A stretch of 64,000 nt of DNA from Gordonia terrae (GTDB taxonomy: Bacteria; Actinomycetota; Actinomycetes; Mycobacteriales; Mycobacteriaceae), in the NCBI RefSeq assembly GCF_001698225.1, contig NZ_CP016594.1, positions 1,860,001 through 1,924,000 on the forward strand. Reading direction: 5' to 3'. The notes under the pieces are model-generated. The model searched no databases. It saw only the letters and a list, made by a program, of their open reading frames with translations, and had not been told where the DNA came from. The translations under genes and the position numbers were made by a program. Position 1 is the first letter of the stretch. Every line of letters begins with the position of its first letter. Of this stretch, positions 1 through 64,000 are shown piece by piece.

Positions 1-145
1 TCTTGCGGAGATCCTCGATGGTCAGCGCGGCGTCGAGGCGGCGCTTCTTGGCATCGAACTGCGGCTTCTTGAACTGCATCAGCGGCGCGAGGTCGCGCGG
101 CTTGGGTACTCGGCGCTTCATAGCGGAACCGGTGTCCATGGTCAT
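1..145 (-). CDS. lldD: L-lactate dehydrogenase LldD-type FMN enzyme, N-terminal fragment (runs off the window)
   Basis: The first 48 codons are present; the rest lies before base 1. The translation contains [18 protein letters not shown] and [14 protein letters not shown], which I recognise as the N-terminus of the LldD family of FMN-dependent (S)-2-hydroxy-acid dehydrogenases that oxidise L-lactate to pyruvate. The start ATG at 145 overlaps the rhaB stop as ATGA; in-frame ATGs at 139 and 121 are alternatives. Being last in the rhamnose operon makes sense, because the pathway yields L-lactaldehyde, which the fused dehydrogenase upstream can convert to L-lactate. The FMN-binding barrel is outside the window, so the exact enzyme (dehydrogenase or lactate monooxygenase) cannot be settled here. 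Confidence 0.8.
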
Positions 146-1625
146 GCCTTTCCGGCCCCGACCGCGGCGCGCGCACGCGTGCCGCGACTGCGTCGGGGTG
201 CATAGTGTTGCGGCGGGAACCTGTCGGCGACGATAGTCCGCATCGCCTCGAGATCGCCATCGATCAATTCATGGGCGCGTGCCGTCAGGAGGACGTTGCC
301 GAGTGCGGTCGCCTCCACGGGCCCGGCCTGGACGGGCAGGCCCACGCGGTCGGCGGTGAGCTGGCACAGCAGCCGGTTCTGCGACCCGCCGCCGACGAGG
401 TGCACGGTCTCCACCGGGATCCCCGACAGCGCGGCGGCCTTCTCGACGCCGTCGGCGAATGCGGATGCGAGACTCTCGACGATCGCGCGCACCATCTCGG
501 CGCGGGTCATCGGCGGTCGCATGCCGCGCTCGTCGTACCACCCGCGGATGCGTGCCGGCATGTCACCCGGCGGGAGGAAGCGCGCGTCGTCGGTGTCGAA
601 GACATCGACGGTCGGCGTCACCTCCGCGGCCTGGGCCAGCAGCTCGCCGAGGTCGGCCCGGTAGCCCTCGCGCTGGTACTGACGCACCGTCTCGCTGAGC
701 AGCCATAGTCCCATCACGTTGTGCAGGTAGCGGATTCGGCCGTCGGCGCCGACCTCGTTGGTGAAGTTGGCCTTCCATCCGTCGCGGGACAGGACCGGTT
801 CGGTCAGTTCCACACCGACGAGACCCCACGTGCCGCAGGAGATGTAGGCCGCCCGCGCGGGGTCCATCGGGATCGCCGCCACGGCCGAGGCCGTGTCGTG
901 CGAGGCGACGGCGGTGACGCGGGTGGACGACGACAGGCCGAGTCGCTCGGCGACCTCGGCGAGGAGTGGTCCCTGGTCGGACCCGGTCTCGACGATCTCG
1001 GGGAAGAGTCCGACGGGCAGCCCGAGGCGTTCCATCATCGCGGTGTCCCACTGGCCGTTGACGGCGAGCAGGCCGGTGGTCGAGGCATTGGTCCGCTCGG
1101 TGCCCCGCCTGCCGGTCAGCCAGTAGGTGATCAGGTCGGGGATCAGCAGGGCGTTGTCGGCCTGATCGAGCAGACCGTCGGCCTTCTCCGCGGCCAGCTG
1201 GTACACCGTGGTGAACGGCAGGAACTGCAGGCCGTTGCGCAGGTACAGGTCCACCGGCCCGAGTTCGGCGTGCACGGCGTCGACGCCCGCGGCCGTGCGG
1301 TCGTCCCGGTAGTGGTGCGGCAGACCCAGCATCCGGCCGTCGCGGAGCAACGCGTAGTCCACCGCCCACGAGTCGACGCCGATGCCGACGAGGTCGTCGG
1401 ACTGCCGGGCAGCCTCGGCCAGGCCCGCCGAGGCCGCCCGGAACAGGCCGGGCACGTCCCAGTGCAGCGCCGACCGTCGACCGTTCCACACGTGCACGGG
1501 ATCGTTGGCGAACCGGGCGACCTGCTCGAGCTCGAGTCGTCCCTGCGACACGTCGGCGAGCATCACCCGGCCGCTGGTCGCGCCCAGGTCGATGGCGGCG
1601 ACCTGGGCGGACCGAGTGGAGCGAC

Positions 1626-1629
<4 letters not shown>
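142..1629 (-). CDS. rhaB: Rhamnulokinase (FGGY family)
   Basis: This 495-residue kinase phosphorylates L-rhamnulose at C1 with ATP. It has the two-lobed FGGY layout: the phosphate motif [14 protein letters not shown] near residue 10, [15 protein letters not shown] near residue 80 with the catalytic-region Asp, a central [11 protein letters not shown] segment, and the C-terminal adenosine motif [13 protein letters not shown] near residue 425. The length fits RhaB (about 490). The start is ATG 1629, in an ATGA overlap with the stop of the upstream aldolase/dehydrogenase; the reading frame stays open further upstream but that part lies inside the neighbour. Its own stop overlaps the lldD start by ATGA, so the three genes are probably translationally coupled. 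Confidence 0.93.
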
Positions 1630-3662
<2,033 letters not shown>

Positions 3663-3731
3663 GGCGAGAGATCTCCTGAAGATCGGGAAAGCGGGCAGTT
3701 CGAGAAAGCAGGGAGCAGGTGTGGGGAGCGC

Positions 3732-4892
3732 TCAGGCGCCCCAGGACGACTGGGTGCCACCGACGCGCTCGGCGACGATGCGCTCGCGGTGGCCGGAGTC
3801 GGCGTAGGCGGCCATCGGGTCGGCGGGGAGTCCGCGCCGGGTACGACGCTCGGCCAACATCGGACGCACGTCGGTGTAGAAGGCGTCCATCAGAATTCCG
3901 TTCGCGCCCAACACGTCTCCGGATTCCTGCGCCGCGGTCAACGCGTCGGTGTCGACGAGCAGCGCGCGGGCGGTCATCTCCTCGACGTTGAGGACCGAAC
4001 GGATCTGTCCGGGGATCTTCTCCTCGACGTTGTGGCACTGGTCGAGCATCAGGGCGACCGGGGACCCGGCGTCGAGGCCTCCGCCGCGGATGACCTCGAA
4101 GAGGATGCGGAACAGCTGGAACGGGTCGGCCGCACCGACGATCAGGTCGTCGTCGGCGTAGAAGCGTGAGTTGAAGTCGAACGACCCGAGCTTCCCGAGG
4201 CGCAGCAGCTGCGCGACGATGAACTCGATGTTGGTGCCCGGCGCGTGATGGCCGGTGTCGAGGCAGACCATCGCCCGCTCGCCGAGCGCGGTCACGTGGG
4301 CGTAGGAGGTGCCCCAGTCGGGGACGTCGGTGACGTATGTCGCCGGCTCGAAGAACTTGTACTCCAACACGAGTCGCTGGTCGTCGCCGATGTGCTGGTA
4401 GATGGTCGCCAGCGATTCGGCGAGACGATCCTGGCGTCCGCGGATGTCTCCCTGACCCGGGTAGTTGGTGCCGTCGGCGAGCCAGATCTTGAGGTCCCGC
4501 GAGCCGGTCGCGTTCATCACGTCGATGCACGCGATGTGGTGGTCGATGGCCTTCTGGCGCACGGTCTTGTCGGTGTGGGTCAGGCTGCCGAACTTGTAGT
4601 CGTCGTCCTGGAAGGTGTTGGAGTTGACCGTCCCGAGGTCGACGCCGAGATCCTTCGCGTACGCGGCGAGCGCGCGGTAGTCGTCGACGGTGTCCCAGGG
4701 GATGTGCAGGGCGACCGTCGGAGCGAGTCCGGTCAGCTCGTTGACGGTGGCCGCGTCGGCGATCTTCTCGTGGATGGTGCGGGGGGTGCCCGGGGTGCCG
4801 AACACCTTGAACCGGGTGCCGGAGTTGCCGAACGCCCAGGAGGGGAGCTCGATCTCGAGATTGTCGAGGATCGTCTCGTCAAAGGTGGTCAT
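3732..4892 (-). CDS. rhaI: L-rhamnose isomerase
   Basis: This 386-residue enzyme interconverts L-rhamnose and L-rhamnulose. The protein opens with TILDNLEIELPSWAFGNSGTRF and carries the TIM-barrel metal-site elements of the RhaI/xylose-isomerase-like group, for example LVLEYKFFEPA, CLDTGHHAPGTN and FDFNSRFYADDDLIVGA, where Glu, Asp and His ligands are expected. It is the actinobacterial/Pseudomonas-type isomerase rather than E. coli RhaA, judged by length and motifs. The ATG at 4892 is chosen because family similarity begins there; the frame is open for 52 further codons upstream, through the operator region. An imperfect rhamnose-type operator lies about 70-85 bp upstream. Confidence 0.92.
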   Translation of the reverse strand: MTTFDETILDNLEIELPSWAFGNSGTRFKVFGTPGTPRTIHEKIADAATVNELTGLAPTVALHIPWDTVDDYRALAAYAKDLGVDLGTVNSNTFQDDDYKFGSLTHTDKTVRQKAIDHHIACIDVMNATGSRDLKIWLADGTNYPGQGDIRGRQDRLAESLATIYQHIGDDQRLVLEYKFFEPATYVTDVPDWGTSYAHVTALGERAMVCLDTGHHAPGTNIEFIVAQLLRLGKLGSFDFNSRFYADDDLIVGAADPFQLFRILFEVIRGGGLDAGSPVALMLDQCHNVEEKIPGQIRSVLNVEEMTARALLVDTDALTAAQESGDVLGANGILMDAFYTDVRPMLAERRTRRGLPADPMAAYADSGHRERIVAERVGGTQSSWGA

Positions 4893-4960
4893 CAGTGTTC
4901 TTTCGGTTGGGATTCCCCGCCGCCGGCGTCGGGGAACAGCCGGCGGCGGGGAAGTCGATG

Positions 4961-4978
4961 GACTGATACGTTTCAATC
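4961..4978. promoter_or_regulatory. Putative rhamnose-regulator operator upstream of rhaI
   Basis: An 18-bp palindrome with two mismatched pairs is centred on ACGT (GACTGATACGTTTCAATC). It shares ACGTTTCAAT with the stronger palindrome at 6918-6935 in front of rhaM. The CG-centred symmetry and AT-rich arms are typical of LacI-family operators, but the regulator gene is not in this window. It probably marks a second promoter, driving rhaI and the enzymes below it separately from the transporter. Confidence 0.6.
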
Positions 4979-5004
4979 GAGCGGGACGGCCCGGTCGAGA
5001 CGAC

Positions 5005-6378
5005 TCAGACGGCGGTCTTGCTGGTGGATTCTGCGTTGGGTGCGTCACCCACGACCGGGCTGTTCGTCGACGCCGGGTGCTCGATGAGCTCGGGCGACAG
5101 CGGGGCGCCGTAACGCTCGACCTCGATCTCCTGCAGGGTCTTGCCCTGGGTGTCCGGAGCCGCGATGGCGCCGATGATCAGAGCGATCGTGAGCAGCGCG
5201 ACCAGCAGGATGCCGACCGTCGTGAGCCCGGTGGCCGCGAGCATCGTGGGGAAGAAGTAGCTCAGGAGACCGGTTGCGGTGCGGACGGCGAAGAACATGA
5301 CGCCCTGAGCGCTGGCACGGTAGGGCGTGGCGAACATCTCGCTGGCCCAGAGGCTGTAGAACGCCTGCGCGCCGATTCCCGAGGAGATGCCCCACAGGAC
5401 CGCGAAGACGAGCATCGTGGCGACACCGCTGTCGGTGAACGCAACCAGCACGATCCAGGCGACGATGCCCAAGGCGGCGCCGAAGACGTACAGCGCGCGC
5501 TGCGAGACCCGATCTGCGTATCGCATGAAGCCGAAGTAGGTCGCGAGGACGGTGCAGCCCCAGACGAGCACCTGCAGCAGGTTCTGCTGAACGGCGCTCT
5601 CGACGCCCGCGGTCTCGTAGACGCGGGGCATGAAGATGCCGGCCTGGCCGGCGACGGTGTTCCAGAACAGGTAGATGCCACCGAGCAGGAGCAGGGCGGT
5701 GATGTTGACCTTCTTGGAGAACAGGCCCTTGATGCCGCGGGCGCCGACCGATGCGGTGAGCTCGCGCGTCTCGTTGACCGCCTCGTCGGACCAGATCTTC
5801 GACTCCGCGAGTCCCTGGCGAATCCACCAGACAACCGCCGCGACGACGAAGAGATGCAGGAAGATGATCCGCGAGCCGAGGAGGCCCATCGGGGCGAGTG
5901 CCGCGGCGAGCGCGAAGCCGATCAGGGGGCCGACCGACCAGGCGAGCTGCGCGGTGCCGACATGCTTGGCGCGTTCGACCGACGGGGCCTCTTCGGCGAT
6001 GTATGTCCACGAGGCCGGTACGCCCGCGCCGACCGCGAGGCCGGTGATGATGAAGGCGGCCAGCAGCATGGTGAAGTTGAACGCGAAGGCCGCGATCAGC
6101 ACGCCGACCATGTAGACGAGCAGGTCGTAGGTGTAGATCGCCTTGCGGCCGTAGCGGTCACACAGCGGGCCGCCGATCGCGGCGCCGACTGCGGCACCGA
6201 ACGCGTTGGCGCTCAGCGCAGCCAGGAGGCCGACCGCGAAGTTGCTGATGCCGAACTCGTCCTGCCAGAAGGTGAGGCTGGTGGCGATCGCGATGATCGA
6301 GCCGGCCTCGATGTAGTTCGACATGGCGACCGAGATGGTCGCCCGCCAGCCGGTGGTGGAGCGCGCTCCTACTTTCAT
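5005..6378 (-). CDS. Sugar MFS transporter, probable L-rhamnose uptake
   Basis: This 457-residue, roughly 12-segment major facilitator protein carries the cytoplasmic loop motif GGPLCDRYGRKAIYTYD after the second membrane segment and a long central loop near residues 190-220, as in metabolite:H+ symporters and sugar porters. The start ATG 6378 follows an AAGGAA ribosome site. It sits between the mutarotase and isomerase genes on the same strand, so L-rhamnose is the most likely substrate; this is inferred from context, not from residues that read out sugar specificity. The last residues end in a polar tail before the stop at 5005. Confidence 0.85.
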   Translation of the reverse strand: MKVGARSTTGWRATISVAMSNYIEAGSIIAIATSLTFWQDEFGISNFAVGLLAALSANAFGAAVGAAIGGPLCDRYGRKAIYTYDLLVYMVGVLIAAFAFNFTMLLAAFIITGLAVGAGVPASWTYIAEEAPSVERAKHVGTAQLAWSVGPLIGFALAAALAPMGLLGSRIIFLHLFVVAAVVWWIRQGLAESKIWSDEAVNETRELTASVGARGIKGLFSKKVNITALLLLGGIYLFWNTVAGQAGIFMPRVYETAGVESAVQQNLLQVLVWGCTVLATYFGFMRYADRVSQRALYVFGAALGIVAWIVLVAFTDSGVATMLVFAVLWGISSGIGAQAFYSLWASEMFATPYRASAQGVMFFAVRTATGLLSYFFPTMLAATGLTTVGILLVALLTIALIIGAIAAPDTQGKTLQEIEVERYGAPLSPELIEHPASTNSPVVGDAPNAESTSKTAV

Positions 6379-6492
6379 GGTGATTCCTTGCGTCGGAGAT
6401 CAGTACAGAGGGTCGGGATCGGAGAGGTCAAACCGGAGTTCGTTGATGTCGGTGCGCCCGTCGGTACGTGTCGTGTGCTGCGTGGTGCGAGG

Positions 6493-6855
6493 TCAGTCGA
6501 GGTGGAAGTACTCGAGGAGTTCGGTGCGGATCGTGTCGGGGTTCGCGCCCCCGGCGCCGCCGCCCCCATCGCCGCCGCCCACAGCGGGGAGGAAGTACTC
6601 GGACATGTGCGCCTGCCAGCGGGTGTTGACGTCGGTCGCCTCCATGGCGGCGCTGGTCGTCGCGAAGTCGTCGGTCTCCAGGTAGCCGACGACCATGCCG
6701 TCGTCCTTCCGGAGGAACAGGGAGTAGTTGCGCCAGCCGGTCTCGCGCAGGGCGTCGAGCATCTCCGGCCAGACCTCGGTGTGTGCCTCGAGGTAGTCCT
6801 CGACGCGTTCAGGGCGGAGGTGGAGCACGAAGCAGGCGCGCTGGGGGTCGGACAT
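6493..6855 (-). CDS. rhaM: L-rhamnose mutarotase
   Basis: This 120-residue protein of the RhaM/RhaU family interconverts alpha- and beta-L-rhamnopyranose, giving the isomerase its preferred anomer. Family features are CFVLHLRPERVEDYLEAH near the N-terminus (catalytic-region His), VWPEMLDALRETGWRNYSLF, and WQAHMSEYF. The ATG at 6855 is preceded by AGGAG; the longer open frame to 6933 runs into the operator. Most members are about 104 residues. The extra length here is a glycine-rich stretch (GGGDGGGGAGG) inserted just before the C-terminal segment. It is the first gene of the rhamnose operon. Confidence 0.9.
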   Translation of the reverse strand: MSDPQRACFVLHLRPERVEDYLEAHTEVWPEMLDALRETGWRNYSLFLRKDDGMVVGYLETDDFATTSAAMEATDVNTRWQAHMSEYFLPAVGGGDGGGGAGGANPDTIRTELLEYFHLD

Positions 6856-6917
6856 GGCGGCTCCTGACAGACGACGGACGGGGAAACGCAGATCGTCGGG
6901 AGTGGACCGTCTCGGCG

Positions 6918-6935
6918 AATTAAAACGTTTCAATT
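6918..6935. promoter_or_regulatory. Putative rhamnose-regulator operator upstream of rhaM
   Basis: The 18-bp palindrome AATTAAAACGTTTCAATT has a single mismatched pair and lies 63-80 bp before the rhaM start. It is the better of two related sites (see 4961-4978) and fits a CG-centred LacI-type operator controlling the whole rhamnose operon. It also lies just before the opposite-strand SDR gene, so it could affect that gene too. Confidence 0.65.
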
Positions 6936-7032
6936 TGTGATTGCAGCAACATTAAGAGCGGCCTGTGAGGATGTCAAGACCCGGTTCGCACAAAGCGCAC
7001 CCCGCCGGAACGGGATCGGTCATGCTCTGTTC

Positions 7033-7887
7033 GTGCTGGGATTCGGGAAGACGCGCGGAGCAGACGTCGGGGGCAGGATCGCGATCGTGACCGGGGGCGG
7101 GTCCGGTATCGGGGCCGCGCTCACGCGCGCGCTGGTGACCCGGGGAGCCCACGTCACCTGCGCGGACATCGACCTACCCGCGGCGCAGCGGGTGACGGCC
7201 TCGTTGTCCGGTGGGCCGGGCACCGCACGGGCGGTGCAACTGGATGTGACGGATGCCGCCGCTGTGCAGCGGGTGGTCGACGAGGTCGTCGCCGAGTGGG
7301 GGCGCCTGGATCTGATATTCAACAACGCCGGGATCACCTGGGGTGGTCCGACCGAGATGCTGACGCCGGAGCAATGGGACGCGATCATCGACGTCAACAT
7401 CCGGGGCGTCGTGCACGGGGTCGCGGCCGCGTACCCGGTGATGATCGAGCAGCGTCGCGGACACATCGTCAACACGGCGTCGATGGCCGGGCTCGTCGCC
7501 GCCGGACTGATCACGAGCTACGTGATGACCAAACATGCGGTCGTGGGGCTGTCGCTCGCACTACGTACCGAGGCCGCGGGCCGCGGGGTGAACGTGCTGG
7601 CGGTGTGTCCCTCGGCAGTGGAGACCCCGATCCTGGACAAAGGATCGGTCGGCGGATTCGTCGGTCGCTCTTATTATCTGGCGAGTCAGGGTTCGTCGAC
7701 CGCGTACGACGCCGACCGCCTCGCCCGGGACACGCTCGCCGCCATCGAGCGGAATCAACCACTGCTGGTCGTCCCGCGTCGATCCCGGATCACCTGGCGC
7801 GTCCAGCGATTGGCGCCCGGCCTCACGAATCGGCTTGCCGCGCAATTCATCGATCGGCAACGCGCGGAGTTGCACCCGGAGGGTTAA
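7033..7887 (+). CDS. Short-chain dehydrogenase/reductase (SDR)
   Basis: This is a classical SDR of about 284 residues. It has the cofactor motif TGGGSGIGAA, an acidic residue at the end of the second strand (CADID, favouring NAD(H)), NNAGITWGG, an active-site Ser in NTASMAGLVAAG, and YVMTK as the Tyr/Lys pair. The substrate cannot be read from sequence. The start is uncertain: GTG 7033 is the last good candidate before the Rossmann fold, and the frame is open back to GTG 6937. It is divergent from the rhamnose operon. Its TAA stop overlaps the stop of the small convergent gene at 7884. Confidence 0.82.
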   Translation: MLGFGKTRGADVGGRIAIVTGGGSGIGAALTRALVTRGAHVTCADIDLPAAQRVTASLSGGPGTARAVQLDVTDAAAVQRVVDEVVAEWGRLDLIFNNAGITWGGPTEMLTPEQWDAIIDVNIRGVVHGVAAAYPVMIEQRRGHIVNTASMAGLVAAGLITSYVMTKHAVVGLSLALRTEAAGRGVNVLAVCPSAVETPILDKGSVGGFVGRSYYLASQGSSTAYDADRLARDTLAAIERNQPLLVVPRRSRITWRVQRLAPGLTNRLAAQFIDRQRAELHPEG

Positions 7888-8102
7888 CCGCCGGCGGTGC
7901 TGCTCAGGATGGCGATGATGACACCTGCCACGGTCAGCACACCGACGACCCAGGCCATCGTGATCGCGACCCGTCTGCGTCCGAATCGGGCCGCGTTGAT
8001 CGCTATCCCGAGGCACACCAGGACCGCGATCGAGTACACCGAGATACCGAGGGTGAGCAGGGCGACGGAGGAGTCGGCTAGCAGGACAACCCGAGTGGAC
8101 AT
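7884..8102 (-). CDS. Small two-segment membrane protein
   Basis: This 72-residue protein consists almost wholly of two hydrophobic segments (around residues 6-30 and 44-68) separated by a basic loop, AARFGRRRVA, which predicts a cytoplasmic hairpin loop. I do not recognise a family. ATG 8102 is chosen as the first Met directly before the hydrophobic part; the frame is open further upstream with low-complexity, Pro/Arg-rich sequence that looks non-coding. Its TAA stop overlaps the SDR stop (TTAA). It could be co-transcribed with the exporter gene starting at 9636. Confidence 0.5.
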   Translation of the reverse strand: MSTRVVLLADSSVALLTLGISVYSIAVLVCLGIAINAARFGRRRVAITMAWVVGVLTVAGVIIAILSSTAGG

Positions 8103-8202
8103 GACACCGAGTACATCATCAGCGGGCTCGGGGGATGCACGCGGATCGACTCGGAGAGGGGTGTGCGGGCGCCGAGGTCGTGACGAATGTCGTCGCGTTG
8201 GG

Positions 8203-9636
8203 TCACGCGGCCGCGGCACGCCGCGGCCGGTAGGCGACCACGAGCACGAGCAGGGCGACCGTCGCGAACGACGAACCGACCAGAATCGTTGTGCCGGTGG
8301 CAGTTCCGGACGGATCGCTACGTTGGAGTGGGCCGAACACGGTCATCAGCGTGGCGAGTCCGAGCGCGCCACCGACCTGCAACAACGCCTGCATCAGGCC
8401 CGAGGCGGCGCCGGCGTCGGCTGCGGGCGAGTTGTCCACGATCAGGACGTTCGCCGGGACCACGGACAGGCCGATTCCCGCACCCATGATCATCGAGGGC
8501 GCCAGAATCGCTGCAGCGAAGGTGGAGTCGGGCCCGACGAACGACAACCACACGAGCCCGGCGATCGCCAGGGACAATCCCGCCATCAACACCGGAGCCG
8601 CACCGAAGTGCGCGACGAGACGGGCGGTGATCCCGGTGACCGTCAATCCGATGTTGAGAACCATGAACGGCAGGAACGCGAACCCGGACGCGACGACGCT
8701 GTAACCCATCACGTCCTGTAGGTGCAGGGTCGTGAAGGTGAACATGCCCATCATCGCCCCGGGCAAGAGCAGCATCACCACGAACGGTGCGGCCCTGCGC
8801 GCCGAGTTCACCAATCGGGGCGGCAGCAGGGGATGGCTCGTACGACGCTGTCTGATCGCGAACGCGGTGAGTGTCGATGCGCCGACGGCGAGAGAAGCGA
8901 TGGTCAGCGGGTCGGCCCAGGAGACCTCGGAGGCGCGGATGAAGCCGAAGACGACCGCCGCGACACCCGCCGCGGACAGCAGGGTGTCCCAGAGACCCAG
9001 GTGACCGGGCTGCCGGGGTGTCTCATCGACGGTGAACGGTGCGGCAATGAGGATCGCCACCCCGATCGGGACGTTGACCAGCATCACCCAGTGCCACGAC
9101 AGCTGTTCGGTGAGTACGCCGCCCAGCAGCAGGCCGAGCGCTCCGCCCGAGGCGGCACCCAGGGAGAACCAGCTGATGGCCCGGGCGCGATCGGGACCGG
9201 GCGGAAAGTTGGCGACGATCAGTCCCAGGGCGGTGGGTGCGGCGAGCGCGGCTCCCACGCCCTGCAGGACGCGAGCGATGAGAAGCATCCACGCGCTGGT
9301 GGCGAGTCCGCCGAGGAGCGAGGCCGCGGTGAACAGGGCGATGCCGTAGAGCAGCGCGCGACGCCGTCCGATCAGGTCGCCCAAGCGGCCGCCGAGCAGC
9401 AGCAGGCCACCCACCGCCAGCACGTAGGCGTTCATCACCCAGGACTGAGACACCTCGCTGAAACCCAGGTCGTCGCGGATGCGGGGGAGCGCGACGGTGA
9501 CGATCGTGCCGTCGAGGATCACCATCAGCTGGCTCGCCACCACGACGACCAGTCCGATCCAGGTGCGGCGGTCGATCGTCGACCCTCCGGTGTCAGAACC
9601 TGCCTCGGGAGCGACGCGATCGGTGGTCTGGGACAT
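8203..9636 (-). CDS. DHA2-family MFS multidrug exporter (14 TM)
   Basis: This 477-residue drug:H+ antiporter has the expected motifs: LDGTIVTVALPRI in the first membrane segment (motif D1, with the membrane Asp), GGRLGDLIGRRRALL (motif A), and an antiporter-type Gly-rich segment around ASGGALGLLLGGVL (motif C region). About 14 hydrophobic segments can be counted, as in DHA2 (EmrB/LfrA-like) members. The start ATG 9636 has a GGGAGG ribosome site. It is divergent from a TetR regulator with a multi-palindrome operator between them, so it is probably repressed by that protein and induced by the exported compound. Confidence 0.9.
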   Translation of the reverse strand: MSQTTDRVAPEAGSDTGGSTIDRRTWIGLVVVVASQLMVILDGTIVTVALPRIRDDLGFSEVSQSWVMNAYVLAVGGLLLLGGRLGDLIGRRRALLYGIALFTAASLLGGLATSAWMLLIARVLQGVGAALAAPTALGLIVANFPPGPDRARAISWFSLGAASGGALGLLLGGVLTEQLSWHWVMLVNVPIGVAILIAAPFTVDETPRQPGHLGLWDTLLSAAGVAAVVFGFIRASEVSWADPLTIASLAVGASTLTAFAIRQRRTSHPLLPPRLVNSARRAAPFVVMLLLPGAMMGMFTFTTLHLQDVMGYSVVASGFAFLPFMVLNIGLTVTGITARLVAHFGAAPVLMAGLSLAIAGLVWLSFVGPDSTFAAAILAPSMIMGAGIGLSVVPANVLIVDNSPAADAGAASGLMQALLQVGGALGLATLMTVFGPLQRSDPSGTATGTTILVGSSFATVALLVLVVAYRPRRAAAA

Positions 9637-9666
9637 CAGGGCCTCCCGGGCGGGTAGGGTCGAACA

Positions 9667-9721
9667 GGAGAGTGTCTCCAATTGGAGACTGTCTCCGCTT
9701 ATTGAAGCGGAGATACTCTCC
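9667..9721. promoter_or_regulatory. Compound TetR operator between exporter and regulator genes
   Basis: Three nested inverted repeats are built from a GGAGA-type half site. A perfect 16-bp palindrome GTCTCCAATTGGAGAC lies at 9674-9689. TCTCCGCTT and AAGCGGAGA flank a 4-nt spacer at 9692-9713. An outer pair, GGAGAGTGTCTCC (9667-9679) and GGAGATACTCTCC (9709-9721), matches as an inverted repeat at 12 of 13 positions. Its position in the divergent promoter gap makes the adjacent TetR protein the obvious ligand. Confidence 0.7.
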
Positions 9722-9750
9722 GGTTACAAGTGTTTTCTTCGGGAGGTGTC

Positions 9751-10320
9751 ATGACCAGCGCGTCCGCGCCGGCGAAACCGATGCGAGCCGATGCTCGGCG
9801 CAACTACGACAAGGTCGTCGCGACGGCGGCAGAGGCATTTCGTGAGTCGGGAATTGACACGTCGCTCGATGACATCGCCAAACGTGCCGGCGTCGGCGCC
9901 GGCACGTTGTACCGCCACTTCCCGTCTCGCGAGGCGCTCGTCGCGGCCGCGATGCGACAGGACACCGCCGCCCTCGTGGAGTCTGCGCGCGCCGACGACG
10001 AGCAGCGGGACCCCGGCGAGCGTCTCGTCGAGTGGGTCCGGGCGCTCGCGCGCCACGTCGGGGCGTATCAGGGTCTGCCCGAGATCATCATCGCGTCGGC
10101 GGGCGACCCCGAAAGTCCGCTCTACACCAGTTGCGCCGACCTCCGCGTGGCCGGTGCGGACGTCCTCGGCGCCGCCCAGCGGTCCGGTGGAATCCGCGCC
10201 GATCTCACCGTCGACGAACTCTTCACGCTCGCCAACATGATCGCGTTGGGCCGTAATTGCGTTGAGTCGCAGCGACTCCTGGAACTCGTGGTCGAGGGGA
10301 TCAGCGGGCCCGGTATGTGA
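9751..10320 (+). CDS. TetR/AcrR-family transcriptional regulator
   Basis: This 189-residue regulator has an N-terminal helix-turn-helix domain (residues about 12-60: RNYDKVVATAAEAF, SLDDIAKRAGVGAGTLYRHFPSREAL) and a variable ligand domain of the SbtR/TetR_C-like type. ATG 9751 is preceded by GGGAGG. It is divergent from the DHA2 exporter and probably represses it and itself through the palindromes at 9667-9721. The ligand is unknown. Confidence 0.88.
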   Translation: MTSASAPAKPMRADARRNYDKVVATAAEAFRESGIDTSLDDIAKRAGVGAGTLYRHFPSREALVAAAMRQDTAALVESARADDEQRDPGERLVEWVRALARHVGAYQGLPEIIIASAGDPESPLYTSCADLRVAGADVLGAAQRSGGIRADLTVDELFTLANMIALGRNCVESQRLLELVVEGISGPGM

Positions 10321-10334
10321 GCAGAGCCCGCGGG

Positions 10335-10363
10335 CCCGTCCGTTCATGCTCGGCGCGGACGGG
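10335..10363. terminator. Candidate bidirectional terminator
   Basis: A GC-only stem CCCGTCCG / CGGACGGG has 8 bp and a 13-nt loop. It lies in the 54-bp gap between the convergent TetR and SMI1-type genes. No T-tract follows, which is usual for actinobacterial terminators. Confidence 0.45.
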
Positions 10364-10374
10364 TCCGCGTCCGC

Positions 10375-10938
10375 TCAGGAGTCGACGGTCACCTGCTCGA
10401 AGGTCAGCCGTTCCGGTGCTTCGCGGCCGGCGAAGACCTGACGATTCGAGAAGCCGCCGGTCCAGAAGTCGTACAGGTACGAGACCAGACCGCCGCGGTG
10501 GTAGTCGCAGACCATGACGCCGTCGGTGACCAGGACCGGCCACCCGTCGGGGTCGTCGCCCGTCCGGTGCCAGTAACCCGAGTCGCCGTCGGTGGAACGC
10601 CCCCATCCGAAGAAGGAGCCGCCGGCCAGATCGACGGCCGTGTCGGTGCCGTCGTCATGAGCCCAGGTCACGATGCTCAGGTCCTCGAGGAGCGGCTCGA
10701 GTTCGGCCACCGCGCGGCGGCCCTCCTCCTCGACCGGCGCGTCGGGCCAGGGGAGTCCGGTCCACACGAGGAAGTCGTCGCAGAAGACTCCGGGTCCGTA
10801 GGTGTCGGCGAGTGCCTTGTAGTCGGTCGGCAATCGGAATCCCAGTCGCCGTTCGGTGGGCCCCCAGTCGATCGTCGCCGGGCGTGCCGCCGGTGGCGGG
10901 ATCAGCGCGATCAGATCATCGATGGTGTGCTTCGGCAT
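10375..10938 (-). CDS. SMI1/KNR4-family protein, probable immunity partner
   Basis: This 187-residue protein shows the SMI1/KNR4 fold signature: an N-terminal WGPTERRLGFRLPTDYKALADTYGPG, an aromatic-rich core (FFGWGRSTDGDSGYWHRTG) and a late FWTGGFSNRQVF. The SMI1 superfamily is a major class of immunity proteins in bacterial polymorphic toxin systems. It begins 6 bp after the stop of the secreted nuclease gene on the same strand, with a GAGGTGA ribosome site overlapping that stop. Context therefore suggests it protects the producer from that nuclease. There is no signal peptide, consistent with a cytoplasmic antidote. The immunity role is inferred. Confidence 0.75.
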   Translation of the reverse strand: MPKHTIDDLIALIPPPAARPATIDWGPTERRLGFRLPTDYKALADTYGPGVFCDDFLVWTGLPWPDAPVEEEGRRAVAELEPLLEDLSIVTWAHDDGTDTAVDLAGGSFFGWGRSTDGDSGYWHRTGDDPDGWPVLVTDGVMVCDYHRGGLVSYLYDFWTGGFSNRQVFAGREAPERLTFEQVTVDS

Positions 10939-10943
10939 GGTGG

Positions 10944-11837
10944 TCACCTCACGTTCGGGATGATCTCGAAATGAGCGATACCGCCCCGGACGCCGAATGC
11001 GCCGACGGCGATGTCGGTGGGCGGACGGCTGTACCCGTTCCCGTAGATCGGGGTCACACTGTAGTGGACGGCTTCGCCCCTTGCGACGACACGAGCGATG
11101 CGATTCTCGAGGACCCGCATGCGGGTGTTGGCCGCATTGCTCAGGGCCACGATGTTCCGGGCGTCGCCGCCGAGACCGCCGAGCCGGTTGGCGAGCAGGT
11201 GTCCGCGTTCCAGGCCCGGCCGGTAACCCGGCGGAGTGACGGAGCGCGTACTCGGAGTGCCGGTCCGCAGCATGTTCGGAGTGATGGCGGCGTTCATACC
11301 GGTCGCCGCGCGACCCTGCATCCGTGTCAGGTTGACTTCGCCGCCGTCTCGGAATCGGGTGGTCCGCGTGAGGGTCGTCCGGTCGGTGCGGTCGCTCGAG
11401 ATCTTGTCGTTGTACGGGTAGCGCTGTGGCGCCGGGTAACCCGGCGTCGGATTGGTGACCGACGGCGCCGGGGTGCCCGGCCGCTGCGGCGGTGGGGGAG
11501 TGCTCGGCCGGTGCGGACCGCCGGAGCCGGGGCCCATTCCCCGCAGGTGTACGCGGCACCCGTTGGCCCAGGCGACGAGAGCCGCACGTTCGGTGTTCAG
11601 TCGATTGGCCTCGGCCTGGTAGGCGGTGGCCTGTAGTTGTTGCTCCGGAATCCGGAACTGTCTCGGCTTGGAGTTGTGCGCCGCGATGCGAGCGTTCAGT
11701 GACCGGGCCTCGGCATTTCCCTGCGCGATGTCGCGGTCACTGCATCCGGTCGGTACCGCATTCGCCGCATGGACCGGCGTGACAAGTGCGACGACGAGAA
11801 AGAGGGCGATCATCGCCCCACGCATCAATATCTTCAT
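10944..11837 (-). CDS. Secreted DNA/RNA non-specific endonuclease domain protein (candidate toxin)
   Basis: This 297-residue protein has a Sec signal peptide (hydrophobic residues about 8-22 ending in HAANA) and an N-terminal helical region with NAEARSLNARIAAHN. A proline-rich linker follows near residues 110-155 (STPPPPQRPGTPAP), then a C-terminal nuclease-like domain. The last contains GLERGHLLANRLGG and ARNIVALSNAAN, which match the RGH-type catalytic His and following Asn of the DNA/RNA non-specific endonuclease (Endonuclea_NS_2-like) superfamily. The start ATG 11837 follows GGGGGAAC. Secreted nuclease followed by an SMI1-type gene is the layout of a toxin-immunity pair, but a nutritional nuclease is the alternative. 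Confidence 0.75.
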   Translation of the reverse strand: MKILMRGAMIALFLVVALVTPVHAANAVPTGCSDRDIAQGNAEARSLNARIAAHNSKPRQFRIPEQQLQATAYQAEANRLNTERAALVAWANGCRVHLRGMGPGSGGPHRPSTPPPPQRPGTPAPSVTNPTPGYPAPQRYPYNDKISSDRTDRTTLTRTTRFRDGGEVNLTRMQGRAATGMNAAITPNMLRTGTPSTRSVTPPGYRPGLERGHLLANRLGGLGGDARNIVALSNAANTRMRVLENRIARVVARGEAVHYSVTPIYGNGYSRPPTDIAVGAFGVRGGIAHFEIIPNVR

Positions 11838-12067
11838 CTGTTCCCCCGACGGGTCGTCCTGATTGGTCTCGATGGGCCGCAACGGACTCGGAAGGTCCCG
11901 AGAGTCGTTCGGTACCACCGGCAGTCATGTAACCGTGGGGATCGGAGCGGTGTCCACGCACGTATTCGGCTGAACGGCCATGCGTTTGATCGACGCGGAT
12001 CGGGTCGACGAACGTGGACGGCCGCCGGAAACGGCGACTCGAGACGGCGAGAACGCCCGGCCGTGAG

Positions 12068-12141
12068 TGCCCCCAGTCGGACTCGAACCGACACTGTGCC
12101 GATTTTAAGTCGGCTGCCTCTGCCAATTGGGCTATGGGGGC
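12068..12141 (-). tRNA. tRNA with anticodon UAA (Leu by codon)
   Basis: The 74-nt cloverleaf on the minus strand has acceptor GCCCCCA/TGGGGGC, D arm GCCC...GGC, and anticodon stem GCCGA/TCGGC with loop CTTAAAA giving anticodon TAA. The variable loop is only ACAGT, and the T arm is GTCGG-TTCGAGT-CCGAC. CCA is not encoded. The anticodon reads UUA (Leu), yet leucine tRNAs normally have a long variable arm, which is absent. A TATGCT hexamer about 32 bp upstream could be its -10 element. Confidence 0.9.
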
Positions 12142-12223
12142 GCAGGGTCCGCGCGACGACGGTGCCCCTGGTGAGCATAGTCAGCCGGCGCCGTGGCGGC
12201 TGTCCTGTGGTCCGGCGTCGCCA

Positions 12224-12286
12224 CCGCCAGACCTCAACTCGACCGCCAGACTTCGACCGACGTCTGCCGGTCGAGTCGAAGTCTGG
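12224..12286. repeat. Dispersed palindromic repeat, copy A (degenerate)
   Basis: Nested inverted repeats are present: CCAGACTTCGAC (12246-12257) with GTCGAAGTCTGG (12275-12286), and CTCGACCG (12238-12245) with CGGTCGAG (12268-12275). The left part CAGACCTCAACTCGAC recurs in inverted orientation in the element at 31237-31288. It lies in the non-coding gap between the tRNA and the MpaB gene. Confidence 0.65.
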
Positions 12287-12334
12287 GAGTCGAAGCATCC
12301 TTGACCGGCCTCGAAGCCGGGGCCATCATGGGGC

Positions 12335-13573
12335 ATGGACGCGGCAGCGGTGACCGGGGCACGCAATTGGGAGGCCGTCCGAGAACGGCATCCCGTTATC
12401 GTCGAGCGTCTCGAGGCGGGTCTGATGCAGGGCGACCCGCTTGCCGACGCGGTGATCGCCGAGGCCCGGGAGCGGGGCATCTCGTTCTCCACCCTGGTCA
12501 CGCTGCTGGAAGAGCGCGACGCCGACACGGCATCCGATCCCGACCATCTCGAGATGCCGGTTTCGATGGTGCATCTGCTGCAGGTCGCGAGCACCCCACC
12601 GCCGTGGTTCGATGCCGCCTGGGCCGAGGCCGGCGCCCGCGCGTGGTGGCGCTTCGGGACCCTGCAGTCGTCGACGCTGTACCAGTCGCTGATCTACGGG
12701 TTCAAGGCCCAGGGTTTCGTCCGTCCGCTCGTCGCCACGGGCCGACTGGGATCGGGGACTCGAGATCGGGTCGAGTCGACGGCGCGCTGGGTCGCCGACG
12801 CGACGGCTCCCGGTTCGATGCTCCCGGGTCGTCCCGGTTGGGTTGCGACACTGCGTATTCGGCTCCTGCACGCCTACATCCGCGACATTCTGCGACACCC
12901 ACCCGGAGGAGGGGCGTCGGGACAGGACGGCCGGGGCTGGGACGAAGACGAGTGGGGCGCGCCGATCAACCAGACGTACTCGGTGATGACCATCTCGTGC
13001 GGCTTCCTGGCCCTACCCCTCGTCGTCGCACGAGATTTCGGCATCCACTACAGCAGCGCCGAGCGGGAGGCGATCACCCATCTCTGGCGCTGGATCGGCT
13101 GGGTCATCGGCGTCGATGACGACCTGCTGCCGCCGACGCATGACGCGGCCACTGAGTTGTTCGCTGTGGCAGGAGAATTCGAACTGCAACCCGACGACTC
13201 GGCCAAGGTCCTGATCAAGGCATTGCTCCGCGAGGGCTACGACCTCCCGCGCGTCGTGCACGGTGCCGCCCCGGTACCGGTACCCGGGCTGCTGGTCTCC
13301 GCGGTGGATGCGCTGACGCGGCCGCTGCTGATGTCGTCGTTCTCGGCCATCAGCACCCGGTGGGTGGAGCGGCCGGTCGCCCGGCGGATGGGTCTGCGCC
13401 GGACGCCGCTGCATCATCTCGTCGATGTCGCGCGTCCCGCCGTCCGGTTACGCGAGATCGTGCGGGCGACCGGACTGCTCGGATCGGAGTCGACGGTGAT
13501 CGAACGCGAACTGCGCACCGTCCGACGCGGACTGGGGATGCCGCAACCGGCAGAAGCGACCTTGACCGCCTAA
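12335..13573 (+). CDS. Oxygenase MpaB family protein (DUF2236)
   Basis: This 412-residue, mostly helical protein belongs to the MpaB/latex-clearing-protein-like group, heme-binding oxygenases such as fungal MpaB and rubber oxygenase Lcp. Family features are the long N-terminal extension, QSSTLYQSLIYGF, LRIRLLHAYIRD (Arg/His region associated with heme coordination) and HLWRWIGWVIGVDDDLLP. No signal peptide is apparent, so it is probably cytoplasmic or peripheral. The substrate cannot be inferred. The start ATG 12335 is used; no strong ribosome site precedes it. Confidence 0.82.
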   Translation: MDAAAVTGARNWEAVRERHPVIVERLEAGLMQGDPLADAVIAEARERGISFSTLVTLLEERDADTASDPDHLEMPVSMVHLLQVASTPPPWFDAAWAEAGARAWWRFGTLQSSTLYQSLIYGFKAQGFVRPLVATGRLGSGTRDRVESTARWVADATAPGSMLPGRPGWVATLRIRLLHAYIRDILRHPPGGGASGQDGRGWDEDEWGAPINQTYSVMTISCGFLALPLVVARDFGIHYSSAEREAITHLWRWIGWVIGVDDDLLPPTHDAATELFAVAGEFELQPDDSAKVLIKALLREGYDLPRVVHGAAPVPVPGLLVSAVDALTRPLLMSSFSAISTRWVERPVARRMGLRRTPLHHLVDVARPAVRLREIVRATGLLGSESTVIERELRTVRRGLGMPQPAEATLTA

Positions 13574-13631
13574 ATTACTGCTGATAACTTAACGCCGTAA
13601 AGTCGATCGACCGACGCGACGAGGGGTCCGC

Positions 13632-15905
13632 ATGCTGGTCAGAGTGACACGGCTGGTCATATCCATGCCCAAACGCGTGCTGCTGGGTGCGCTCATCCTG
13701 CTGGTGGTGTGCGGTGCGTACGGCGCCACCGCGGCCGAACACCTGCTCGCGGGTGGCTACAGCGACCCGAACTCGGGGTCGGCCCGAGCCGAGAAGGTCC
13801 TCGACGAGACGTTCAACCGGGGCGGGGTCCAGGTCGTCCTCAAGCTCGACGGGCCGGACGGCGTCGACATCTTGCGCGACCCGACGGCCCGAGCGGTCGG
13901 CGACGACATCGTCGCGGACCTGAACCGCAACCAGTACGTGCAGGACCAGATCCTGTCGGTGTGGGCCAATCCGGCGCTCGACTCCGCGCTGGTCAGTCGC
14001 GACCGGACGTCGACATTGATCATCGCGTCGCTCGACGGGGGCGAGGACTCGGCACCGGCCCACGCCGAGGAGATCGAAGACGCCTTGGCCGGTGTCCGGG
14101 ACGGGATCACCGTGCAGGTCGGTGGCCAGGGACTCGTCTTCGCGCAGGTCAACGAGCAGACCGCCGCGGACCTGCTCATCGCCGAGGCGATCGCGATCCC
14201 GATCACGTTCATCGTGTTGATCTTCATCTTCGGCGGGGTGCTCGCCGCGGCTGTCCCCGTCGGCATCGGCATCGTCTCGATCATCCTGACCTTCGCGCTC
14301 CTCCGGGTGATCGGATCGGTCACCGACGTCTCCGTGTTCGCACTGAACCTCACCACCGCACTGGGTCTCGCGCTCGCGATCGACTACACGCTGCTGATCC
14401 TCACGCGATACCGGGAAGAGGTCGAGCACGGCCTGAGCCGGCCCGACGCGATCGTCCGGACCCTGGCCACGGCCGGGCGGACCGTCGCCTTCTCCGCGGT
14501 GACCGTCGCCCTGTCGCTGAGCGCGCTCGTGCTGTTCCCGCAGTACTTCCTGCGGAGCTTCGCGTTCGCGGGCCTCGGCGTCGTGGTCGTGGCCGCGGTG
14601 TCGGCGCTCGTCCTGACGCCGGCCGTGCTCATGCTCCTCGGTGATCGCATCGACGCCCTCGACGCTCGGAAGCCACTCCGACGCCTGCTGCGACTGCCGC
14701 CGGCTCGGCCCGTCGAACCCGAGGACACCTGGTGGTACCGGCTCGTGCAGTGGGTGCTGCGCCACGCACTGCCGGTCGCCGCGGTCGTGACGGTCTTCCT
14801 GCTGGTACTCGGCGCGCCGTTCCTGTCGATGAAGCTGGGGTTCCCCGACGACCGGGTGTTGCCCGAGTCGGCGAGCGCACACGCGATCCAGCAGGAGATC
14901 CGCGACGACTACGAGGACGATCTGTCCGCAGCGGTCACCGTCGTCGTGCGCGGGCCCGTGGACGACGCGACCCTGGCCGCCTACACCCGCGCGCTGTCGA
15001 CGGTCGGCGACGTGAACTCCGCAGGGTCGTCGGCCGGCACCTTCGTCCGGGGTGCACCGGCCGCCCCCGGCAGTCCGGACGACAGCCGCGGCGACGTCCA
15101 CGTCCTGCAGGTCTCGACCGACCGCGACCCGATGAGTGAGTCGGGGATCGCCCAGCTCGACGAGCTGCGGGCGGTGCCGCAGCCGACGGGGACGGAGACC
15201 TTGTTCAGCGGGCTCGCCGCCGCCACCGACGACACCGTCGGGTCGATCTACGCGCATCTGCCGTGGGTGCTCGGCCTGATCGCGATCGCGACGTTCGTGC
15301 TGCTGTTCCTGTTCACCGGAAGCGTCGTTCTTCCCCTGAAGGCGCTCGTCCTCAACATCCTGTCGCTGTCGGCGACGTTCGGCGCGATGGTCTGGTTCTT
15401 CCAGGAGGGGCACCTCGGCGGACTGGGGACCACCGCCACCGGCACCCTCAGTGCGACCATGCCGGTGCTGCTGTTCTGCGTCGCGTTCGGCTTGTCGATG
15501 GATTACGAGGTGTTCCTCCTGGGACGGATTCGCGAGGAGTGGTTGCGATCGGACCGGACCCGCGCGGCCAGCGACCACGCGGTGGCCCTGGGCTTGGCGC
15601 GCACCGGGCGGGTCATCACGGCCGCGGCTCTGCTGATGAGCATCGTCTTCGCCGCCATCGCGGCGTCGGAGGTGTCGTTCATGCGGATGTTCGGGGTCGG
15701 CCTCACCCTTGCCGTCCTGATGGACGCGACGATCATCCGGATGTTCCTCGTCCCCGCGTTCATGCGCCTGGCCGGGCGGGCGAACTGGTGGGCGCCCGGT
15801 CCGCTGAGACGGCTGCACGATCGGATCGGACTGTCCGAGGAAGCCCCGGAGGTCGGGCATCCCGCCGAGAAACCGGCGCCCGACACCGCGCCGACGAGGG
15901 TCTGA
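13632..15905 (+). CDS. MMPL-family RND transporter
   Basis: This 757-residue transporter is of the MmpL type: one N-terminal membrane segment, a periplasmic domain (about 40-175), six segments, a central loop, then the same pattern repeated. The Asp-Tyr proton-relay pairs typical of MMPL proteins are visible in LAIDYTLLILTRYREE and LSMDYEVFLLGRIREEW. It probably exports a lipid or hydrophobic compound. ATG 13632 follows GAGGGG. The AT-richer gap at 13574-13600 upstream could hold the operator for the TetR gene that follows 55 bp downstream. Confidence 0.9.
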   Translation: MLVRVTRLVISMPKRVLLGALILLVVCGAYGATAAEHLLAGGYSDPNSGSARAEKVLDETFNRGGVQVVLKLDGPDGVDILRDPTARAVGDDIVADLNRNQYVQDQILSVWANPALDSALVSRDRTSTLIIASLDGGEDSAPAHAEEIEDALAGVRDGITVQVGGQGLVFAQVNEQTAADLLIAEAIAIPITFIVLIFIFGGVLAAAVPVGIGIVSIILTFALLRVIGSVTDVSVFALNLTTALGLALAIDYTLLILTRYREEVEHGLSRPDAIVRTLATAGRTVAFSAVTVALSLSALVLFPQYFLRSFAFAGLGVVVVAAVSALVLTPAVLMLLGDRIDALDARKPLRRLLRLPPARPVEPEDTWWYRLVQWVLRHALPVAAVVTVFLLVLGAPFLSMKLGFPDDRVLPESASAHAIQQEIRDDYEDDLSAAVTVVVRGPVDDATLAAYTRALSTVGDVNSAGSSAGTFVRGAPAAPGSPDDSRGDVHVLQVSTDRDPMSESGIAQLDELRAVPQPTGTETLFSGLAAATDDTVGSIYAHLPWVLGLIAIATFVLLFLFTGSVVLPLKALVLNILSLSATFGAMVWFFQEGHLGGLGTTATGTLSATMPVLLFCVAFGLSMDYEVFLLGRIREEWLRSDRTRAASDHAVALGLARTGRVITAAALLMSIVFAAIAASEVSFMRMFGVGLTLAVLMDATIIRMFLVPAFMRLAGRANWWAPGPLRRLHDRIGLSEEAPEVGHPAEKPAPDTAPTRV

Positions 15906-15960
15906 CACCGAATACCCCACAGAGGCGGATGAACGGCGGCAGGACAGGTTCAGGAGTGCA

Positions 15961-16647
15961 GTGACGACACGCAGACGAGCGAGATCACCACGCGGATCGG
16001 GGGAGATCCTCGCCGAGGAGATCATCGAGGCCGCCGGTGAGTTGCTGGTGGAGAACGGCGACGACACCGCGATGTCGATCCGCGCGGTCGCCAACCGTGT
16101 GGGGGTCACGCCGCCGTCGATCTATCTGCACTTCGCCGACAAGGAGGCGCTCCTCGACGCGGTGTGCGCTCGGTATTTCGAGCGCCTCGACGACGAGATG
16201 GCCGCCGCGTCGGAGGGCATCGACGACGCCTTCGAACGAGCGCTGAACCAGGGGATGGCGTACGTCCGATTCGCCGTCGCCACGCCGGTTCTCTATCGCG
16301 TGGCGTTCGGCAAACCCACTCCCGAAGGGCATCCGTCGAAGGTCGACGAGGTGCTCGCCGCCAGTGCGTACTCCAGGTTCGTCGCCACGGTGACCGAGCT
16401 GGCCGACCTCGGCGTGTTCGACCCCGCGGAGATCGCGGACATCGTCCTCGAGTTCTGGGCCGCGGCCCACGGCATCGCCTCGTTGATGCTCGCCAAACCG
16501 GGCCTCGCATGGGGCGACGACTTCGCGCGGGCGGAGTCCATGCTGACCGCGATGTTCCTCGGCCGGGCCGCGCTCGGGACCGGGGACGGCTCGGATCCGA
16601 CCGCCGTCCACGGCCGGTTACGGGCGCTGCGCGAGGGCGTGAACTGA
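15961..16647 (+). CDS. TetR-family transcriptional regulator
   Basis: This 228-residue regulator has the helix-turn-helix region IIEAAGELLVENGDD...RAVANRVGVTPPSIYLHFADKEAL near residues 20-65. The C-terminal half resembles the TetR_C (WHG-like) ligand domain. It starts at GTG 15961 after CAGGAG. It lies directly downstream of the MMPL gene in the same direction, so local control of that exporter is the simplest reading. Confidence 0.87.
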   Translation: MTTRRRARSPRGSGEILAEEIIEAAGELLVENGDDTAMSIRAVANRVGVTPPSIYLHFADKEALLDAVCARYFERLDDEMAAASEGIDDAFERALNQGMAYVRFAVATPVLYRVAFGKPTPEGHPSKVDEVLAASAYSRFVATVTELADLGVFDPAEIADIVLEFWAAAHGIASLMLAKPGLAWGDDFARAESMLTAMFLGRAALGTGDGSDPTAVHGRLRALREGVN

Positions 16648-16691
16648 CTCCGCGGCGGGTGTTCGACGACAGAAGAGTCAAGAGTCGGTAA

Positions 16692-16705
16692 AGTCGACGT
16701 CGACT
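16692..16705. promoter_or_regulatory. Perfect palindrome upstream of Bax-inhibitor gene
   Basis: AGTCGACGTCGACT is a perfect 14-bp palindrome, 87-100 bp before the start at 16792. It is a possible operator; no adjacent regulator is clearly tied to it, and GC-rich DNA gives such motifs by chance. Confidence 0.3.
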
Positions 16706-16791
16706 CGGTCGTTCCGCGTTCTCGTCAGGGAACTCACAGGAAAGGCCCGACGTTGAGACGGTATACATCCGTACCGATTAAGGAGCGCTTC

Positions 16792-17658
16792 GTGCGAGAA
16801 AGCAGCAATCCGGTGATGCGCGGCGTGGTCCGCGACAATCAGTCCGGGTACGCGGGTTTCGGGGCCGGCATGGCCGGCGCCGGCGCCGCGGTCAATCAAT
16901 ACGGTCAGGCCACTGACCCCTACACCCAGCCGGCACCGCCGGCCACCCGTCAGCTCACGATCGACGACGTCGTCACGAAGACCGCCATCACCCTCGGGGT
17001 GCTGACGGTGGCTGCCGTGGCCACCTACTTCGCGATCAGCAGCCGCGCCACCGAGGCCGCCCAGGCAGCTCTCGCCACGCCGCTCATGCTGGTCGGTGCC
17101 ATCGCCGGTCTCGTCCTCGTCCTGGTGGCGAGCTTCGGGCGCAAGCAGGACAACCCGGCCATCGTGCTGGCCTATGCCGCGTTCGAGGGCCTGTTCGTCG
17201 GCGCCATCTCGTTCGTCTTCGCGAACTGGGCCGTCGCCGGTGACACCTCGGCCGGAGCCCTGATCGGACAGGCTGTCCTCGGCACCTTCGGCGTGTTCTT
17301 CGGCATGCTGTTCGTGTACAAGGTCGGCGCGATCCGCGTGACGCCGCGTTTCACCCGCATGTTGTTCGCCGGCATGATCGGTGTCCTGGTCCTGATGCTC
17401 GGCAACCTGGTCATCGGCCTGTTCACCGGCGAGGCCGGGGTGCTCCGCGACGGCGGCCCGATCGCGATCATCTTCTCGCTGGTCTGCATCGCTCTCGCCG
17501 CGTTCAGCTTCCTGCTGGACTTCGACGCCGCCGATCGTCTGATCCGCGCCGGCGCACCCGACCGCGCCGCCTGGGGCGTCGCTCTCGGCCTGACCGTCAC
17601 CCTGGTCTGGCTCTACGTCGAGATCCTGCGCCTGCTGACCTACTTCAACTCCGACTAG
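16792..17658 (+). CDS. Bax inhibitor-1/YccA-like membrane protein
   Basis: This 288-residue protein has a Gly/Ala-rich N-terminal tail (NQSGYAGFGAGMAGAG) followed by about seven membrane segments. SFGRKQDNPAIVLAYAAFEG is highly characteristic of the actinobacterial BI-1-like family (compare M. tuberculosis Rv1072). GTG 16792 is chosen over the ATG at 16753 because of the AAGGAG site just upstream and because the family begins (V/M)RESSNPV. Family members are thought to act as Ca2+ leak channels, but the actinobacterial role is unknown. A strong terminator follows. Confidence 0.88.
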   Translation: MRESSNPVMRGVVRDNQSGYAGFGAGMAGAGAAVNQYGQATDPYTQPAPPATRQLTIDDVVTKTAITLGVLTVAAVATYFAISSRATEAAQAALATPLMLVGAIAGLVLVLVASFGRKQDNPAIVLAYAAFEGLFVGAISFVFANWAVAGDTSAGALIGQAVLGTFGVFFGMLFVYKVGAIRVTPRFTRMLFAGMIGVLVLMLGNLVIGLFTGEAGVLRDGGPIAIIFSLVCIALAAFSFLLDFDAADRLIRAGAPDRAAWGVALGLTVTLVWLYVEILRLLTYFNSD

Positions 17659-17672
17659 TCGTCCGTCGCCCG

Positions 17673-17701
17673 CGGCCCCGCACCTCCGAGGTGCGGGGCC
17701 G
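17673..17701 (+). terminator. Rho-independent-type terminator after the Bax-inhibitor gene
   Basis: A perfect 13-bp stem (CGGCCCCGCACCT / AGGTGCGGGGCCG) with loop CCG starts 15 bp after the stop. It lacks a T-tract, as is usual at this GC content. Confidence 0.75.
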
Positions 17702-17790
17702 CCGGCGTGTCCGGGCCGGATGGCGACAAACTGTGCCGCCCGATCGCGTTTGCGGGGGCCAACCCGCCGCAGCGGTTCTACCGTGCGGAC

Positions 17791-18351
17791 ATGGTGTTCT
17801 TTCTGATTCAGCTGGCGCTGATGATCATCGGCGCCGTGGTGCACATACTGGTGGACCGATCGGTGCGGCGACGCACTCTCGGCCGCGCAGCCGAACTCGT
17901 GCTGCTCTGGATTCTCGTACCCGGAGGTGCGTTCGGCATCCTCGCCGGCATCGGGCACGTCGGACCGAACGCGCCCGAGATCGCCGAAGGCATCGGACCG
18001 GATTTCATTCCGTCGATGTTCCAGTGGGAACTCGGGTGGAACGACATCGCCGTGGGCGTCCTCGGCGTGCTCTGCTTCCGCGTGGCCAACCGTGGCGGAT
18101 GGCTCGACGCCGCTGTCTGGGCGCTGGCGATCAGCTACGGCGGAGACCTCGCCGGGCACATCTCGCAGTACTACATCCACGACAACACCGCGACGAACAA
18201 CGTCTGGGCGATTCCCGCCGAGATCTACATCGTCGGCGCGGTCGTCATCGCATGGTTCGTCTACCGACGAACAACCCCCCGCAGCGTCGCGGTCCGAGGA
18301 CCTGACGCGGCGAGGGGTGTCGACGAGACGGAGACGACCTCGATCAGCTGA
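17791..18351 (+). CDS. Four-segment integral membrane protein (DUF6790-like)
   Basis: This 186-residue protein has about four to five hydrophobic segments. Conserved-looking polar spots between them (GIGHVGPNAPEIAEGIGP, FQWELGWNDIA, SYGGDLAGHISQYYIHDN) resemble the DUF6790 family of small actinobacterial membrane proteins; I am only moderately sure of that name. No function is known. ATG 17791 begins the first membrane segment; the longer frame from 17707 encodes nothing recognisable. It overlaps the end of the convergent thiolase gene by 8 nt. Confidence 0.65.
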   Translation: MVFFLIQLALMIIGAVVHILVDRSVRRRTLGRAAELVLLWILVPGGAFGILAGIGHVGPNAPEIAEGIGPDFIPSMFQWELGWNDIAVGVLGVLCFRVANRGGWLDAAVWALAISYGGDLAGHISQYYIHDNTATNNVWAIPAEIYIVGAVVIAWFVYRRTTPRSVAVRGPDAARGVDETETTSIS

Positions 18352-19567
18352 GGCGCTCCAGCACCATGGCCATACCCTGACCGCCGCCCACGCACATCGA
18401 CTCGATGCCGAAGGTTTTGTCGCGGGTACGAAGGTTGTTGAGCAGAGTGGTCGTGATGCGGGCGCCGGTCATTCCGAACGGGTGCCCGAGCGCGATCGCA
18501 CCGCCGGAGACGTTCAGCTTGTCGTGGTCGATACCGAGTTCGGCGGCCGACCCGAGGACCTGAACGGCGAACGCCTCGTTGATCTCGACGAGGTCGATGT
18601 CCGACAGCGACATCCCGGAGACCTTGAGCACCTTGCGAATCGCCTCGATCGGGCCGAGGCCCATGATCTCCGGTGACAGGCCGGTCGCCGCGGTGGCGAC
18701 CACGCGGGCGAGCGGCGTCAGGCCCAGTTCCTTCGCCTTGGTGTCGCTCATGATGACCAGCGCCGCGGCGCCGTCGTTCAGCGGGCACGCATTTCCCGCG
18801 GTGATGGTGCCGTCGGGGCGGAAGACCGGCTTGAGCTGTGAGATCTTCTCGTAGGTCGTGCCGGCGCGGGGGCCGTCGTCGGTGGTGACGAGGGAGCCGT
18901 CGGGAAGCGTGACCGGATCGATCTCGCGCTCGAAGAAGCCGGACTTGATGGCGTCCTCGGCGCGGTTCTGGCTCAGCACGCCCCAGCGGTCCTGGTCTTC
19001 GCGCGAGATGCCGGTGAACGACGCGACGTTCTCCGCGGTCTGGCCCATCGCGATGTACACGTCGGGGATGACGCCGTCCTTACGCGGATCGTGCCAGATC
19101 CCCGCATCGCCGGCAGCCGCCTTCTCGGTCCGGGCAATGGCGTCGTCGAAGAGCGGGTTCTTCGAGTTCGGCGCGCCGTCGGCGCCACCGGAGATCCCGA
19201 AGCTCGACACGCTCTCGACGCCGCCGGAGATGAGGACGTCGGCCTCGCCGGCCTTGATCGCGTGCAGTGCCATCCGGGTGGTCTGCAACGACGACGAGCA
19301 GTAGCGGTTCACCGTGACACCGGGGATGTGGTCGTGACCGAGCTCGACCGCGATGACCCGGGCGATGTTGTAGCCGCCCTGTCCGCCCGGCTGACCGATG
19401 CCCCAGTGGATGTCCTCGATCAGGGCGGGGTCGAGCTCGGGCACCTTGGCGAGAGCGGCTTCGACCATCTGGCGCGACAGTTCGTCGGGCCGGACGTCTT
19501 TGAGGGATCCCTTGGCGGCGCGGCCGATCGGGGAACGGGCATGGGCGACGATGACAGCTTCAGGCAT
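18344..19567 (-). CDS. fadA3: Acetyl-CoA acetyltransferase / beta-ketothiolase (FadA3-type)
   Basis: This 407-residue thiolase cleaves 3-ketoacyl-CoA with CoA in beta-oxidation. Nucleophile Cys is in [12 protein letters not shown] (about residue 93), His in [12 protein letters not shown], and the second Cys in [10 protein letters not shown] near the C-terminus; INEAFAVQ is also conserved. The protein closely resembles M. tuberculosis Rv1074c along its length from memory. The start ATG 19567 is preceded by a TAGTTT hexamer 6 nt upstream and an 18-bp operator-like palindrome (19584-19601), suggesting a TetR-controlled, possibly leaderless transcript. Confidence 0.93.
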
Positions 19568-19573
19568 ACCTCA

Positions 19574-19601
19574 AAACTACCGCACCAAGCATCTGCTTGG
19601 T
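19574..19601 (-). promoter_or_regulatory. fadA3 promoter with TetR-like operator
   Basis: ACCAAGCA (19584-19591) and TGCTTGGT (19594-19601) form an 18-bp palindrome, perfect apart from its 2-nt TC centre. On the minus strand it is followed 4 nt later by TAGTTT (19579-19574), a -10-like hexamer 6 nt before the thiolase ATG. Such ACCAAG/CTTGGT operators are typical of TetR regulators of acyl-CoA metabolism; the cognate protein is not evident here. Confidence 0.6.
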
Positions 19602-19632
19602 CGCATGGTCGACGTGCGCAGAAAGGTGCTGG

Positions 19633-20565
19633 TCAGGAGCTCGTGAACAGCTTCCTGACACGTGTGACGAGCCGTGTTTCTTCGACGGCCTCGGACACCT
19701 TGGGCGGTTCGGGCAGCGGCGTCGGTCCCCATTCGCCGATCGCGGCGAGGACCTCGGGCACGAGGATGTCGGCGGCCAACTCGTACCCCGCCGCCGATGG
19801 ATGGAAGCGGTCGGGCGACAGCATGTGTTCGGGGCGCGCGAGGAATTCCTCGGTCAGCAGGTCGGCGAGTGGCACGGGACGGCCCCCGGCGGCACGGACC
19901 GCCGACCGCTGCGCCGCGGCCAGCGTGAGTCCCCAGCGTCGCAACACCATTCGCAGCGGCTGAGGGATCGCGGTGACCACCCCGAAGTCCGGGCAGGTAC
20001 CCACGACCACCTTCGCGCCCTCGTCGACGAGGGCGTGGACCGCCTCACCGAGCCTGCGTGCCGACGGAAGCGGACTGTTGCGGGCGGTGACATCGTTTGC
20101 GCCGACGAGGATGACGGCGACGTCGGGTCGCTCGTGGTGGACGAACATGGCCTCGATCTGGGCGGCGAGCCCTTTCGACGTCGCTCCCACGATCGCCTTG
20201 TTGGCGTAGCGGACCACCTGATCGGTCTCTGCGGCGACCCGGCGGGCGATCTGTACCCCCGGCGTCTCCTCGGCCGTCTCGGCACCCAGCCCGGCGGCGG
20301 TCGAATCGCCGAACACCACGAGGTACAGGTCGTAGACGGTGTCGCGGGTGAAGCGCTCGCTGGTGCCGTCCGGCCGGTACACGCCGTCACCGTCCGGGGC
20401 GTTGTCGGTGCGGTGCGGGATCACCACTCGGGCCTCGGCCGCCTGACTGTTCAGCAGGTTGTAGGCCGCCCATCCGGCACCCGCAGCGCCGGCGGTCGCA
20501 GCAGCCGTGGCTCCCACGTCCCGGATGATTCTCTCGGCGGTCATCTTGCGGCTCGAACCGGACAC
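19633..20565 (-). CDS. SGNH/GDSL hydrolase (Rv1075c-type)
   Basis: This 310-residue protein has an N-terminal hydrophobic Ala/Gly-rich segment (about residues 18-35), likely a membrane anchor or signal, then an SGNH esterase domain. VVFGDSTAAGLGA carries the catalytic Ser (block I), VGANDVT the oxyanion Asn (block III), and SPDRFHPSAAGY the Asp/His pair (block V). The predicted activity is an extracytoplasmic carboxylesterase or lipase. It is next to the thiolase, as in M. tuberculosis. The start may be GTG 20565 or ATG 20544; neither has a clear ribosome site. Confidence 0.85.
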   Translation of the reverse strand: MSGSSRKMTAERIIRDVGATAAATAGAAGAGWAAYNLLNSQAAEARVVIPHRTDNAPDGDGVYRPDGTSERFTRDTVYDLYLVVFGDSTAAGLGAETAEETPGVQIARRVAAETDQVVRYANKAIVGATSKGLAAQIEAMFVHHERPDVAVILVGANDVTARNSPLPSARRLGEAVHALVDEGAKVVVGTCPDFGVVTAIPQPLRMVLRRWGLTLAAAQRSAVRAAGGRPVPLADLLTEEFLARPEHMLSPDRFHPSAAGYELAADILVPEVLAAIGEWGPTPLPEPPKVSEAVEETRLVTRVRKLFTSS

Positions 20566-20666
20566 GGGTGCCAGTTTAGAGGCTCGGGCGCGGCCGCCCG
20601 GTCCGCTTGTCAGCCGGGTGTCGGGGTCCGCGGCGACTCCGGGACCGACTCTGGGACCATGGACAC

Positions 20667-22061
<1,395 letters not shown>

Positions 22062-22071
22062 GAGCACCACC

Positions 22072-23244
22072 GTGAGTGAACGACGCAGCGCAGCGGACTC
22101 GGTTCGCTGGCAAGGCTTCTCGACCCGCGCCATCCACGCCGGTTACGACCCGGATCCCCAGACGGGCGCGGTGAACGTCCCGATCTACGCGAGTTCGACG
22201 TTCGCCCAGGACGGTGTCGGCGGATTGCGCGACGGGTTCGAGTACGCACGCACCGGCAACCCGACCCGACGCGCCCTCGAGGCCAACCTCGCCGCCCTCG
22301 AGAGCGGCACCTACGGACGGGCTTTCGCGTCCGGTATGGCGGCCACCGACTGCCTGCTGCGGTCGACGCTGCGGCCGGGTGACCATCTGGTGATCCCCAA
22401 CGACGCCTACGGCGGTACCTTCCGTCTCATCGACAAGGTCTTCAGCCAGTGGGGCATCACCTACTCGGTGGCCCCGGTGTCCGACGTGGCCGCGGTGCGC
22501 GACGCCATCCGGCCGGAGACCAAGCTGGTCTGGACCGAGACGCCGACCAACCCGCTGCTCAACGTCGGCGACATCGAGACTCTCGCCGCCGTCGCGCACG
22601 AGGCGGGCGCGAAGCTCGTCGTCGACAACACCTTCGCCTCGCCGTACCTGCAGCAGCCACTCGTCCTGGGCGCCGACGTCGTCCTGCATTCGACGACCAA
22701 GTACCTGGGCGGGCACTCGGATGTCGTCGGTGGCGCCCTGGTCACCGACAGCGAGGAGCTCGACGAGGCGTTCGCGTTCCTGCAGAACGGCGCCGGCGCG
22801 GTTCCCGGACCGTTCGACGGATTCCTGACCCTGCGCGGCATCAAGACCCTCGGGGTGCGGATGGATCGGCACTGCGACAACGCCGAGAAGGTCGTCGAGT
22901 TCCTGAACGGGCACGACAAGATCGACGCCGTGTTGTACCCAGGTCTGGAGAACCATCCGGGACACGAGGTCGCGGGTAAGCAGATGAAGCGCTATGGCGG
23001 CATGGTCTCGGTCCTGGTGAAGGGCGGCCTCGACGACGCCAAGGAGTTCTGCGCCCGCACCGAGGTGTTCACGCTCGCCGAGTCGCTCGGCGGCATCGAG
23101 TCGCTGATCGAACACCCCGGCGCGATGACACACGCCTCGACCGCTGGGTCGCTGCTCGAGGTGCCGGCCAACCTGGTCCGCCTCTCGGTGGGTATCGAGG
23201 ACATCGACGACATCCTCGGCGATCTGGAGAACGCGCTGCGCTGA
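22072..23244 (+). CDS. metB: Cystathionine gamma-synthase (Cys/Met metabolism PLP enzyme)
   Basis: This 390-residue enzyme is expected to form cystathionine from an O-acylhomoserine and cysteine; members can also act as gamma-lyases. Features are YARTGNPTRRALE (phosphate/substrate Tyr-Arg), FASGMAATDC, VWTETPTNPLL, and the PLP lysine in STTKYLGGHSDVVGG. It starts at GTG 22072 after AGGAG. The partner cbs lies immediately upstream; together they allow flow between homocysteine and cysteine. A gene found between cbs and metB in M. tuberculosis (Rv1078) is absent here. Confidence 0.94.
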   Translation: MSERRSAADSVRWQGFSTRAIHAGYDPDPQTGAVNVPIYASSTFAQDGVGGLRDGFEYARTGNPTRRALEANLAALESGTYGRAFASGMAATDCLLRSTLRPGDHLVIPNDAYGGTFRLIDKVFSQWGITYSVAPVSDVAAVRDAIRPETKLVWTETPTNPLLNVGDIETLAAVAHEAGAKLVVDNTFASPYLQQPLVLGADVVLHSTTKYLGGHSDVVGGALVTDSEELDEAFAFLQNGAGAVPGPFDGFLTLRGIKTLGVRMDRHCDNAEKVVEFLNGHDKIDAVLYPGLENHPGHEVAGKQMKRYGGMVSVLVKGGLDDAKEFCARTEVFTLAESLGGIESLIEHPGAMTHASTAGSLLEVPANLVRLSVGIEDIDDILGDLENALR

Positions 23245-23265
23245 GCCGGACGGATACTGGTTCGC

Positions 23266-24465
23266 ATGTTGCTGACTGCCGCCGACGTCGACCGGGCCGC
23301 CGACGAACTGTCGGGGGTGATCCGGCGGACGCCGACGATCGCCTCGCGGGTGGTGTCCGAGCGCAGCGGGGCTCAGGTGTGGCTCAAGTGTGAGAACCTC
23401 CAGCGCACCGGGTCGTTCAAGCCGCGCGGAGCGTACCTGCGGATCTCCCGGTTGTCGGCGGAGGAACGTGGGCGCGGGGTCGTCGCGGCCAGCGCGGGCA
23501 ATCACGCGCAGGGAGTCGCCTGGGCGGCATCGGATCTGGGGATCGCGTCGCGGGTCTACATGCCAACCGGGGCCGCGCTGCCGAAGATCGCCGCCACGAA
23601 AGCCTATGGCGCCGAAGTCGTCCTGGCAGGTGGGACGGTGGATGACGCCCTTGTCGAGGCGCAGCGGTACGCCGATGCCACGGGCGCGGCCCTGATCCAC
23701 CCGTTCGACCATCTCGACATCGTGGCCGGGCAGTCGACGGTCGGGGTGGAGATCCTGGAGCAGATCCCGGATGTCACCACGATCGTCGTGCCGCTCGGCG
23801 GTGGTGGACTGCTCGCGGGCGTCGCCGCCGCGGTGCGTCTGCGTCGTCCCGAGGTCGAGGTGATCGGCGTGCAGGCCGCTCAGGCAGCCGCCTGGCCGAC
23901 ATCGCTCGCCGAGGAACGGCCGATGCCGGTCGCGGCGATGAACACGATGGCCGACGGCATCGCCGTCGCGACCCCGGGGGCGGTCCCGTTCGCGCATGTC
24001 AGCGAGTTCGTGGACCGGGTCGTCACGGTCAGCGAGGAGGAGTTGAGCACCGCGCTGCTGCTGATGCTCGAGCGGGCCAAGCTGGTGGTCGAGCCGGCCG
24101 GGGCCGCGGCGGTGGCGGCGGCCGTGAGCGGACGGCTCGCCCTGTCGGGGACCGTGTGCGTCGTGCTGTCCGGCGGCAACATCGATCCGCTGCTGCTGCG
24201 CCATGTCACGACGCACGGCCTGACCGCCGCCGGACGTTTTCTCACCGTCACGGCGACCGTCTCCGACCGCCCGGGTGGTCTCGTCACGCTCCTCGAACTG
24301 CTCCGCGATCTGGGGGCGAGCGTGCTCGACGTCGTGCACTCGCGCGTCGCCGACGATCTCTATCTCGGCGAGGTGCAGGTGACGGTGAGCGTCGAGACCC
24401 GCGGACACGATCATCAGCACGACGTCCGGCGGGCCCTCGCCGACGCCGGGTTCCTGCGCGACTGA
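23266..24465 (+). CDS. ilvA: Threonine ammonia-lyase with C-terminal ACT domain
   Basis: This 399-residue PLP enzyme deaminates threonine to 2-oxobutyrate. It has the PLP lysine in TGSFKPRGAY, VAASAGNHAQGVAWAA, and the phosphate loop VPLGGGGLLAGV. A C-terminal ACT-like domain (about residues 325-399: TATVSDRPGGLVTLLELL) suggests effector binding. The length of about 400 and single ACT domain match the short TdcB/IlvA group. It follows metB by 21 bp and is probably in the same transcript, linking sulfur and branched-chain amino-acid metabolism. Confidence 0.92.
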   Translation: MLLTAADVDRAADELSGVIRRTPTIASRVVSERSGAQVWLKCENLQRTGSFKPRGAYLRISRLSAEERGRGVVAASAGNHAQGVAWAASDLGIASRVYMPTGAALPKIAATKAYGAEVVLAGGTVDDALVEAQRYADATGAALIHPFDHLDIVAGQSTVGVEILEQIPDVTTIVVPLGGGGLLAGVAAAVRLRRPEVEVIGVQAAQAAAWPTSLAEERPMPVAAMNTMADGIAVATPGAVPFAHVSEFVDRVVTVSEEELSTALLLMLERAKLVVEPAGAAAVAAAVSGRLALSGTVCVVLSGGNIDPLLLRHVTTHGLTAAGRFLTVTATVSDRPGGLVTLLELLRDLGASVLDVVHSRVADDLYLGEVQVTVSVETRGHDHQHDVRRALADAGFLRD

Positions 24466-24481
24466 GCACGGACGGCGGCGC

Positions 24482-24487
24482 TAACCT
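24482..24487 (+). promoter_or_regulatory. Candidate -10 element for a leaderless afsR-like transcript
   Basis: TAACCT lies 6 nt before the GTG at 24494, and no ribosome site precedes that GTG. This is the spacing expected if transcription starts at the first base of the start codon. Confidence 0.4.
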
Positions 24488-24493
24488 TTCCTG

Positions 24494-27400
24494 GTGTCTG
24501 CCGACGGACCCGCCCTGATCGGTCTACTGGGCCCGATCGCCGTCGGATCGTGCCCGGTGGGGGCCGAGCGGCCCGACCGGCTCGTCGGAGTGCCGGGGCT
24601 GCGTGCCCGACGCCTGCTCGTGGCCCTCGCCCTCGCCGAGGGGCACCTGCGTTCGGCGGACCGCCTAATCGACGACGTGTGGGCCGACGATCCGCCCCGT
24701 TCGCCGCACAGCGCGCTGCACACCCAGGTGTCCCGGCTGCGCAAGCTCCTGCCCGAGGGGGTTCTGGAGGGCACCGAGAACGGGTATCGGCTGCGCAACA
24801 CCCGCACCGACCTCGACGTGGTCGACAAGCTGCTCACCGAGGGCGACCGGGAGGCCAACGACCGGGCGCGGCAGTGGTGGCGCGGCGTGCCGGGAGACGA
24901 CCTCGGGGACGGCTCCCCGGTGACGGCGATGCTGTCCACCCGGATTCGACGCACCGAAGACGCGCTCGACGCCGCGCAGCTGACGGCCGCGCTCGCCGAG
25001 GGCGATTTCGCGACCGCCCGATTCATCGCCGAACAACGCTGCGCGCGAGACCCGTTCGACGAGGCGGCACACTCCGCGTTGATGCGGGCCCTGGCCGGCG
25101 AAGGCCGCGCCACCGACGCGCTCGCCGTGTTCGACCGGCTCAGACGCCGACTGTCGGCCGAGCTGGGGATGGACCCGGGCGCCGAGGTGGCCCGGGTCCA
25201 CGCCGACATCCTGGCCGCGACACCACGACCGGCGAGCAGCGCGCCGCGACCCACGCGTGCCGTCGGATTACGCTCGCCCACCACCGAACTCATCGGACGC
25301 GGTGCCGACCTCGACACCATGGCGGGCATGCTCGACACCGGGCGCGTGGTGACCGTGCTCGGTCCCGGCGGCGTCGGCAAGACCCGGGTCGCGACCGAGA
25401 TGGGCCATCGCCTGCATGCCACGGGAGTCCCGGTCTACTTCGTGTCCCTCGCCTCGGTGCGATCCGACGACGACGTGATCCCGGCGATCGCCGCCACGCT
25501 CGGGGTCGGCGAATCGGACCTCTCCGCCACCGGCCGCCCGCGCATGACCCCGGGAGACCTGACCGCACGTCTCGAGGACGTGCTGCGGGAGCAGCCATCG
25601 GTGGTGATCCTCGACAACTGCGAACAGATCGTCGACGCATGCGCCCGGATCGTCGCCGAACTCACCGCCGCGGTACCCGGCCTCCGGGTCCTGTCCACCA
25701 GTCGCACTCCGCTGGCCATCGCCGGTGAGCAGGTGCACCAGCTGCCTGTGCTGGCGGCGGTGGACGCGGATTCACCTGCGGTGCAACTGTTCCGGGCCCG
25801 CGCGCGGGCCGTGCGTCCCGACGCGGATCTACCCCCGGAGCGCGTCGTCGAGCTGTGCCGCCACCTCGACGGACTCCCGCTGGCCATCGAGCTGGCAGCG
25901 GCCCGCATCCGGACGATGACGGTCGAGGAGATCGCCGACCGCCTGGGAGAGAAGTTCGCGCTCCTGCGGTCCGCCGACCGCACCACGCCGGACCGCCACC
26001 GCACCCTCTACGCGGTGATCGAGTGGAGCTGGGAACTGCTCGACGACGCCGGCCGGGCCGCGCTGGTACGACTGTGCCGCTTTCCCGGGGGTTTCGATCG
26101 ATCGGCTGCCCGCGCGGTGACCGGGGCCGCCGGGGCGATTCTCGACGACACCCTCGAGAGCCTGACCAACCAGTCGCTGCTGTCGGTGGTGGAGACCGAC
26201 GGTTCGGCGCGCTTCCGCATGCTGGAGATGGTTCGGGAGTTCGGCGAGACGCGGATGGACGCGGACCTGGCCACGCGCGTCGAGTCACTGATGAGACGCT
26301 GGGCCATCGAATTCGTCTCCGAGATGCGCGACCTGGCAGAGAACGGCGACCACACCGCGGGCGCCGGCGGACTGGCGCGCGAAGCCGACAACTTGACGTG
26401 GATTCTCCGGTCGGCCTGCGAGTCCGCGGCCACGTCGCCGACCGACGATGTCGTCGCGGTGCTCACCACGCTGTACCCGGCGCTGGCTTACCACTGGACG
26501 GTTCGCGGTCTGCACGGGGAGACCCGAGCGTGGGGCGCCCGCGTGCTGATGGCGCTACCGCGCCCACCCGAGGCACCCGACGACGCCGTGCGCGAGAACT
26601 GGCAGGTGACCGCGATCGTCGGTGCGGTGCACGGGACGATGACCGGCGAACTCCGGGTGATCGCCACCGCGAGGTTCATCCTGCGGGGGTTGCATCGCCC
26701 CGGTCTCACCTACGATCGTGCCAGCGAGTTCGTGTCCGCTGTCGCCCTGGCGTCCAACGCGATCCGGGGCTACCGCATGGTCTGTCGGGCCGCCGAGACC
26801 GCGTCCGACGACGAGGTGCGGGCGCTGGCGCTGACGATGCGGTCCCATCTGCGGGAGAACCGCGGACTGCTGGGTCCCGCGCTCCGGGACTCGATCGCGT
26901 CGGGCGATTGGCTCACCCGCAGTCGCTATGCGTCCTGGTTCCAGGGGATGTGGCAGTCGAGCACCGGCAGCCTGTACGCCCAGCAGGGCCGGTACGCCGC
27001 GGCGGCGTCGAGGTACCGGGACGGTATCGACCTGTTGGGTCGCCTGCACGCCGTCGAGGACGTCCGCCAGCTCCAGACCTTTCTGGCGCTCACCCTGCTC
27101 TCCGACGGCCGGGTCGCCGACGCCCGGCGCGAACTCGCGGTCATCGTCGACGACTGGGATCTCGACGTCGAGGATCCCCAGGGGAATCCGGAGGTGACCG
27201 GACCGGCGTTGCTCGGTGTCGCCGAACTCGCTCTCGTCGACGGTCTGCCCGAGGACGAGGTCGCGGCGATGTACGCGCGGGCCGCACGGATCATGCTGCG
27301 GGATCATCCCTTCGGTGTCGCCGACCCCGCGGTGCTGATGGTGGTCAGCGGGTGTGTGGCCGGGCTGGTGCGGTGCGGGGACATCGAGGCGGCGCGGGAA

Positions 27401-27718
27401 CTGGTCCCGCAGATGGTGAAGGGGCTCGACGACATGATGTTCGGGCCCGGGTGGCAGGACCTCCCGCAGGCCGGCACCGTGGCCGCGGCGTTCACCGTGC
27501 TGTACGGCGCGGACCGCGAGTCGGAGCCCCTCAGCCGACGCCTCGTCGAGCTGACGCTGAGTCTGCCTGGGCGCCAGGACTATCCGTCGTTGCGGTGGGC
27601 TCGTCAGTGGTCCGAGAGGCGCATTCGCGAACACGGCGGTGCGGCCCGGCGGGTGCCGCGCCGCATCGCCGTGGACGAACTCGCCGACGTGATCCGAGAT
27701 CAGGCGTTGCGCATGTAG
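24494..27718 (+). CDS. AfsR/SARP-type STAND regulator (wHTH-BTAD-NB-ARC-TPR)
   Basis: This 1074-residue regulator has an OmpR-like winged helix (about residues 1-100; ARRLLVALALAEGHLRSADRLI), a bacterial transcription-activation domain (about 110-240; YRLRNTRTDLD, DPFDEAAHSALMRALA, ELGMDPG), and an NB-ARC ATPase (Walker A GPGGVGKTR near 295, Walker B VVILDNCEQI, HLDGLPLAIELAAARI). A long TPR-like C-terminal region to the end follows. SARP-STAND proteins are ATP-dependent activators of secondary metabolism or transport genes. It is convergent with, and overlaps by 19 nt, an ABC exporter operon, which may or may not be its target. GTG 24494 has no ribosome site but a TAACCT hexamer 6 nt upstream. 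Confidence 0.9.
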   Translation: MSADGPALIGLLGPIAVGSCPVGAERPDRLVGVPGLRARRLLVALALAEGHLRSADRLIDDVWADDPPRSPHSALHTQVSRLRKLLPEGVLEGTENGYRLRNTRTDLDVVDKLLTEGDREANDRARQWWRGVPGDDLGDGSPVTAMLSTRIRRTEDALDAAQLTAALAEGDFATARFIAEQRCARDPFDEAAHSALMRALAGEGRATDALAVFDRLRRRLSAELGMDPGAEVARVHADILAATPRPASSAPRPTRAVGLRSPTTELIGRGADLDTMAGMLDTGRVVTVLGPGGVGKTRVATEMGHRLHATGVPVYFVSLASVRSDDDVIPAIAATLGVGESDLSATGRPRMTPGDLTARLEDVLREQPSVVILDNCEQIVDACARIVAELTAAVPGLRVLSTSRTPLAIAGEQVHQLPVLAAVDADSPAVQLFRARARAVRPDADLPPERVVELCRHLDGLPLAIELAAARIRTMTVEEIADRLGEKFALLRSADRTTPDRHRTLYAVIEWSWELLDDAGRAALVRLCRFPGGFDRSAARAVTGAAGAILDDTLESLTNQSLLSVVETDGSARFRMLEMVREFGETRMDADLATRVESLMRRWAIEFVSEMRDLAENGDHTAGAGGLAREADNLTWILRSACESAATSPTDDVVAVLTTLYPALAYHWTVRGLHGETRAWGARVLMALPRPPEAPDDAVRENWQVTAIVGAVHGTMTGELRVIATARFILRGLHRPGLTYDRASEFVSAVALASNAIRGYRMVCRAAETASDDEVRALALTMRSHLRENRGLLGPALRDSIASGDWLTRSRYASWFQGMWQSSTGSLYAQQGRYAAAASRYRDGIDLLGRLHAVEDVRQLQTFLALTLLSDGRVADARRELAVIVDDWDLDVEDPQGNPEVTGPALLGVAELALVDGLPEDEVAAMYARAARIMLRDHPFGVADPAVLMVVSGCVAGLVRCGDIEAARELVPQMVKGLDDMMFGPGWQDLPQAGTVAAAFTVLYGADRESEPLSRRLVELTLSLPGRQDYPSLRWARQWSERRIREHGGAARRVPRRIAVDELADVIRDQALRM

Positions 27719-28533
27719 GCCCGCACCGCGAGCGGGGCGAACACGGCAGTGATCACTGCGGCGCCGATCAGGGCCCACACGACGTGGATGCCGGCGTGGC
27801 CGGAGTTCGTCAGTTCGCGGACCGCCGTGACGAGGTGACTGACCGGGTTGACGTTCACGAAACCCTGCAGCCAACCGGGCATGGTGTCGACCGGGACGAA
27901 GGCATTCGACATGAAGGTCAACGGGAACATGATCATCATCGAGATGCCCTGCACGGCCGACGCTTTGCTCATGAGACAACCCATGAGTGCGAAGATCCAC
28001 GAGACCGCGAAGCTGCACACGATGATGAGTGCCGCCGAGGCGATCACGCCGAGAACGTCGGGGCGCCAGCCCATCAGCACACCCATCACGACGGTCAGGA
28101 CGGTCGCGATGGAGTAGCGGATGACGTCGGCGAGCAGGGCGCCGGCGAGCGGGCTGATCCGGGCGATCGGTAGCGAACGGAACCGGTCGAAGACGCCCTT
28201 GTCCATGTCCTCCCGCAGCTGGGTGCCGGTGACGATCGAGGTCATGATGACCGTCTGCACGAGGATGCCCGGGATGATCACCGGGAGATAGGCTTCCACG
28301 TTCCCGCTGATCGCGCCACCGAAGATGTAGGTGAACATCAGCGTGAAGATGATCGGCTGGAACGTGACGTCGAAGAGCTGTTCGGGGTTGTGCCGGATCT
28401 TGAGCACACCGCGGTAGGCCATGCTGAAGGACTGCCGGAACGACTCGACCAGGCTGATGGAGGTCTTCACCTGCGCGCGTGCGGCGCGGGTCGTGACGGA
28501 GGTCGACGGGGGACTGTCGAGGGTGGTGGTCAT
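27700..28533 (-). CDS. ABC-2-type exporter permease (DrrB-like)
   Basis: This 277-residue permease has about six hydrophobic segments. It matches the DrrB/ABC-2 pattern: the N-terminal SFSMAYRGVLKIRHNPEQLFDVTFQPIIF, the coupling helix DKGVFDRFRSLPIARISPL, and NVNPVSHLVTAVREL near the C-terminus. Its ATG overlaps the ATPase stop by ATGA, so the two subunits are coupled. The pair probably exports a drug, glycolipid or other hydrophobic molecule. The stop overlaps the end of the AfsR-like gene on the other strand. Confidence 0.9.
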   Translation of the reverse strand: MTTTLDSPPSTSVTTRAARAQVKTSISLVESFRQSFSMAYRGVLKIRHNPEQLFDVTFQPIIFTLMFTYIFGGAISGNVEAYLPVIIPGILVQTVIMTSIVTGTQLREDMDKGVFDRFRSLPIARISPLAGALLADVIRYSIATVLTVVMGVLMGWRPDVLGVIASAALIIVCSFAVSWIFALMGCLMSKASAVQGISMMIMFPLTFMSNAFVPVDTMPGWLQGFVNVNPVSHLVTAVRELTNSGHAGIHVVWALIGAAVITAVFAPLAVRAYMRNA

Positions 28534-29600
28534 GAACGGGCCTCCTGGGTGGGGTCGGACGAATGTGTGTCGGACGACGGGCGCCCGGACATGTCGGTGT
28601 CGGCGTCCGGCTCCGCCGGCCTGCCGGTGATGGTGAGGAACACCTCGTCCAGACTCGGCTTCTGCACGGTGATCTCCTCGATGCCGATCCCGCTCTCGCG
28701 CAGGGCGATCAGCACATCGGGTACGAGCTCGGCCGAACTCAGCGGTACGGTCGTCCGCGCGGCTTCGGGGCTCAGGGTGGCCTTCTGCCCGAGGATCGTC
28801 TCGGCGATCTCACACACGCGGGGTGCGTCCGCGCGATCGGCTGCGACGAGCTGGAGCGTGCTGGCGCCGATCGAGTGCTTGAGTTCGTCGGCCGTACCGT
28901 CGGCGATGACGCGGCCGTGGTCGATGACCGCGATGCGGTCGGCCAGCTGATCGGCCTCGTCGAGATACTGGGTGGTGAGCAGGACCGTCGATCCGCCGGC
29001 GACGAGCCGGCGGATGGTATCCCACATCTGGGCGCGGGTTCGCGGGTCGAGGCCGGTCGTCGGTTCGTCGAGGAACAGCAGCGGCGGGGTGTCGATGAGG
29101 CTGGCCGCGAGATCGAGGCGCCGGCGCATTCCGCCGGAGAAGTTCTTCAGCGGTCGGGCCGCCGCGTCGGTGAGGGCGAACTCCTGGAGCAGCTCGTCGG
29201 CACGCGATCGAGCCGCGGTCCGCGAGAAGCCGAGCAGGCGGGCGAACAGCACCAGGTTCTGGGTGGCGGTGAGGTCCTCGTCGACGGAGGCGTACTGCCC
29301 CGTGACGCCGACGAGTGAACGTACCGCGACCGCATCGTCGACGACGTCGTAGCCGAAGACGCGTGCGTCGCCGGCGTCGGGACGTAGCAGGGTGGCCAGC
29401 ATGCTGACGGTGGTCGTCTTCCCCGCGCCGTTGGGCCCGAGGACGCCGTACACCGATCCGGTCGGGACGGTCAGATCGACACCGTTGACCGCACGGGTGG
29501 AACCGAAGTGCTTGACGAGGCCGCGCGCCTCGATCGCGAGGCCGGTGTGGGGGGACGAAGCCGGCCCGACGTCGGGCCGGGGAGTGGTTGTCGTTGTCAT
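28530..29600 (-). CDS. ABC exporter ATPase (DrrA-like)
   Basis: This 356-residue ATPase has Walker A LGPNGAGKTTTVSML, Q-loop VTGQYASVDEDLTA, the signature NFSGGMRRRLDLAASLI, Walker B LLFLDEPTTGLDPRTR and switch His in LLTTQYLDEADQLADRI. After the nucleotide-binding domain comes the extended DrrA C-terminal region (to PSLDEVFLTITG) and an Asp/Ser-rich tail. The VTGQYASVDEDLT wording is typical of daunorubicin-resistance-type ATPases. It is translationally coupled to the permease. An 11-bp inverted repeat at 29645-29680 lies in its promoter region. Confidence 0.93.
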   Translation of the reverse strand: MTTTTTPRPDVGPASSPHTGLAIEARGLVKHFGSTRAVNGVDLTVPTGSVYGVLGPNGAGKTTTVSMLATLLRPDAGDARVFGYDVVDDAVAVRSLVGVTGQYASVDEDLTATQNLVLFARLLGFSRTAARSRADELLQEFALTDAAARPLKNFSGGMRRRLDLAASLIDTPPLLFLDEPTTGLDPRTRAQMWDTIRRLVAGGSTVLLTTQYLDEADQLADRIAVIDHGRVIADGTADELKHSIGASTLQLVAADRADAPRVCEIAETILGQKATLSPEAARTTVPLSSAELVPDVLIALRESGIGIEEITVQKPSLDEVFLTITGRPAEPDADTDMSGRPSSDTHSSDPTQEARS

Positions 29601-29644
29601 GGCGACAACTGTGGCGCCGTCGCCTGTCGTCGGGCTTGCGTCGG

Positions 29645-29680
29645 CTTACGTGGTGCTGTCGCGCGGCGTCACCACGTAAG
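29645..29680. promoter_or_regulatory. Inverted repeat upstream of the ABC exporter operon
   Basis: CTTACGTGGTG (29645-29655) and CACCACGTAAG (29670-29680) are perfect 11-bp arms around 14 nt. The site lies between the SRPBCC stop and the exporter ATPase start, so it could be an operator for the exporter or a terminator for the gene before it; a T-tract is lacking. Confidence 0.5.
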
Positions 29681-29690
29681 CAGCAGGACC

Positions 29691-30209
29691 CTAGGTGGCA
29701 GGTTCGAGATTCGCGAAATGCTTGAGGGTGTCGGCCTCGATGGTCTTGTAGACCGTCGACGACGCCGGACCGGAGAAGGCGGTGACCACGCGCGAGGACG
29801 TGGGGAGTTCCAGTGCGAAGGTCCACTTGAGCCGGCATCCCACGTCGGCGGGCAGGATCTCGGTTGCCTCGCCGAACCGCCGAATGCCCGGGACGTTCGC
29901 CCGCAGAACCCGAAAACCGTTGCGGTAGTACCCGTTCTCCGCATCTTCGGTCCAGTCGAAGAAGTCTTCCTCGAGGGTCACGTAGCCGGGGCCGAGGACC
30001 GCCCGGCGCTGGGTACCCACCCCGTATGGCGGCGGAGACACGAACTCGATCTTCTTGATCGCGCGGCACCAGTCCAGCGTGTGCTGACGGGTGAACTCGG
30101 CCCACGCGCGTTCCGGCGTGACCGGCAGACGCACGTCGATGACGTGCCGGACCGGCGCATCGTCGAAGAAGTCGAGATCAAAGGACTCCAGCTCATGGGA
30201 ACGTGCCAT
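29691..30209 (-). CDS. SRPBCC-fold (polyketide cyclase/START-like) protein
   Basis: This 172-residue protein has SRPBCC/Bet v 1-like features: an opening strand HVIDVRLPVTPERAWAEF, a middle GVGTQRRAVLG...YVTLEEDFFDW, and a C-terminal helix (AFSGPASSTVYKTIEADTLK). Such proteins bind hydrophobic ligands in a deep pocket; no catalytic assignment is possible. It stands 91 bp upstream of the exporter genes on the same strand and might share their ligand, but that is speculative. The start ATG 30209 is the only reasonable choice. Confidence 0.75.
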   Translation of the reverse strand: MARSHELESFDLDFFDDAPVRHVIDVRLPVTPERAWAEFTRQHTLDWCRAIKKIEFVSPPPYGVGTQRRAVLGPGYVTLEEDFFDWTEDAENGYYRNGFRVLRANVPGIRRFGEATEILPADVGCRLKWTFALELPTSSRVVTAFSGPASSTVYKTIEADTLKHFANLEPAT

Positions 30210-30312
30210 GGGTCACATTGAAGCACGTGGCCCTGACCGATGCCTCGGTCGTTCGGTTGCGACGAGCCCGCCGGGTCGGTCGAGCGTACCGACTGCAAAG
30301 ATTCGTCTGTTC

Positions 30313-30413
30313 GGATGACACTGTGCGGCAACGGTTTTGTCGGACCCCGGTGCGACAGTGCGTGCAGATGCGGGACCGCTTCCCAGGTGCCGCACAGCAG
30401 AGAAGGACGATCG
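30313..30413 (+). promoter_or_regulatory. Duplicated upstream region, copy 1 (before the DUF4352 gene)
   Basis: These 101 bp directly before the ATG are about three quarters identical by eye to 31342-31443 before the Ltp-type gene. Shared blocks include GGATGACACTGT, GGCAACGGTTTTGTC, CAGATG and ACCGCTTCCCAGG in the same order and spacing. Conservation that stops at both start codons, while the proteins differ, points to a shared promoter/5' region rather than a gene duplication. Confidence 0.75.
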
Positions 30414-31214
30414 ATGACCGACCCCCAGAATCCGAACCCCGCTCCCGGACCCGACCCGGGCCAGCAGCCGCCTTACGGCCAGCCGTACCAAGGGCAGCAG
30501 TACGGACAGCCGCCGCAGCCCGGGGCGCCGCAATACGGCGCTCCCCAATACGGCGCTCCCCAATACGGCACTCCTCAGTACGGCGCTCCGCAGTACGGTG
30601 CTCCACCGAAGCCGTACCCGAATCCACCTGCGAAGAAGAAGAAAAAGTGGCCCTGGATCCTGGGATCCATCGTGGTCTTGTTGATCATCATCCTCGCGGC
30701 GACCTCCGGCGGAGGGTCGGATGACACGGACAGCACCGCTGGTTCGGGTGCTTCCACCGCGACCGAGGCGGGTGAGCAGCGTGATTCGGGTGACGCGAAC
30801 GGCGAGGACGCGGCGCCGGGCCTGAACACACCGGTACGCGACGGCAAGTTCGAGTTCGTGGTGACCGGCGTCGAACCCGGCTTGACGTCGGTGGGTGACA
30901 ATCCGTACCTCACCGAGGAAGCCCAGGGGCAGTTCGTGATCGTCACCATGACTGTGAAGAACACGTCCGACCAGCCGCAGAGCTTCTCACCGACGGGACA
31001 GAAACTGCTCGACGCCGAGGATCGCAGCTTCGAGCCGGACACCTCGGCCCAGATCGCGCTCGGCGGGTCGGACATCCCCGTGTGGGACAACATCAATCCC
31101 GGAAATGCCGTGACCGTCAAGCTGGTCTACGACATGCCGGCAGGGGCGACACCGGCCTCCATCGAGCTCCATGACTCGATGTTCTCCGGTGGCGTGACGG
31201 TGGCTCTGTCCTAG
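30414..31214 (+). CDS. DUF4352-type surface protein with Pro/Gln/Tyr-Gly repeat tail
   Basis: This 266-residue protein has a cytoplasmic N-terminal region of about 75 residues rich in Pro, Gln, Tyr and Gly with five PQYG(A/T) repeats. A Lys-rich stop (AKKKKKWPW) and one membrane segment (about 80-100) follow, then a Ser/Gly/Asp-rich linker. The C-terminal domain (about 145-266: [52 protein letters not shown]) is an immunoglobulin-like beta fold of the DUF4352/telomeric-repeat-binding-like kind. It is probably exposed on the cell surface. ATG 30414 is set by the duplicated leader ending there. It shares that leader with the Ltp-type gene downstream. Confidence 0.8.
30525..30599 (+). repeat. 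Five tandem 15-bp coding repeats
   Basis: Each unit encodes (A/T)PQYG; units differ mainly at third codon positions, which indicates selection on the peptide and some age. Copy number may vary between strains. Confidence 0.85.
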
Positions 31215-31236
31215 TTGCGGGCGACGCGACCGGCGA

Positions 31237-31288
31237 ACCTCAACTCGACTCCTGGACTTCGATCGAAGTCCATCAGTCGAGTTGAGGT
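31237..31288. repeat. Dispersed palindromic repeat, copy B (near-perfect hairpin)
   Basis: Outer arms ACCTCAACTCGACT (31237-31250) and AGTCGAGTTGAGGT (31275-31288) are perfect over 14 bp. They enclose a perfect 18-bp palindrome GGACTTCGATCGAAGTCC (31254-31271) with only short mismatches between. Part of it matches the element at 12224-12286. It lies 23 bp after the DUF4352 stop and could also terminate transcription in both directions. Confidence 0.8.
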
Positions 31289-31341
31289 CTGCCGGTCGAC
31301 TACCGCGGATCAATAAGGCCTGCCGAGAAACTCATCCGAAC

Positions 31342-31443
31342 GGATGACACTGTCTGGCAACGGTTTTGTCAGACCTCGATGTCAGTCTGTCTTCAGATGA
31401 GGTACCGCTTCCCAGGACCCGCACATCACGAAGGATCAGGACG
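31342..31443 (+). promoter_or_regulatory. Duplicated upstream region, copy 2 (before the Ltp-type gene)
   Basis: These 102 bp end at the ATG at 31444 and are collinear with 30313-30413. The central GGCAACGGTTTTGTC block is unchanged. No compensatory pairing between the copies was found, so a DNA-level promoter or operator is more likely than a conserved RNA structure. Confidence 0.75.
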
Positions 31444-31989
31444 ATGACCGAAGCCGATAATGCCCGACCCCACCGTTCCTCCGGCGCAGCGCCGGCCGGA
31501 GCACGACCGCAAGTCCCAGACCGTGTGTGGCCGTTGTTCATCGCCGGCCTGGTCGCGGTGTGCGGAATTGCGTTGGCGCTCTTCCCGGGCGTTGTGCACA
31601 ACGACACCGACACCGCGACTTTCGGTGATACGGCGGCGCAGGTGTACGGCGAACCCTCGACACCCGCGACGACGACAGATGCAGAATCGCTCGCGACGTG
31701 GGAGCAGTCGAGCGCAGTGGCGAAAGCCAAGGACTACCTGTCGCTCATGGCGTTCTCGAAGTCGGGTCTGATCGATCAGCTGGAGTACGAGGGGTTCTCG
31801 ACGACCGACGCGACCTACGCGGTGACCGAGATCGAAGCCACGGGCGCCGTCGACTGGAACGCGCAGGCGGTGAAAAAGGCCCGCGACTATCGGTCGATGA
31901 TGGCGTTCTCGCGGCAGGGCCTGATCGAGCAGCTCGAGTACGACGGCTTCACGCCGGCGCAGGCGGTCTACGGGGTCGACAACGCCTAG
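31444..31989 (+). CDS. Membrane-anchored Ltp-type (host cell surface-exposed lipoprotein) protein
   Basis: This 181-residue protein has a polar N-terminus, one membrane segment (about residues 29-48) and a linker. Two copies of the Ltp repeat follow: KAKDYLSLMAFSKSGLIDQL...GF and KARDYRSMMAFSRQGLIEQL...GF, each ending A(T/V)Y(A/G)V. This domain (PF07553-type) occurs in the Streptococcus phage TP-J34 lipoprotein that blocks DNA injection by superinfecting phages, and in many actinobacterial surface proteins of unknown role. There is no lipobox Cys, so it is membrane-anchored rather than a true lipoprotein. It shares a duplicated upstream region with the DUF4352 gene. Confidence 0.82.
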   Translation: MTEADNARPHRSSGAAPAGARPQVPDRVWPLFIAGLVAVCGIALALFPGVVHNDTDTATFGDTAAQVYGEPSTPATTTDAESLATWEQSSAVAKAKDYLSLMAFSKSGLIDQLEYEGFSTTDATYAVTEIEATGAVDWNAQAVKKARDYRSMMAFSRQGLIEQLEYDGFTPAQAVYGVDNA

Positions 31990-32061
31990 GGCTCACCGAT
32001 GCCTGTCGGACGGCCGCGTCGCCGGCAAGTACAGCCCGAAGCACTGAGCCCGAAAACACGA

Positions 32062-32090
32062 AGCCCGGGACGACCATGTCGTCCCGGGCT
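32062..32090 (-). terminator. greA transcription terminator
   Basis: A perfect 13-bp stem (AGCCCGGGACGAC / GTCGTCCCGGGCT) with a 3-nt loop starts 16 nt after the greA stop. On the minus strand it is followed by TTCGTGTTTTCGGG, a weak T-rich tail. Confidence 0.8.
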
Positions 32091-32105
32091 CTGGTCCAGT
32101 GTCGA

Positions 32106-32597
32106 TCAGCCGTGGTAGGGCTCCGCGCTGACCAGGGTCACCTTGATGGTGGCACCGCTGGGCACGGAGTACTCGCGGGTCTCGCCGACCTTGGCGTCGA
32201 TGAGGGCGGCACCGAGCGGCGAGCTGGGGGAGTAGGTCTCCAGTCCGCCCTGGCCGCTCTCCTCGCGGGTGGCGATGAGGAAGGTCTCGGTGTCTTTCTC
32301 GTCACCGTCGTAGTAGACGGTCACGACGGAACCGGGCAGCGCGACGCCGGACTGGGTCGGCGCCTCGCCGACCTTCGCGTTGTTCAGCAGTTCCTGCAGC
32401 TGGCGGATGCGCGCTTCCTGCTGGCCCTGCTCTTCGCGAGCGGCGTGGTAGCCGCCGTTCTCCTTGAGGTCGCCCTCTTCGCGACGCTCGTTGATCTCGG
32501 CAGCGATGACCGGACGGTTGGCGATCAACGAGTCGAGCTCGCTCTTGAGGCGGTCGTGCGACTCTTGGGTCAGCCAGGTCACCTGGGTGTCGGTCAT
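32106..32597 (-). CDS. greA: Transcription elongation factor GreA
   Basis: This 163-residue factor stimulates transcript cleavage by backtracked RNA polymerase. It has the N-terminal coiled coil with the acidic tip ([23 protein letters not shown]; the two Asp/Glu at the tip coordinate the catalytic Mg2+) and the C-terminal FKBP-like domain ([23 protein letters not shown]). ATG 32597 follows AAAGGAG. It is collinear with Rv1080c, although here a queuosine-precursor transporter lies between greA and the DUF4307 gene. Confidence 0.96.
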
Positions 32598-32726
32598 CGG
32601 TCACTCCTTTGTGTTGTCCGCGGCCCCGGGCGACCGTTTACACCAGGGGCATATGGACTGCTATAAATGCAGCAACACGACCCCTCGCGGAGCCGTGTAT
32701 CCGATCAGAGTACCAGGTGCTGAGAC

Positions 32727-33503
32727 CTATGGCACATCGGTTGTGCCGCGCGACGCCGCCCGGAGCGCGTCTTGATAGGTCGGTTCCGCCCGCTTCAGCC
32801 ATCCCACAACGAAATACGTCAGCGGCATGATGACGATTTCGACGAGCGTCTTCCACACGAAACCGACGATCGTGTAGTTGATGAAGTCTCCCCAGGTCGA
32901 GATGCCCAGCGCGGTGGCCGCGATCGAGCAGAACACGAGGGTGTCGGCGAATTCGCCGACAATCGTCGAACCCAGCAGGCGCGCCCACAGATGACGTTCG
33001 CCGGCCCGTTCCTTCATTTTGACGAGAACGAAGGAATTGAGGAATTCGCCTACGACATATCCGGCCAATCCGGCGAGCAGGAATTGTGGGACGACTCCGG
33101 CGACCGTCTCGAAAGACTCCTGCCCCTCGTAGAAATCGGCAGCCGGCAGATGAATGGTGAGCCAGAAACACAACGACGCGAGGATGAGCACCGCGAAACC
33201 GGCGAGAATGGTCCGGCGCATCGCCCGGAACCCGTAGACCTCACTGATCACGTCGCCCAGGACGTAGGCCAGCGGGAACAGGAAGAAGGCGCCGTCGGTC
33301 ACCAATCCGTTCATCTGGATCGGGCCCAGATCGATGTGGAGCCAGTCGTCGAACAGCACCACGCCCTTGGTCCCGGTGACGTTGCTGATCAGCATGACGC
33401 CGACGAAGAGCGCGACCAGGAGCGGGAAGTAGCGGCTGCCGATCGAGGCGAAGGCGGCGCGCGGCGCCTGCGATTCGTCGCGTCCGGCCAGGGGAGCGGT
33501 CAC
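32727..33503 (-). CDS. Queuosine precursor transporter (YhhQ/QPTR family)
   Basis: This 258-residue vitamin-uptake-like (VUT/ECF-type) membrane protein has six or so segments. It shows the YhhQ pattern: MLISNVTGTKGVVLF, FFLFPLAYVLGDVISEVYGFRAMRR, GYVVGEFLNSFVLVKMKE and EFADTLVFCSIA. It probably imports preQ0/preQ1 or queuine for tRNA modification; queuosine-pathway genes are not in the window. Its ATG overlaps the DUF4307 stop by ATGA, so it is coupled to that gene and sits upstream of greA. Confidence 0.88.
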   Translation of the reverse strand: MTAPLAGRDESQAPRAAFASIGSRYFPLLVALFVGVMLISNVTGTKGVVLFDDWLHIDLGPIQMNGLVTDGAFFLFPLAYVLGDVISEVYGFRAMRRTILAGFAVLILASLCFWLTIHLPAADFYEGQESFETVAGVVPQFLLAGLAGYVVGEFLNSFVLVKMKERAGERHLWARLLGSTIVGEFADTLVFCSIAATALGISTWGDFINYTIVGFVWKTLVEIVIMPLTYFVVGWLKRAEPTYQDALRAASRGTTDVP

Positions 33504-33997
33504 TGATCCGACGGTTTCAGGTAGGCGGGCACGTCGAGCGTGCAGCCGAACACCTCACCGATGACCGGCGGCTTCGACGTCGTGATCTCGGTGCGGACGC
33601 CGATGCGTTCCGCGGGGTCGGCGGGGATGAGGATCTCGCGCCGGCCGGTCTCGCCTCCGTCACGGGAACGTCCGCGCACCACACAGGCCGCGGGCCGGCT
33701 CGGGTCGGAGCGTTCGACGGTGAACTGCACGGCGACGGTCGAGTCGTCGAGGATTTCGTAGCCGGTGGCCTCGCCCGTCACGTCGGCCGAGGAGAACTTG
33801 CTGTAACCGATGACCGCGAGTGCGACACCCGCGACGACGACGAGAACCGACAGGGCGACGAACCAGCGCCGACGACCCCGGGCGGTCTCCGAATGCTCCG
33901 GGTAGGTGGCGCGCGGTCCGCTGTGCGGTCGTGTCGTGTCAGGCGTCGTGCGTGGTGCGTCACCGGCGTCTGCGGCGCCCCCGTCCGAACTGTTCAC
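33500..33997 (-). CDS. DUF4307 single-span membrane protein (Rv1081c-type)
   Basis: This 165-residue protein has a cytoplasmic N-terminal tail, a membrane segment after the basic ARGRRRW (about residues 45-65) and an extracytoplasmic beta-rich domain (ATGYEILDDSTVAVQFTVER, ACVVRGRSRDGGETGRREI, GCTLDVPAYLKPS). This matches the DUF4307 family, collinear with Rv1081c next to mca. Function is unknown. The start is GTG 33997, 49 bp from the divergent mca gene. It is coupled to the following transporter by ATGA. Confidence 0.82.
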   Translation of the reverse strand: MNSSDGGAADAGDAPRTTPDTTRPHSGPRATYPEHSETARGRRRWFVALSVLVVVAGVALAVIGYSKFSSADVTGEATGYEILDDSTVAVQFTVERSDPSRPAACVVRGRSRDGGETGRREILIPADPAERIGVRTEITTSKPPVIGEVFGCTLDVPAYLKPSDQ

Positions 33998-34045
33998 GCG
34001 TCAATACCTACCATGGGAGGAGTAGCGATCCGAAGGTGAGGAACT

Positions 34046-34942
34046 GTGACCGAATCCCACGTCGGCGACCCCAAGTCGGGGGTGTTCCGTCTGATGGCGG
34101 TGCATGCGCACCCAGACGACGAGTCGAGCAAGGGTGCGGCGACGACCGCGAAATATGCGGCCGAAGGCAACGAAGTGCTCGTGGTCACACTCACCGGCGG
34201 TGAGCGTGGCGACATCCTGAATCCGGCGATGGACCGGCCGGGCATCAAGGAGCGGATGACCGAGGTCCGCCGCGAGGAGATGGCGAAGGCCGCCGAGTCG
34301 CTCGGCGTCCGGCAGACGTGGCTCGGCTTCGTCGACTCCGGGCTGCCCGAGGGCGACCCGCTGCCGCCGCTGCCGGAGGGGTCGTTCGCGACGGTGCCCC
34401 TCGAGGAGGCCACCGAGGCGCTGGTGCGCGTGGTTCGCGAGTTCCGCCCGCACGTGATCATCACCTACGACGAGCACGGCGGCTATCCGCATCCCGACCA
34501 CATCCGATGCCACGAGGTGTCGGTCGCCGCCTACGAGCAATCCGGCGATCCCGACGCATTCCCCGGGACCGGCGAGGCGTGGACGGTGTCGAAGCTCTAC
34601 TACACCCACGGTTTCATCCGCGACCGGATGGTGCTCTTCTCCGACGAGTTCGCGCGACACGGCCAGGAGAGTCCGTTTGCCGAGTGGCTCAGCAAGTGGG
34701 ACCCGAGTCGCGGCGACCTGATGGGCCGCGTCACCACCCAGGTCGAGTGCTCGAAGTACTTCCCGCAGCGTGACGACGCCCTGCGTGCGCACGCCACGCA
34801 GATCGACCCGAACGGGGTGTTCTTCGCGGTGCCGCTGGAATGGCAGCAGCGTCTGTGGCCGACCGAGGAGTTCGAGCTCGCCCGGACCCGGGTCAAGACC
34901 GCCTTGCCCGAGACCGACCTGTTCGCCGGGATCGAGGCGTGA
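34046..34942 (+). CDS. mca: Mycothiol S-conjugate amidase
   Basis: This 298-residue zinc hydrolase cleaves mycothiol S-conjugates to mercapturic acids and GlcN-inositol, a detoxification step unique to mycothiol producers. Zinc and catalytic residues are in [16 protein letters not shown] (HPDD motif) and [13 protein letters not shown] (second His). [21 protein letters not shown] near residue 235 and VPLEWQQ near the end match Mca/MshB. It starts at GTG 34046 after GAGGAAC. It shares TGATG with the next gene, as in the Rv1082-Rv1083 pair. Confidence 0.95.
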
Positions 34943-35268
34943 TGAACAGCACCGTCGTGAACACCGTGATGATTCTCGCGGAGGAGCCGCAGGGGCCGGA
35001 GTTCGGCAAGGCCTCACCGCTGGGCCTGCTCGTGATCCTGCTGCTGCTCGTCGGCACGGCGTTCCTCATCTGGTCGATGAGCCGACAGCTGAAGAAGCTG
35101 CCCGCCTCCTTCGACACCGAGCACCCCGAACCCGACCAGGCCTTCGACGAGGGCACCGACTCGCCCGGTCCGGCCGAGTCGGGCACCGCGACTCCGGATG
35201 TACCCGGCTCCCCGGATGCCACGACGGCCGCCGGCACCACCGACGACCGACGACCCGCCGACACCTGA
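34942..35268 (+). CDS. Small single-span membrane protein (Rv1083-type)
   Basis: This 108-residue protein has a short N-terminus with a conserved-looking PQGPEFGKASP, one membrane segment (about residues 29-46), a basic MSRQLKKLP, then an acidic, Pro/Thr-rich tail. It is a homologue by position and layout of Rv1083. Its ATG overlaps the mca stop by one base (TGATG), so it is coupled to mca; the FGK...SP segment before the membrane span is typical of this family. No function is known. Confidence 0.78.
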   Translation: MNSTVVNTVMILAEEPQGPEFGKASPLGLLVILLLLVGTAFLIWSMSRQLKKLPASFDTEHPEPDQAFDEGTDSPGPAESGTATPDVPGSPDATTAAGTTDDRRPADT

Positions 35269-35290
35269 GTCGAGGCGTACAAGTGGAGTC

Positions 35291-35794
35291 ATGCGCATCT
35301 CCACCCTGATCGGGACGTCACTCGCGACCGCAGCCGCAGCGTTCATCGGCAGCGTGGTGACCAAGCCGGCGGTCGAGACCTGGTACCCGAAGCTGGCGAA
35401 GCCGTCGTTCGTGCCGCCCGACTGGGCCTTCCCGGTCGCATGGACCGCGCTCTATGCCGATATTGCCGTGACGTCCGCCGTCACGCTGGATCAACTGGAC
35501 GAGAACGGCGAGCACACACAGCGGCAGAGGTATCTCGCGGCGCTCGGGGCCAACCTCGTGCTCAACGGCGGCTGGAGCTGGATCTACTTCGGCCGGGGTG
35601 CTCTCGGAACCGCGTCGGTCGCGGCGGCGGCGCTCACCGTGAGCGGTGCCGATCTCGCGCGGCGTACCGCACAGACCAACCCGGCGGCAGGTGCCGCGCT
35701 CGCGCCCTACCCGGCGTGGTGCGCATTCGCAACCGTGCTCTCGACGAGCACCTGGTGGCTCAACCGTGGCCGGCAGTCACCGGCGGTCTCGTAG
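35291..35794 (+). CDS. TspO/MBR (translocator protein) family membrane protein
   Basis: This 167-residue, five-segment protein has the TspO hallmarks: WYPKLAKPSFVPPDWAFPVAWTAL early and NGGWSWIYFGRGALG in the third segment. TspO proteins bind porphyrins and cholesterol-like ligands and are linked to oxidative-stress and tetrapyrrole control. ATG 35291 is preceded by GGAG. The C-terminus overlaps the end of the convergent rocD gene by 18 nt. The synteny position is that of Rv1084, but the family is different. Confidence 0.88.
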   Translation: MRISTLIGTSLATAAAAFIGSVVTKPAVETWYPKLAKPSFVPPDWAFPVAWTALYADIAVTSAVTLDQLDENGEHTQRQRYLAALGANLVLNGGWSWIYFGRGALGTASVAAAALTVSGADLARRTAQTNPAAGAALAPYPAWCAFATVLSTSTWWLNRGRQSPAVS

Positions 35795-37039
35795 GGTCGC
35801 GGCGAATCGTTCCATCGCCCAGTCGATCTCGGACTCGGTGACGACCAGCGGCGGCGCCAGCCGCAACGTCGACCCATGGGTGTCCTTCGCCAGCACACCG
35901 CGTTCGGAGAGCCGCCGGCAGAAGTCCTCACCGGTGCCGGTCGCGGGGTCGAGGTCGATGCCCGCCCACAGTCCGACACCGCGGACCGCCACCACACCGT
36001 CCCCGACGAAGTCGTGCAGCCGCCCGTGCAGGTGCTCACCGAGGTCGGCCGCCCGACGCTGCCACGTCCCTTCGGCGAGCATGTCGACGACGGTGTGACC
36101 GACGGCGGCGGCGAGCGGGTTGCCGCCGAAGGTCGATCCGTGTTCACCGGGGTGCAGGACGTCGAGAACGTTGCGGTCGGCCACCACCGCCGACACGGGC
36201 AGCAATCCGCCGCCCAGCGCCTTTCCCAGTAGGTAGACGTCGGGTTCGACGCCCCAGTGCTCCACCGCGAACGTCCGGCCGGTGCGGCCGAGGCCCGACT
36301 GGATCTCATCGACGATCAGCAGCGCGCCACGCTCGGTGCAGAGGGTCCGCGCGCCGGGAAGATAGTCATCGGGCGGGACGATGACGCCGGCCTCACCTTG
36401 GATGGGTTCGAGGAGGACGGCCACGGTGTTCTCGTCGACGGCGGCCTCCAGCGCGGCCAGATCGCCGAACGGGACGCGGACGAATCCCGGTGTGTACGGA
36501 CCGAACCCGGCATAGGCAGCCGGATCGTCGCTGAACGAGATGATCGTCGTCGTGCGGCCGTGGAAGTTGCCGCCGGCCACGACGATCGTGGCACGGCCGT
36601 CGCGTACGCCCTTGACGTCGTAGCCCCATTTGCGGGCGACCTTGATGCCGGACTCCACCGCTTCGGCGCCGGTGTTCATCGGCAGGACCATGTCCTTGCC
36701 GCACAGGGAAGCCAGTGCGGCGCAGAACGGTTCGAGTCGATCGGACCGGAAAGCGCGGCTGGTGAGGGTGACCCGCGTGAGCTGATCCAGGGCCGCGGCG
36801 ACGATGCGGGGATGGCGGTGACCGAAGTTGACCGCGGAATAGGCGCCGAGGCAGTCGAGGTGACGGCGCCCGTCGACATCGGTGATCCAGGCGCCCTCGG
36901 CGGTGGCGGCGATCACCGGCAGGGGCGAATAGTTGTGCGCTACATGGGGTTCGAGCAGATCAGTGAGGGCCGGACGGGCGACCGGGACAGGCGCGCCGGA
37001 ACGTCCGGGCGTACCGGCTGCCGGGCTCGTCATGGTCAT
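35777..37039 (-). CDS. rocD: Ornithine aminotransferase
   Basis: This 420-residue class III PLP aminotransferase transfers the delta-amino group of ornithine to 2-oxoglutarate to give glutamate semialdehyde. Features are [33 protein letters not shown] (phosphate loop), [31 protein letters not shown] and the PLP lysine in [12 protein letters not shown], followed by [13 protein letters not shown]. This string of motifs is characteristic of ornithine rather than acetylornithine transaminases. ATG 37039 is used; it is divergent from an AsnC-type regulator, a typical arrangement for ornithine/arginine catabolism. Confidence 0.92.
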
Positions 37040-37084
37040 GGATCGAGCGTATCTTTGGGCTTCGGTGCAAACAATCGACGTTTC

Positions 37085-37100
37085 TTGCGTGATCGCGCAA
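37085..37100. promoter_or_regulatory. Candidate AsnC/Lrp operator between rocD and its regulator
   Basis: TTGCGTGATCGCGCAA is a near-perfect 16-bp palindrome (14 of 16 positions) in the 97-bp divergent gap. It is a plausible binding site for the AsnC-type protein encoded alongside. Confidence 0.4.
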
Positions 37101-37136
37101 CGGATCGTCGAGAATTGTTGGCAGAGGAGGCTTCTG

Positions 37137-37583
37137 TTGCGATTATTAGACGATCTCGACGAACAGGTACTCGCCTGCCTCACCCGTGATGCCCGGGCCA
37201 CCTACCAGCAGATCGGGGAGCGGATCGGACTGTCCGCTCCCGCCGTCAAACGGCGCGTCGACCGACTGGTTGCCGACGGGGTCATCCGGGGTTTCACCGC
37301 CGTCGTCGACCCCCAGGCGATGCAGTGGACCACCGAGGCCTACGTGCTCGTGTACTGCCGGGGCAACATCTCGCCCGAACAGCTCGAAGCCGCCTGGGAC
37401 CCCATCCCCGAGGTCGTGAGCGCCGCGACCGTGACCGGTCAGGCCGATGCCATCCTGCGCGTCATGGCCCGCGACGTACGGCACCTCGAGCAGGCGCTCG
37501 AACGCATCCGGCGGGCGGGCCCGGTGGATCGGTCGGAGTCCATCCTCGTGCTCAGCGAGCTGATCGACCGGGGACACCCGTGA
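37137..37583 (+). CDS. Lrp/AsnC-family transcriptional regulator
   Basis: This 148-residue regulator has an N-terminal helix-turn-helix (LDDLDEQVLACLTRDARATYQQIGERIGL...VKRRVDRL; about residues 5-50) and a C-terminal RAM effector domain (VTGQADAILRVMARDVRHLEQ). TTG 37137 is chosen as start because a strong GAGGAGG lies 6 nt before it and the family begins there; the frame is open upstream but the preceding codons look non-coding. It is divergent from rocD, so it is probably its ornithine- or arginine-responsive regulator. Confidence 0.87.
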   Translation: MRLLDDLDEQVLACLTRDARATYQQIGERIGLSAPAVKRRVDRLVADGVIRGFTAVVDPQAMQWTTEAYVLVYCRGNISPEQLEAAWDPIPEVVSAATVTGQADAILRVMARDVRHLEQALERIRRAGPVDRSESILVLSELIDRGHP

Positions 37584-37608
37584 GACCGGGAACGTGAAAC
37601 GCCTGTGC

Positions 37609-37614
37609 TAGTGT
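37609..37614 (+). promoter_or_regulatory. Candidate -10 element for the aro leader
   Basis: TAGTGT lies 7 nt before the leader-peptide GTG at 37622, with no ribosome site for that GTG. A leaderless start on the leader peptide itself is the simplest model. Confidence 0.5.
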
Positions 37615-37621
37615 GGTCGCC

Positions 37622-37690
37622 GTGATCAGCACCGTGCGCGCGTATTGGCGCTTTATCGAGGCTCCGGGTGGGGCCACGATGATGCGTTGA
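37622..37690 (+). CDS. Attenuator leader peptide with a Tyr-Trp-Arg-Phe control segment
   Basis: This is a 22-residue peptide reading MISTVRAYWRFIEAPGGA then TMMR. Codons 8, 9 and 11 are TAT (Tyr), TGG (Trp) and TTT (Phe). TAT and TTT are rare codons in this GC-rich genome, which would strengthen ribosome stalling. It precedes a stem-loop series and the DAHP synthase gene. A ribosome-mediated attenuator with an aromatic-rich leader peptide (aroR) has been described before a DAHP synthase gene in Corynebacterium glutamicum; this looks like an analogous element covering all three aromatic amino acids. Confidence 0.75.
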   Translation: MISTVRAYWRFIEAPGGATMMR

Positions 37691-37746
37691 TCTGACGCGC
37701 GTACGACACACCCGGAGCCCGAGCAGCGACCAGACGGTCGCTGCTC
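37660..37746 (+). promoter_or_regulatory. Transcription attenuator of the DAHP synthase gene
   Basis: There are two stems. GGCTCCGGGTG (37660-37670, inside the leader peptide just after the aromatic codons) pairs perfectly with CACCCGGAGCC (37709-37719). Directly after it, GAGCAGCGACC (37721-37731) and GGTCGCTGCTC (37736-37746) form an 11-bp hairpin with a 4-nt loop, followed by TTGTCATTT, resembling a terminator. A ribosome stalled at Tyr-Trp-Phe would reach into the first stem. The precise antiterminator pairing is not resolved by eye. Confidence 0.7.
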
Positions 37747-37831
37747 TTGTCATTTGAGCGGGGCTCCGACCACACCCAGGGCATGCCTCGTCACCACATC
37801 GACACGGGCATGACCTCGAAAGGCACACAAC

Positions 37832-38920
37832 GTGACCACCTTGCCGGACCTCCCGATCCGATCCGACGACAACGCCGAATCGACCTCCGACCGCCGGATC
37901 CGGGCCTTCCGTCCGATCCCCTCGCCCGACACCGTCCGCAGCGAACTGCCGCTGTCCGCACGACGCGCCGTCGCCGTCCAGCGCGACCGGGACGAGATCG
38001 CCGACATCCTCGCCGGGCGGGACGACCGCCTGCTCGTCATCGTCGGACCCTGCTCTGTCCACGACCCGATCGCGGCCATCGACTACGCACGACGCCTCGC
38101 GCCGCTGGCCGATGCCTACGCCGAGCGTCTGAAGATCGTCATGCGCGTCTACTTCGAGAAGCCGCGCACCACGATCGGGTGGAAGGGCCTGATCAACGAC
38201 CCCGGGATGGACAACACCTTCGACGTCGAGCGTGGTCTGCGCACCGCCCGGTCGCTGCTGCTCGACATCATCGACCTCGGTCTGCCCGTCGGCTGCGAGT
38301 TCCTCGAGCCGACCAGCCCGCAGTACATCGCCGACGCGGTGGCGTGGGGTGCCATCGGCGCCCGTACCACCGAGTCCCAGGTCCATCGTCAGCTGGCGTC
38401 GGGGCTGTCGATGCCGATCGGATTCAAGAACGGCACCGACGGCAATGTCCAGGTCGCCATCGACGGCGTGAAAGCCGCTGCGGCCGAACATGTCTTCTTC
38501 GGAGTCGACGACTTCGGCAATGGCGCCGTGGTGGAGACCGCGGGCAATGAGGACTGCCACATCATCCTGCGCGGCGGCACGCGTGGCCCCAACTTCGACG
38601 CGGAGTCGGTGTCGGCGGCGGCCGAGGCGCTCGCCGCGGCCGGGTTGCCGGCGCGGGTCATGATCGACTGCTCGCACGCCAACTCCGGCAAGGATCATGT
38701 CCGCCAGGCGGAGGTCGCCACCGAGATCGCCACCCGCCTCCGGGCGGCCCGCGAGGCCGGTGAGCCGTCGACCGTCAGCGGCGTCATGCTGGAGAGCTTC
38801 CTCGAGCCCGGCGCGCAGTCGACCGAGGCCACCCCGCTGGTCTACGGCAAGTCCGTCACCGACAAGTGCATGGGCTGGGAGGCCAGCGCTCAGGTGCTGG
38901 CGGCGCTGGCGCGGGGCTGA
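37832..38920 (+). CDS. aroG: 3-Deoxy-7-phosphoheptulonate synthase, class I (AroG-type)
   Basis: This 362-residue enzyme condenses PEP and erythrose-4-phosphate, the first step of aromatic biosynthesis. Class I motifs are VIVGPCSVHDPIAAI, MRVYFEKPRTTIGWKGLINDP, GCEFLEPTSPQYIAD (metal Glu), IGFKNGTDGN and MIDCSHANSGKD (His), as in E. coli AroF/G/H. Mycobacteria mainly use the class II enzyme, so this is a second, type-I isoform with likely Phe/Tyr-type allostery; that part is inferred. GTG 37832 follows AAAGG. Expression is probably controlled by the attenuator immediately upstream. Confidence 0.94.
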   Translation: MTTLPDLPIRSDDNAESTSDRRIRAFRPIPSPDTVRSELPLSARRAVAVQRDRDEIADILAGRDDRLLVIVGPCSVHDPIAAIDYARRLAPLADAYAERLKIVMRVYFEKPRTTIGWKGLINDPGMDNTFDVERGLRTARSLLLDIIDLGLPVGCEFLEPTSPQYIADAVAWGAIGARTTESQVHRQLASGLSMPIGFKNGTDGNVQVAIDGVKAAAAEHVFFGVDDFGNGAVVETAGNEDCHIILRGGTRGPNFDAESVSAAAEALAAAGLPARVMIDCSHANSGKDHVRQAEVATEIATRLRAAREAGEPSTVSGVMLESFLEPGAQSTEATPLVYGKSVTDKCMGWEASAQVLAALARG

Positions 38921-38939
38921 TCCCCGAGAGGACCGGGGG

Positions 38940-40508
38940 TCAGACCACGTCGACCTCGGGGGTCGAGTCCGGGATCGTGATCAGTGCTCGACGCGCAAGC
39001 GTGCCGCGTGGCGACCGTACGGACGGCGCCACGCGGAACTCGGCCTCCCACCGGTCGGCGTGAATCCGATTCAGCAGGTAGCCGCGCTGTGAGTTGCCGA
39101 ACCGGACGTGGGGCGAGGCCTCCTTCAGGCGGCGGTCGCCGTCGTCGCTGTCCTCTCCGTCGCCGCCGGAGGTGATCGACGTTGCGGCCAGTTCCACTCC
39201 GCGCGTGGCGGATTCAGCGGTGTACGAGGTACGGAGGTCGGCGACCACGCTGCGGTGGATGTCGCCGGCGAGGGACACCAGATTGCGTACCCCACGGTCC
39301 GCGGCGCCGTCGAGCACGCGGGCGCGCGAGGCCTCGTAGCCACTCCACCCGTCCATGCTGACCGCTCGGGTCGAGCCGACGGTCCGGGCGAGGTCGGCCA
39401 TCGGAACCTGCTGGGCGAGAACGTCCCAGCGGTGTCGGGAGGACGCGAAACCGTCGAGCAACCATCGTTCCTGCTCGGCGCCGAGGATCGTCCGAGACGG
39501 GTCCGCGGTGGACGCGTTCTGACCGGTGTCGTTGTCTCCGTTGGCCTGATCGCTGCGATGACTGCGGGTGTCGAGGAGGGTGAGGTCGACGAGATCACCG
39601 AAACCCAGCCGCCGGTGCGCACGGATGACGGTTCCGTTCGGCCGGGCGGCGATCCGCACCGGGGTGTTCTCCCACCAGGCGCGCAGGGCGCGTGCGCGGC
39701 GCAGCGCGAACGCGGTCAGCGGTGCGTGGTCCTCGGGAACCGCACCCGCCCAGTTGTTGTCCACCTCGTGGTCGTCGAAGGTGATCACGAACGGTGCCGT
39801 CGCGTGGGCGAGTTGCAGGTCCGGGTCGGACTTGTACAGTGCGTACCGTTCCCGGTAGTCCTCGAGGTCGACTGCCTCCCGGGTCGCCGAGAGCGGAAGA
39901 GCGGCAGCGTTTCTCGCGCCGCCCCGCGCGGGGATCGGCTTCTCGTAGATGTAGTCGCCGAGGTGCAGGACGACATCGGGCGCGTGGGCGGCGAGGTCGG
40001 CGTAGGCGTGGTAGTAGCCGTCGGCCCAGTTCTGGCAGGACGCCACGGCCAGCGTGAGCGTGTCGACGCGTGCGTACGGGGCAGGCGCCGTCCGGGTTCG
40101 CCCGACGGTGGAGATCTCGCCGAGGGCGCGGAACCGGTAGAAGTAGTCGGCGGCGGGCGCGAGTCCGCGGACGTCGACGTGCACGCTGTGCCCCCATTCC
40201 GGTGTCGCGTGCACGGATCCGCGACGCACGATCCGGGTCATCGACTCGTCGGCGGCGACCTCCCAGTCGACCCGGACCGGTCCCGTCCCCATCCCGCCGC
40301 CCGGGGCGAAAGGGTTGCGCGACAAGCGCGTCCACAGCAGAACACCGTCGGGGAGCGGATCCCCGGACGCGACGCCGAGGCCGAACACGCCGCCGGAATG
40401 GGCCGGAGCGGGTACAGCCGGTGACGTGCCGCCGAGCAGACCCGGGGTGAACGCCAGGCCTGTCACGAGCGCCGACCAGCCGAGGAATCGACGTCGCGAT
40501 GTGCCCAT
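38940..40508 (-). CDS. phoD: PhoD-like alkaline phosphatase/phosphodiesterase, Tat-exported
   Basis: This 522-residue enzyme has a twin-arginine signal (TSRRRFLGWSALVTG at the N-terminus) and an N-terminal Fn3-like PhoD domain (SGDPLPDGVLLWTRL). The metallophosphatase core has AVASCQNWADGYYHAY, VLHLGDYIYE, FDDHEVDNNW and SLAGDIHRS, which supply the Fe/Ca ligands of PhoD. It probably releases phosphate from phosphodiesters outside the membrane. The start is ATG 40508, at the signal peptide; the open frame upstream is Arg-rich and not coding-like. No PhoP box was identified. Confidence 0.92.
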   Translation of the reverse strand: MGTSRRRFLGWSALVTGLAFTPGLLGGTSPAVPAPAHSGGVFGLGVASGDPLPDGVLLWTRLSRNPFAPGGGMGTGPVRVDWEVAADESMTRIVRRGSVHATPEWGHSVHVDVRGLAPAADYFYRFRALGEISTVGRTRTAPAPYARVDTLTLAVASCQNWADGYYHAYADLAAHAPDVVLHLGDYIYEKPIPARGGARNAAALPLSATREAVDLEDYRERYALYKSDPDLQLAHATAPFVITFDDHEVDNNWAGAVPEDHAPLTAFALRRARALRAWWENTPVRIAARPNGTVIRAHRRLGFGDLVDLTLLDTRSHRSDQANGDNDTGQNASTADPSRTILGAEQERWLLDGFASSRHRWDVLAQQVPMADLARTVGSTRAVSMDGWSGYEASRARVLDGAADRGVRNLVSLAGDIHRSVVADLRTSYTAESATRGVELAATSITSGGDGEDSDDGDRRLKEASPHVRFGNSQRGYLLNRIHADRWEAEFRVAPSVRSPRGTLARRALITIPDSTPEVDVV

Positions 40509-40621
40509 GGGCACACCCGACCAGGACCACCTGACCTCGATTCCACCTGCAGGCGGCGGGGACATGATGGGGAGGTGAAGTCTGCGACCCCCCGGTGAGT
40601 CCCCGCCGACCAGGCGCAGCG

Positions 40622-42139
40622 CTACGTCGAGGAGGCGGATCGGCCGCGGCGCTCGCGTAGTCCGAGCGCGACGTCGACCGCGAGGAAGGCGAGAAGGCTG
40701 AGTCCGAGCAGCGGCACGAACCAGCCCACCGCGGCCGCCACCACACCGACCGCGACGGCCGCGGGCACGGGCACCCGGCGCAGCGCGCCACGAGCCGGGG
40801 GGCGGCCCACGGCGAGCGCCCCGGAGCGTCGTGGCCGTCGTTGCCACCACATCTGGTAGCCGCGCACGATGAGCATCACCAGCGCAACCGCCAGCACCAG
40901 GAGTGCGAGCTGGCTCACCCAGCCGAACAGGATTCCCATGTGCAGGGCGATGCCCCAGGTGGTGAGTTTCGCGGCGAGCGGCCAGTCGGCGAACCGCGAG
41001 ATGTCCACGACCCCACCGGTCGCACCGTTCACCGCGATCGAGTCCTGGCCGAACTGCCAAGGTTGCCTGGTCTGCGCGACGGTGAACGCCGTGTCCGCGG
41101 TGGCGGGAATGGTCACCTCGACCCTGCCGTCCACTCCCGCGACCCGCGCGGTGTCCAGGACGCGGTCGAGTTGCGCCACCGACTCACCGGACGAGCTCGG
41201 CAGATCCGGCACCTGACCCTCGTGTGCGCCATGGTCCCCATGGCCGCCGTCGTGGTCCCCGTGGCCGGCGGGCGCCGACGGCGCCTCCGACAATGCGGTC
41301 TCGACGCCGGGCGTCGTCCAGCTCAGGGCGGTGCGGAGTTCGGAGACGTTCTCGCCCGCGTACTTCGACCACGTGAGGCCGGTCGCGGACAGGAAGACGA
41401 GCCCCACCGCGATCCACACGCCGATGACCCCGTGGCGGTTCCGGGTGCGGTTGCGTCCGGTCGCCGACCGGTCGACGGTGACCAGCTCGGCGAGCCGTCG
41501 CTGCCGCCGAGCTCGGAATGCCGTGAGCCACAGGGCGAGACCGCCGAGGGCGATGACCCACAGCCAGGAGGCGGCGAGTTCGCTGTAGATGCGGCCCGGT
41601 TCGCCGAGATGGAGATTGCGGTGCAGCTCGCTGAGCCAGGTGCGCAGCGGCAACGACGCGCTGCTGCCGTAGGACACCAACTCGCCGGTCGACTCGAGCG
41701 TCACCGGGTCGATGAACACCGCCAGGCGCTTGGACGCCCCGAGCGCCGGGTCGTCGAAGAGGACGCGGGTGGTGTCGCCGGGCTCGGTCGACGGACGGAC
41801 TGCGGACAGCGTGAGGTCGGGACGGAGCCGGACCGCCGCATCGACCTGTTCGGACACCGGGCGGGCATCGCCGGTGCTCTCGGTGTGGAGCTGGTCGCGG
41901 TAGACGACCTGCTCGAGTGTCGGCGCGATCGCGTAGAGCCCGCCGGTGATGGCCGCGACGACCAGGAACGGCGCGATGAAGATGCCGGCGTAGAAGTGCA
42001 GTCGTCGGAGCAACGGTTGCCAGGTGGCAGGTGGGGACCGGCGGGCGCGGGGATCGCCGTCCGGTGGGGTGCCGGGCGGGTTCTCGGGTGGATTGTCGGA
42101 ACGAGACAGGTTGGGCAGGGACACGTGTTGGCCTCTCAT
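40622..42139 (-). CDS. PepSY-associated transmembrane protein with His-rich loop
   Basis: This 505-residue protein has a cytoplasmic Pro-rich N-terminus, a first segment after LLRRLHFYAGIFIAPFLVVAA, a PepSY-like periplasmic domain, further segments with LSELHRNLHLGEPGRIYSEL, then a second periplasmic domain. That last domain begins with GHGDHDGGHGDHGAHEG, a metal-binding-looking stretch. The C-terminal segments contain WGIALHMGILFGW. This is the PepSY_TM (PiuB/iron-regulated membrane protein) layout; conserved His in the membrane segments could bind heme or metal. The metal, possibly copper or iron, is not determined. ATG 42139 is preferred to 42160. Confidence 0.85.
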   Translation of the reverse strand: MRGQHVSLPNLSRSDNPPENPPGTPPDGDPRARRSPPATWQPLLRRLHFYAGIFIAPFLVVAAITGGLYAIAPTLEQVVYRDQLHTESTGDARPVSEQVDAAVRLRPDLTLSAVRPSTEPGDTTRVLFDDPALGASKRLAVFIDPVTLESTGELVSYGSSASLPLRTWLSELHRNLHLGEPGRIYSELAASWLWVIALGGLALWLTAFRARRQRRLAELVTVDRSATGRNRTRNRHGVIGVWIAVGLVFLSATGLTWSKYAGENVSELRTALSWTTPGVETALSEAPSAPAGHGDHDGGHGDHGAHEGQVPDLPSSSGESVAQLDRVLDTARVAGVDGRVEVTIPATADTAFTVAQTRQPWQFGQDSIAVNGATGGVVDISRFADWPLAAKLTTWGIALHMGILFGWVSQLALLVLAVALVMLIVRGYQMWWQRRPRRSGALAVGRPPARGALRRVPVPAAVAVGVVAAAVGWFVPLLGLSLLAFLAVDVALGLRERRGRSASST

Positions 42140-42233
42140 GCGGAAGACGGCACGCGGCATCGACCACGGTCAGGTGGGATGGCAGACGCGCACCGACCGG
42201 CCCGTCGGGGTGACGGGTCGGCGGAGGAATGGA

Positions 42234-42785
42234 TCAGCGCGTGAGGGCGGGCGGTCCGCGGGTGTCGAGGGCGGCGATGGCGCGCAGACGGGGCCGCGCG
42301 TCGTCGTGTGTCGGGCGGGGGACGAGCCCGGTGACATCGTCGGCGGGCGGATCGAGAACGGCCCGGATGAGCGCGACGATCGCGGTCAGGACGCACAGGA
42401 GCGCCGGCTCGGCGACCCGGATCGCGGCCGCGGTCAGCAGTGTCGCGACCCCGTGCACCAGCAGCATCGACTGGCTGGGGGCGTGCGTGAGCGCCGCCGC
42501 GGCGGCGTGGTGGCCCGACGAGGCGTCGAGCGCGGTGAGGGAGATGTGCGCGAGCAGTTGCCCGGCGGCGAGGAGCCCCATCGTGGCGACAAACCCCGGA
42601 CGTCGCCGGGACATCGCGCCGATCGCCCAGCCGAGCGCGGTACAGGCGGCGGTCATGATCACGAGTGACGTCGTGGCGGGCAGGGAACCGGCCGCGAGTC
42701 CGTGTGCGGCCACCGCCGTACTCGCCGACAGCGCGCCGACGACCCCACCGCGGAGGCGGTGGAGGGCGCGCATGTCCGGGTTCAC
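42234..42785 (-). CDS. Integral membrane protein next to the PepSY gene
   Basis: This 183-residue protein has about five hydrophobic segments with several intramembrane His (LLAHISLTALDASSGHHAAAA, MLLVHGVATLL). I do not recognise a named family. Similar His-bearing five-segment proteins often sit beside PepSY or copper-handling genes in actinobacteria, suggesting a joint role in metal transport; this is inference. It lies 94 bp upstream of the PepSY gene on the same strand. The start is GTG 42785 or ATG 42773; neither has a clear ribosome site. Confidence 0.65.
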   Translation of the reverse strand: MNPDMRALHRLRGGVVGALSASTAVAAHGLAAGSLPATTSLVIMTAACTALGWAIGAMSRRRPGFVATMGLLAAGQLLAHISLTALDASSGHHAAAAALTHAPSQSMLLVHGVATLLTAAAIRVAEPALLCVLTAIVALIRAVLDPPADDVTGLVPRPTHDDARPRLRAIAALDTRGPPALTR

Positions 42786-42844
42786 GCAAGGAGCATAGCG
42801 GCGGTGATCTCGCCCCGACTGCGGGCGGTCACCGAAAAGGCAGG

Positions 42845-43513
42845 TCAGCCCAGCACGAGGAGCCACGCGGCGACGTAGTGCAACAGGGCCGCGATCGCGG
42901 TGCAGGCGTGGAACACCTCGTGATGGCCGAAGGTGTCCGGCCATGGATCGGGCCAGCGCGCCGCGTAGAGGATGCCGCCGACACTGTAGAAGACGCCTCC
43001 GAGCGCCAGCAGCACCATGACGAGCACGCCGGTCTCGCTCACGAGTGCCGGGGCGACGGCCACGATCACCCAGCCGAGCACGATATAGAGGCTCACCCCG
43101 AGCCAGCGCGGCGCGCCGGGCCACGCGATCTTGAGGGTCGCACCGGCCGCGGCGCCCGCCCAGACGATGCCGAGTACCCACCAGCTGGTCGGTGAGGGCA
43201 GGCCCAGCGCGCAGAACGGTGTGTACGTGCCGGCGATGAACAGGAAGATCATCGCGTGATCGGCGCGCTTCATGCGGGTCCGGGCACGTGCGGTCTTCCA
43301 CGGGATCCGGTGGTAGCCCGCACTGATCGCGAAGAGTCCGAGCACGGTGACCGCATAGACGGCGCACGGCACGACGGCGACGGGATCGCCGACCGTGGCC
43401 GCGCCGATGACCAGGGCGAGGCCGGCGACCGCTGCCACGTAGGCCGAGTAGTGGTGGATGACTCCGCGCAGGCGTGGGCGGACGTCGACCGGTTGGTTCA
43501 GCAACGTGCTCAC
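42845..43513 (-). CDS. Hemolysin III / PAQR-family membrane protein (Rv1085c-type)
   Basis: This 223-residue, seven-segment protein has the PAQR/HlyIII signature: SAGYHRIPW, RMKRADHAMIFLFIAGTYTPF, and FHACTAIAALLHY at the end, giving the Asp and His residues of the predicted zinc-dependent hydrolase site. It is collinear with Rv1085c beside the Z-FPP synthase gene. The start is GTG 43513; a TACCGT hexamer 7 nt upstream on the minus strand (inside palindrome TACGGTACCGTA at 43520-43531) suggests a leaderless transcript. Confidence 0.9.
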   Translation of the reverse strand: MSTLLNQPVDVRPRLRGVIHHYSAYVAAVAGLALVIGAATVGDPVAVVPCAVYAVTVLGLFAISAGYHRIPWKTARARTRMKRADHAMIFLFIAGTYTPFCALGLPSPTSWWVLGIVWAGAAAGATLKIAWPGAPRWLGVSLYIVLGWVIVAVAPALVSETGVLVMVLLALGGVFYSVGGILYAARWPDPWPDTFGHHEVFHACTAIAALLHYVAAWLLVLG

Positions 43514-43668
43514 CGAACCTACGGTACCGTAACTTGACGCATCGGCGGCACGTCGGCGGCTCCGCACCGGCACGCAGGGCCGCACCGCCGGTGGCCGGCG
43601 AGATGCGTCTCGGCGCGTAAGGTGTCCTGCGTGACACGAGGCCGAGACGACGCCGGAACGATCCGACG

Positions 43669-44451
43669 ATGAAGCTGCTGCCGGATCGGCTTCGACGCCC
43701 CGTCCTCTCGGTCTACGAACGCCGGCTCATCCAGCTCCTCGACACCGAGCGCCTGCCGCGGCATGTCGCGATCATCTGCGACGGCAACCGGAGGTGGGCG
43801 CGCGAAGCGGGTTTCGAGGACGTCAGCCACGGACACCGGGTGGGCGCACAGCGGATCGCGGACATGCTCGGCTGGTGTGCCGGGCTGGGTATCGAGGCCG
43901 TCACCATCTATTTGCTCTCGACCGAGAACCTCAACCGATCCTCCGACGAGCTGGACGCGCTCCTCGAGATCGTGCCGGACATCGTCGACGAGATCTCCTC
44001 GCCCGACGGCGAGTGGCGCATCCGCATCGTCGGCACCCTGGACTCACTGCCCGAGCCGGTGGCCGGGCGATTGCGGGCGGCCGCCGACCGGACCGCCGAA
44101 CGGCGCGGGATGAACGTCAATGTCGCTGTCGGGTACGGCGGACGGCAGGAGATCGTGGACGCGGTTCGCGCGCTGCTCGAGGAAAAGGTGGCCGCCGGGG
44201 CGACTGCGACCGAGATGGTGGACGCGGTGACCGTGGAGGCGATCGACGCCAACCTCTACACCAAGGGTCAGCCCGACCCCGACCTCGTGATCCGTACGTC
44301 CGGAGAGCAGCGGTTGTCGGGATTCCTGTTGTGGCAGAGCGCCTATTCGGAGATCTGGTTCACCGACGCCTATTGGCCGGAGTTCCGCCGGGTGGACTTC
44401 TTGCGCGCCCTGCGCGACTATTCCGCGCGGAGTCGGCGGTTCGGCAAGTAG
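43669..44451 (+). CDS. Short-chain Z-isoprenyl diphosphate synthase (Rv1086-type)
   Basis: This 260-residue cis-prenyltransferase has AIICDGNRRWAREAGF (catalytic Asp and phosphate loop), GHRVGAQRIADML, TIYLLSTENLNR, and C-terminal PDPDLVIRTSGEQRLSGFLLWQSAYSEIWF. It is most like the mycobacterial (2Z,6E)-farnesyl diphosphate synthase, which makes the primer for decaprenyl phosphate, a carrier for arabinogalactan and other envelope polymers. The position next to hemolysin III matches M. tuberculosis and separates it from the long-chain synthase. The start is ATG 43669. Confidence 0.9.
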   Translation: MKLLPDRLRRPVLSVYERRLIQLLDTERLPRHVAIICDGNRRWAREAGFEDVSHGHRVGAQRIADMLGWCAGLGIEAVTIYLLSTENLNRSSDELDALLEIVPDIVDEISSPDGEWRIRIVGTLDSLPEPVAGRLRAAADRTAERRGMNVNVAVGYGGRQEIVDAVRALLEEKVAAGATATEMVDAVTVEAIDANLYTKGQPDPDLVIRTSGEQRLSGFLLWQSAYSEIWFTDAYWPEFRRVDFLRALRDYSARSRRFGK

Positions 44452-44478
44452 CCCCTCCGGTGTCGACCCGTACCGGGG

Positions 44479-45945
44479 TCAGTGTGCGATGGAGTCGGCC
44501 AGCAACCCGGTCAGCGCGCGGAGATCGCTGCTGAAGGTCGACGCCGCGGGAGTCCCGAAGCCGACACCTATCCCACCGGTGGGGAGCGGATCGGCGTCGG
44601 GATGCCGGAACAGGGACTGCCCGGTCACCGCGACCCCACGTTCGTAGGCCCGATGTACTATCGCCCCTTCCTCGGCGTGCGCGACCGGGATGAGCGCGTG
44701 CAGGCCCGCGGCGACGCCGGGCACTTCCAGACCGACGCCGGCCAGGGCTGTCACCAGCGCGTCACGCCGGGTGCGGTAGGCCTGACGGCTGCGGCGGATG
44801 TGCCGGTCGTAGGCGCCCGAGCCGATCAGCTCGGCCAGCGTCAGCTGATCGACGATACTTGCGTCGGCTTCGCGGAATCCCTTGCCGCCCAGGATCGGTG
44901 CGACCGGATGTGCGGGAGCGGCCAGCCACCCGGCGCGGACGGCCGGCGACAGGCTCTTGCTCAGCGAACCGGTGTGGATGACGACGTCGGGTCCGAGGGC
45001 CTGCAGGGCGCCAACAGGTTCGCGGTCGTAGCGGAACTCGCCGTCGTAGTCGTCTTCGACGATGACGGCGCCGGTCCGTCGCGCCCAGTCGACGACCTGC
45101 ATGCGCCGGGCCGGGGAGAGGGCGACACCGGTGGGGAACTGGTGGCTGGGGGTCAGCAGCACCGCGGCCGCGCCGGTGTGTTCGAGCTCGTCGATCACCA
45201 TGCCGTCGGAGTCGATCCGCACCGGCACGACCCGGGCCCCGCCGCGCTCCAAGGCGTGCCGGTGGAACGGCAGTCCGTGGCTCTCCACCGCGATGACGCC
45301 GTCGATCACCGTGCGCGCCAACAACTCCAGCGCGGAGAGGACCGAGGTGCCGAGGATGATCTGGTCCGGGCCGATGCGGACCCCCCGTGTGCGGGCCAGG
45401 TAACCGGTGAGCGCGCTCCGCAGCTCGGTGCGACCGCGGGGATGAGCCGGGCCGAAGGCCTCGTCCGAGGTGTCGGTGAGGGCGCGACGGGTGGCGCGGA
45501 TCCAGTCGTTGCGGGGGAACATGCCGGCACACGGCCGTCCGAGCGAGAAGTCGTGGCGGAGTGCGGGCACAACGGTGGAGGCGCCGGGATCGTCGACGGC
45601 CGGTGGACGTGCGGCGCCGTCGGCGACCCGGGTGGCCGATCCCTGCCGAGCGGTCAGCCATCCCTCCGCGATGAGTTCGGAGTACACCGCCGACACGGTG
45701 CCGCGCGCCAGGCCGAGGTCCGCGGCGAGGGACCGGTAGGGCGGCAGGGCGGTTCCCGCGGGTAGCCGATTCTCGAGGATCGCCGAGCGCAGGGCCTCGG
45801 TGAGGGCCCGGCGCCGGGTGGCGCCCCGTCCGCGGGCACCGGCGGCGGGATCGGGCTGCAGGTCCAGGAAGAGGTCCGCGCCGAGCCGCTCGGCGACTTC
45901 GGCCCACGGATCGGGGAGCGTCGAATTGACCCGTTTTTCTGCCAT
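44479..45945 (-). CDS. MocR-type regulator (GntR wHTH fused to PLP aminotransferase domain)
   Basis: This 488-residue regulator has an N-terminal GntR winged helix (about residues 40-110: ALRSAILENRLPAGTALPPYRSLAADLGLARGTV is characteristic) and a fold-type I aminotransferase domain. The latter carries VEDDYDGEFRYDREP and the PLP lysine in HTGSLSKSLSPAVR. MocR proteins sense PLP, amino acids or related amines. It is divergent from an SDR-like and an AhpD-like gene, its likely targets. ATTGGACCACTT at 45949-45960, directly before the start codon, resembles MocR binding sites and could be one half of an operator. Confidence 0.9.
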   Translation of the reverse strand: MAEKRVNSTLPDPWAEVAERLGADLFLDLQPDPAAGARGRGATRRRALTEALRSAILENRLPAGTALPPYRSLAADLGLARGTVSAVYSELIAEGWLTARQGSATRVADGAARPPAVDDPGASTVVPALRHDFSLGRPCAGMFPRNDWIRATRRALTDTSDEAFGPAHPRGRTELRSALTGYLARTRGVRIGPDQIILGTSVLSALELLARTVIDGVIAVESHGLPFHRHALERGGARVVPVRIDSDGMVIDELEHTGAAAVLLTPSHQFPTGVALSPARRMQVVDWARRTGAVIVEDDYDGEFRYDREPVGALQALGPDVVIHTGSLSKSLSPAVRAGWLAAPAHPVAPILGGKGFREADASIVDQLTLAELIGSGAYDRHIRRSRQAYRTRRDALVTALAGVGLEVPGVAAGLHALIPVAHAEEGAIVHRAYERGVAVTGQSLFRHPDADPLPTGGIGVGFGTPAASTFSSDLRALTGLLADSIAH

Positions 45946-46027
45946 CGGATTGGACCACTTTCTTGAGCTAATCGCGGCCTAGCCTAAACCCAGAACATCC
46001 AGTTGTCCGTCCTTGAGGAGGAACGAG

Positions 46028-46825
46028 ATGAAGATCGTGATCGTGGGAGCCAGCGGCGCGCTGGGCAGTCGGGTCGCCGACCTGCTCGTCGAGCGCGGGC
46101 ACGAGGTGGTGCGTGCCCACCGCGCGAGCGGCGTCGACGCCTACACCGGAAGCGGTCTGGCGGCGGCGTTCGACGGAGCCGACGCCGTCGTCGACTGCCT
46201 CAGTCTCCAGACGTTGAAGGCCGCGGCCGCGATCGACTTCTTCGAGACCACGGCGACCCACATCGGGCGCGCCGCCACCTCCGCGGGCGTCGCACACGTC
46301 GTCGTGGTGTCGATCGCCAACGCCGACGATCCCACGGTGAATGCCAAATTCGGTTATTACCAAGGGAAGGCGGCGCAGGAAGCGGCGTATGCGAAGGTCG
46401 TGGACCCCGCCGCGCTCACCATCGTCGCCTCGGTGCAGTGGTTCGAACTCGCCGAGCAGATGATGTCCACGATGCGACTCGGCCCGATCGCCGCGGTGCC
46501 CCGGATGCGGTGTGCGCCGGCGGCTGTGGCCGACGTGGCGGTGGCGGTCGCCGACGAGGCGACGGTGATTCCGGCCGAAAAGCGGGGTCCGTCGGGCGGG
46601 CGGAAGGTCGAGGTGAGCGGACCGGTGACCATGGACCTGGTCGATGTCGCGAAAGCGGTTGCCGCGCAGACCGGCTCGCCGCGCTGGGTACTGGGCGTGC
46701 GGTTCGGCGGGCCGGCGATCCGGGGCGGCGGGCTGGTGCCCGCCCATCCGGATGTGGTCACCACGACGACGCTCGACGGGTGGCTGGCGGGTCGCGAGCG
46801 CGCCGGGGCGGGGGGCCGACGGTGA
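46028..46825 (+). CDS. NAD(P)-binding atypical SDR / NmrA-like oxidoreductase
   Basis: This 265-residue protein has an N-terminal Rossmann motif VIVGASGALGSRVA, VVDCLSLQTL, HVVVVSIANAD and YYQGKAAQE (Tyr...Lys), as in NmrA/atypical SDR proteins that act on nucleotide or small substrates or sense NAD(P). ATG 46028 is placed by a strong GAGGAGG site. It overlaps the following AhpD-like gene by GTGA, so they are coupled, and both are probably under the MocR regulator. Confidence 0.82.
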   Translation: MKIVIVGASGALGSRVADLLVERGHEVVRAHRASGVDAYTGSGLAAAFDGADAVVDCLSLQTLKAAAAIDFFETTATHIGRAATSAGVAHVVVVSIANADDPTVNAKFGYYQGKAAQEAAYAKVVDPAALTIVASVQWFELAEQMMSTMRLGPIAAVPRMRCAPAAVADVAVAVADEATVIPAEKRGPSGGRKVEVSGPVTMDLVDVAKAVAAQTGSPRWVLGVRFGGPAIRGGGLVPAHPDVVTTTTLDGWLAGRERAGAGGRR

Positions 46826-47331
46826 GCGCCGACACCCGGCCGCCGACGAGAATGTGGATGCCGCAGGACAATTCGTCGGTCTACAAGGCTCTGGTCGCAC
46901 TGCAACGGGCGGCGTCGGCCGGCGTCGACCCGGTGATCGCCGAACTCATCGTGATCCGCGCGTCGCAGCTGAACGGGTGTGCATACTGTCTGCACATGCA
47001 CACCTCCGACGCCCTGGCCAAGGACATCGATCCGCACAAACTGATGCTGATCGCCGCGTGGCGCGAGGCCGGCCCGGCGTTCACGCCGGCCGAGCGGGCC
47101 GCGCTCGCCCTCACCGAGAGCGTCACGCGGATCGGGGAGAACGGCGTACCCGACGACGTGTTCGATTCGGTGCGCGCGCATTTCGACGCCGCCGAGATGG
47201 GTCAGCTGGTCGCCTCGATCGTGATGATCAACGCCTGGAACCGCATCGCACTCGCCGGCGGCTACCCGGCCGGACTCGACGAACGCCGAGCCGCATCATC
47301 GGTCAGAGCTTCCGCAGGCGCACCCGGTTGA
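46822..47331 (+). CDS. AhpD-like carboxymuconolactone decarboxylase family protein
   Basis: This 169-residue protein has the AhpD core [23 protein letters not shown], with the CxxC pair and downstream His that form the peroxidase/thiol-disulfide site, and a typical [11 protein letters not shown] and [13 protein letters not shown]. It is a likely antioxidant peroxidase or alkyl hydroperoxidase. It starts at GTG 46822 in a GTGA overlap with the SDR gene; ATG 46852 is an alternative. The 3' end overlaps the convergent coaA gene by 29 nt. Confidence 0.87.
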
Positions 47332-48244
47332 TCGAGTGGTCGTAGTCCTTGCGCAACACCAGTGACGCCCGCGGCCGGGTGGGCAGGATGTTCTCGATCA
47401 GGTTCGGGCGGTTGATCGAGGTCCACAGATCCCGTGCCGCGGCCGTCGCCTGGTTGTCGGTCAGCGACGCGTACGCGTGGAAGTGCGAGTCCGGGTTGGC
47501 GAACGACGTCGTCCGCATCTGCAGGAAACGCGAGATGTACCAGGACTCGATGTCGTCGATCTTGGCGTCGACATAGATGGAGAAGTCGAAGAGGTCCGAC
47601 ACCATCAGCGTCTCGCCGGTCTGCAGCACGTTGAGGCCCTCGAGGATGAGGATGTCGGGCTGGCGCACATAGTGATAGACGTCGGGCACGATGTCGTAGG
47701 CGAGGTGGGAGTACACCGGCGCGGCGACCTCGCGCGCACCCGACTTCACCTCGGTGACGAAGCGGAGCAGCGCCCGGCGATCGTAGGACTCGGGGAACCC
47801 CTTGCGGTGCAGTATGCCCCGGCGCTGCATCTCGGCGGTGCGGAGCAGGAATCCGTCGGTGGTGACCAGGTCGACCTTCGGATGCGACTCCCAGCGGGCG
47901 AGCAGGGCGGCGAGAACGCGTGCGGTCGTCGACTTCCCGACCGCGACGCTGCCGGCGATCCCGATGACGAAGGGCACCTGACGATTTGTCTGTCGCTCGC
48001 CGAGGAAGGTGGAGGTCGCCGCGAACAACCGTTGCCGCGCAGCGACTTGCAGGTGGATCAGACGGGACAGGGGCAGATAGACGTCGGCCACCTCGTCAAG
48101 GTCGATCTGCTCACCGAGGCCGACGAGCTCGGCCAGTTCGTCCTCGTTGAGGACCAGGGGCATGGACTCACGCAGTTCACGCCACTGCCTCCGGTCGAGC
48201 TCCAGGTACAGACTCGGATCCCGATCGGTGGCGTTGCGGGCCAT
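47303..48244 (-). CDS. coaA: Pantothenate kinase (type I)
   Basis: This 313-residue enzyme phosphorylates pantothenate, the first step of CoA synthesis. It has the P-loop [40 protein letters not shown], and [12 protein letters not shown], exactly as in bacterial CoaA (M. tuberculosis 312 residues). ATG 48244 is chosen by family length; an open frame continues to 48370 but overlaps the divergent gene. Collinear with Rv1092c. Confidence 0.95.
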
Positions 48245-48329
48245 CAGGGCAGCTCCGCCGATGTCGGATCCGCCGCTCCCGGAGTGATCATGCGTACAGC
48301 TTAGGGCGACGTGTGACGGCCCCGATCGG

Positions 48330-48335
48330 TAGCCT
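48330..48335 (+). promoter_or_regulatory. Candidate -10 element, leaderless DUF885 gene
   Basis: TAGCCT lies 6 nt before the ATG at 48342, and no ribosome site is present. Confidence 0.4.
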
Positions 48336-48341
48336 GCCGAT

Positions 48342-49583
48342 ATGCCGTCCTCGCCCGTCGCCGACGCCACCCGCGCCCGAAACCCGCTGGTGACCGAATA
48401 CCTCCGACTCGGACTCGCCTTCGATCGCCTCGAACGGGGCTTCGTCGACGCCTACACCGGCGATCCCGCACTGCGAGCGGAGGTCGAGAACGGGCCCGTT
48501 CCCGATCCCGTCCGGCTCGCCGAACGTGCGCGCGGTCTGCTCGACGACCTGCCCGGTGCACTCGATGCGGCGCGCGCCGAATTCGTCGGTGCGCACCTTC
48601 GCGCGCTGGAGTGCTCGGCCCGGAAGTTCGCCGGCGACGACGTCGGGTTCGTCGACGAGGTCCGGGCCTACTTCGACGTCGACATCGAGATGGCCGACCC
48701 GGACCGCTACCGCCAGGCACATTCCGAGCTCGCGGAGGCGCTCGGCGTCCCGGGCGCCACAGGCGAGGAACTCCGCAGCGCCTATGCCGCGCACCGGCGT
48801 ACCGACGAGGTCCCGCCGGAGCGGGTGGACGAATGCGTCCGCGCGTTCAGCGGCGCCCTCCGCGAACGGGTTCGATCGACATACCCGTTGCCGGACAACG
48901 AGATCGTCGAGTTCGAGGTCGTCACCGACAAGCCGTGGTCGGGGTTCAACTACTACCTCGGGGACTACCGCTCGCGCGTGGCCATCAACGCCGACCTCAC
49001 GCAGTACATGTCCTCCCTGCCGGCCCTCATCGCGCACGAGGCCTACCCCGGGCACCACACCGAACACTGCCGCAAGGAGCAACTCCTCCTCGGCGCCGGA
49101 CACGACGAGCAGTCGATCTTCCTGGTCAACACGCCGCAGTGCCTGATGGCCGAGGGCCTCGCCGATCACGCCCTCGCCGCGATCGCCGGCACCGACTGGG
49201 GCGCGTGGGCGCAGGAGATCTACGCCGACCTCGGCCTCCGCTTCGACGCCGAGCGCGCCATGCGCGTCGGACGTGCCACGGCTGGGCTCCTGTCCGTCCG
49301 GCAGGACGCCGCACTCATGCTGCACGACCGCCATGCCGACGCCGACACGGTCACCGAACACCTCCGCCGCTGGCTCCTCGCTCCCGAGGAACGGGCCCGG
49401 CAGATGCTGCGCTTCCTCACCTCACCGCTGTGGCGCGCGTACATCAGCACCTACGTCGAGGGTTATCGGTTGCTCGGGCAGTGGCTCGACACCGCTGACG
49501 ACCGCGCCGCCGCCTTCGGACGCCTGCTCGACGAGCCACTCATCCCGGCGAGTCTGCGGCGGGAACTGGCACACCCTTCGTGA
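48342..49583 (+). CDS. DUF885-family putative metallopeptidase
   Basis: This 413-residue protein has the DUF885 signature [18 protein letters not shown] (zinc-binding HE...H), preceded by [18 protein letters not shown] and followed by [15 protein letters not shown]. The fold resembles the M32 carboxypeptidase/gluzincin group; it is shorter than the full-length family (about 550) and lacks much of the N-terminal part. It is intracellular by absence of a signal. The substrate is unknown. A TAGCCT hexamer 6 nt before the ATG suggests a leaderless transcript, divergent from coaA. Confidence 0.82.
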
Positions 49584-49689
49584 CGTCCCTCCGCAGGCTC
49601 CGGGACTCCTCAGGGAGCGGGCGGGGAGTCTGCGGCGCGAACTCGAGTGGTCACTCGGCCCGCTCGCTTCGCTCCCGGCGCCTGGTACC

Positions 49690-49695
49690 TAGAAT
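49690..49695 (+). promoter_or_regulatory. Candidate -10 element, leaderless glyA
   Basis: TAGAAT, a good -10 match, lies 6 nt before the glyA ATG at 49702, with no ribosome site between. Confidence 0.5.
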
Positions 49696-49701
49696 CGGGG
49701 C

Positions 49702-51009
49702 ATGACCGCGAACCCGTCATCCGTGAACTCGATGTCCCTGGCCGAGCTCGACCCCGATGTCGCCGCCGCCATGAACGGCGAACTCAGCCGCCAGCGCGAC
49801 ACCCTCGAGATGATCGCCTCGGAGAACTTCGTGCCGCGCGCGGTCCTGCAGGCGCAGGGCAGCGTGCTCACCAACAAGTACGCCGAGGGATATCCGGGAC
49901 GCCGCTACTACGGCGGCTGCGAGTACGTCGACGTCGTCGAGGACATCGCACGCAACCGGGCGAAGGAACTGTTCGGCGCCGACTTCGCGAACGTGCAGCC
50001 ACACTCGGGTGCCCAGGCCAACGCCGCGGTGCTGCAGGCGCTCATGGAGCCGGGGGAGACCATGCTCGGTCTCGACCTCGCCCACGGCGGTCACCTCACC
50101 CACGGCATGCGCCTGAACTTCTCCGGCAAGCTCTACGAGAACGCCTTCTACGGCGTCAGCAAAGAGGATTTCCGCATCGATATGGACGAGGTGCGCAAGA
50201 TCGCCCTCGACGTGAAGCCGAAGGTCATCGTGGCCGGCTGGTCGGCCTACCCCCGGACGCTCGACTTCGAGGCGTTCCGGTCCATCGCCGACGAGGTCGG
50301 CGCCCACCTCTGGGTCGACATGGCGCACTTCGCCGGCCTCGTCGCCGCCGGAATCCACCCGTCGCCGGTGCCGCACGCCGACGTCGTGTCCTCGACCGTG
50401 CACAAGACGCTCGGCGGTCCTCGTTCGGGAATCATCCTGGCCAAGCAGGAGTGGGCCAAGAAGCTGAACTCCGCGGTCTTCCCCGGGCAGCAGGGCGGTC
50501 CGCTCATGCATGCCATCGCGGGCAAGGCCGTCGCCCTGAAGATCGCCGCCACCGAGGAATTCGCCGAGCGCCAGCGCCGCACCCTGTCCGGTGCCCGGGC
50601 TCTCGCCGAGCGACTCACGGGCTCCGACGTCGCCAAGGCCGGGGTCTCGGTGCTCACCGGTGGTACCGACGTCCACCTCGTCCTGGTCGACCTGCGCGAC
50701 AGCGCGCTCGACGGCCAGCAGGCCGAGGACCTGCTCCACCAGGTTGGTATCACCGTCAACCGCAACGCGGTGCCCTTCGATCCGCGTCCGCCCATGGTCA
50801 CCTCGGGCCTGCGTATCGGTACTCCCGCGCTGGCCACGCGCGGCTTCGGCGACGAGCAGTTCACCGAGGTCGCCGACATCATCGCGACCGCGCTCGCCGC
50901 CGGTGAGTCCGCCGACGTCACCGCCCTGCGCGGGCGTGTGTCCAAGCTCGCGCTCGACTTCCCGCTCTACGAAGGTCTCGAGGAGTGGGGCCTCATGAGC
51001 CGGATCTGA
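49702..51009 (+). CDS. glyA: Serine hydroxymethyltransferase
   Basis: This 435-residue PLP enzyme interconverts serine and glycine with tetrahydrofolate. Motifs are [51 protein letters not shown] and the PLP lysine in [14 protein letters not shown]. Collinear with Rv1093 between coaA and desA2. It is likely expressed from the TAGAAT promoter at 49690 as a leaderless message. No glycine or folate riboswitch was recognised upstream. Confidence 0.97.
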
Positions 51010-51039
51010 CCTCGATTGCCCGGCCGGGCATCGCGTCAG

Positions 51040-51045
51040 TATCCT
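51040..51045 (+). promoter_or_regulatory. Candidate -10 element, leaderless desA2
   Basis: TATCCT lies 7 nt before the desA2 ATG at 51053, and no ribosome site is visible. Confidence 0.45.
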
Positions 51046-51052
51046 TTCACCG

Positions 51053-51919
51053 ATGAACGCCCTCACTGAAGACGACCTGATCATCGCACTCGAGAAGGCT
51101 CTTCCCGAGATCGCGGAAGACCACCAGTCGGCTGCGAGCCCCTGGAATCCGCACGACTGGGTGCCGTGGGACGACGGACGCAACTTCGGGTTCCTCGGCG
51201 GTTCGGACTTCGACCCGTCGGAGGCCTTCCTGTCCGACGAGGCGCGCGCCGGGCTCCTCGCGCTCCTGCTGACCAAGGACAACCTGCCGTCGTATCACCG
51301 GGTGCTGGCCAAGCACTTCCCGGCGTTCTCCGACTGGCGGCAGCTCGTGGGCGTGTGGACCGCCGAGGACAACCGGCACGCCATCGTGCTGCGCGACTAC
51401 CTCGTCGTCCGGCGCGCCATCGATCCGGTGGACGCCGAGGAGCGTCGCCGCATCCACGTCACGCAGGGGTACCGGCAGATCCCGGAGCAGGTCGACCCGC
51501 TCGGCCCGCTCGACGTGCTCGCGCTGATGGCCGTGCACGAGAACCAGTGCGTGCACTTCATCAAGCGAATGACTGCGGTTGCCGGCGACGAGGCACTCGT
51601 CGAGATCCTGACGAAGATCGCCAATGACGACCAGGGGCAGGCAACCACCTTCGGCGCGTTCCTCAACGCCGGGATCATCGCCGACCAGGACGCCACCGTC
51701 CTCGCCATCGACAGCGCGCTGGCCCTCGACGAGCCCATCGGCCACGACATCGCCGATTTCGACACCGAGCGCGCTCTCATCGCCGACTACGAGGACGATG
51801 ACGTGAAGGCGGCCATCGCCGCGGCACTGGCCGACGCGGTCAAGCTCGACACCGTCTCGGGACTCGGCACGGAGGCGGAGGCCGCGCGCACCCGCATCCT
51901 CGCGCGCGCCGGCCGCTGA
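51053..51919 (+). CDS. desA2: Acyl-ACP desaturase DesA2-type
   Basis: This 288-residue ferritin-fold protein matches mycobacterial DesA2 (275 residues) and plant stearoyl-ACP desaturases. GVWTAEDNRHAIVLRDYLV gives the first E..H pair and VHENQCVHFIKRM the helix with a further Glu. At the position of the second (D/E)Exx H motif the sequence reads ANDDQGQATTFG, so the expected histidine is replaced by Gln. Either this subgroup uses an altered di-iron site or the protein is not an active desaturase. Collinear with Rv1094, downstream of glyA; a strong terminator follows. Confidence 0.9.
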   Translation: MNALTEDDLIIALEKALPEIAEDHQSAASPWNPHDWVPWDDGRNFGFLGGSDFDPSEAFLSDEARAGLLALLLTKDNLPSYHRVLAKHFPAFSDWRQLVGVWTAEDNRHAIVLRDYLVVRRAIDPVDAEERRRIHVTQGYRQIPEQVDPLGPLDVLALMAVHENQCVHFIKRMTAVAGDEALVEILTKIANDDQGQATTFGAFLNAGIIADQDATVLAIDSALALDEPIGHDIADFDTERALIADYEDDDVKAAIAAALADAVKLDTVSGLGTEAEAARTRILARAGR

Positions 51920-51953
51920 CTCCTCGGCCCACCGCGACGGCATCGTGGACATG

Positions 51954-51998
51954 AACACGGCGCCACCGGGACGACAAAAGTCCTGGTGGCGCCGTGTT
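51954..51998 (+). terminator. desA2 terminator
   Basis: A perfect 14-bp stem (AACACGGCGCCACC / GGTGGCGCCGTGTT) with a 17-nt loop that can itself pair GGAC/GTCC lies 35 bp after the desA2 stop. Confidence 0.75.
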
Positions 51999-52096
51999 GC
52001 GTCTCCGCTCCTCACGATACGGCGGTTTACCCACAATTCACGCCGACACACCCGATTCCGGCGCGCCGCCTGAGGTTTTCGCGCGTACGTTGGCGA

Positions 52097-52279
52097 GTGA
52101 CGGACCGCGGGGAAGCGGTTCGTTCGGGAGGTTCAATTCGTGGTTTGTGCGAACAACGCGAGGGGGCCGGCCCCGGTCCTCGTCCACCTCGGCTGACGCC
52201 GGGACAGCGGACAATTGGACCGCCGGTCGACCAACACCGGTTTGTGCGGGTGCCGCACGAATGTAGGAGCCCCACGTGA
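52097..52279 (+). CDS. Candidate PhoAT-like small protein upstream of phoH2
   Basis: This is an Arg/Pro-rich open frame of up to 60 codons from GTG 52097 whose stop overlaps the phoH2 start as GTGA; the same frame is open back to 51986. In mycobacteria phoH2 is reported to form an operon with a short upstream gene, phoAT, acting as an antitoxin-like partner. This frame has the right place and overlap, but its codon composition is not convincing and I cannot compare it with known PhoAT. The rest of the 357-bp gap holds only the desA2 terminator. Confidence 0.25.
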
Positions 52280-53568
52280 CCACACGCACCTACGTCCTCG
52301 ATACCTCCGTGCTGCTGTCCGACCCCTGGGCGGTCATGCGCTTCGCCGAACACCACGTCGTGCTGCCGCTGGTGGTCATCAGCGAACTCGAGGGCAAACG
52401 TCACCACCACGAACTCGGCTGGTTCGCACGTGAGGCGTTGCGCATGCTCGACGACATGCGACTCGAACACGGTCGGCTCGACCTGCCGCTCGAGATCGGC
52501 GATGACGGCGGCACCCTCCAGGTGGAGCTCAACCACACCGACCCCGCGGTTCTACCCGCCGGATTCCGCACCGACTCCAACGACTCCCGCATCCTCGCGT
52601 GTGCCCTGAACCTGCGCGCCGAGGGCAAGGACGTGACCCTGGTGTCCAAGGACACGCCGCTGCGTGTGAAGGCCGGCGCGGTGGGGCTGGCCGCCGACGA
52701 GTACCACGCCCAGGACGTCGTCGTGTCGGGGTGGTCGGGCATGACCGAACTCGACGTCGAGACCGCCGCGATCAACACGCTGTTCGCCGAGGGCGTCGTG
52801 GACATCGACGAGGCCCGGGAGCTCCCGTGCCACACCGGAATCCGATTGCTCAGCGCCACGTCGAGTGCGTTGGGCCGGGTGAATGCCGACAAGCGGGTGC
52901 AGTTGGTACGTGGCGACCGTGAGGCCTTCGGACTCCACGGACGGTCGGCCGAGCAGCGGGTCGCGCTCGATCTGCTCCTCGACGACAGCGTCGGGATCGT
53001 GTCGCTCGGCGGCAAGGCGGGCACCGGCAAATCGGCGTTGGCGCTCTGCGCGGGACTCGAAGCCGTCCTGGAGAAGCGCACGCAGCGCAAGGTTGTCGTG
53101 TTCCGTCCGCTGTACGCGGTCGGTGGGCAGCAATTGGGCTACCTGCCCGGTAGTGAGTCGGACAAGATGGGTCCGTGGGCACAGGCGGTGTTCGACACCC
53201 TCGAAGGACTCGCGTCACCGGAGGTCATCGACGAGGTTCTCAGCCGCGGGATGCTGGAGGTGCTGCCGCTGACGCACATCCGTGGACGTTCACTGCACGA
53301 CTCGTTCGTCATCGTCGACGAGGCGCAGTCGCTGGAACGCAACGTGTTGCTCACCGTTCTCTCCCGGTTGGGTTCGGGGTCGCGGGTGGTGCTGACGCAC
53401 GACGTCGCCCAGCGCGACAACCTCCGGGTGGGCCGTCACGACGGTGTGGCCGCAGTCATCGAGAAGCTGAAGGGGCACCCGCTCTTCGCGCACATCACGC
53501 TCACCCGCAGCGAGCGGTCGCCGATCGCCGCACTCGTGACCGAGATGCTCGAGGAGTTCGCACCGTAG
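52276..53568 (+). CDS. phoH2: PIN-PhoH RNase/helicase (PhoH2)
   Basis: This 430-residue two-domain protein has an N-terminal PIN nuclease (about residues 1-140: [24 protein letters not shown], and [12 protein letters not shown], giving the acidic residues). The C-terminal PhoH ATPase has Walker [16 protein letters not shown] and Walker [14 protein letters not shown], then HDVAQRDN. PhoH2 proteins unwind and cleave RNA in a sequence-dependent way. The start is GTG 52276 after GTAGGAG. Collinear with Rv1095. A strong bidirectional terminator follows. Confidence 0.93.
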
Positions 53569-53630
53569 TTCGGCGGCTCATCGGCCCGGGGTGCGTGATC
53601 TTCGGCGACACAACAGGTTCGCCCGGAACG

Positions 53631-53678
53631 CGAAGGCCGCGTCGACTTCCCGAGGGGCGGGAGTCGACGCGGCCTTCG
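53631..53678. terminator. Strong bidirectional terminator
   Basis: A perfect 17-bp stem (CGAAGGCCGCGTCGACT / AGTCGACGCGGCCTTCG) with a 14-nt loop lies 62 bp after phoH2 and 8 bp after the stop of the small convergent gene, so it can serve both. Confidence 0.85.
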
Positions 53679-53686
53679 GTGTCGGA

Positions 53687-53782
53687 TCAGGCTGTCGGCG
53701 GTTCGATCGGGGTGAAGTCGCCCAGCGCATTCAACAGGTCGACGATGGCGGTGAGCAGTTCGACGTTCTCCAAGGATGTCAT
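53687..53782 (-). CDS. 31-residue amphipathic acidic peptide (no signal peptide)
   Basis: The peptide contains SLENVELLTAIVDLLNALGD and a short FTPIEPPTA tail. The first 23 residues form a strongly amphipathic helix: Leu, Val, Ile and Phe on one face and Glu, Asp and Asn on the other. Net charge is negative and there is no Cys. Support for a real gene is the AAGGAAG ribosome site 8 nt before ATG 53782, an immediate strong terminator, and an AT-rich upstream region with a palindrome. Size, acidity and the missing signal recall the small helical channel proteins PorA/PorH of corynebacteria, or phenol-soluble-modulin-like peptides, but no homology is claimed. Confidence 0.6.
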   Translation of the reverse strand: MTSLENVELLTAIVDLLNALGDFTPIEPPTA

Positions 53783-53888
53783 TTGTTCTTCCTTTGATCG
53801 ACTGGCTATCCGGTGTGACGAACGCCTTCTCGAGGCGACGTCGTTTGTGACAGTAATGATTCGATAACAAGCGCGCAAACACGATCCT

Positions 53889-53908
53889 GACTATTTCGAG
53901 AAATAGTC
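53889..53908. promoter_or_regulatory. AT-rich palindrome upstream of the small peptide gene
   Basis: GACTATTTC-GA-GAAATAGTC has perfect 9-bp arms around a 2-nt centre, 107-126 bp before the peptide start and in a gap noticeably richer in A/T than the rest of the window. Possible operator. The stretch from 53909 to 54094 contains repeated AATCATGA motifs and T/A runs but no convincing gene. Confidence 0.5.
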
Positions 53909-54112
53909 GAGAATGGTTTCTGGGAATCATGAGTTGTCCTGCATCGCAAATCATGACAATTCACAGTTTTTTTATCGAGAAACGCATTTCACGGGCGGCG
54001 CGCGAGTGGTCTGAGGGGTACCGGCCGACACCCGATCCGAACCGCACCGTGACCAGGACGTGACTCATCGACTCTTGCGCACTGTCACACTGGTGTGGTG
54101 CAGAAGTTACTG

Positions 54113-55081
54113 ATGAGGCAAATGAGACTGTTGGGACTACTGGTGATCGCGGTGCTGGCCGCGACTGTCGGCGGTGCCGGCCAGTCGCTCGCCGCCCCAG
54201 AGACAACTACACCCGGGACGACGACGCCGGAGACCTCCACGACGCCGGAGACCTCCACGACGCCAGGATCGGAGATCCCGCTGCTCGACGGCATCCTCGA
54301 CCAGTTGGCGGGGACCGGATCGGCCGATGGCGCCGACGCACCCGGAACGGGCGGGCCGACCAGCCAGATGATCGTCGTCACTGCGCCGAAGGCGTCCGAC
54401 ACCACCGCCACCCTGACGGCGTTCGACAAGGGCGCCGACGGTGGTTGGAAACCGGTCATCGGCCCGACGAAGGCGTTCCTCGGGTCGCTGGGCATGGGCG
54501 AGCCGAAAGACAACGTCCACCGGACGCCGCAGGGCACCTTCCCGCTCGACCAGGCGTTCGGTCGCGCGGCCGATCCCGGGACCAAGATGCCCTACCTCAA
54601 GGTCGACCAGCAGGACTGGTGGGACTCGAACATGAAGTCGCCGACCTACAACACTCACGTACGGCAGCCGCAGAGCCCGGGTGGGGACAGTGAGAACCTG
54701 TACAACTCCGGTCCGGTCTACGACTACGCGGTCAACATCGCGCACAACCCGCAGCGCACCCCGGGCCGGGCCTCGGCGATGTTCCTCCACGTGACCAACG
54801 GTGAACCGACCATGGGCTGTGTGGCCATCGAGCGTGAACTGATGAAGAAGATCCTCGTGTGGCTGGATCCGGCGAAGAATCCGAAGATCACCATCGGGGT
54901 CAACCAGGGAGCGCCGGCCGGCGAGGCGCCCGGAGCAACCCCTCAGTCCGCTCCGGGCACGACGCCGCCGGGGACGACACCACCCGCAGCGGTCCCGGGT
55001 GCCGATGTCCTGACCGGGCTGCTCTCGCAGCTCGTCGGCGTGGTTCCCTCGCTTTTCGGGCTCGCTGGTCAGGCGGGCTGA
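54113..55081 (+). CDS. Exported YkuD-type L,D-transpeptidase-like protein
   Basis: This 322-residue protein has a signal peptide (LLGLLVIAVLAATVGG, ending near SLAAP) and Thr/Pro/Glu/Ser repeats (TTPETS twice). The catalytic domain (about residues 75-260) contains HRTPQGTFPLDQAF, SAMFLHVTNGEPTMGCVAIE, with the His and the Cys of the HxxxxxTxGC motif of L,D-transpeptidases (YafK/YkuD type). A Pro/Thr/Gly-rich tail ends in a hydrophobic stretch (LTGLLSQLVGVVPSLFGL). It probably acts on 3-3 peptidoglycan crosslinks or anchors itself to the envelope. Starts at 54095 (GTG) or 54113 (ATG) are possible. Confidence 0.8.
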   Translation: MRQMRLLGLLVIAVLAATVGGAGQSLAAPETTTPGTTTPETSTTPETSTTPGSEIPLLDGILDQLAGTGSADGADAPGTGGPTSQMIVVTAPKASDTTATLTAFDKGADGGWKPVIGPTKAFLGSLGMGEPKDNVHRTPQGTFPLDQAFGRAADPGTKMPYLKVDQQDWWDSNMKSPTYNTHVRQPQSPGGDSENLYNSGPVYDYAVNIAHNPQRTPGRASAMFLHVTNGEPTMGCVAIERELMKKILVWLDPAKNPKITIGVNQGAPAGEAPGATPQSAPGTTPPGTTPPAAVPGADVLTGLLSQLVGVVPSLFGLAGQAG

Positions 55082-55099
55082 CGGCGAGCCGCAGCCGGA

Positions 55100-55306
55100 C
55101 TAGGACGTCGAGAGGCTCATCCGGGCGCATCGGCACCCCGGGCACCACGTGGTGTCGGTGCCGATGTGCCAGCCGTTGACCCGGGCGAGGTCATCCAGAT
55201 CAGACCGACGGAGGCGAATGCGGACGGTGAAGCTGCGTCCGCAGCTGTCGCAGTTGCGGTCGAAGGGAGACCCCTCGGTTTCCACGGGCGCGGAAACAAC
55301 TGTCAT
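55100..55306 (-). CDS. Small zinc-ribbon-like protein
   Basis: This 68-residue protein has two Cys pairs, NCDSCGRSF and WCPGCRCARM, separated by 35 residues with a helical SDLDDLARVNGWH, which fits a single zinc ribbon. ATG 55306 has an AGAAGG site and family-like content begins there. Function is unknown; such small zinc proteins in actinobacteria are often of unknown, sometimes redox-linked, role. It follows the USP gene on the same strand by 153 bp, and 18 bp separate its stop from the L,D-transpeptidase-like gene. Confidence 0.7.
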   Translation of the reverse strand: MTVVSAPVETEGSPFDRNCDSCGRSFTVRIRLRRSDLDDLARVNGWHIGTDTTWCPGCRCARMSLSTS

Positions 55307-55458
55307 CTGGTGGACCTTCTGTCGTTCGGCGGGATATCGGCTCGCGGTCGTCCGCCGAGGGCCTCCCACACCCGGACGAGCGACCATCTCAGTGTCGGTA
55401 TATGTGATCCAGATCTCAAGAGTCCAATGACACATCGTTCGGAATCGTGGGCGTCGAC

Positions 55459-56358
55459 TCATCGATCGGGCGGGATGACCATGACCGGGCAACGGGCTCC
55501 GTGGAGCACGGCGCGTCCCGTCGAACCCAAGAGCATGTGGTCGAAGCCACCGCGTCCACGTGCGCCGATCACCACCAGCTGCGCGGCCTGTGCGTGATCG
55601 AGAAGTGCCCGCGCCGGACGATCCCGCACGATGGAGCACCGAACCCGGACCGTCGGGTGGTCTGCGCGCAGCGAACGGAGTTCGTCGTCGAGCCAGCCCG
55701 TCGCAACCCGGGTGCGCAGGTTCCGCCAGGCGATGAGGTCGTGCTCGGGTGACACCGTCGTCGGATCACGGTCGGACCCGTCCGAGTCGCTCCAGGCGTG
55801 GACAACCGTGAGGGCGACACCGCGGACCGCTGCCTCGGCGAAGGCGGCGGTCGCGGCCCGGCGACTCGCGCGCGACCCGTCCACTCCGACCACGACCGCA
55901 GCCGACAACGATTCACGAACAACCGGACCCGGGTCACGGACCACGGTCAACGGACTCCGGCAGTGTTCGGCGAGTGCAACCGCGACCGATCCCAGCGGAA
56001 CGCGGTCGGCTGCGCGATGACCTCGGTTGCCGACGACCAGCATCCGCGCCGCCGACGATGCGTCGAGCAGAGTGGGTATGGGCGGTGCGCACTCGATCCG
56101 GCTGGTGATCCAGTCGATCTGAGCGATCGCCTGACCCGATTCCGCGATCGCCCGGCGCGAGTCCGACAGGGCCCGTTCAGCGCGCCTCCGCAGCGGCTCG
56201 AGGGCCTGCGGGCTCTCGGCGACGAGGCCGGCCGACGGGCATGCCGCGGACACGAGCTGGAGCGGTGAATCGTGCAACCGAGCATCGCGTGCCGCCCAGC
56301 ACGCCGCCGTGCGGGCGGTGGCCGAACCGTCGATCCCGACGATCGTGGACGCAGTCAA
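55459..56358 (-). CDS. Universal stress protein, tandem USP domains
   Basis: This 299-residue protein has two UspA folds. Domain 1 (about 1-145) begins STIVGIDGSATARTA and has MLVVGNRGHRAADRVPLGSVA; domain 2 (about 150-299) begins VVVGVDGSRASRRAA and has LVVIGARGRGGFDHMLLGSTGRAVL, both with the ATP-binding G-x2-G-x9-G(S/T) motif. It is like DosR-regulon USPs (Rv2623-type). TTG 56358 is favoured because AGAGGGGG lies 8 nt before it and family homology starts there; longer starts at 56463 or 56475 are possible. A DosR-like box sits 110 bp upstream, and the response-regulator gene lies directly upstream. Confidence 0.88.
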   Translation of the reverse strand: MTASTIVGIDGSATARTAACWAARDARLHDSPLQLVSAACPSAGLVAESPQALEPLRRRAERALSDSRRAIAESGQAIAQIDWITSRIECAPPIPTLLDASSAARMLVVGNRGHRAADRVPLGSVAVALAEHCRSPLTVVRDPGPVVRESLSAAVVVGVDGSRASRRAATAAFAEAAVRGVALTVVHAWSDSDGSDRDPTTVSPEHDLIAWRNLRTRVATGWLDDELRSLRADHPTVRVRCSIVRDRPARALLDHAQAAQLVVIGARGRGGFDHMLLGSTGRAVLHGARCPVMVIPPDR

Positions 56359-56467
56359 CGCGGTTGCCCCCTCTGCAGGCCGCACACCGGTGACCCCCGT
56401 GGGGTCCGTGCCTTCCAGTACACGACCCCGCGTCACGGCGCGCATGCGACGAAGATCCCCCATCGTG

Positions 56468-56481
56468 GGGACCAAGGACCC
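56468..56481. promoter_or_regulatory. Candidate DosR-type box upstream of the USP gene
   Basis: GGGACCAAGGACCC matches about 11 of 14 positions of the DosR consensus core GGGACTWWAGTCCC. It lies 110 bp upstream of the likely USP start, between it and the DosR-like regulator gene. Confidence 0.45.
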
Positions 56482-56494
56482 TGTCGGGGAGGGC

Positions 56495-59201
<2,707 letters not shown>

Positions 59202-59330
59202 GACGGTCCCCCTGGGAGAGGCTGGCTCCGACGGTGTGCGGAGAAACGGACCCCCACACCATCCACCGGTGGCGCACCCGGCGGGAGGGGCCGAAGGTCA
59301 CCGACGGGAGGGCCAAGGACCAAGCGGACG

Positions 59331-60020
59331 TCAGCTCCGGCGGCCTCGCTTCAGCTCGAAGCCGGCCACGTGGCCGCGGGGGTCGTCGTCCCGCGGGGCC
59401 GTCGCCATCTCGATCTGTGTCCGCGCCTGATCGAGCACGGGGGTGTCCGGGTCGAGGACCGAGAGGTATCGGTCGTGCGCGGCCAGCGCGTGCACGGCCG
59501 TGTCGATCTGATCCTCGACCTCGACGACGTGGGTCGCCGCCGGGCCGTTCTCGAACAACCACGACGGTGGCGACTCCAGGGCGTCGTAGGTGTCGAGCAC
59601 CGCCGCCGCGAACTCCATGTGGTCACGCTGGTTCGGCATCCCCGGCGCCCATTCGGGGCCGCCGAACAGCGACACGATGACCTGCGGGCGGACGCGGTCG
59701 ACGGTCTCGGCGATCTTGGCCCGCAACTCGGGGACATTGCGGATGTCGCTGTCCGGAAAGCCCCAGAACTCGACCTCGTCGACGCCGACGATCGACGCCG
59801 ACGCGCGCTGCTCGGCTTCCCGCAGCGGGCCGCATTCGGCCGGTGCCAGACCCTCGATGCCCCGCTCGCCGCTCGAGGCCAGCGCGTACACCACGCGTCG
59901 GCCCTCGCCGGTCCAGCGGGCGACGGCCGCCGCCATCCCGTATTCGGGATCATCCGGGTGGGCGACGAGCACGAGCGCGGTCTGCCAGTCGGTGGGGAAG
60001 GGAAGCAGTTGCGCCGCCAC
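59331..60020 (-). CDS. PIG-L family zinc deacetylase
   Basis: This 229-residue LmbE/PIG-L-type protein has LVAHPDDPEYGMAAAV (HPDD zinc motif near residue 20), ALASSGERGIEG, and PNQRDHMEFAAAV (second zinc His). It is from the same superfamily as MshB and Mca but a distinct group with unknown GlcNAc-type substrate. GTG 60020 is chosen 5 bp after the fumC stop, so it is co-transcribed with fumC. Confidence 0.85.
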   Translation of the reverse strand: MAAQLLPFPTDWQTALVLVAHPDDPEYGMAAAVARWTGEGRRVVYALASSGERGIEGLAPAECGPLREAEQRASASIVGVDEVEFWGFPDSDIRNVPELRAKIAETVDRVRPQVIVSLFGGPEWAPGMPNQRDHMEFAAAVLDTYDALESPPSWLFENGPAATHVVEVEDQIDTAVHALAAHDRYLSVLDPDTPVLDQARTQIEMATAPRDDDPRGHVAGFELKRGRRS

Positions 60021-60025
60021 GGTTC

Positions 60026-61432
60026 TCAGCGCTCCCGGTCGAGATTGGCCATCTTCAGCACGTCGAGGCGGGCGTCGAGCTCGTCCTCGGTCAGCTTCTC
60101 GCCGACCAGGCCGCGGTCGATGACGGTCTCCCGGATGGTCTTGCCCTCCTTGAGGGCCTGCTTGGCCACGGCTGCCGCCTCCTCGTACCCGATGGCGCTG
60201 TTGAGCGGGGTGACGATCGAGGGCGAACTCTCCGCGAGCGTGCGCAGCCGCTCGGTGTTGGCCCGCAGGCCGGCGATGCACCGATCGGCGAACAACCGGG
60301 AGACGTTGGCGAGCAGCTTCTCCGACTCGAGGACGTTGCGCGCCATCATCGGGATGTAGACGTTGAGCTCGAACGCTCCGTTGCCACCTCCCCAGGTGAC
60401 CGCGGCGTCGTTCCCGATGACCTGCGCCGCGACCTGTGTGACCGCTTCGGGCAGAACGGGATTGACCTTGCCCGGCATGATGGAACTGCCCGGCTGCAGG
60501 TCCGGGAGGAGGATCTCACCGAGTCCGGTGAGTGGACCCGAGCCCATCCAGCGGACGTCGTTGGCGATCTTGGTGAGTGACACCGCGATCGTCTTCAGTT
60601 GACCGGAGAGTTCGACGAGCCCGTCGCGGGCCGCCTGGGCCTCGAAGTTGTCCTTCGCGAGGGTGAGGGACTCGACGCCGGTCAGCCGCACGAGTTCGGC
60701 GACGACCTTGGTGCCGAAACCGGCCGGCGCATTGAGGCCGGTACCGACGGCGGTGCCGCCGATGGGCAGTTCGCCGACGCGGGGGAGGGTCGCAGTGATC
60801 CGCTCGATACCCGCCTCGACCTGGCGCGCGTAGCCGCCGAACTCCTGACCGAGCGTGACCGGTACGGCGTCCATCAGGTGCGTGCGACCGCTCTTGACGA
60901 CCTCACGCCACTCGGTTGCCTTGTCGCCCAGCGCCTTCTGCAGGTGCTCGAGCGCCGGGATCAGATCGGTGACGGCAGCTTCGGTCGCGGCGACGTGCGT
61001 CGCCGTCGGGAACGTGTCGTTCGACGACTGGGACATGTTGACATGGTCGTTGGGGTGGACGTCCACGCCGCGTGACTTCGCGATCGACGCGATGACCTCG
61101 TTGGTGTTCATGTTCGAGCTGGTGCCCGAACCGGTCTGGAACACATCGATCGGGAACTGGTCGTCGTGGAGACCGTCGGCGATCTCGGTCGCCGCGGCGA
61201 CGATCGCGTCGGCCTTCTCTGTGTCGAGGAGGCCGAGGTCGGAGTTGACCGTGGCGCACGCCGCCTTCAGCAGTCCCATCGCGCGGATCTGCGTGCGCTC
61301 GAGCGGGCGTCCGCTGATCGGGAAGTTCTCGACCGCGCGCTGTGTCTGGGCCCGCCACAGGGCGTCGACGGGCACCCGGACCTCGCCCATGGTGTCGTGC
61401 TCGATGCGGTACTGCTCGTCTGCCTCGGTCAT
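60026..61432 (-). CDS. fumC: Fumarate hydratase class II
   Basis: This 468-residue fumarase interconverts fumarate and malate without an iron-sulfur cluster. Signature elements are [49 protein letters not shown] and the loop [12 protein letters not shown]. Collinear with Rv1098c and glpX. It lies directly downstream (6 bp) of a class I fumarase gene in the same direction, an unusual pairing of both fumarase types. Confidence 0.96.
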
Positions 61433-61438
61433 CGGTGA

Positions 61439-63145
<1,707 letters not shown>

Positions 63146-63257
63146 CGTATCGCCCGACGAGAACGGCCCCACGCCAGAGGTTCGCTCGTCGTCGAGCCTC
63201 GTGGACATGGGGCCGGTTCCGGGCCCGGGATCGGAAGTCACCGCACCCGGTGCGATC

Positions 63258-64000
63258 TCAGAGATCGAGACGCGAGTACCCGCGGAGCTTGGCCGGCTTG
63301 TGCACGGCCTCGATACGACGGACGGTGCCGGACTTCGACCGCATCACCAGCGACCGGGTGGTGGCACCGTTCGGCCGGTAGGTGACGCCGCGCAGCATGT
63401 CGCCGTTGGTGACACCGGTGGCGCAGAAGAAGGCGTTCTCGCCGCTGACGAGGATGTCGTTGGTCAGGACGCGGTCGAGGTCGTGGCCGGCGTCGAGGGC
63501 CTTCTGGCGCTCCTGGTCGGTCTGGGGCCACAGCTTGCCCTGGATCTCGCCGCCCATGCACTTCATCGCCACCGCGGTGATGATGCCCTCGGGGGTGCCG
63601 CCGACGCCCATCAGCATGTCGACGGTGGAGTAGTCGTCGGCCGCGGCAACGGCACCGGCGACGTCGCCGTCGGAGATGAGGCGGATCTTGGCGCCGGCCT
63701 GACGGATCTCGCCGATGAGATCGGCATGGCGCGGACGGTCGAGGACGATGACCGTCAGGTCCGCGACGTCGATCCCCTTCGCCTTGGCGACCGAGTTGAT
63801 GTTCCACTCGACGGACTCGTTGATGTTGATGGCGCCCTTGGCGTCCGGCCCGACGGCGATCTTGTCCATGTAGAACACGGCTGACGGGTCGTACATGGTG
63901 CCGCGCTCGCTGACCGCGAGCACCGAGATCGAGTTGGGGCGGCCCTCGGCCATCAGCGTGGTGCCGTCGATGGGGTCGACGGCGACATCGCAGTCGGGGC
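63258..64000 (-). CDS. glpX: Fructose-1,6-bisphosphatase class II (GlpX), 5' part beyond the window
   Basis: About 247 C-terminal residues are present and the N-terminus lies past base 64000. The first visible part carries [16 protein letters not shown], the lithium-sensitive phosphatase metal motif (DPIDGTT), followed by [25 protein letters not shown] and [10 protein letters not shown]. It dephosphorylates fructose-1,6-bisphosphate in gluconeogenesis. Collinear with Rv1099c next to fumC. The stop is followed 112 bp later by the class I fumarase gene. Confidence 0.95.

Follow-up and report, generated by a model that had tools for sequence, protein, structure and literature searches.

A probable aromatic leader-peptide attenuator, likely leaderless and related to Corynebacterium glutamicum aroR, in front of the class I DAHP synthase gene of Gordonia terrae

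DAHP synthase is the gate to all aromatic amino acid synthesis. In the stretch of Gordonia terrae DNA analysed here (64,000 nucleotides, hereafter the window), 248 bases separate the gene of an Lrp/AsnC-type regulator (end 37583) from a class I DAHP synthase gene (start 37832). These bases hold, in this order, a -10 box, a leader ORF, an antiterminator-like stem (AT), a hairpin (H) with a U-rich tail, a further pairing region (region 4), the sequence GAAAGG and the gene (Table 1). Is this region an attenuator, which amino acids does it sense, and how do its helices pass the signal on to the gene? A preliminary description of the same DNA had proposed an aromatic leader-peptide attenuator before the enzyme gene, and this proposal is supported by conservation, by the TIGR00034 match of the gene product and by clusters of aromatic codons. 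A short ORF with clustered end-product codons stands before a pathway gene, and mutually exclusive helices (AT, the protector hairpin P and a helix between regions 3 and 4, called 3:4) lie downstream of the codons. We regard it as likely that the region is a ribosome-mediated attenuator of the class I DAHP synthase gene, related to aroR of C. glutamicum.

Table 1. Features of the region between the regulator gene and the class I DAHP synthase gene, in window coordinates
Feature	Coordinates	Strand	Evidence
Extended -10 promoter element, TG + C + TAGTGT	37606..37614	+	TAnnnT spacing conservation
Leader ORF, 22 codons, GTG...TGA, likely leaderless	37622..37690	+	YWRF codons kept in 69 aligned sequences
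Regulatory codons TAT-TGG-CGC-TTT (Tyr, Trp, Arg, Phe)	37643..37654	+	TAT and TGG in 59/59 same-genus genomes
Protector hairpin P (region 1:2), inside the ORF	37648..37687	+	Pairing in alignment A1, fold probabilities
Region 2, 5' arm of antiterminator-like stem AT	37660..37670	+	Perfect 11-bp pairing to 37709-37719
Region 3, 3' arm of AT, also used by the 3:4 helix	37709..37719	+	Alignment pairing, shuffle tests
11-bp hairpin H, with a U-rich tail after it	37721..37746	+	Covariation; formed in all modelled states
U-rich tail TTGTCATTT	37747..37755	+	T enrichment in 59 genomes
Region 4, pairs with 37713-37720 around H (3:4 helix), excludes AT	37761..37768	+	Fold probabilities, shuffles
GAAAGG, probable Shine-Dalgarno sequence of DAHP synthase	37818..37823	+	Conserved in the upstream alignment
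Class I DAHP synthase gene (aroF/aroG type)	37832..38920	+	TIGR00034, PF00793

The downstream gene is well assigned, its product matching TIGR00034 at 497.9 bits (cut-off 173.2) and also PF00793. The genome encodes a second DAHP synthase, of class II (PF01474, 627.6 bits), outside the window at 3482595-3483878 on the minus strand; a whole-genome search with a covariance model (R1) placed no leader near it.

The leader peptide, read directly from 37622-37690, is MISTVRAYWRFIEAPGGATMMR. The frame and its Tyr-Trp-Arg-Phe codons had been pointed out before, and a base-by-base reading confirmed the coordinates, with TAT at 37643-45, TGG at 37646-48, CGC at 37649-51 and TTT at 37652-54. Codon choice in such leaders is distinctive. 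Across 34 long window ORFs, 14% of the Tyr codons are TAT and 2.5% of those for Phe are TTT; in 145 leaders, a set consisting only of loci in which a leader had been found, TAT accounts for 150 of 157 Tyr codons and TTT for 155 of 199 Phe codons, and 142 of the leaders contain Phe, Trp and Tyr together. Since TTT belongs to the P stem, structure may be what holds it. TAT lies in none of the helices described here, and its choice therefore looks like selection for a slowly read codon.

The geometry of the promoter points to leaderless translation. The box TAGTGT (37609-37614), preceded by TGTGC, lies 7 nt before the leader GTG, and the suggestion that the leader itself may begin the RNA had been based on this spacing, which is confirmed in the window and kept in 58 of 59 Gordonia genomes (6 nt in the remaining one). 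A generic sigma-70 scan found no promoter at the leader locus; the box that is present is of the TAnnnT type. All 145 leaders have a TAnnnT box 6-8 nt ahead of an in-frame ATG or GTG, with 4.8 expected from shuffles. With the usual -10 spacing, transcription would begin on the start codon or beside it. Given this constancy across leaders, the message is likely translated leaderless, the RNA starting at or next to the GTG.

How widely is this arrangement shared? A leader with YWRF precedes the gene in 59 of 59 Gordonia genomes, and beyond the aromatic residues APG is conserved in nearly all of these leaders and KR in most. One of these genomes (L099) matches Gordonia sp. OPL2 (L002) without a difference over 270 bases of the region. 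Class I DAHP synthase occurs in 93 of 111 genomes of the family and in 26 of its 31 genera, and each of these 26 genera has an aromatic leader at one or more loci. Ten genomes were rechecked, and in the eight family genomes with no match at E<=1e-60 PF00793 likewise found no class I enzyme. The motif differs among clades (YWRF, YFWF, YYWF, WRFYF, SYRWF, WYAYF, WYQRF). A cluster of three aromatic residues in five was found at 90 of 128 loci, proteobacterial loci included, with 10.4 expected from shuffles; four of the 128 had short upstream stretches, and the 90 probably include chance frames (e.g. L024, L081, L190-L192 and L197). In a sample of 48 loci from the order (L142-L189, two of them Gordonia loci already counted), the leader was found at 38 by the strict rule and at two more (L149, L150) under a relaxed rule, and was absent from L181 and L183-L189, which include second paralogs and members of the distant f16 group. 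Of the 15 loci sampled from the phylum (L190-L204), 2 had a clear leader, L198 and L200, the latter being the same gene as L178.

The covariance model found one element in the 5.7 Mb genome, at the DAHP synthase gene; a weak second match (E 0.0087) is the palindromic H read on the other strand, and further copies of the leader in the genome are thus ruled out by this search. Among 296 genomes of the phylum R1 gave four matches at E<=0.001, all of them immediately 5' of a DAHP synthase gene, in a search that used stricter filters and with a model that does not reach known carriers of the YFWF type (e.g. G079). A known Rfam element was sought in 37580-37860, and Rfam 15, whose families include T-box and trp leader, gave no match there at E<=1 and none at gathering score.

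P folds the ORF on itself from the Trp/Arg codons to the last codon, pairing 37648-37658 with 37677-37687 (T52/T83 mismatched in the window) and 37660-37665 with 37670-37675, its upper part occurring in two registers when read by eye. In alignment A1, 89.0% of its cells are paired against 39.9-53.7% when the arms are slid, with changes on both sides at one pair only; its pair probability in RNA free of ribosomes is 0.72-1.0, depending on RNA length. The perfect 11-bp stem that had been noticed after the aromatic codons is indeed present, 37660-37670 with 37709-37719, and is called AT here. Its duplex reaches p<=0.05 against shuffles in 58 of 59 Gordonia genomes and beats at least 196 of 200 shuffles in all 25 representatives, which were picked by hand from leaders already seen and are not a blind sample. 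Matched partners in these hand-picked representatives average -28.7 kcal/mol, mismatched ones -21.6. AT pairing reaches 94.3% in the 69 aligned leaders, where both sides have changed at 1 of 11 pairs; in 38 more diverse leaders this is so at 3 of 11.

The terminator-like hairpin at 37721-37746 is likewise as first described. Its 11-bp arms (37721-37731 and 37736-37746) enclose a 4-nt loop and are followed by the tail TTGTCATTTG; a terminator scan also finds it, as the sole such site in 37500-37900 (0.1 expected in shuffles). H is 100% paired in the 69 aligned leaders; 6 of its 11 pairs have changed on both sides there, and 8 of 11 in the 38 diverse leaders, among which the both-side-change pairs and cells of AT and H exceed all 500 shuffles. 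On these alignments H covaries strongly and AT modestly. The preliminary description had proposed conservation of the stems and the aromatic codons in relatives as a check; both are conserved, and the contrary outcome, no conservation, did not occur. The 12 nt after H average 47% T, against 10% in the rest of the downstream 5' region (59 genomes), and the tail criterion of the terminator scan is passed in 38 of 59 genomes and missed in 21.

AT ends 0-2 nt before H in all 59 genomes and 0-3 nt before it in 24 of the 25 hand-picked representatives (5 nt in L011). The automatic hairpin finder lost seven loci and several representatives, so the hairpin arms of the 25 were also chosen by hand; those of L007, L012 and L017 entered the scoring as just 7 pairs and those of L011 as 11 of 13, which shifts their tails and region 4 a few bases out of place. 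The last helix, 3:4, joins region 3 to region 4 around H. It is significant in 33 of 59 Gordonia genomes and beats at least 190 of 200 shuffles in 15 of the 25 hand-picked representatives, averaging -21.2 kcal/mol for matched and -18.3 for mismatched partners; by columns it is 72.9% paired with zero both-side changes, partly owing to its shifting register. Of P, AT and 3:4, it is the weakest supported. No U-rich tail follows the 3:4 helix in the window.

Which of these structures exclude one another? One could take the 11-bp stem and the 37721-37746 hairpin for alternatives, a reading that the modelling contradicts: the two are adjacent, and H forms with or without the stem. Once the window RNA extends past H, its probability is 0.98-1.0 in each modelled state, and in the 59 genomes, modelled in ten states with RNA ending either 30 nt after H or at the gene, it exceeds 0.5 in all genomes and all states. 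AT as a competitor for an arm of H was also rejected by pairing tests, since upstream pairing of the H 5' arm is no better than in shuffles in 24 of 25 representatives (in the exception, L153, 3 of 100 shuffles were as good). A downstream partner for the 3' arm was rejected in the same way, being no better than shuffles in 24 of 25 (exception L134, 3 of 100). AT competes instead with P inside the ORF and with the 3:4 helix (37713-37720/37761-37768), the actual competitors, which were missing from the earlier reading.

The modelled behaviour of the window follows the position of the ribosome. In RNA ending after region 4, P is at 0.9-1.0 and 3:4 at 0.99 with no ribosome, 3:4 reaches 1.0 with a ribosome on the stop codon, and AT rises to 0.99, with 3:4 at 0.01, when the ribosome stalls on Tyr or Trp; a Phe stall gives AT 0.41 and 3:4 0.88. 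When the RNA runs on as far as the gene, AT is 0.66 and 3:4 0.33 on a Tyr stall, and AT is 1.0 on a Trp stall; RNA that begins at 37655 and reaches the gene has 3:4 and not AT in its fold of lowest energy. Across the 59 genomes AT exceeds 0.5 in 47 or 50 with a Tyr stall and in 49 or 53 with a Trp stall, depending on RNA length, in 0 or 1 with a Phe stall, in none with the ribosome on the stop codon and in 3 or 9 with no ribosome. A Tyr or Trp stall thus fails to favour AT in 6-12 of the 59; nor does it favour AT in L012, where longer RNA forms AT, and mostly not in L123. Since H is formed in every state and AT changes with the stall, the codons would choose between AT and its competitors rather than between AT and H. 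The helix that changes with state is therefore 3:4 and not the U-tailed H, and simple exclusion does not explain how AT would lead to read-through.

The same modelling bears on the amino acids that are sensed. The preliminary description held that one element senses Tyr, Trp and Phe together. The co-occurrence of the three in nearly all leaders agrees with this, but the modelling leaves Phe mostly outside the switching register. In the window the codon starts lie 17 nt (Tyr), 14 nt (Trp) and 8 nt (Phe) before AT, and in the 59 genomes TAT lies at 15-21 nt and the last TTT at 6-9 nt. With ribosome footprint edges from +10 to +16, AT in the window stays at 0.96-1.0 on a Tyr stall and at 0.63-1.0 on a Trp stall, and a Phe stall gives 0-0.63. 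We infer that Tyr and Trp probably matter more than Phe at this leader. In two probable Corynebacterium leaders the first Phe lies 13-14 nt and Tyr 10-11 nt before AT, and the available text of one report has Phe limitation, not Tyr availability, acting in C. glutamicum (PMC11802643). The spacing agrees with such a response, and this agreement is suggestive only, because a Tyr stall in these leaders still gives AT 0.73-0.87 at +12 to +13.

Taken together, the codons, the leaderless geometry, the conserved P, AT and H, and the mutual exclusion of AT with P and with 3:4 are established by computation, and the following course of events can be proposed. Transcription would start at or next to the leader GTG, and a ribosome would begin on the leaderless message. 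When charged Tyr- or Trp-tRNA is short, it would stop on TAT or TGG, break the lower part of P and free region 2, and AT could then form flush against H; 3:4 could not form, and the gene would be on. When the codons are read fast, or when no ribosome starts, region 2 would be covered or locked in P, region 3 would pair with region 4 around H, and the gene would be off. The off state would consist in premature termination at H and its U-rich tail. The enrichment of T after H argues that H is a real terminator, and with H formed in all states AT would then have to work by abutting H, or 3:4 would have to matter downstream. On this model DAHP synthase expression probably rises when charged aromatic tRNA is short.

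The strongest rival keeps the leader and the switch between 2:3 and 3:4 and lets them act after transcription or through Rho. The 3:4 helix around H would lower translation initiation or expose the untranslated RNA to Rho or RNases, and H would not be a switched intrinsic terminator. The stability of H in all states fits this, as does the fact that 3:4 forms only once RNA polymerase has cleared the U-rich tail; the tails of the YFWF clades are seldom U-rich (5, 4, 3, 8, 2, 4, 1, 1 and 3 T of 12 at nine hairpins), and actinobacterial leaders with no clear Rho-independent terminator are reported in the available text of PMC8079986. However, the strong enrichment of T directly after H in the Gordonia genomes (47% against 10%) speaks for termination there, and region 4 lies about 50 nt before GAAAGG, so that 3:4 does not directly cover it. 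We judge this rival unlikely.

A second rival sees a conserved RNA and ORF with no sensing of amino acids, the peptide acting in trans or the structure stabilising the mRNA. The peptide is indeed conserved beyond its aromatic residues (APG, KR), and a trans-acting leader peptide, peTrpL, is on record in the available text of PMC7298713. Yet the additional conservation coincides with the codons that build P and AT, and the order of the aromatic residues varies by clade while Phe, Trp and Tyr keep together in 142 of 145 leaders, which fits sensing better; such a reading appears very improbable. A short ORF and inverted repeats might also have come together by chance in GC-rich DNA, and one could cite for this the roughly 10 of 128 upstream regions expected to show an aromatic cluster. 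This reading is refuted by conservation in 59 of 59 genomes and 26 of 26 genera, by the 90 of 128 loci against 10.4 and by covariation above all 500 shuffles, and its probability is negligible.

For the ribosome-mediated attenuator a broader generalization can be formulated. There may be an actinobacterial family of leaderless three-amino-acid attenuators that share a flush antiterminator and a register code; the whole of this, taken jointly, is doubtful, and we put it forward tentatively. If the first rule were true, AT would share no bases with H and end at its base, and read-through would come about because AT sterically hinders closure at the foot of H inside the RNA exit channel. If the second were true, sensing would be confined to aromatic codons that lie at least about 13 nt before AT, and the order of Tyr, Trp and Phe would retune the controlling amino acid from clade to clade, with Tyr and Trp acting here and Phe, as reported, in Corynebacterium. 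Such a broad leader family offers many natural variants in codon order and hairpin type, a falsifiable rule for which amino acid each variant senses, a clean case for how an antiterminator works next to and not over a terminator hairpin, and a possible handle for strain engineering in Gordonia, Rhodococcus and their relatives.

Several further observations concern other leaders. In the YFWF clades (among them Rhodococcus, Nocardia and Amycolatopsis; loci L032, L034, L043, L211, L216, L222, L223 and L231) part of region 2 can pair with the hairpin CGAGCCGG..CCGGCTCG itself, and AT, read by eye, can therefore overlap the hairpin there. U-rich tails are few in these clades, although L220 has seven T in a row. 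They seem to have the same kind of leader with a different expression platform. The hairpin survey of these and other family loci found no hairpin in L207, L208 and L228, and its assignments for L221 and L224 look wrong (gaps 9 and 13). In Proteobacteria, where 400 nt upstream were examined, aromatic leaders also stand before class I DAHP synthase genes (L022, L026, L028, L030, L038, L046, L047, L056, L062, L071, L078 and L079), for example YFWFSSASGGREI in Polaromonas, FYFWYY in Xanthomonas and SYFWYF in Bradyrhizobium; L022, L028 and L071 have a hairpin and then a plain U-run, and YFWFS..GG of Comamonadaceae resembles the Rhodococcus/Nocardia leader YFWFSRPAPGG. L003 and L212 carry a second short ORF, MTDRGRCFFFVRAPGRPC and MTDHGRCFFYVRAPGRPC respectively, within about 80 nt of the DAHP synthase gene and overlapping the hairpin and U-rich tail; this ORF may simply result from the T-richness of the tail, or it may be another aromatic leader. 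In the window, pairing may be possible between the tail at 37747-37755, which many relatives have as CTTTTG or CTTTCG, and the conserved CGAAAG of the probable ribosome-binding site (37818-37823). Elsewhere in the window, at 51368-51435 on the minus strand, the mycobacterial sRNA family ASdes is matched (RF01781, 51.1 bits; gathering score 40).

How does the Gordonia leader relate to systems already described? The literature search, with most subscription papers outside its reach, found no report of a Gordonia leader or of a wider actinobacterial family, and a 2005 survey of Actinobacteria, in its available text, reports that conserved RNA structures are lacking before the Phe and Tyr operons (PMC1262725). 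In Streptomyces lividans, leaders such as trpL, leuL and ilvL are leaderless too and some lack a canonical terminator; the eight listed in 2021 include, in the available part of that report, no aro leader (PMC8079986). Our Streptomyces locus L012 has RWYWRY before its DAHP synthase gene. More distant is uORFC-13-1 upstream of Acholeplasma aroF, a short ORF with at least one Phe codon near an apparent terminator stem; compared by its description in the available text, it differs in belonging to another phylum and in having a ribosome-binding site described (PMC8632094). The 'fast' attenuator of C. glutamicum ilvBNC has three hairpins in tandem, an anti-antiterminator, an antiterminator and a terminator, of which the latter two are described, in the text available, as meeting at a short three-base GCC boundary with no overlap of whole arms (PMC11857589). 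This boundary is a precedent for an antiterminator that adjoins its terminator, as AT does in the window. The ilvBNC leader differs in its branched-chain codons, and in the window AT ends 0-2 nt short of H and the shared arm lies in the outer 3:4 helix.

The closest counterpart is the aroR leader peptide and aroF attenuator of C. glutamicum, reportedly described by Neshat et al. in 2014. There, according to the available texts, a leader with Phe-Tyr-Phe precedes aroF (PMC4046766, PMC11802643), and stalling is reported to raise aroF transcription (PMC11802643, PMC4046766, PMC7356990). The window shares with C. glutamicum aroF an aromatic leader peptide directly upstream of a class I DAHP synthase gene and differs in coding Tyr-Trp-Arg-Phe instead of Phe-Tyr-Phe. 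The preliminary description had named aroR as the known relative, and two loci of a probable Corynebacterium genus (g178; L207 and L208) support this relation, as their WRFYF contains the reported F-Y-F. These loci, which are proxies and not C. glutamicum itself, keep the same order of promoter, leader, AT and hairpin as the window, with AT right before the hairpin. The Gordonia leader is thus apparently a real and uncatalogued relative of the aroR attenuator, one that is predicted to work like aroR and that is not aroR itself.
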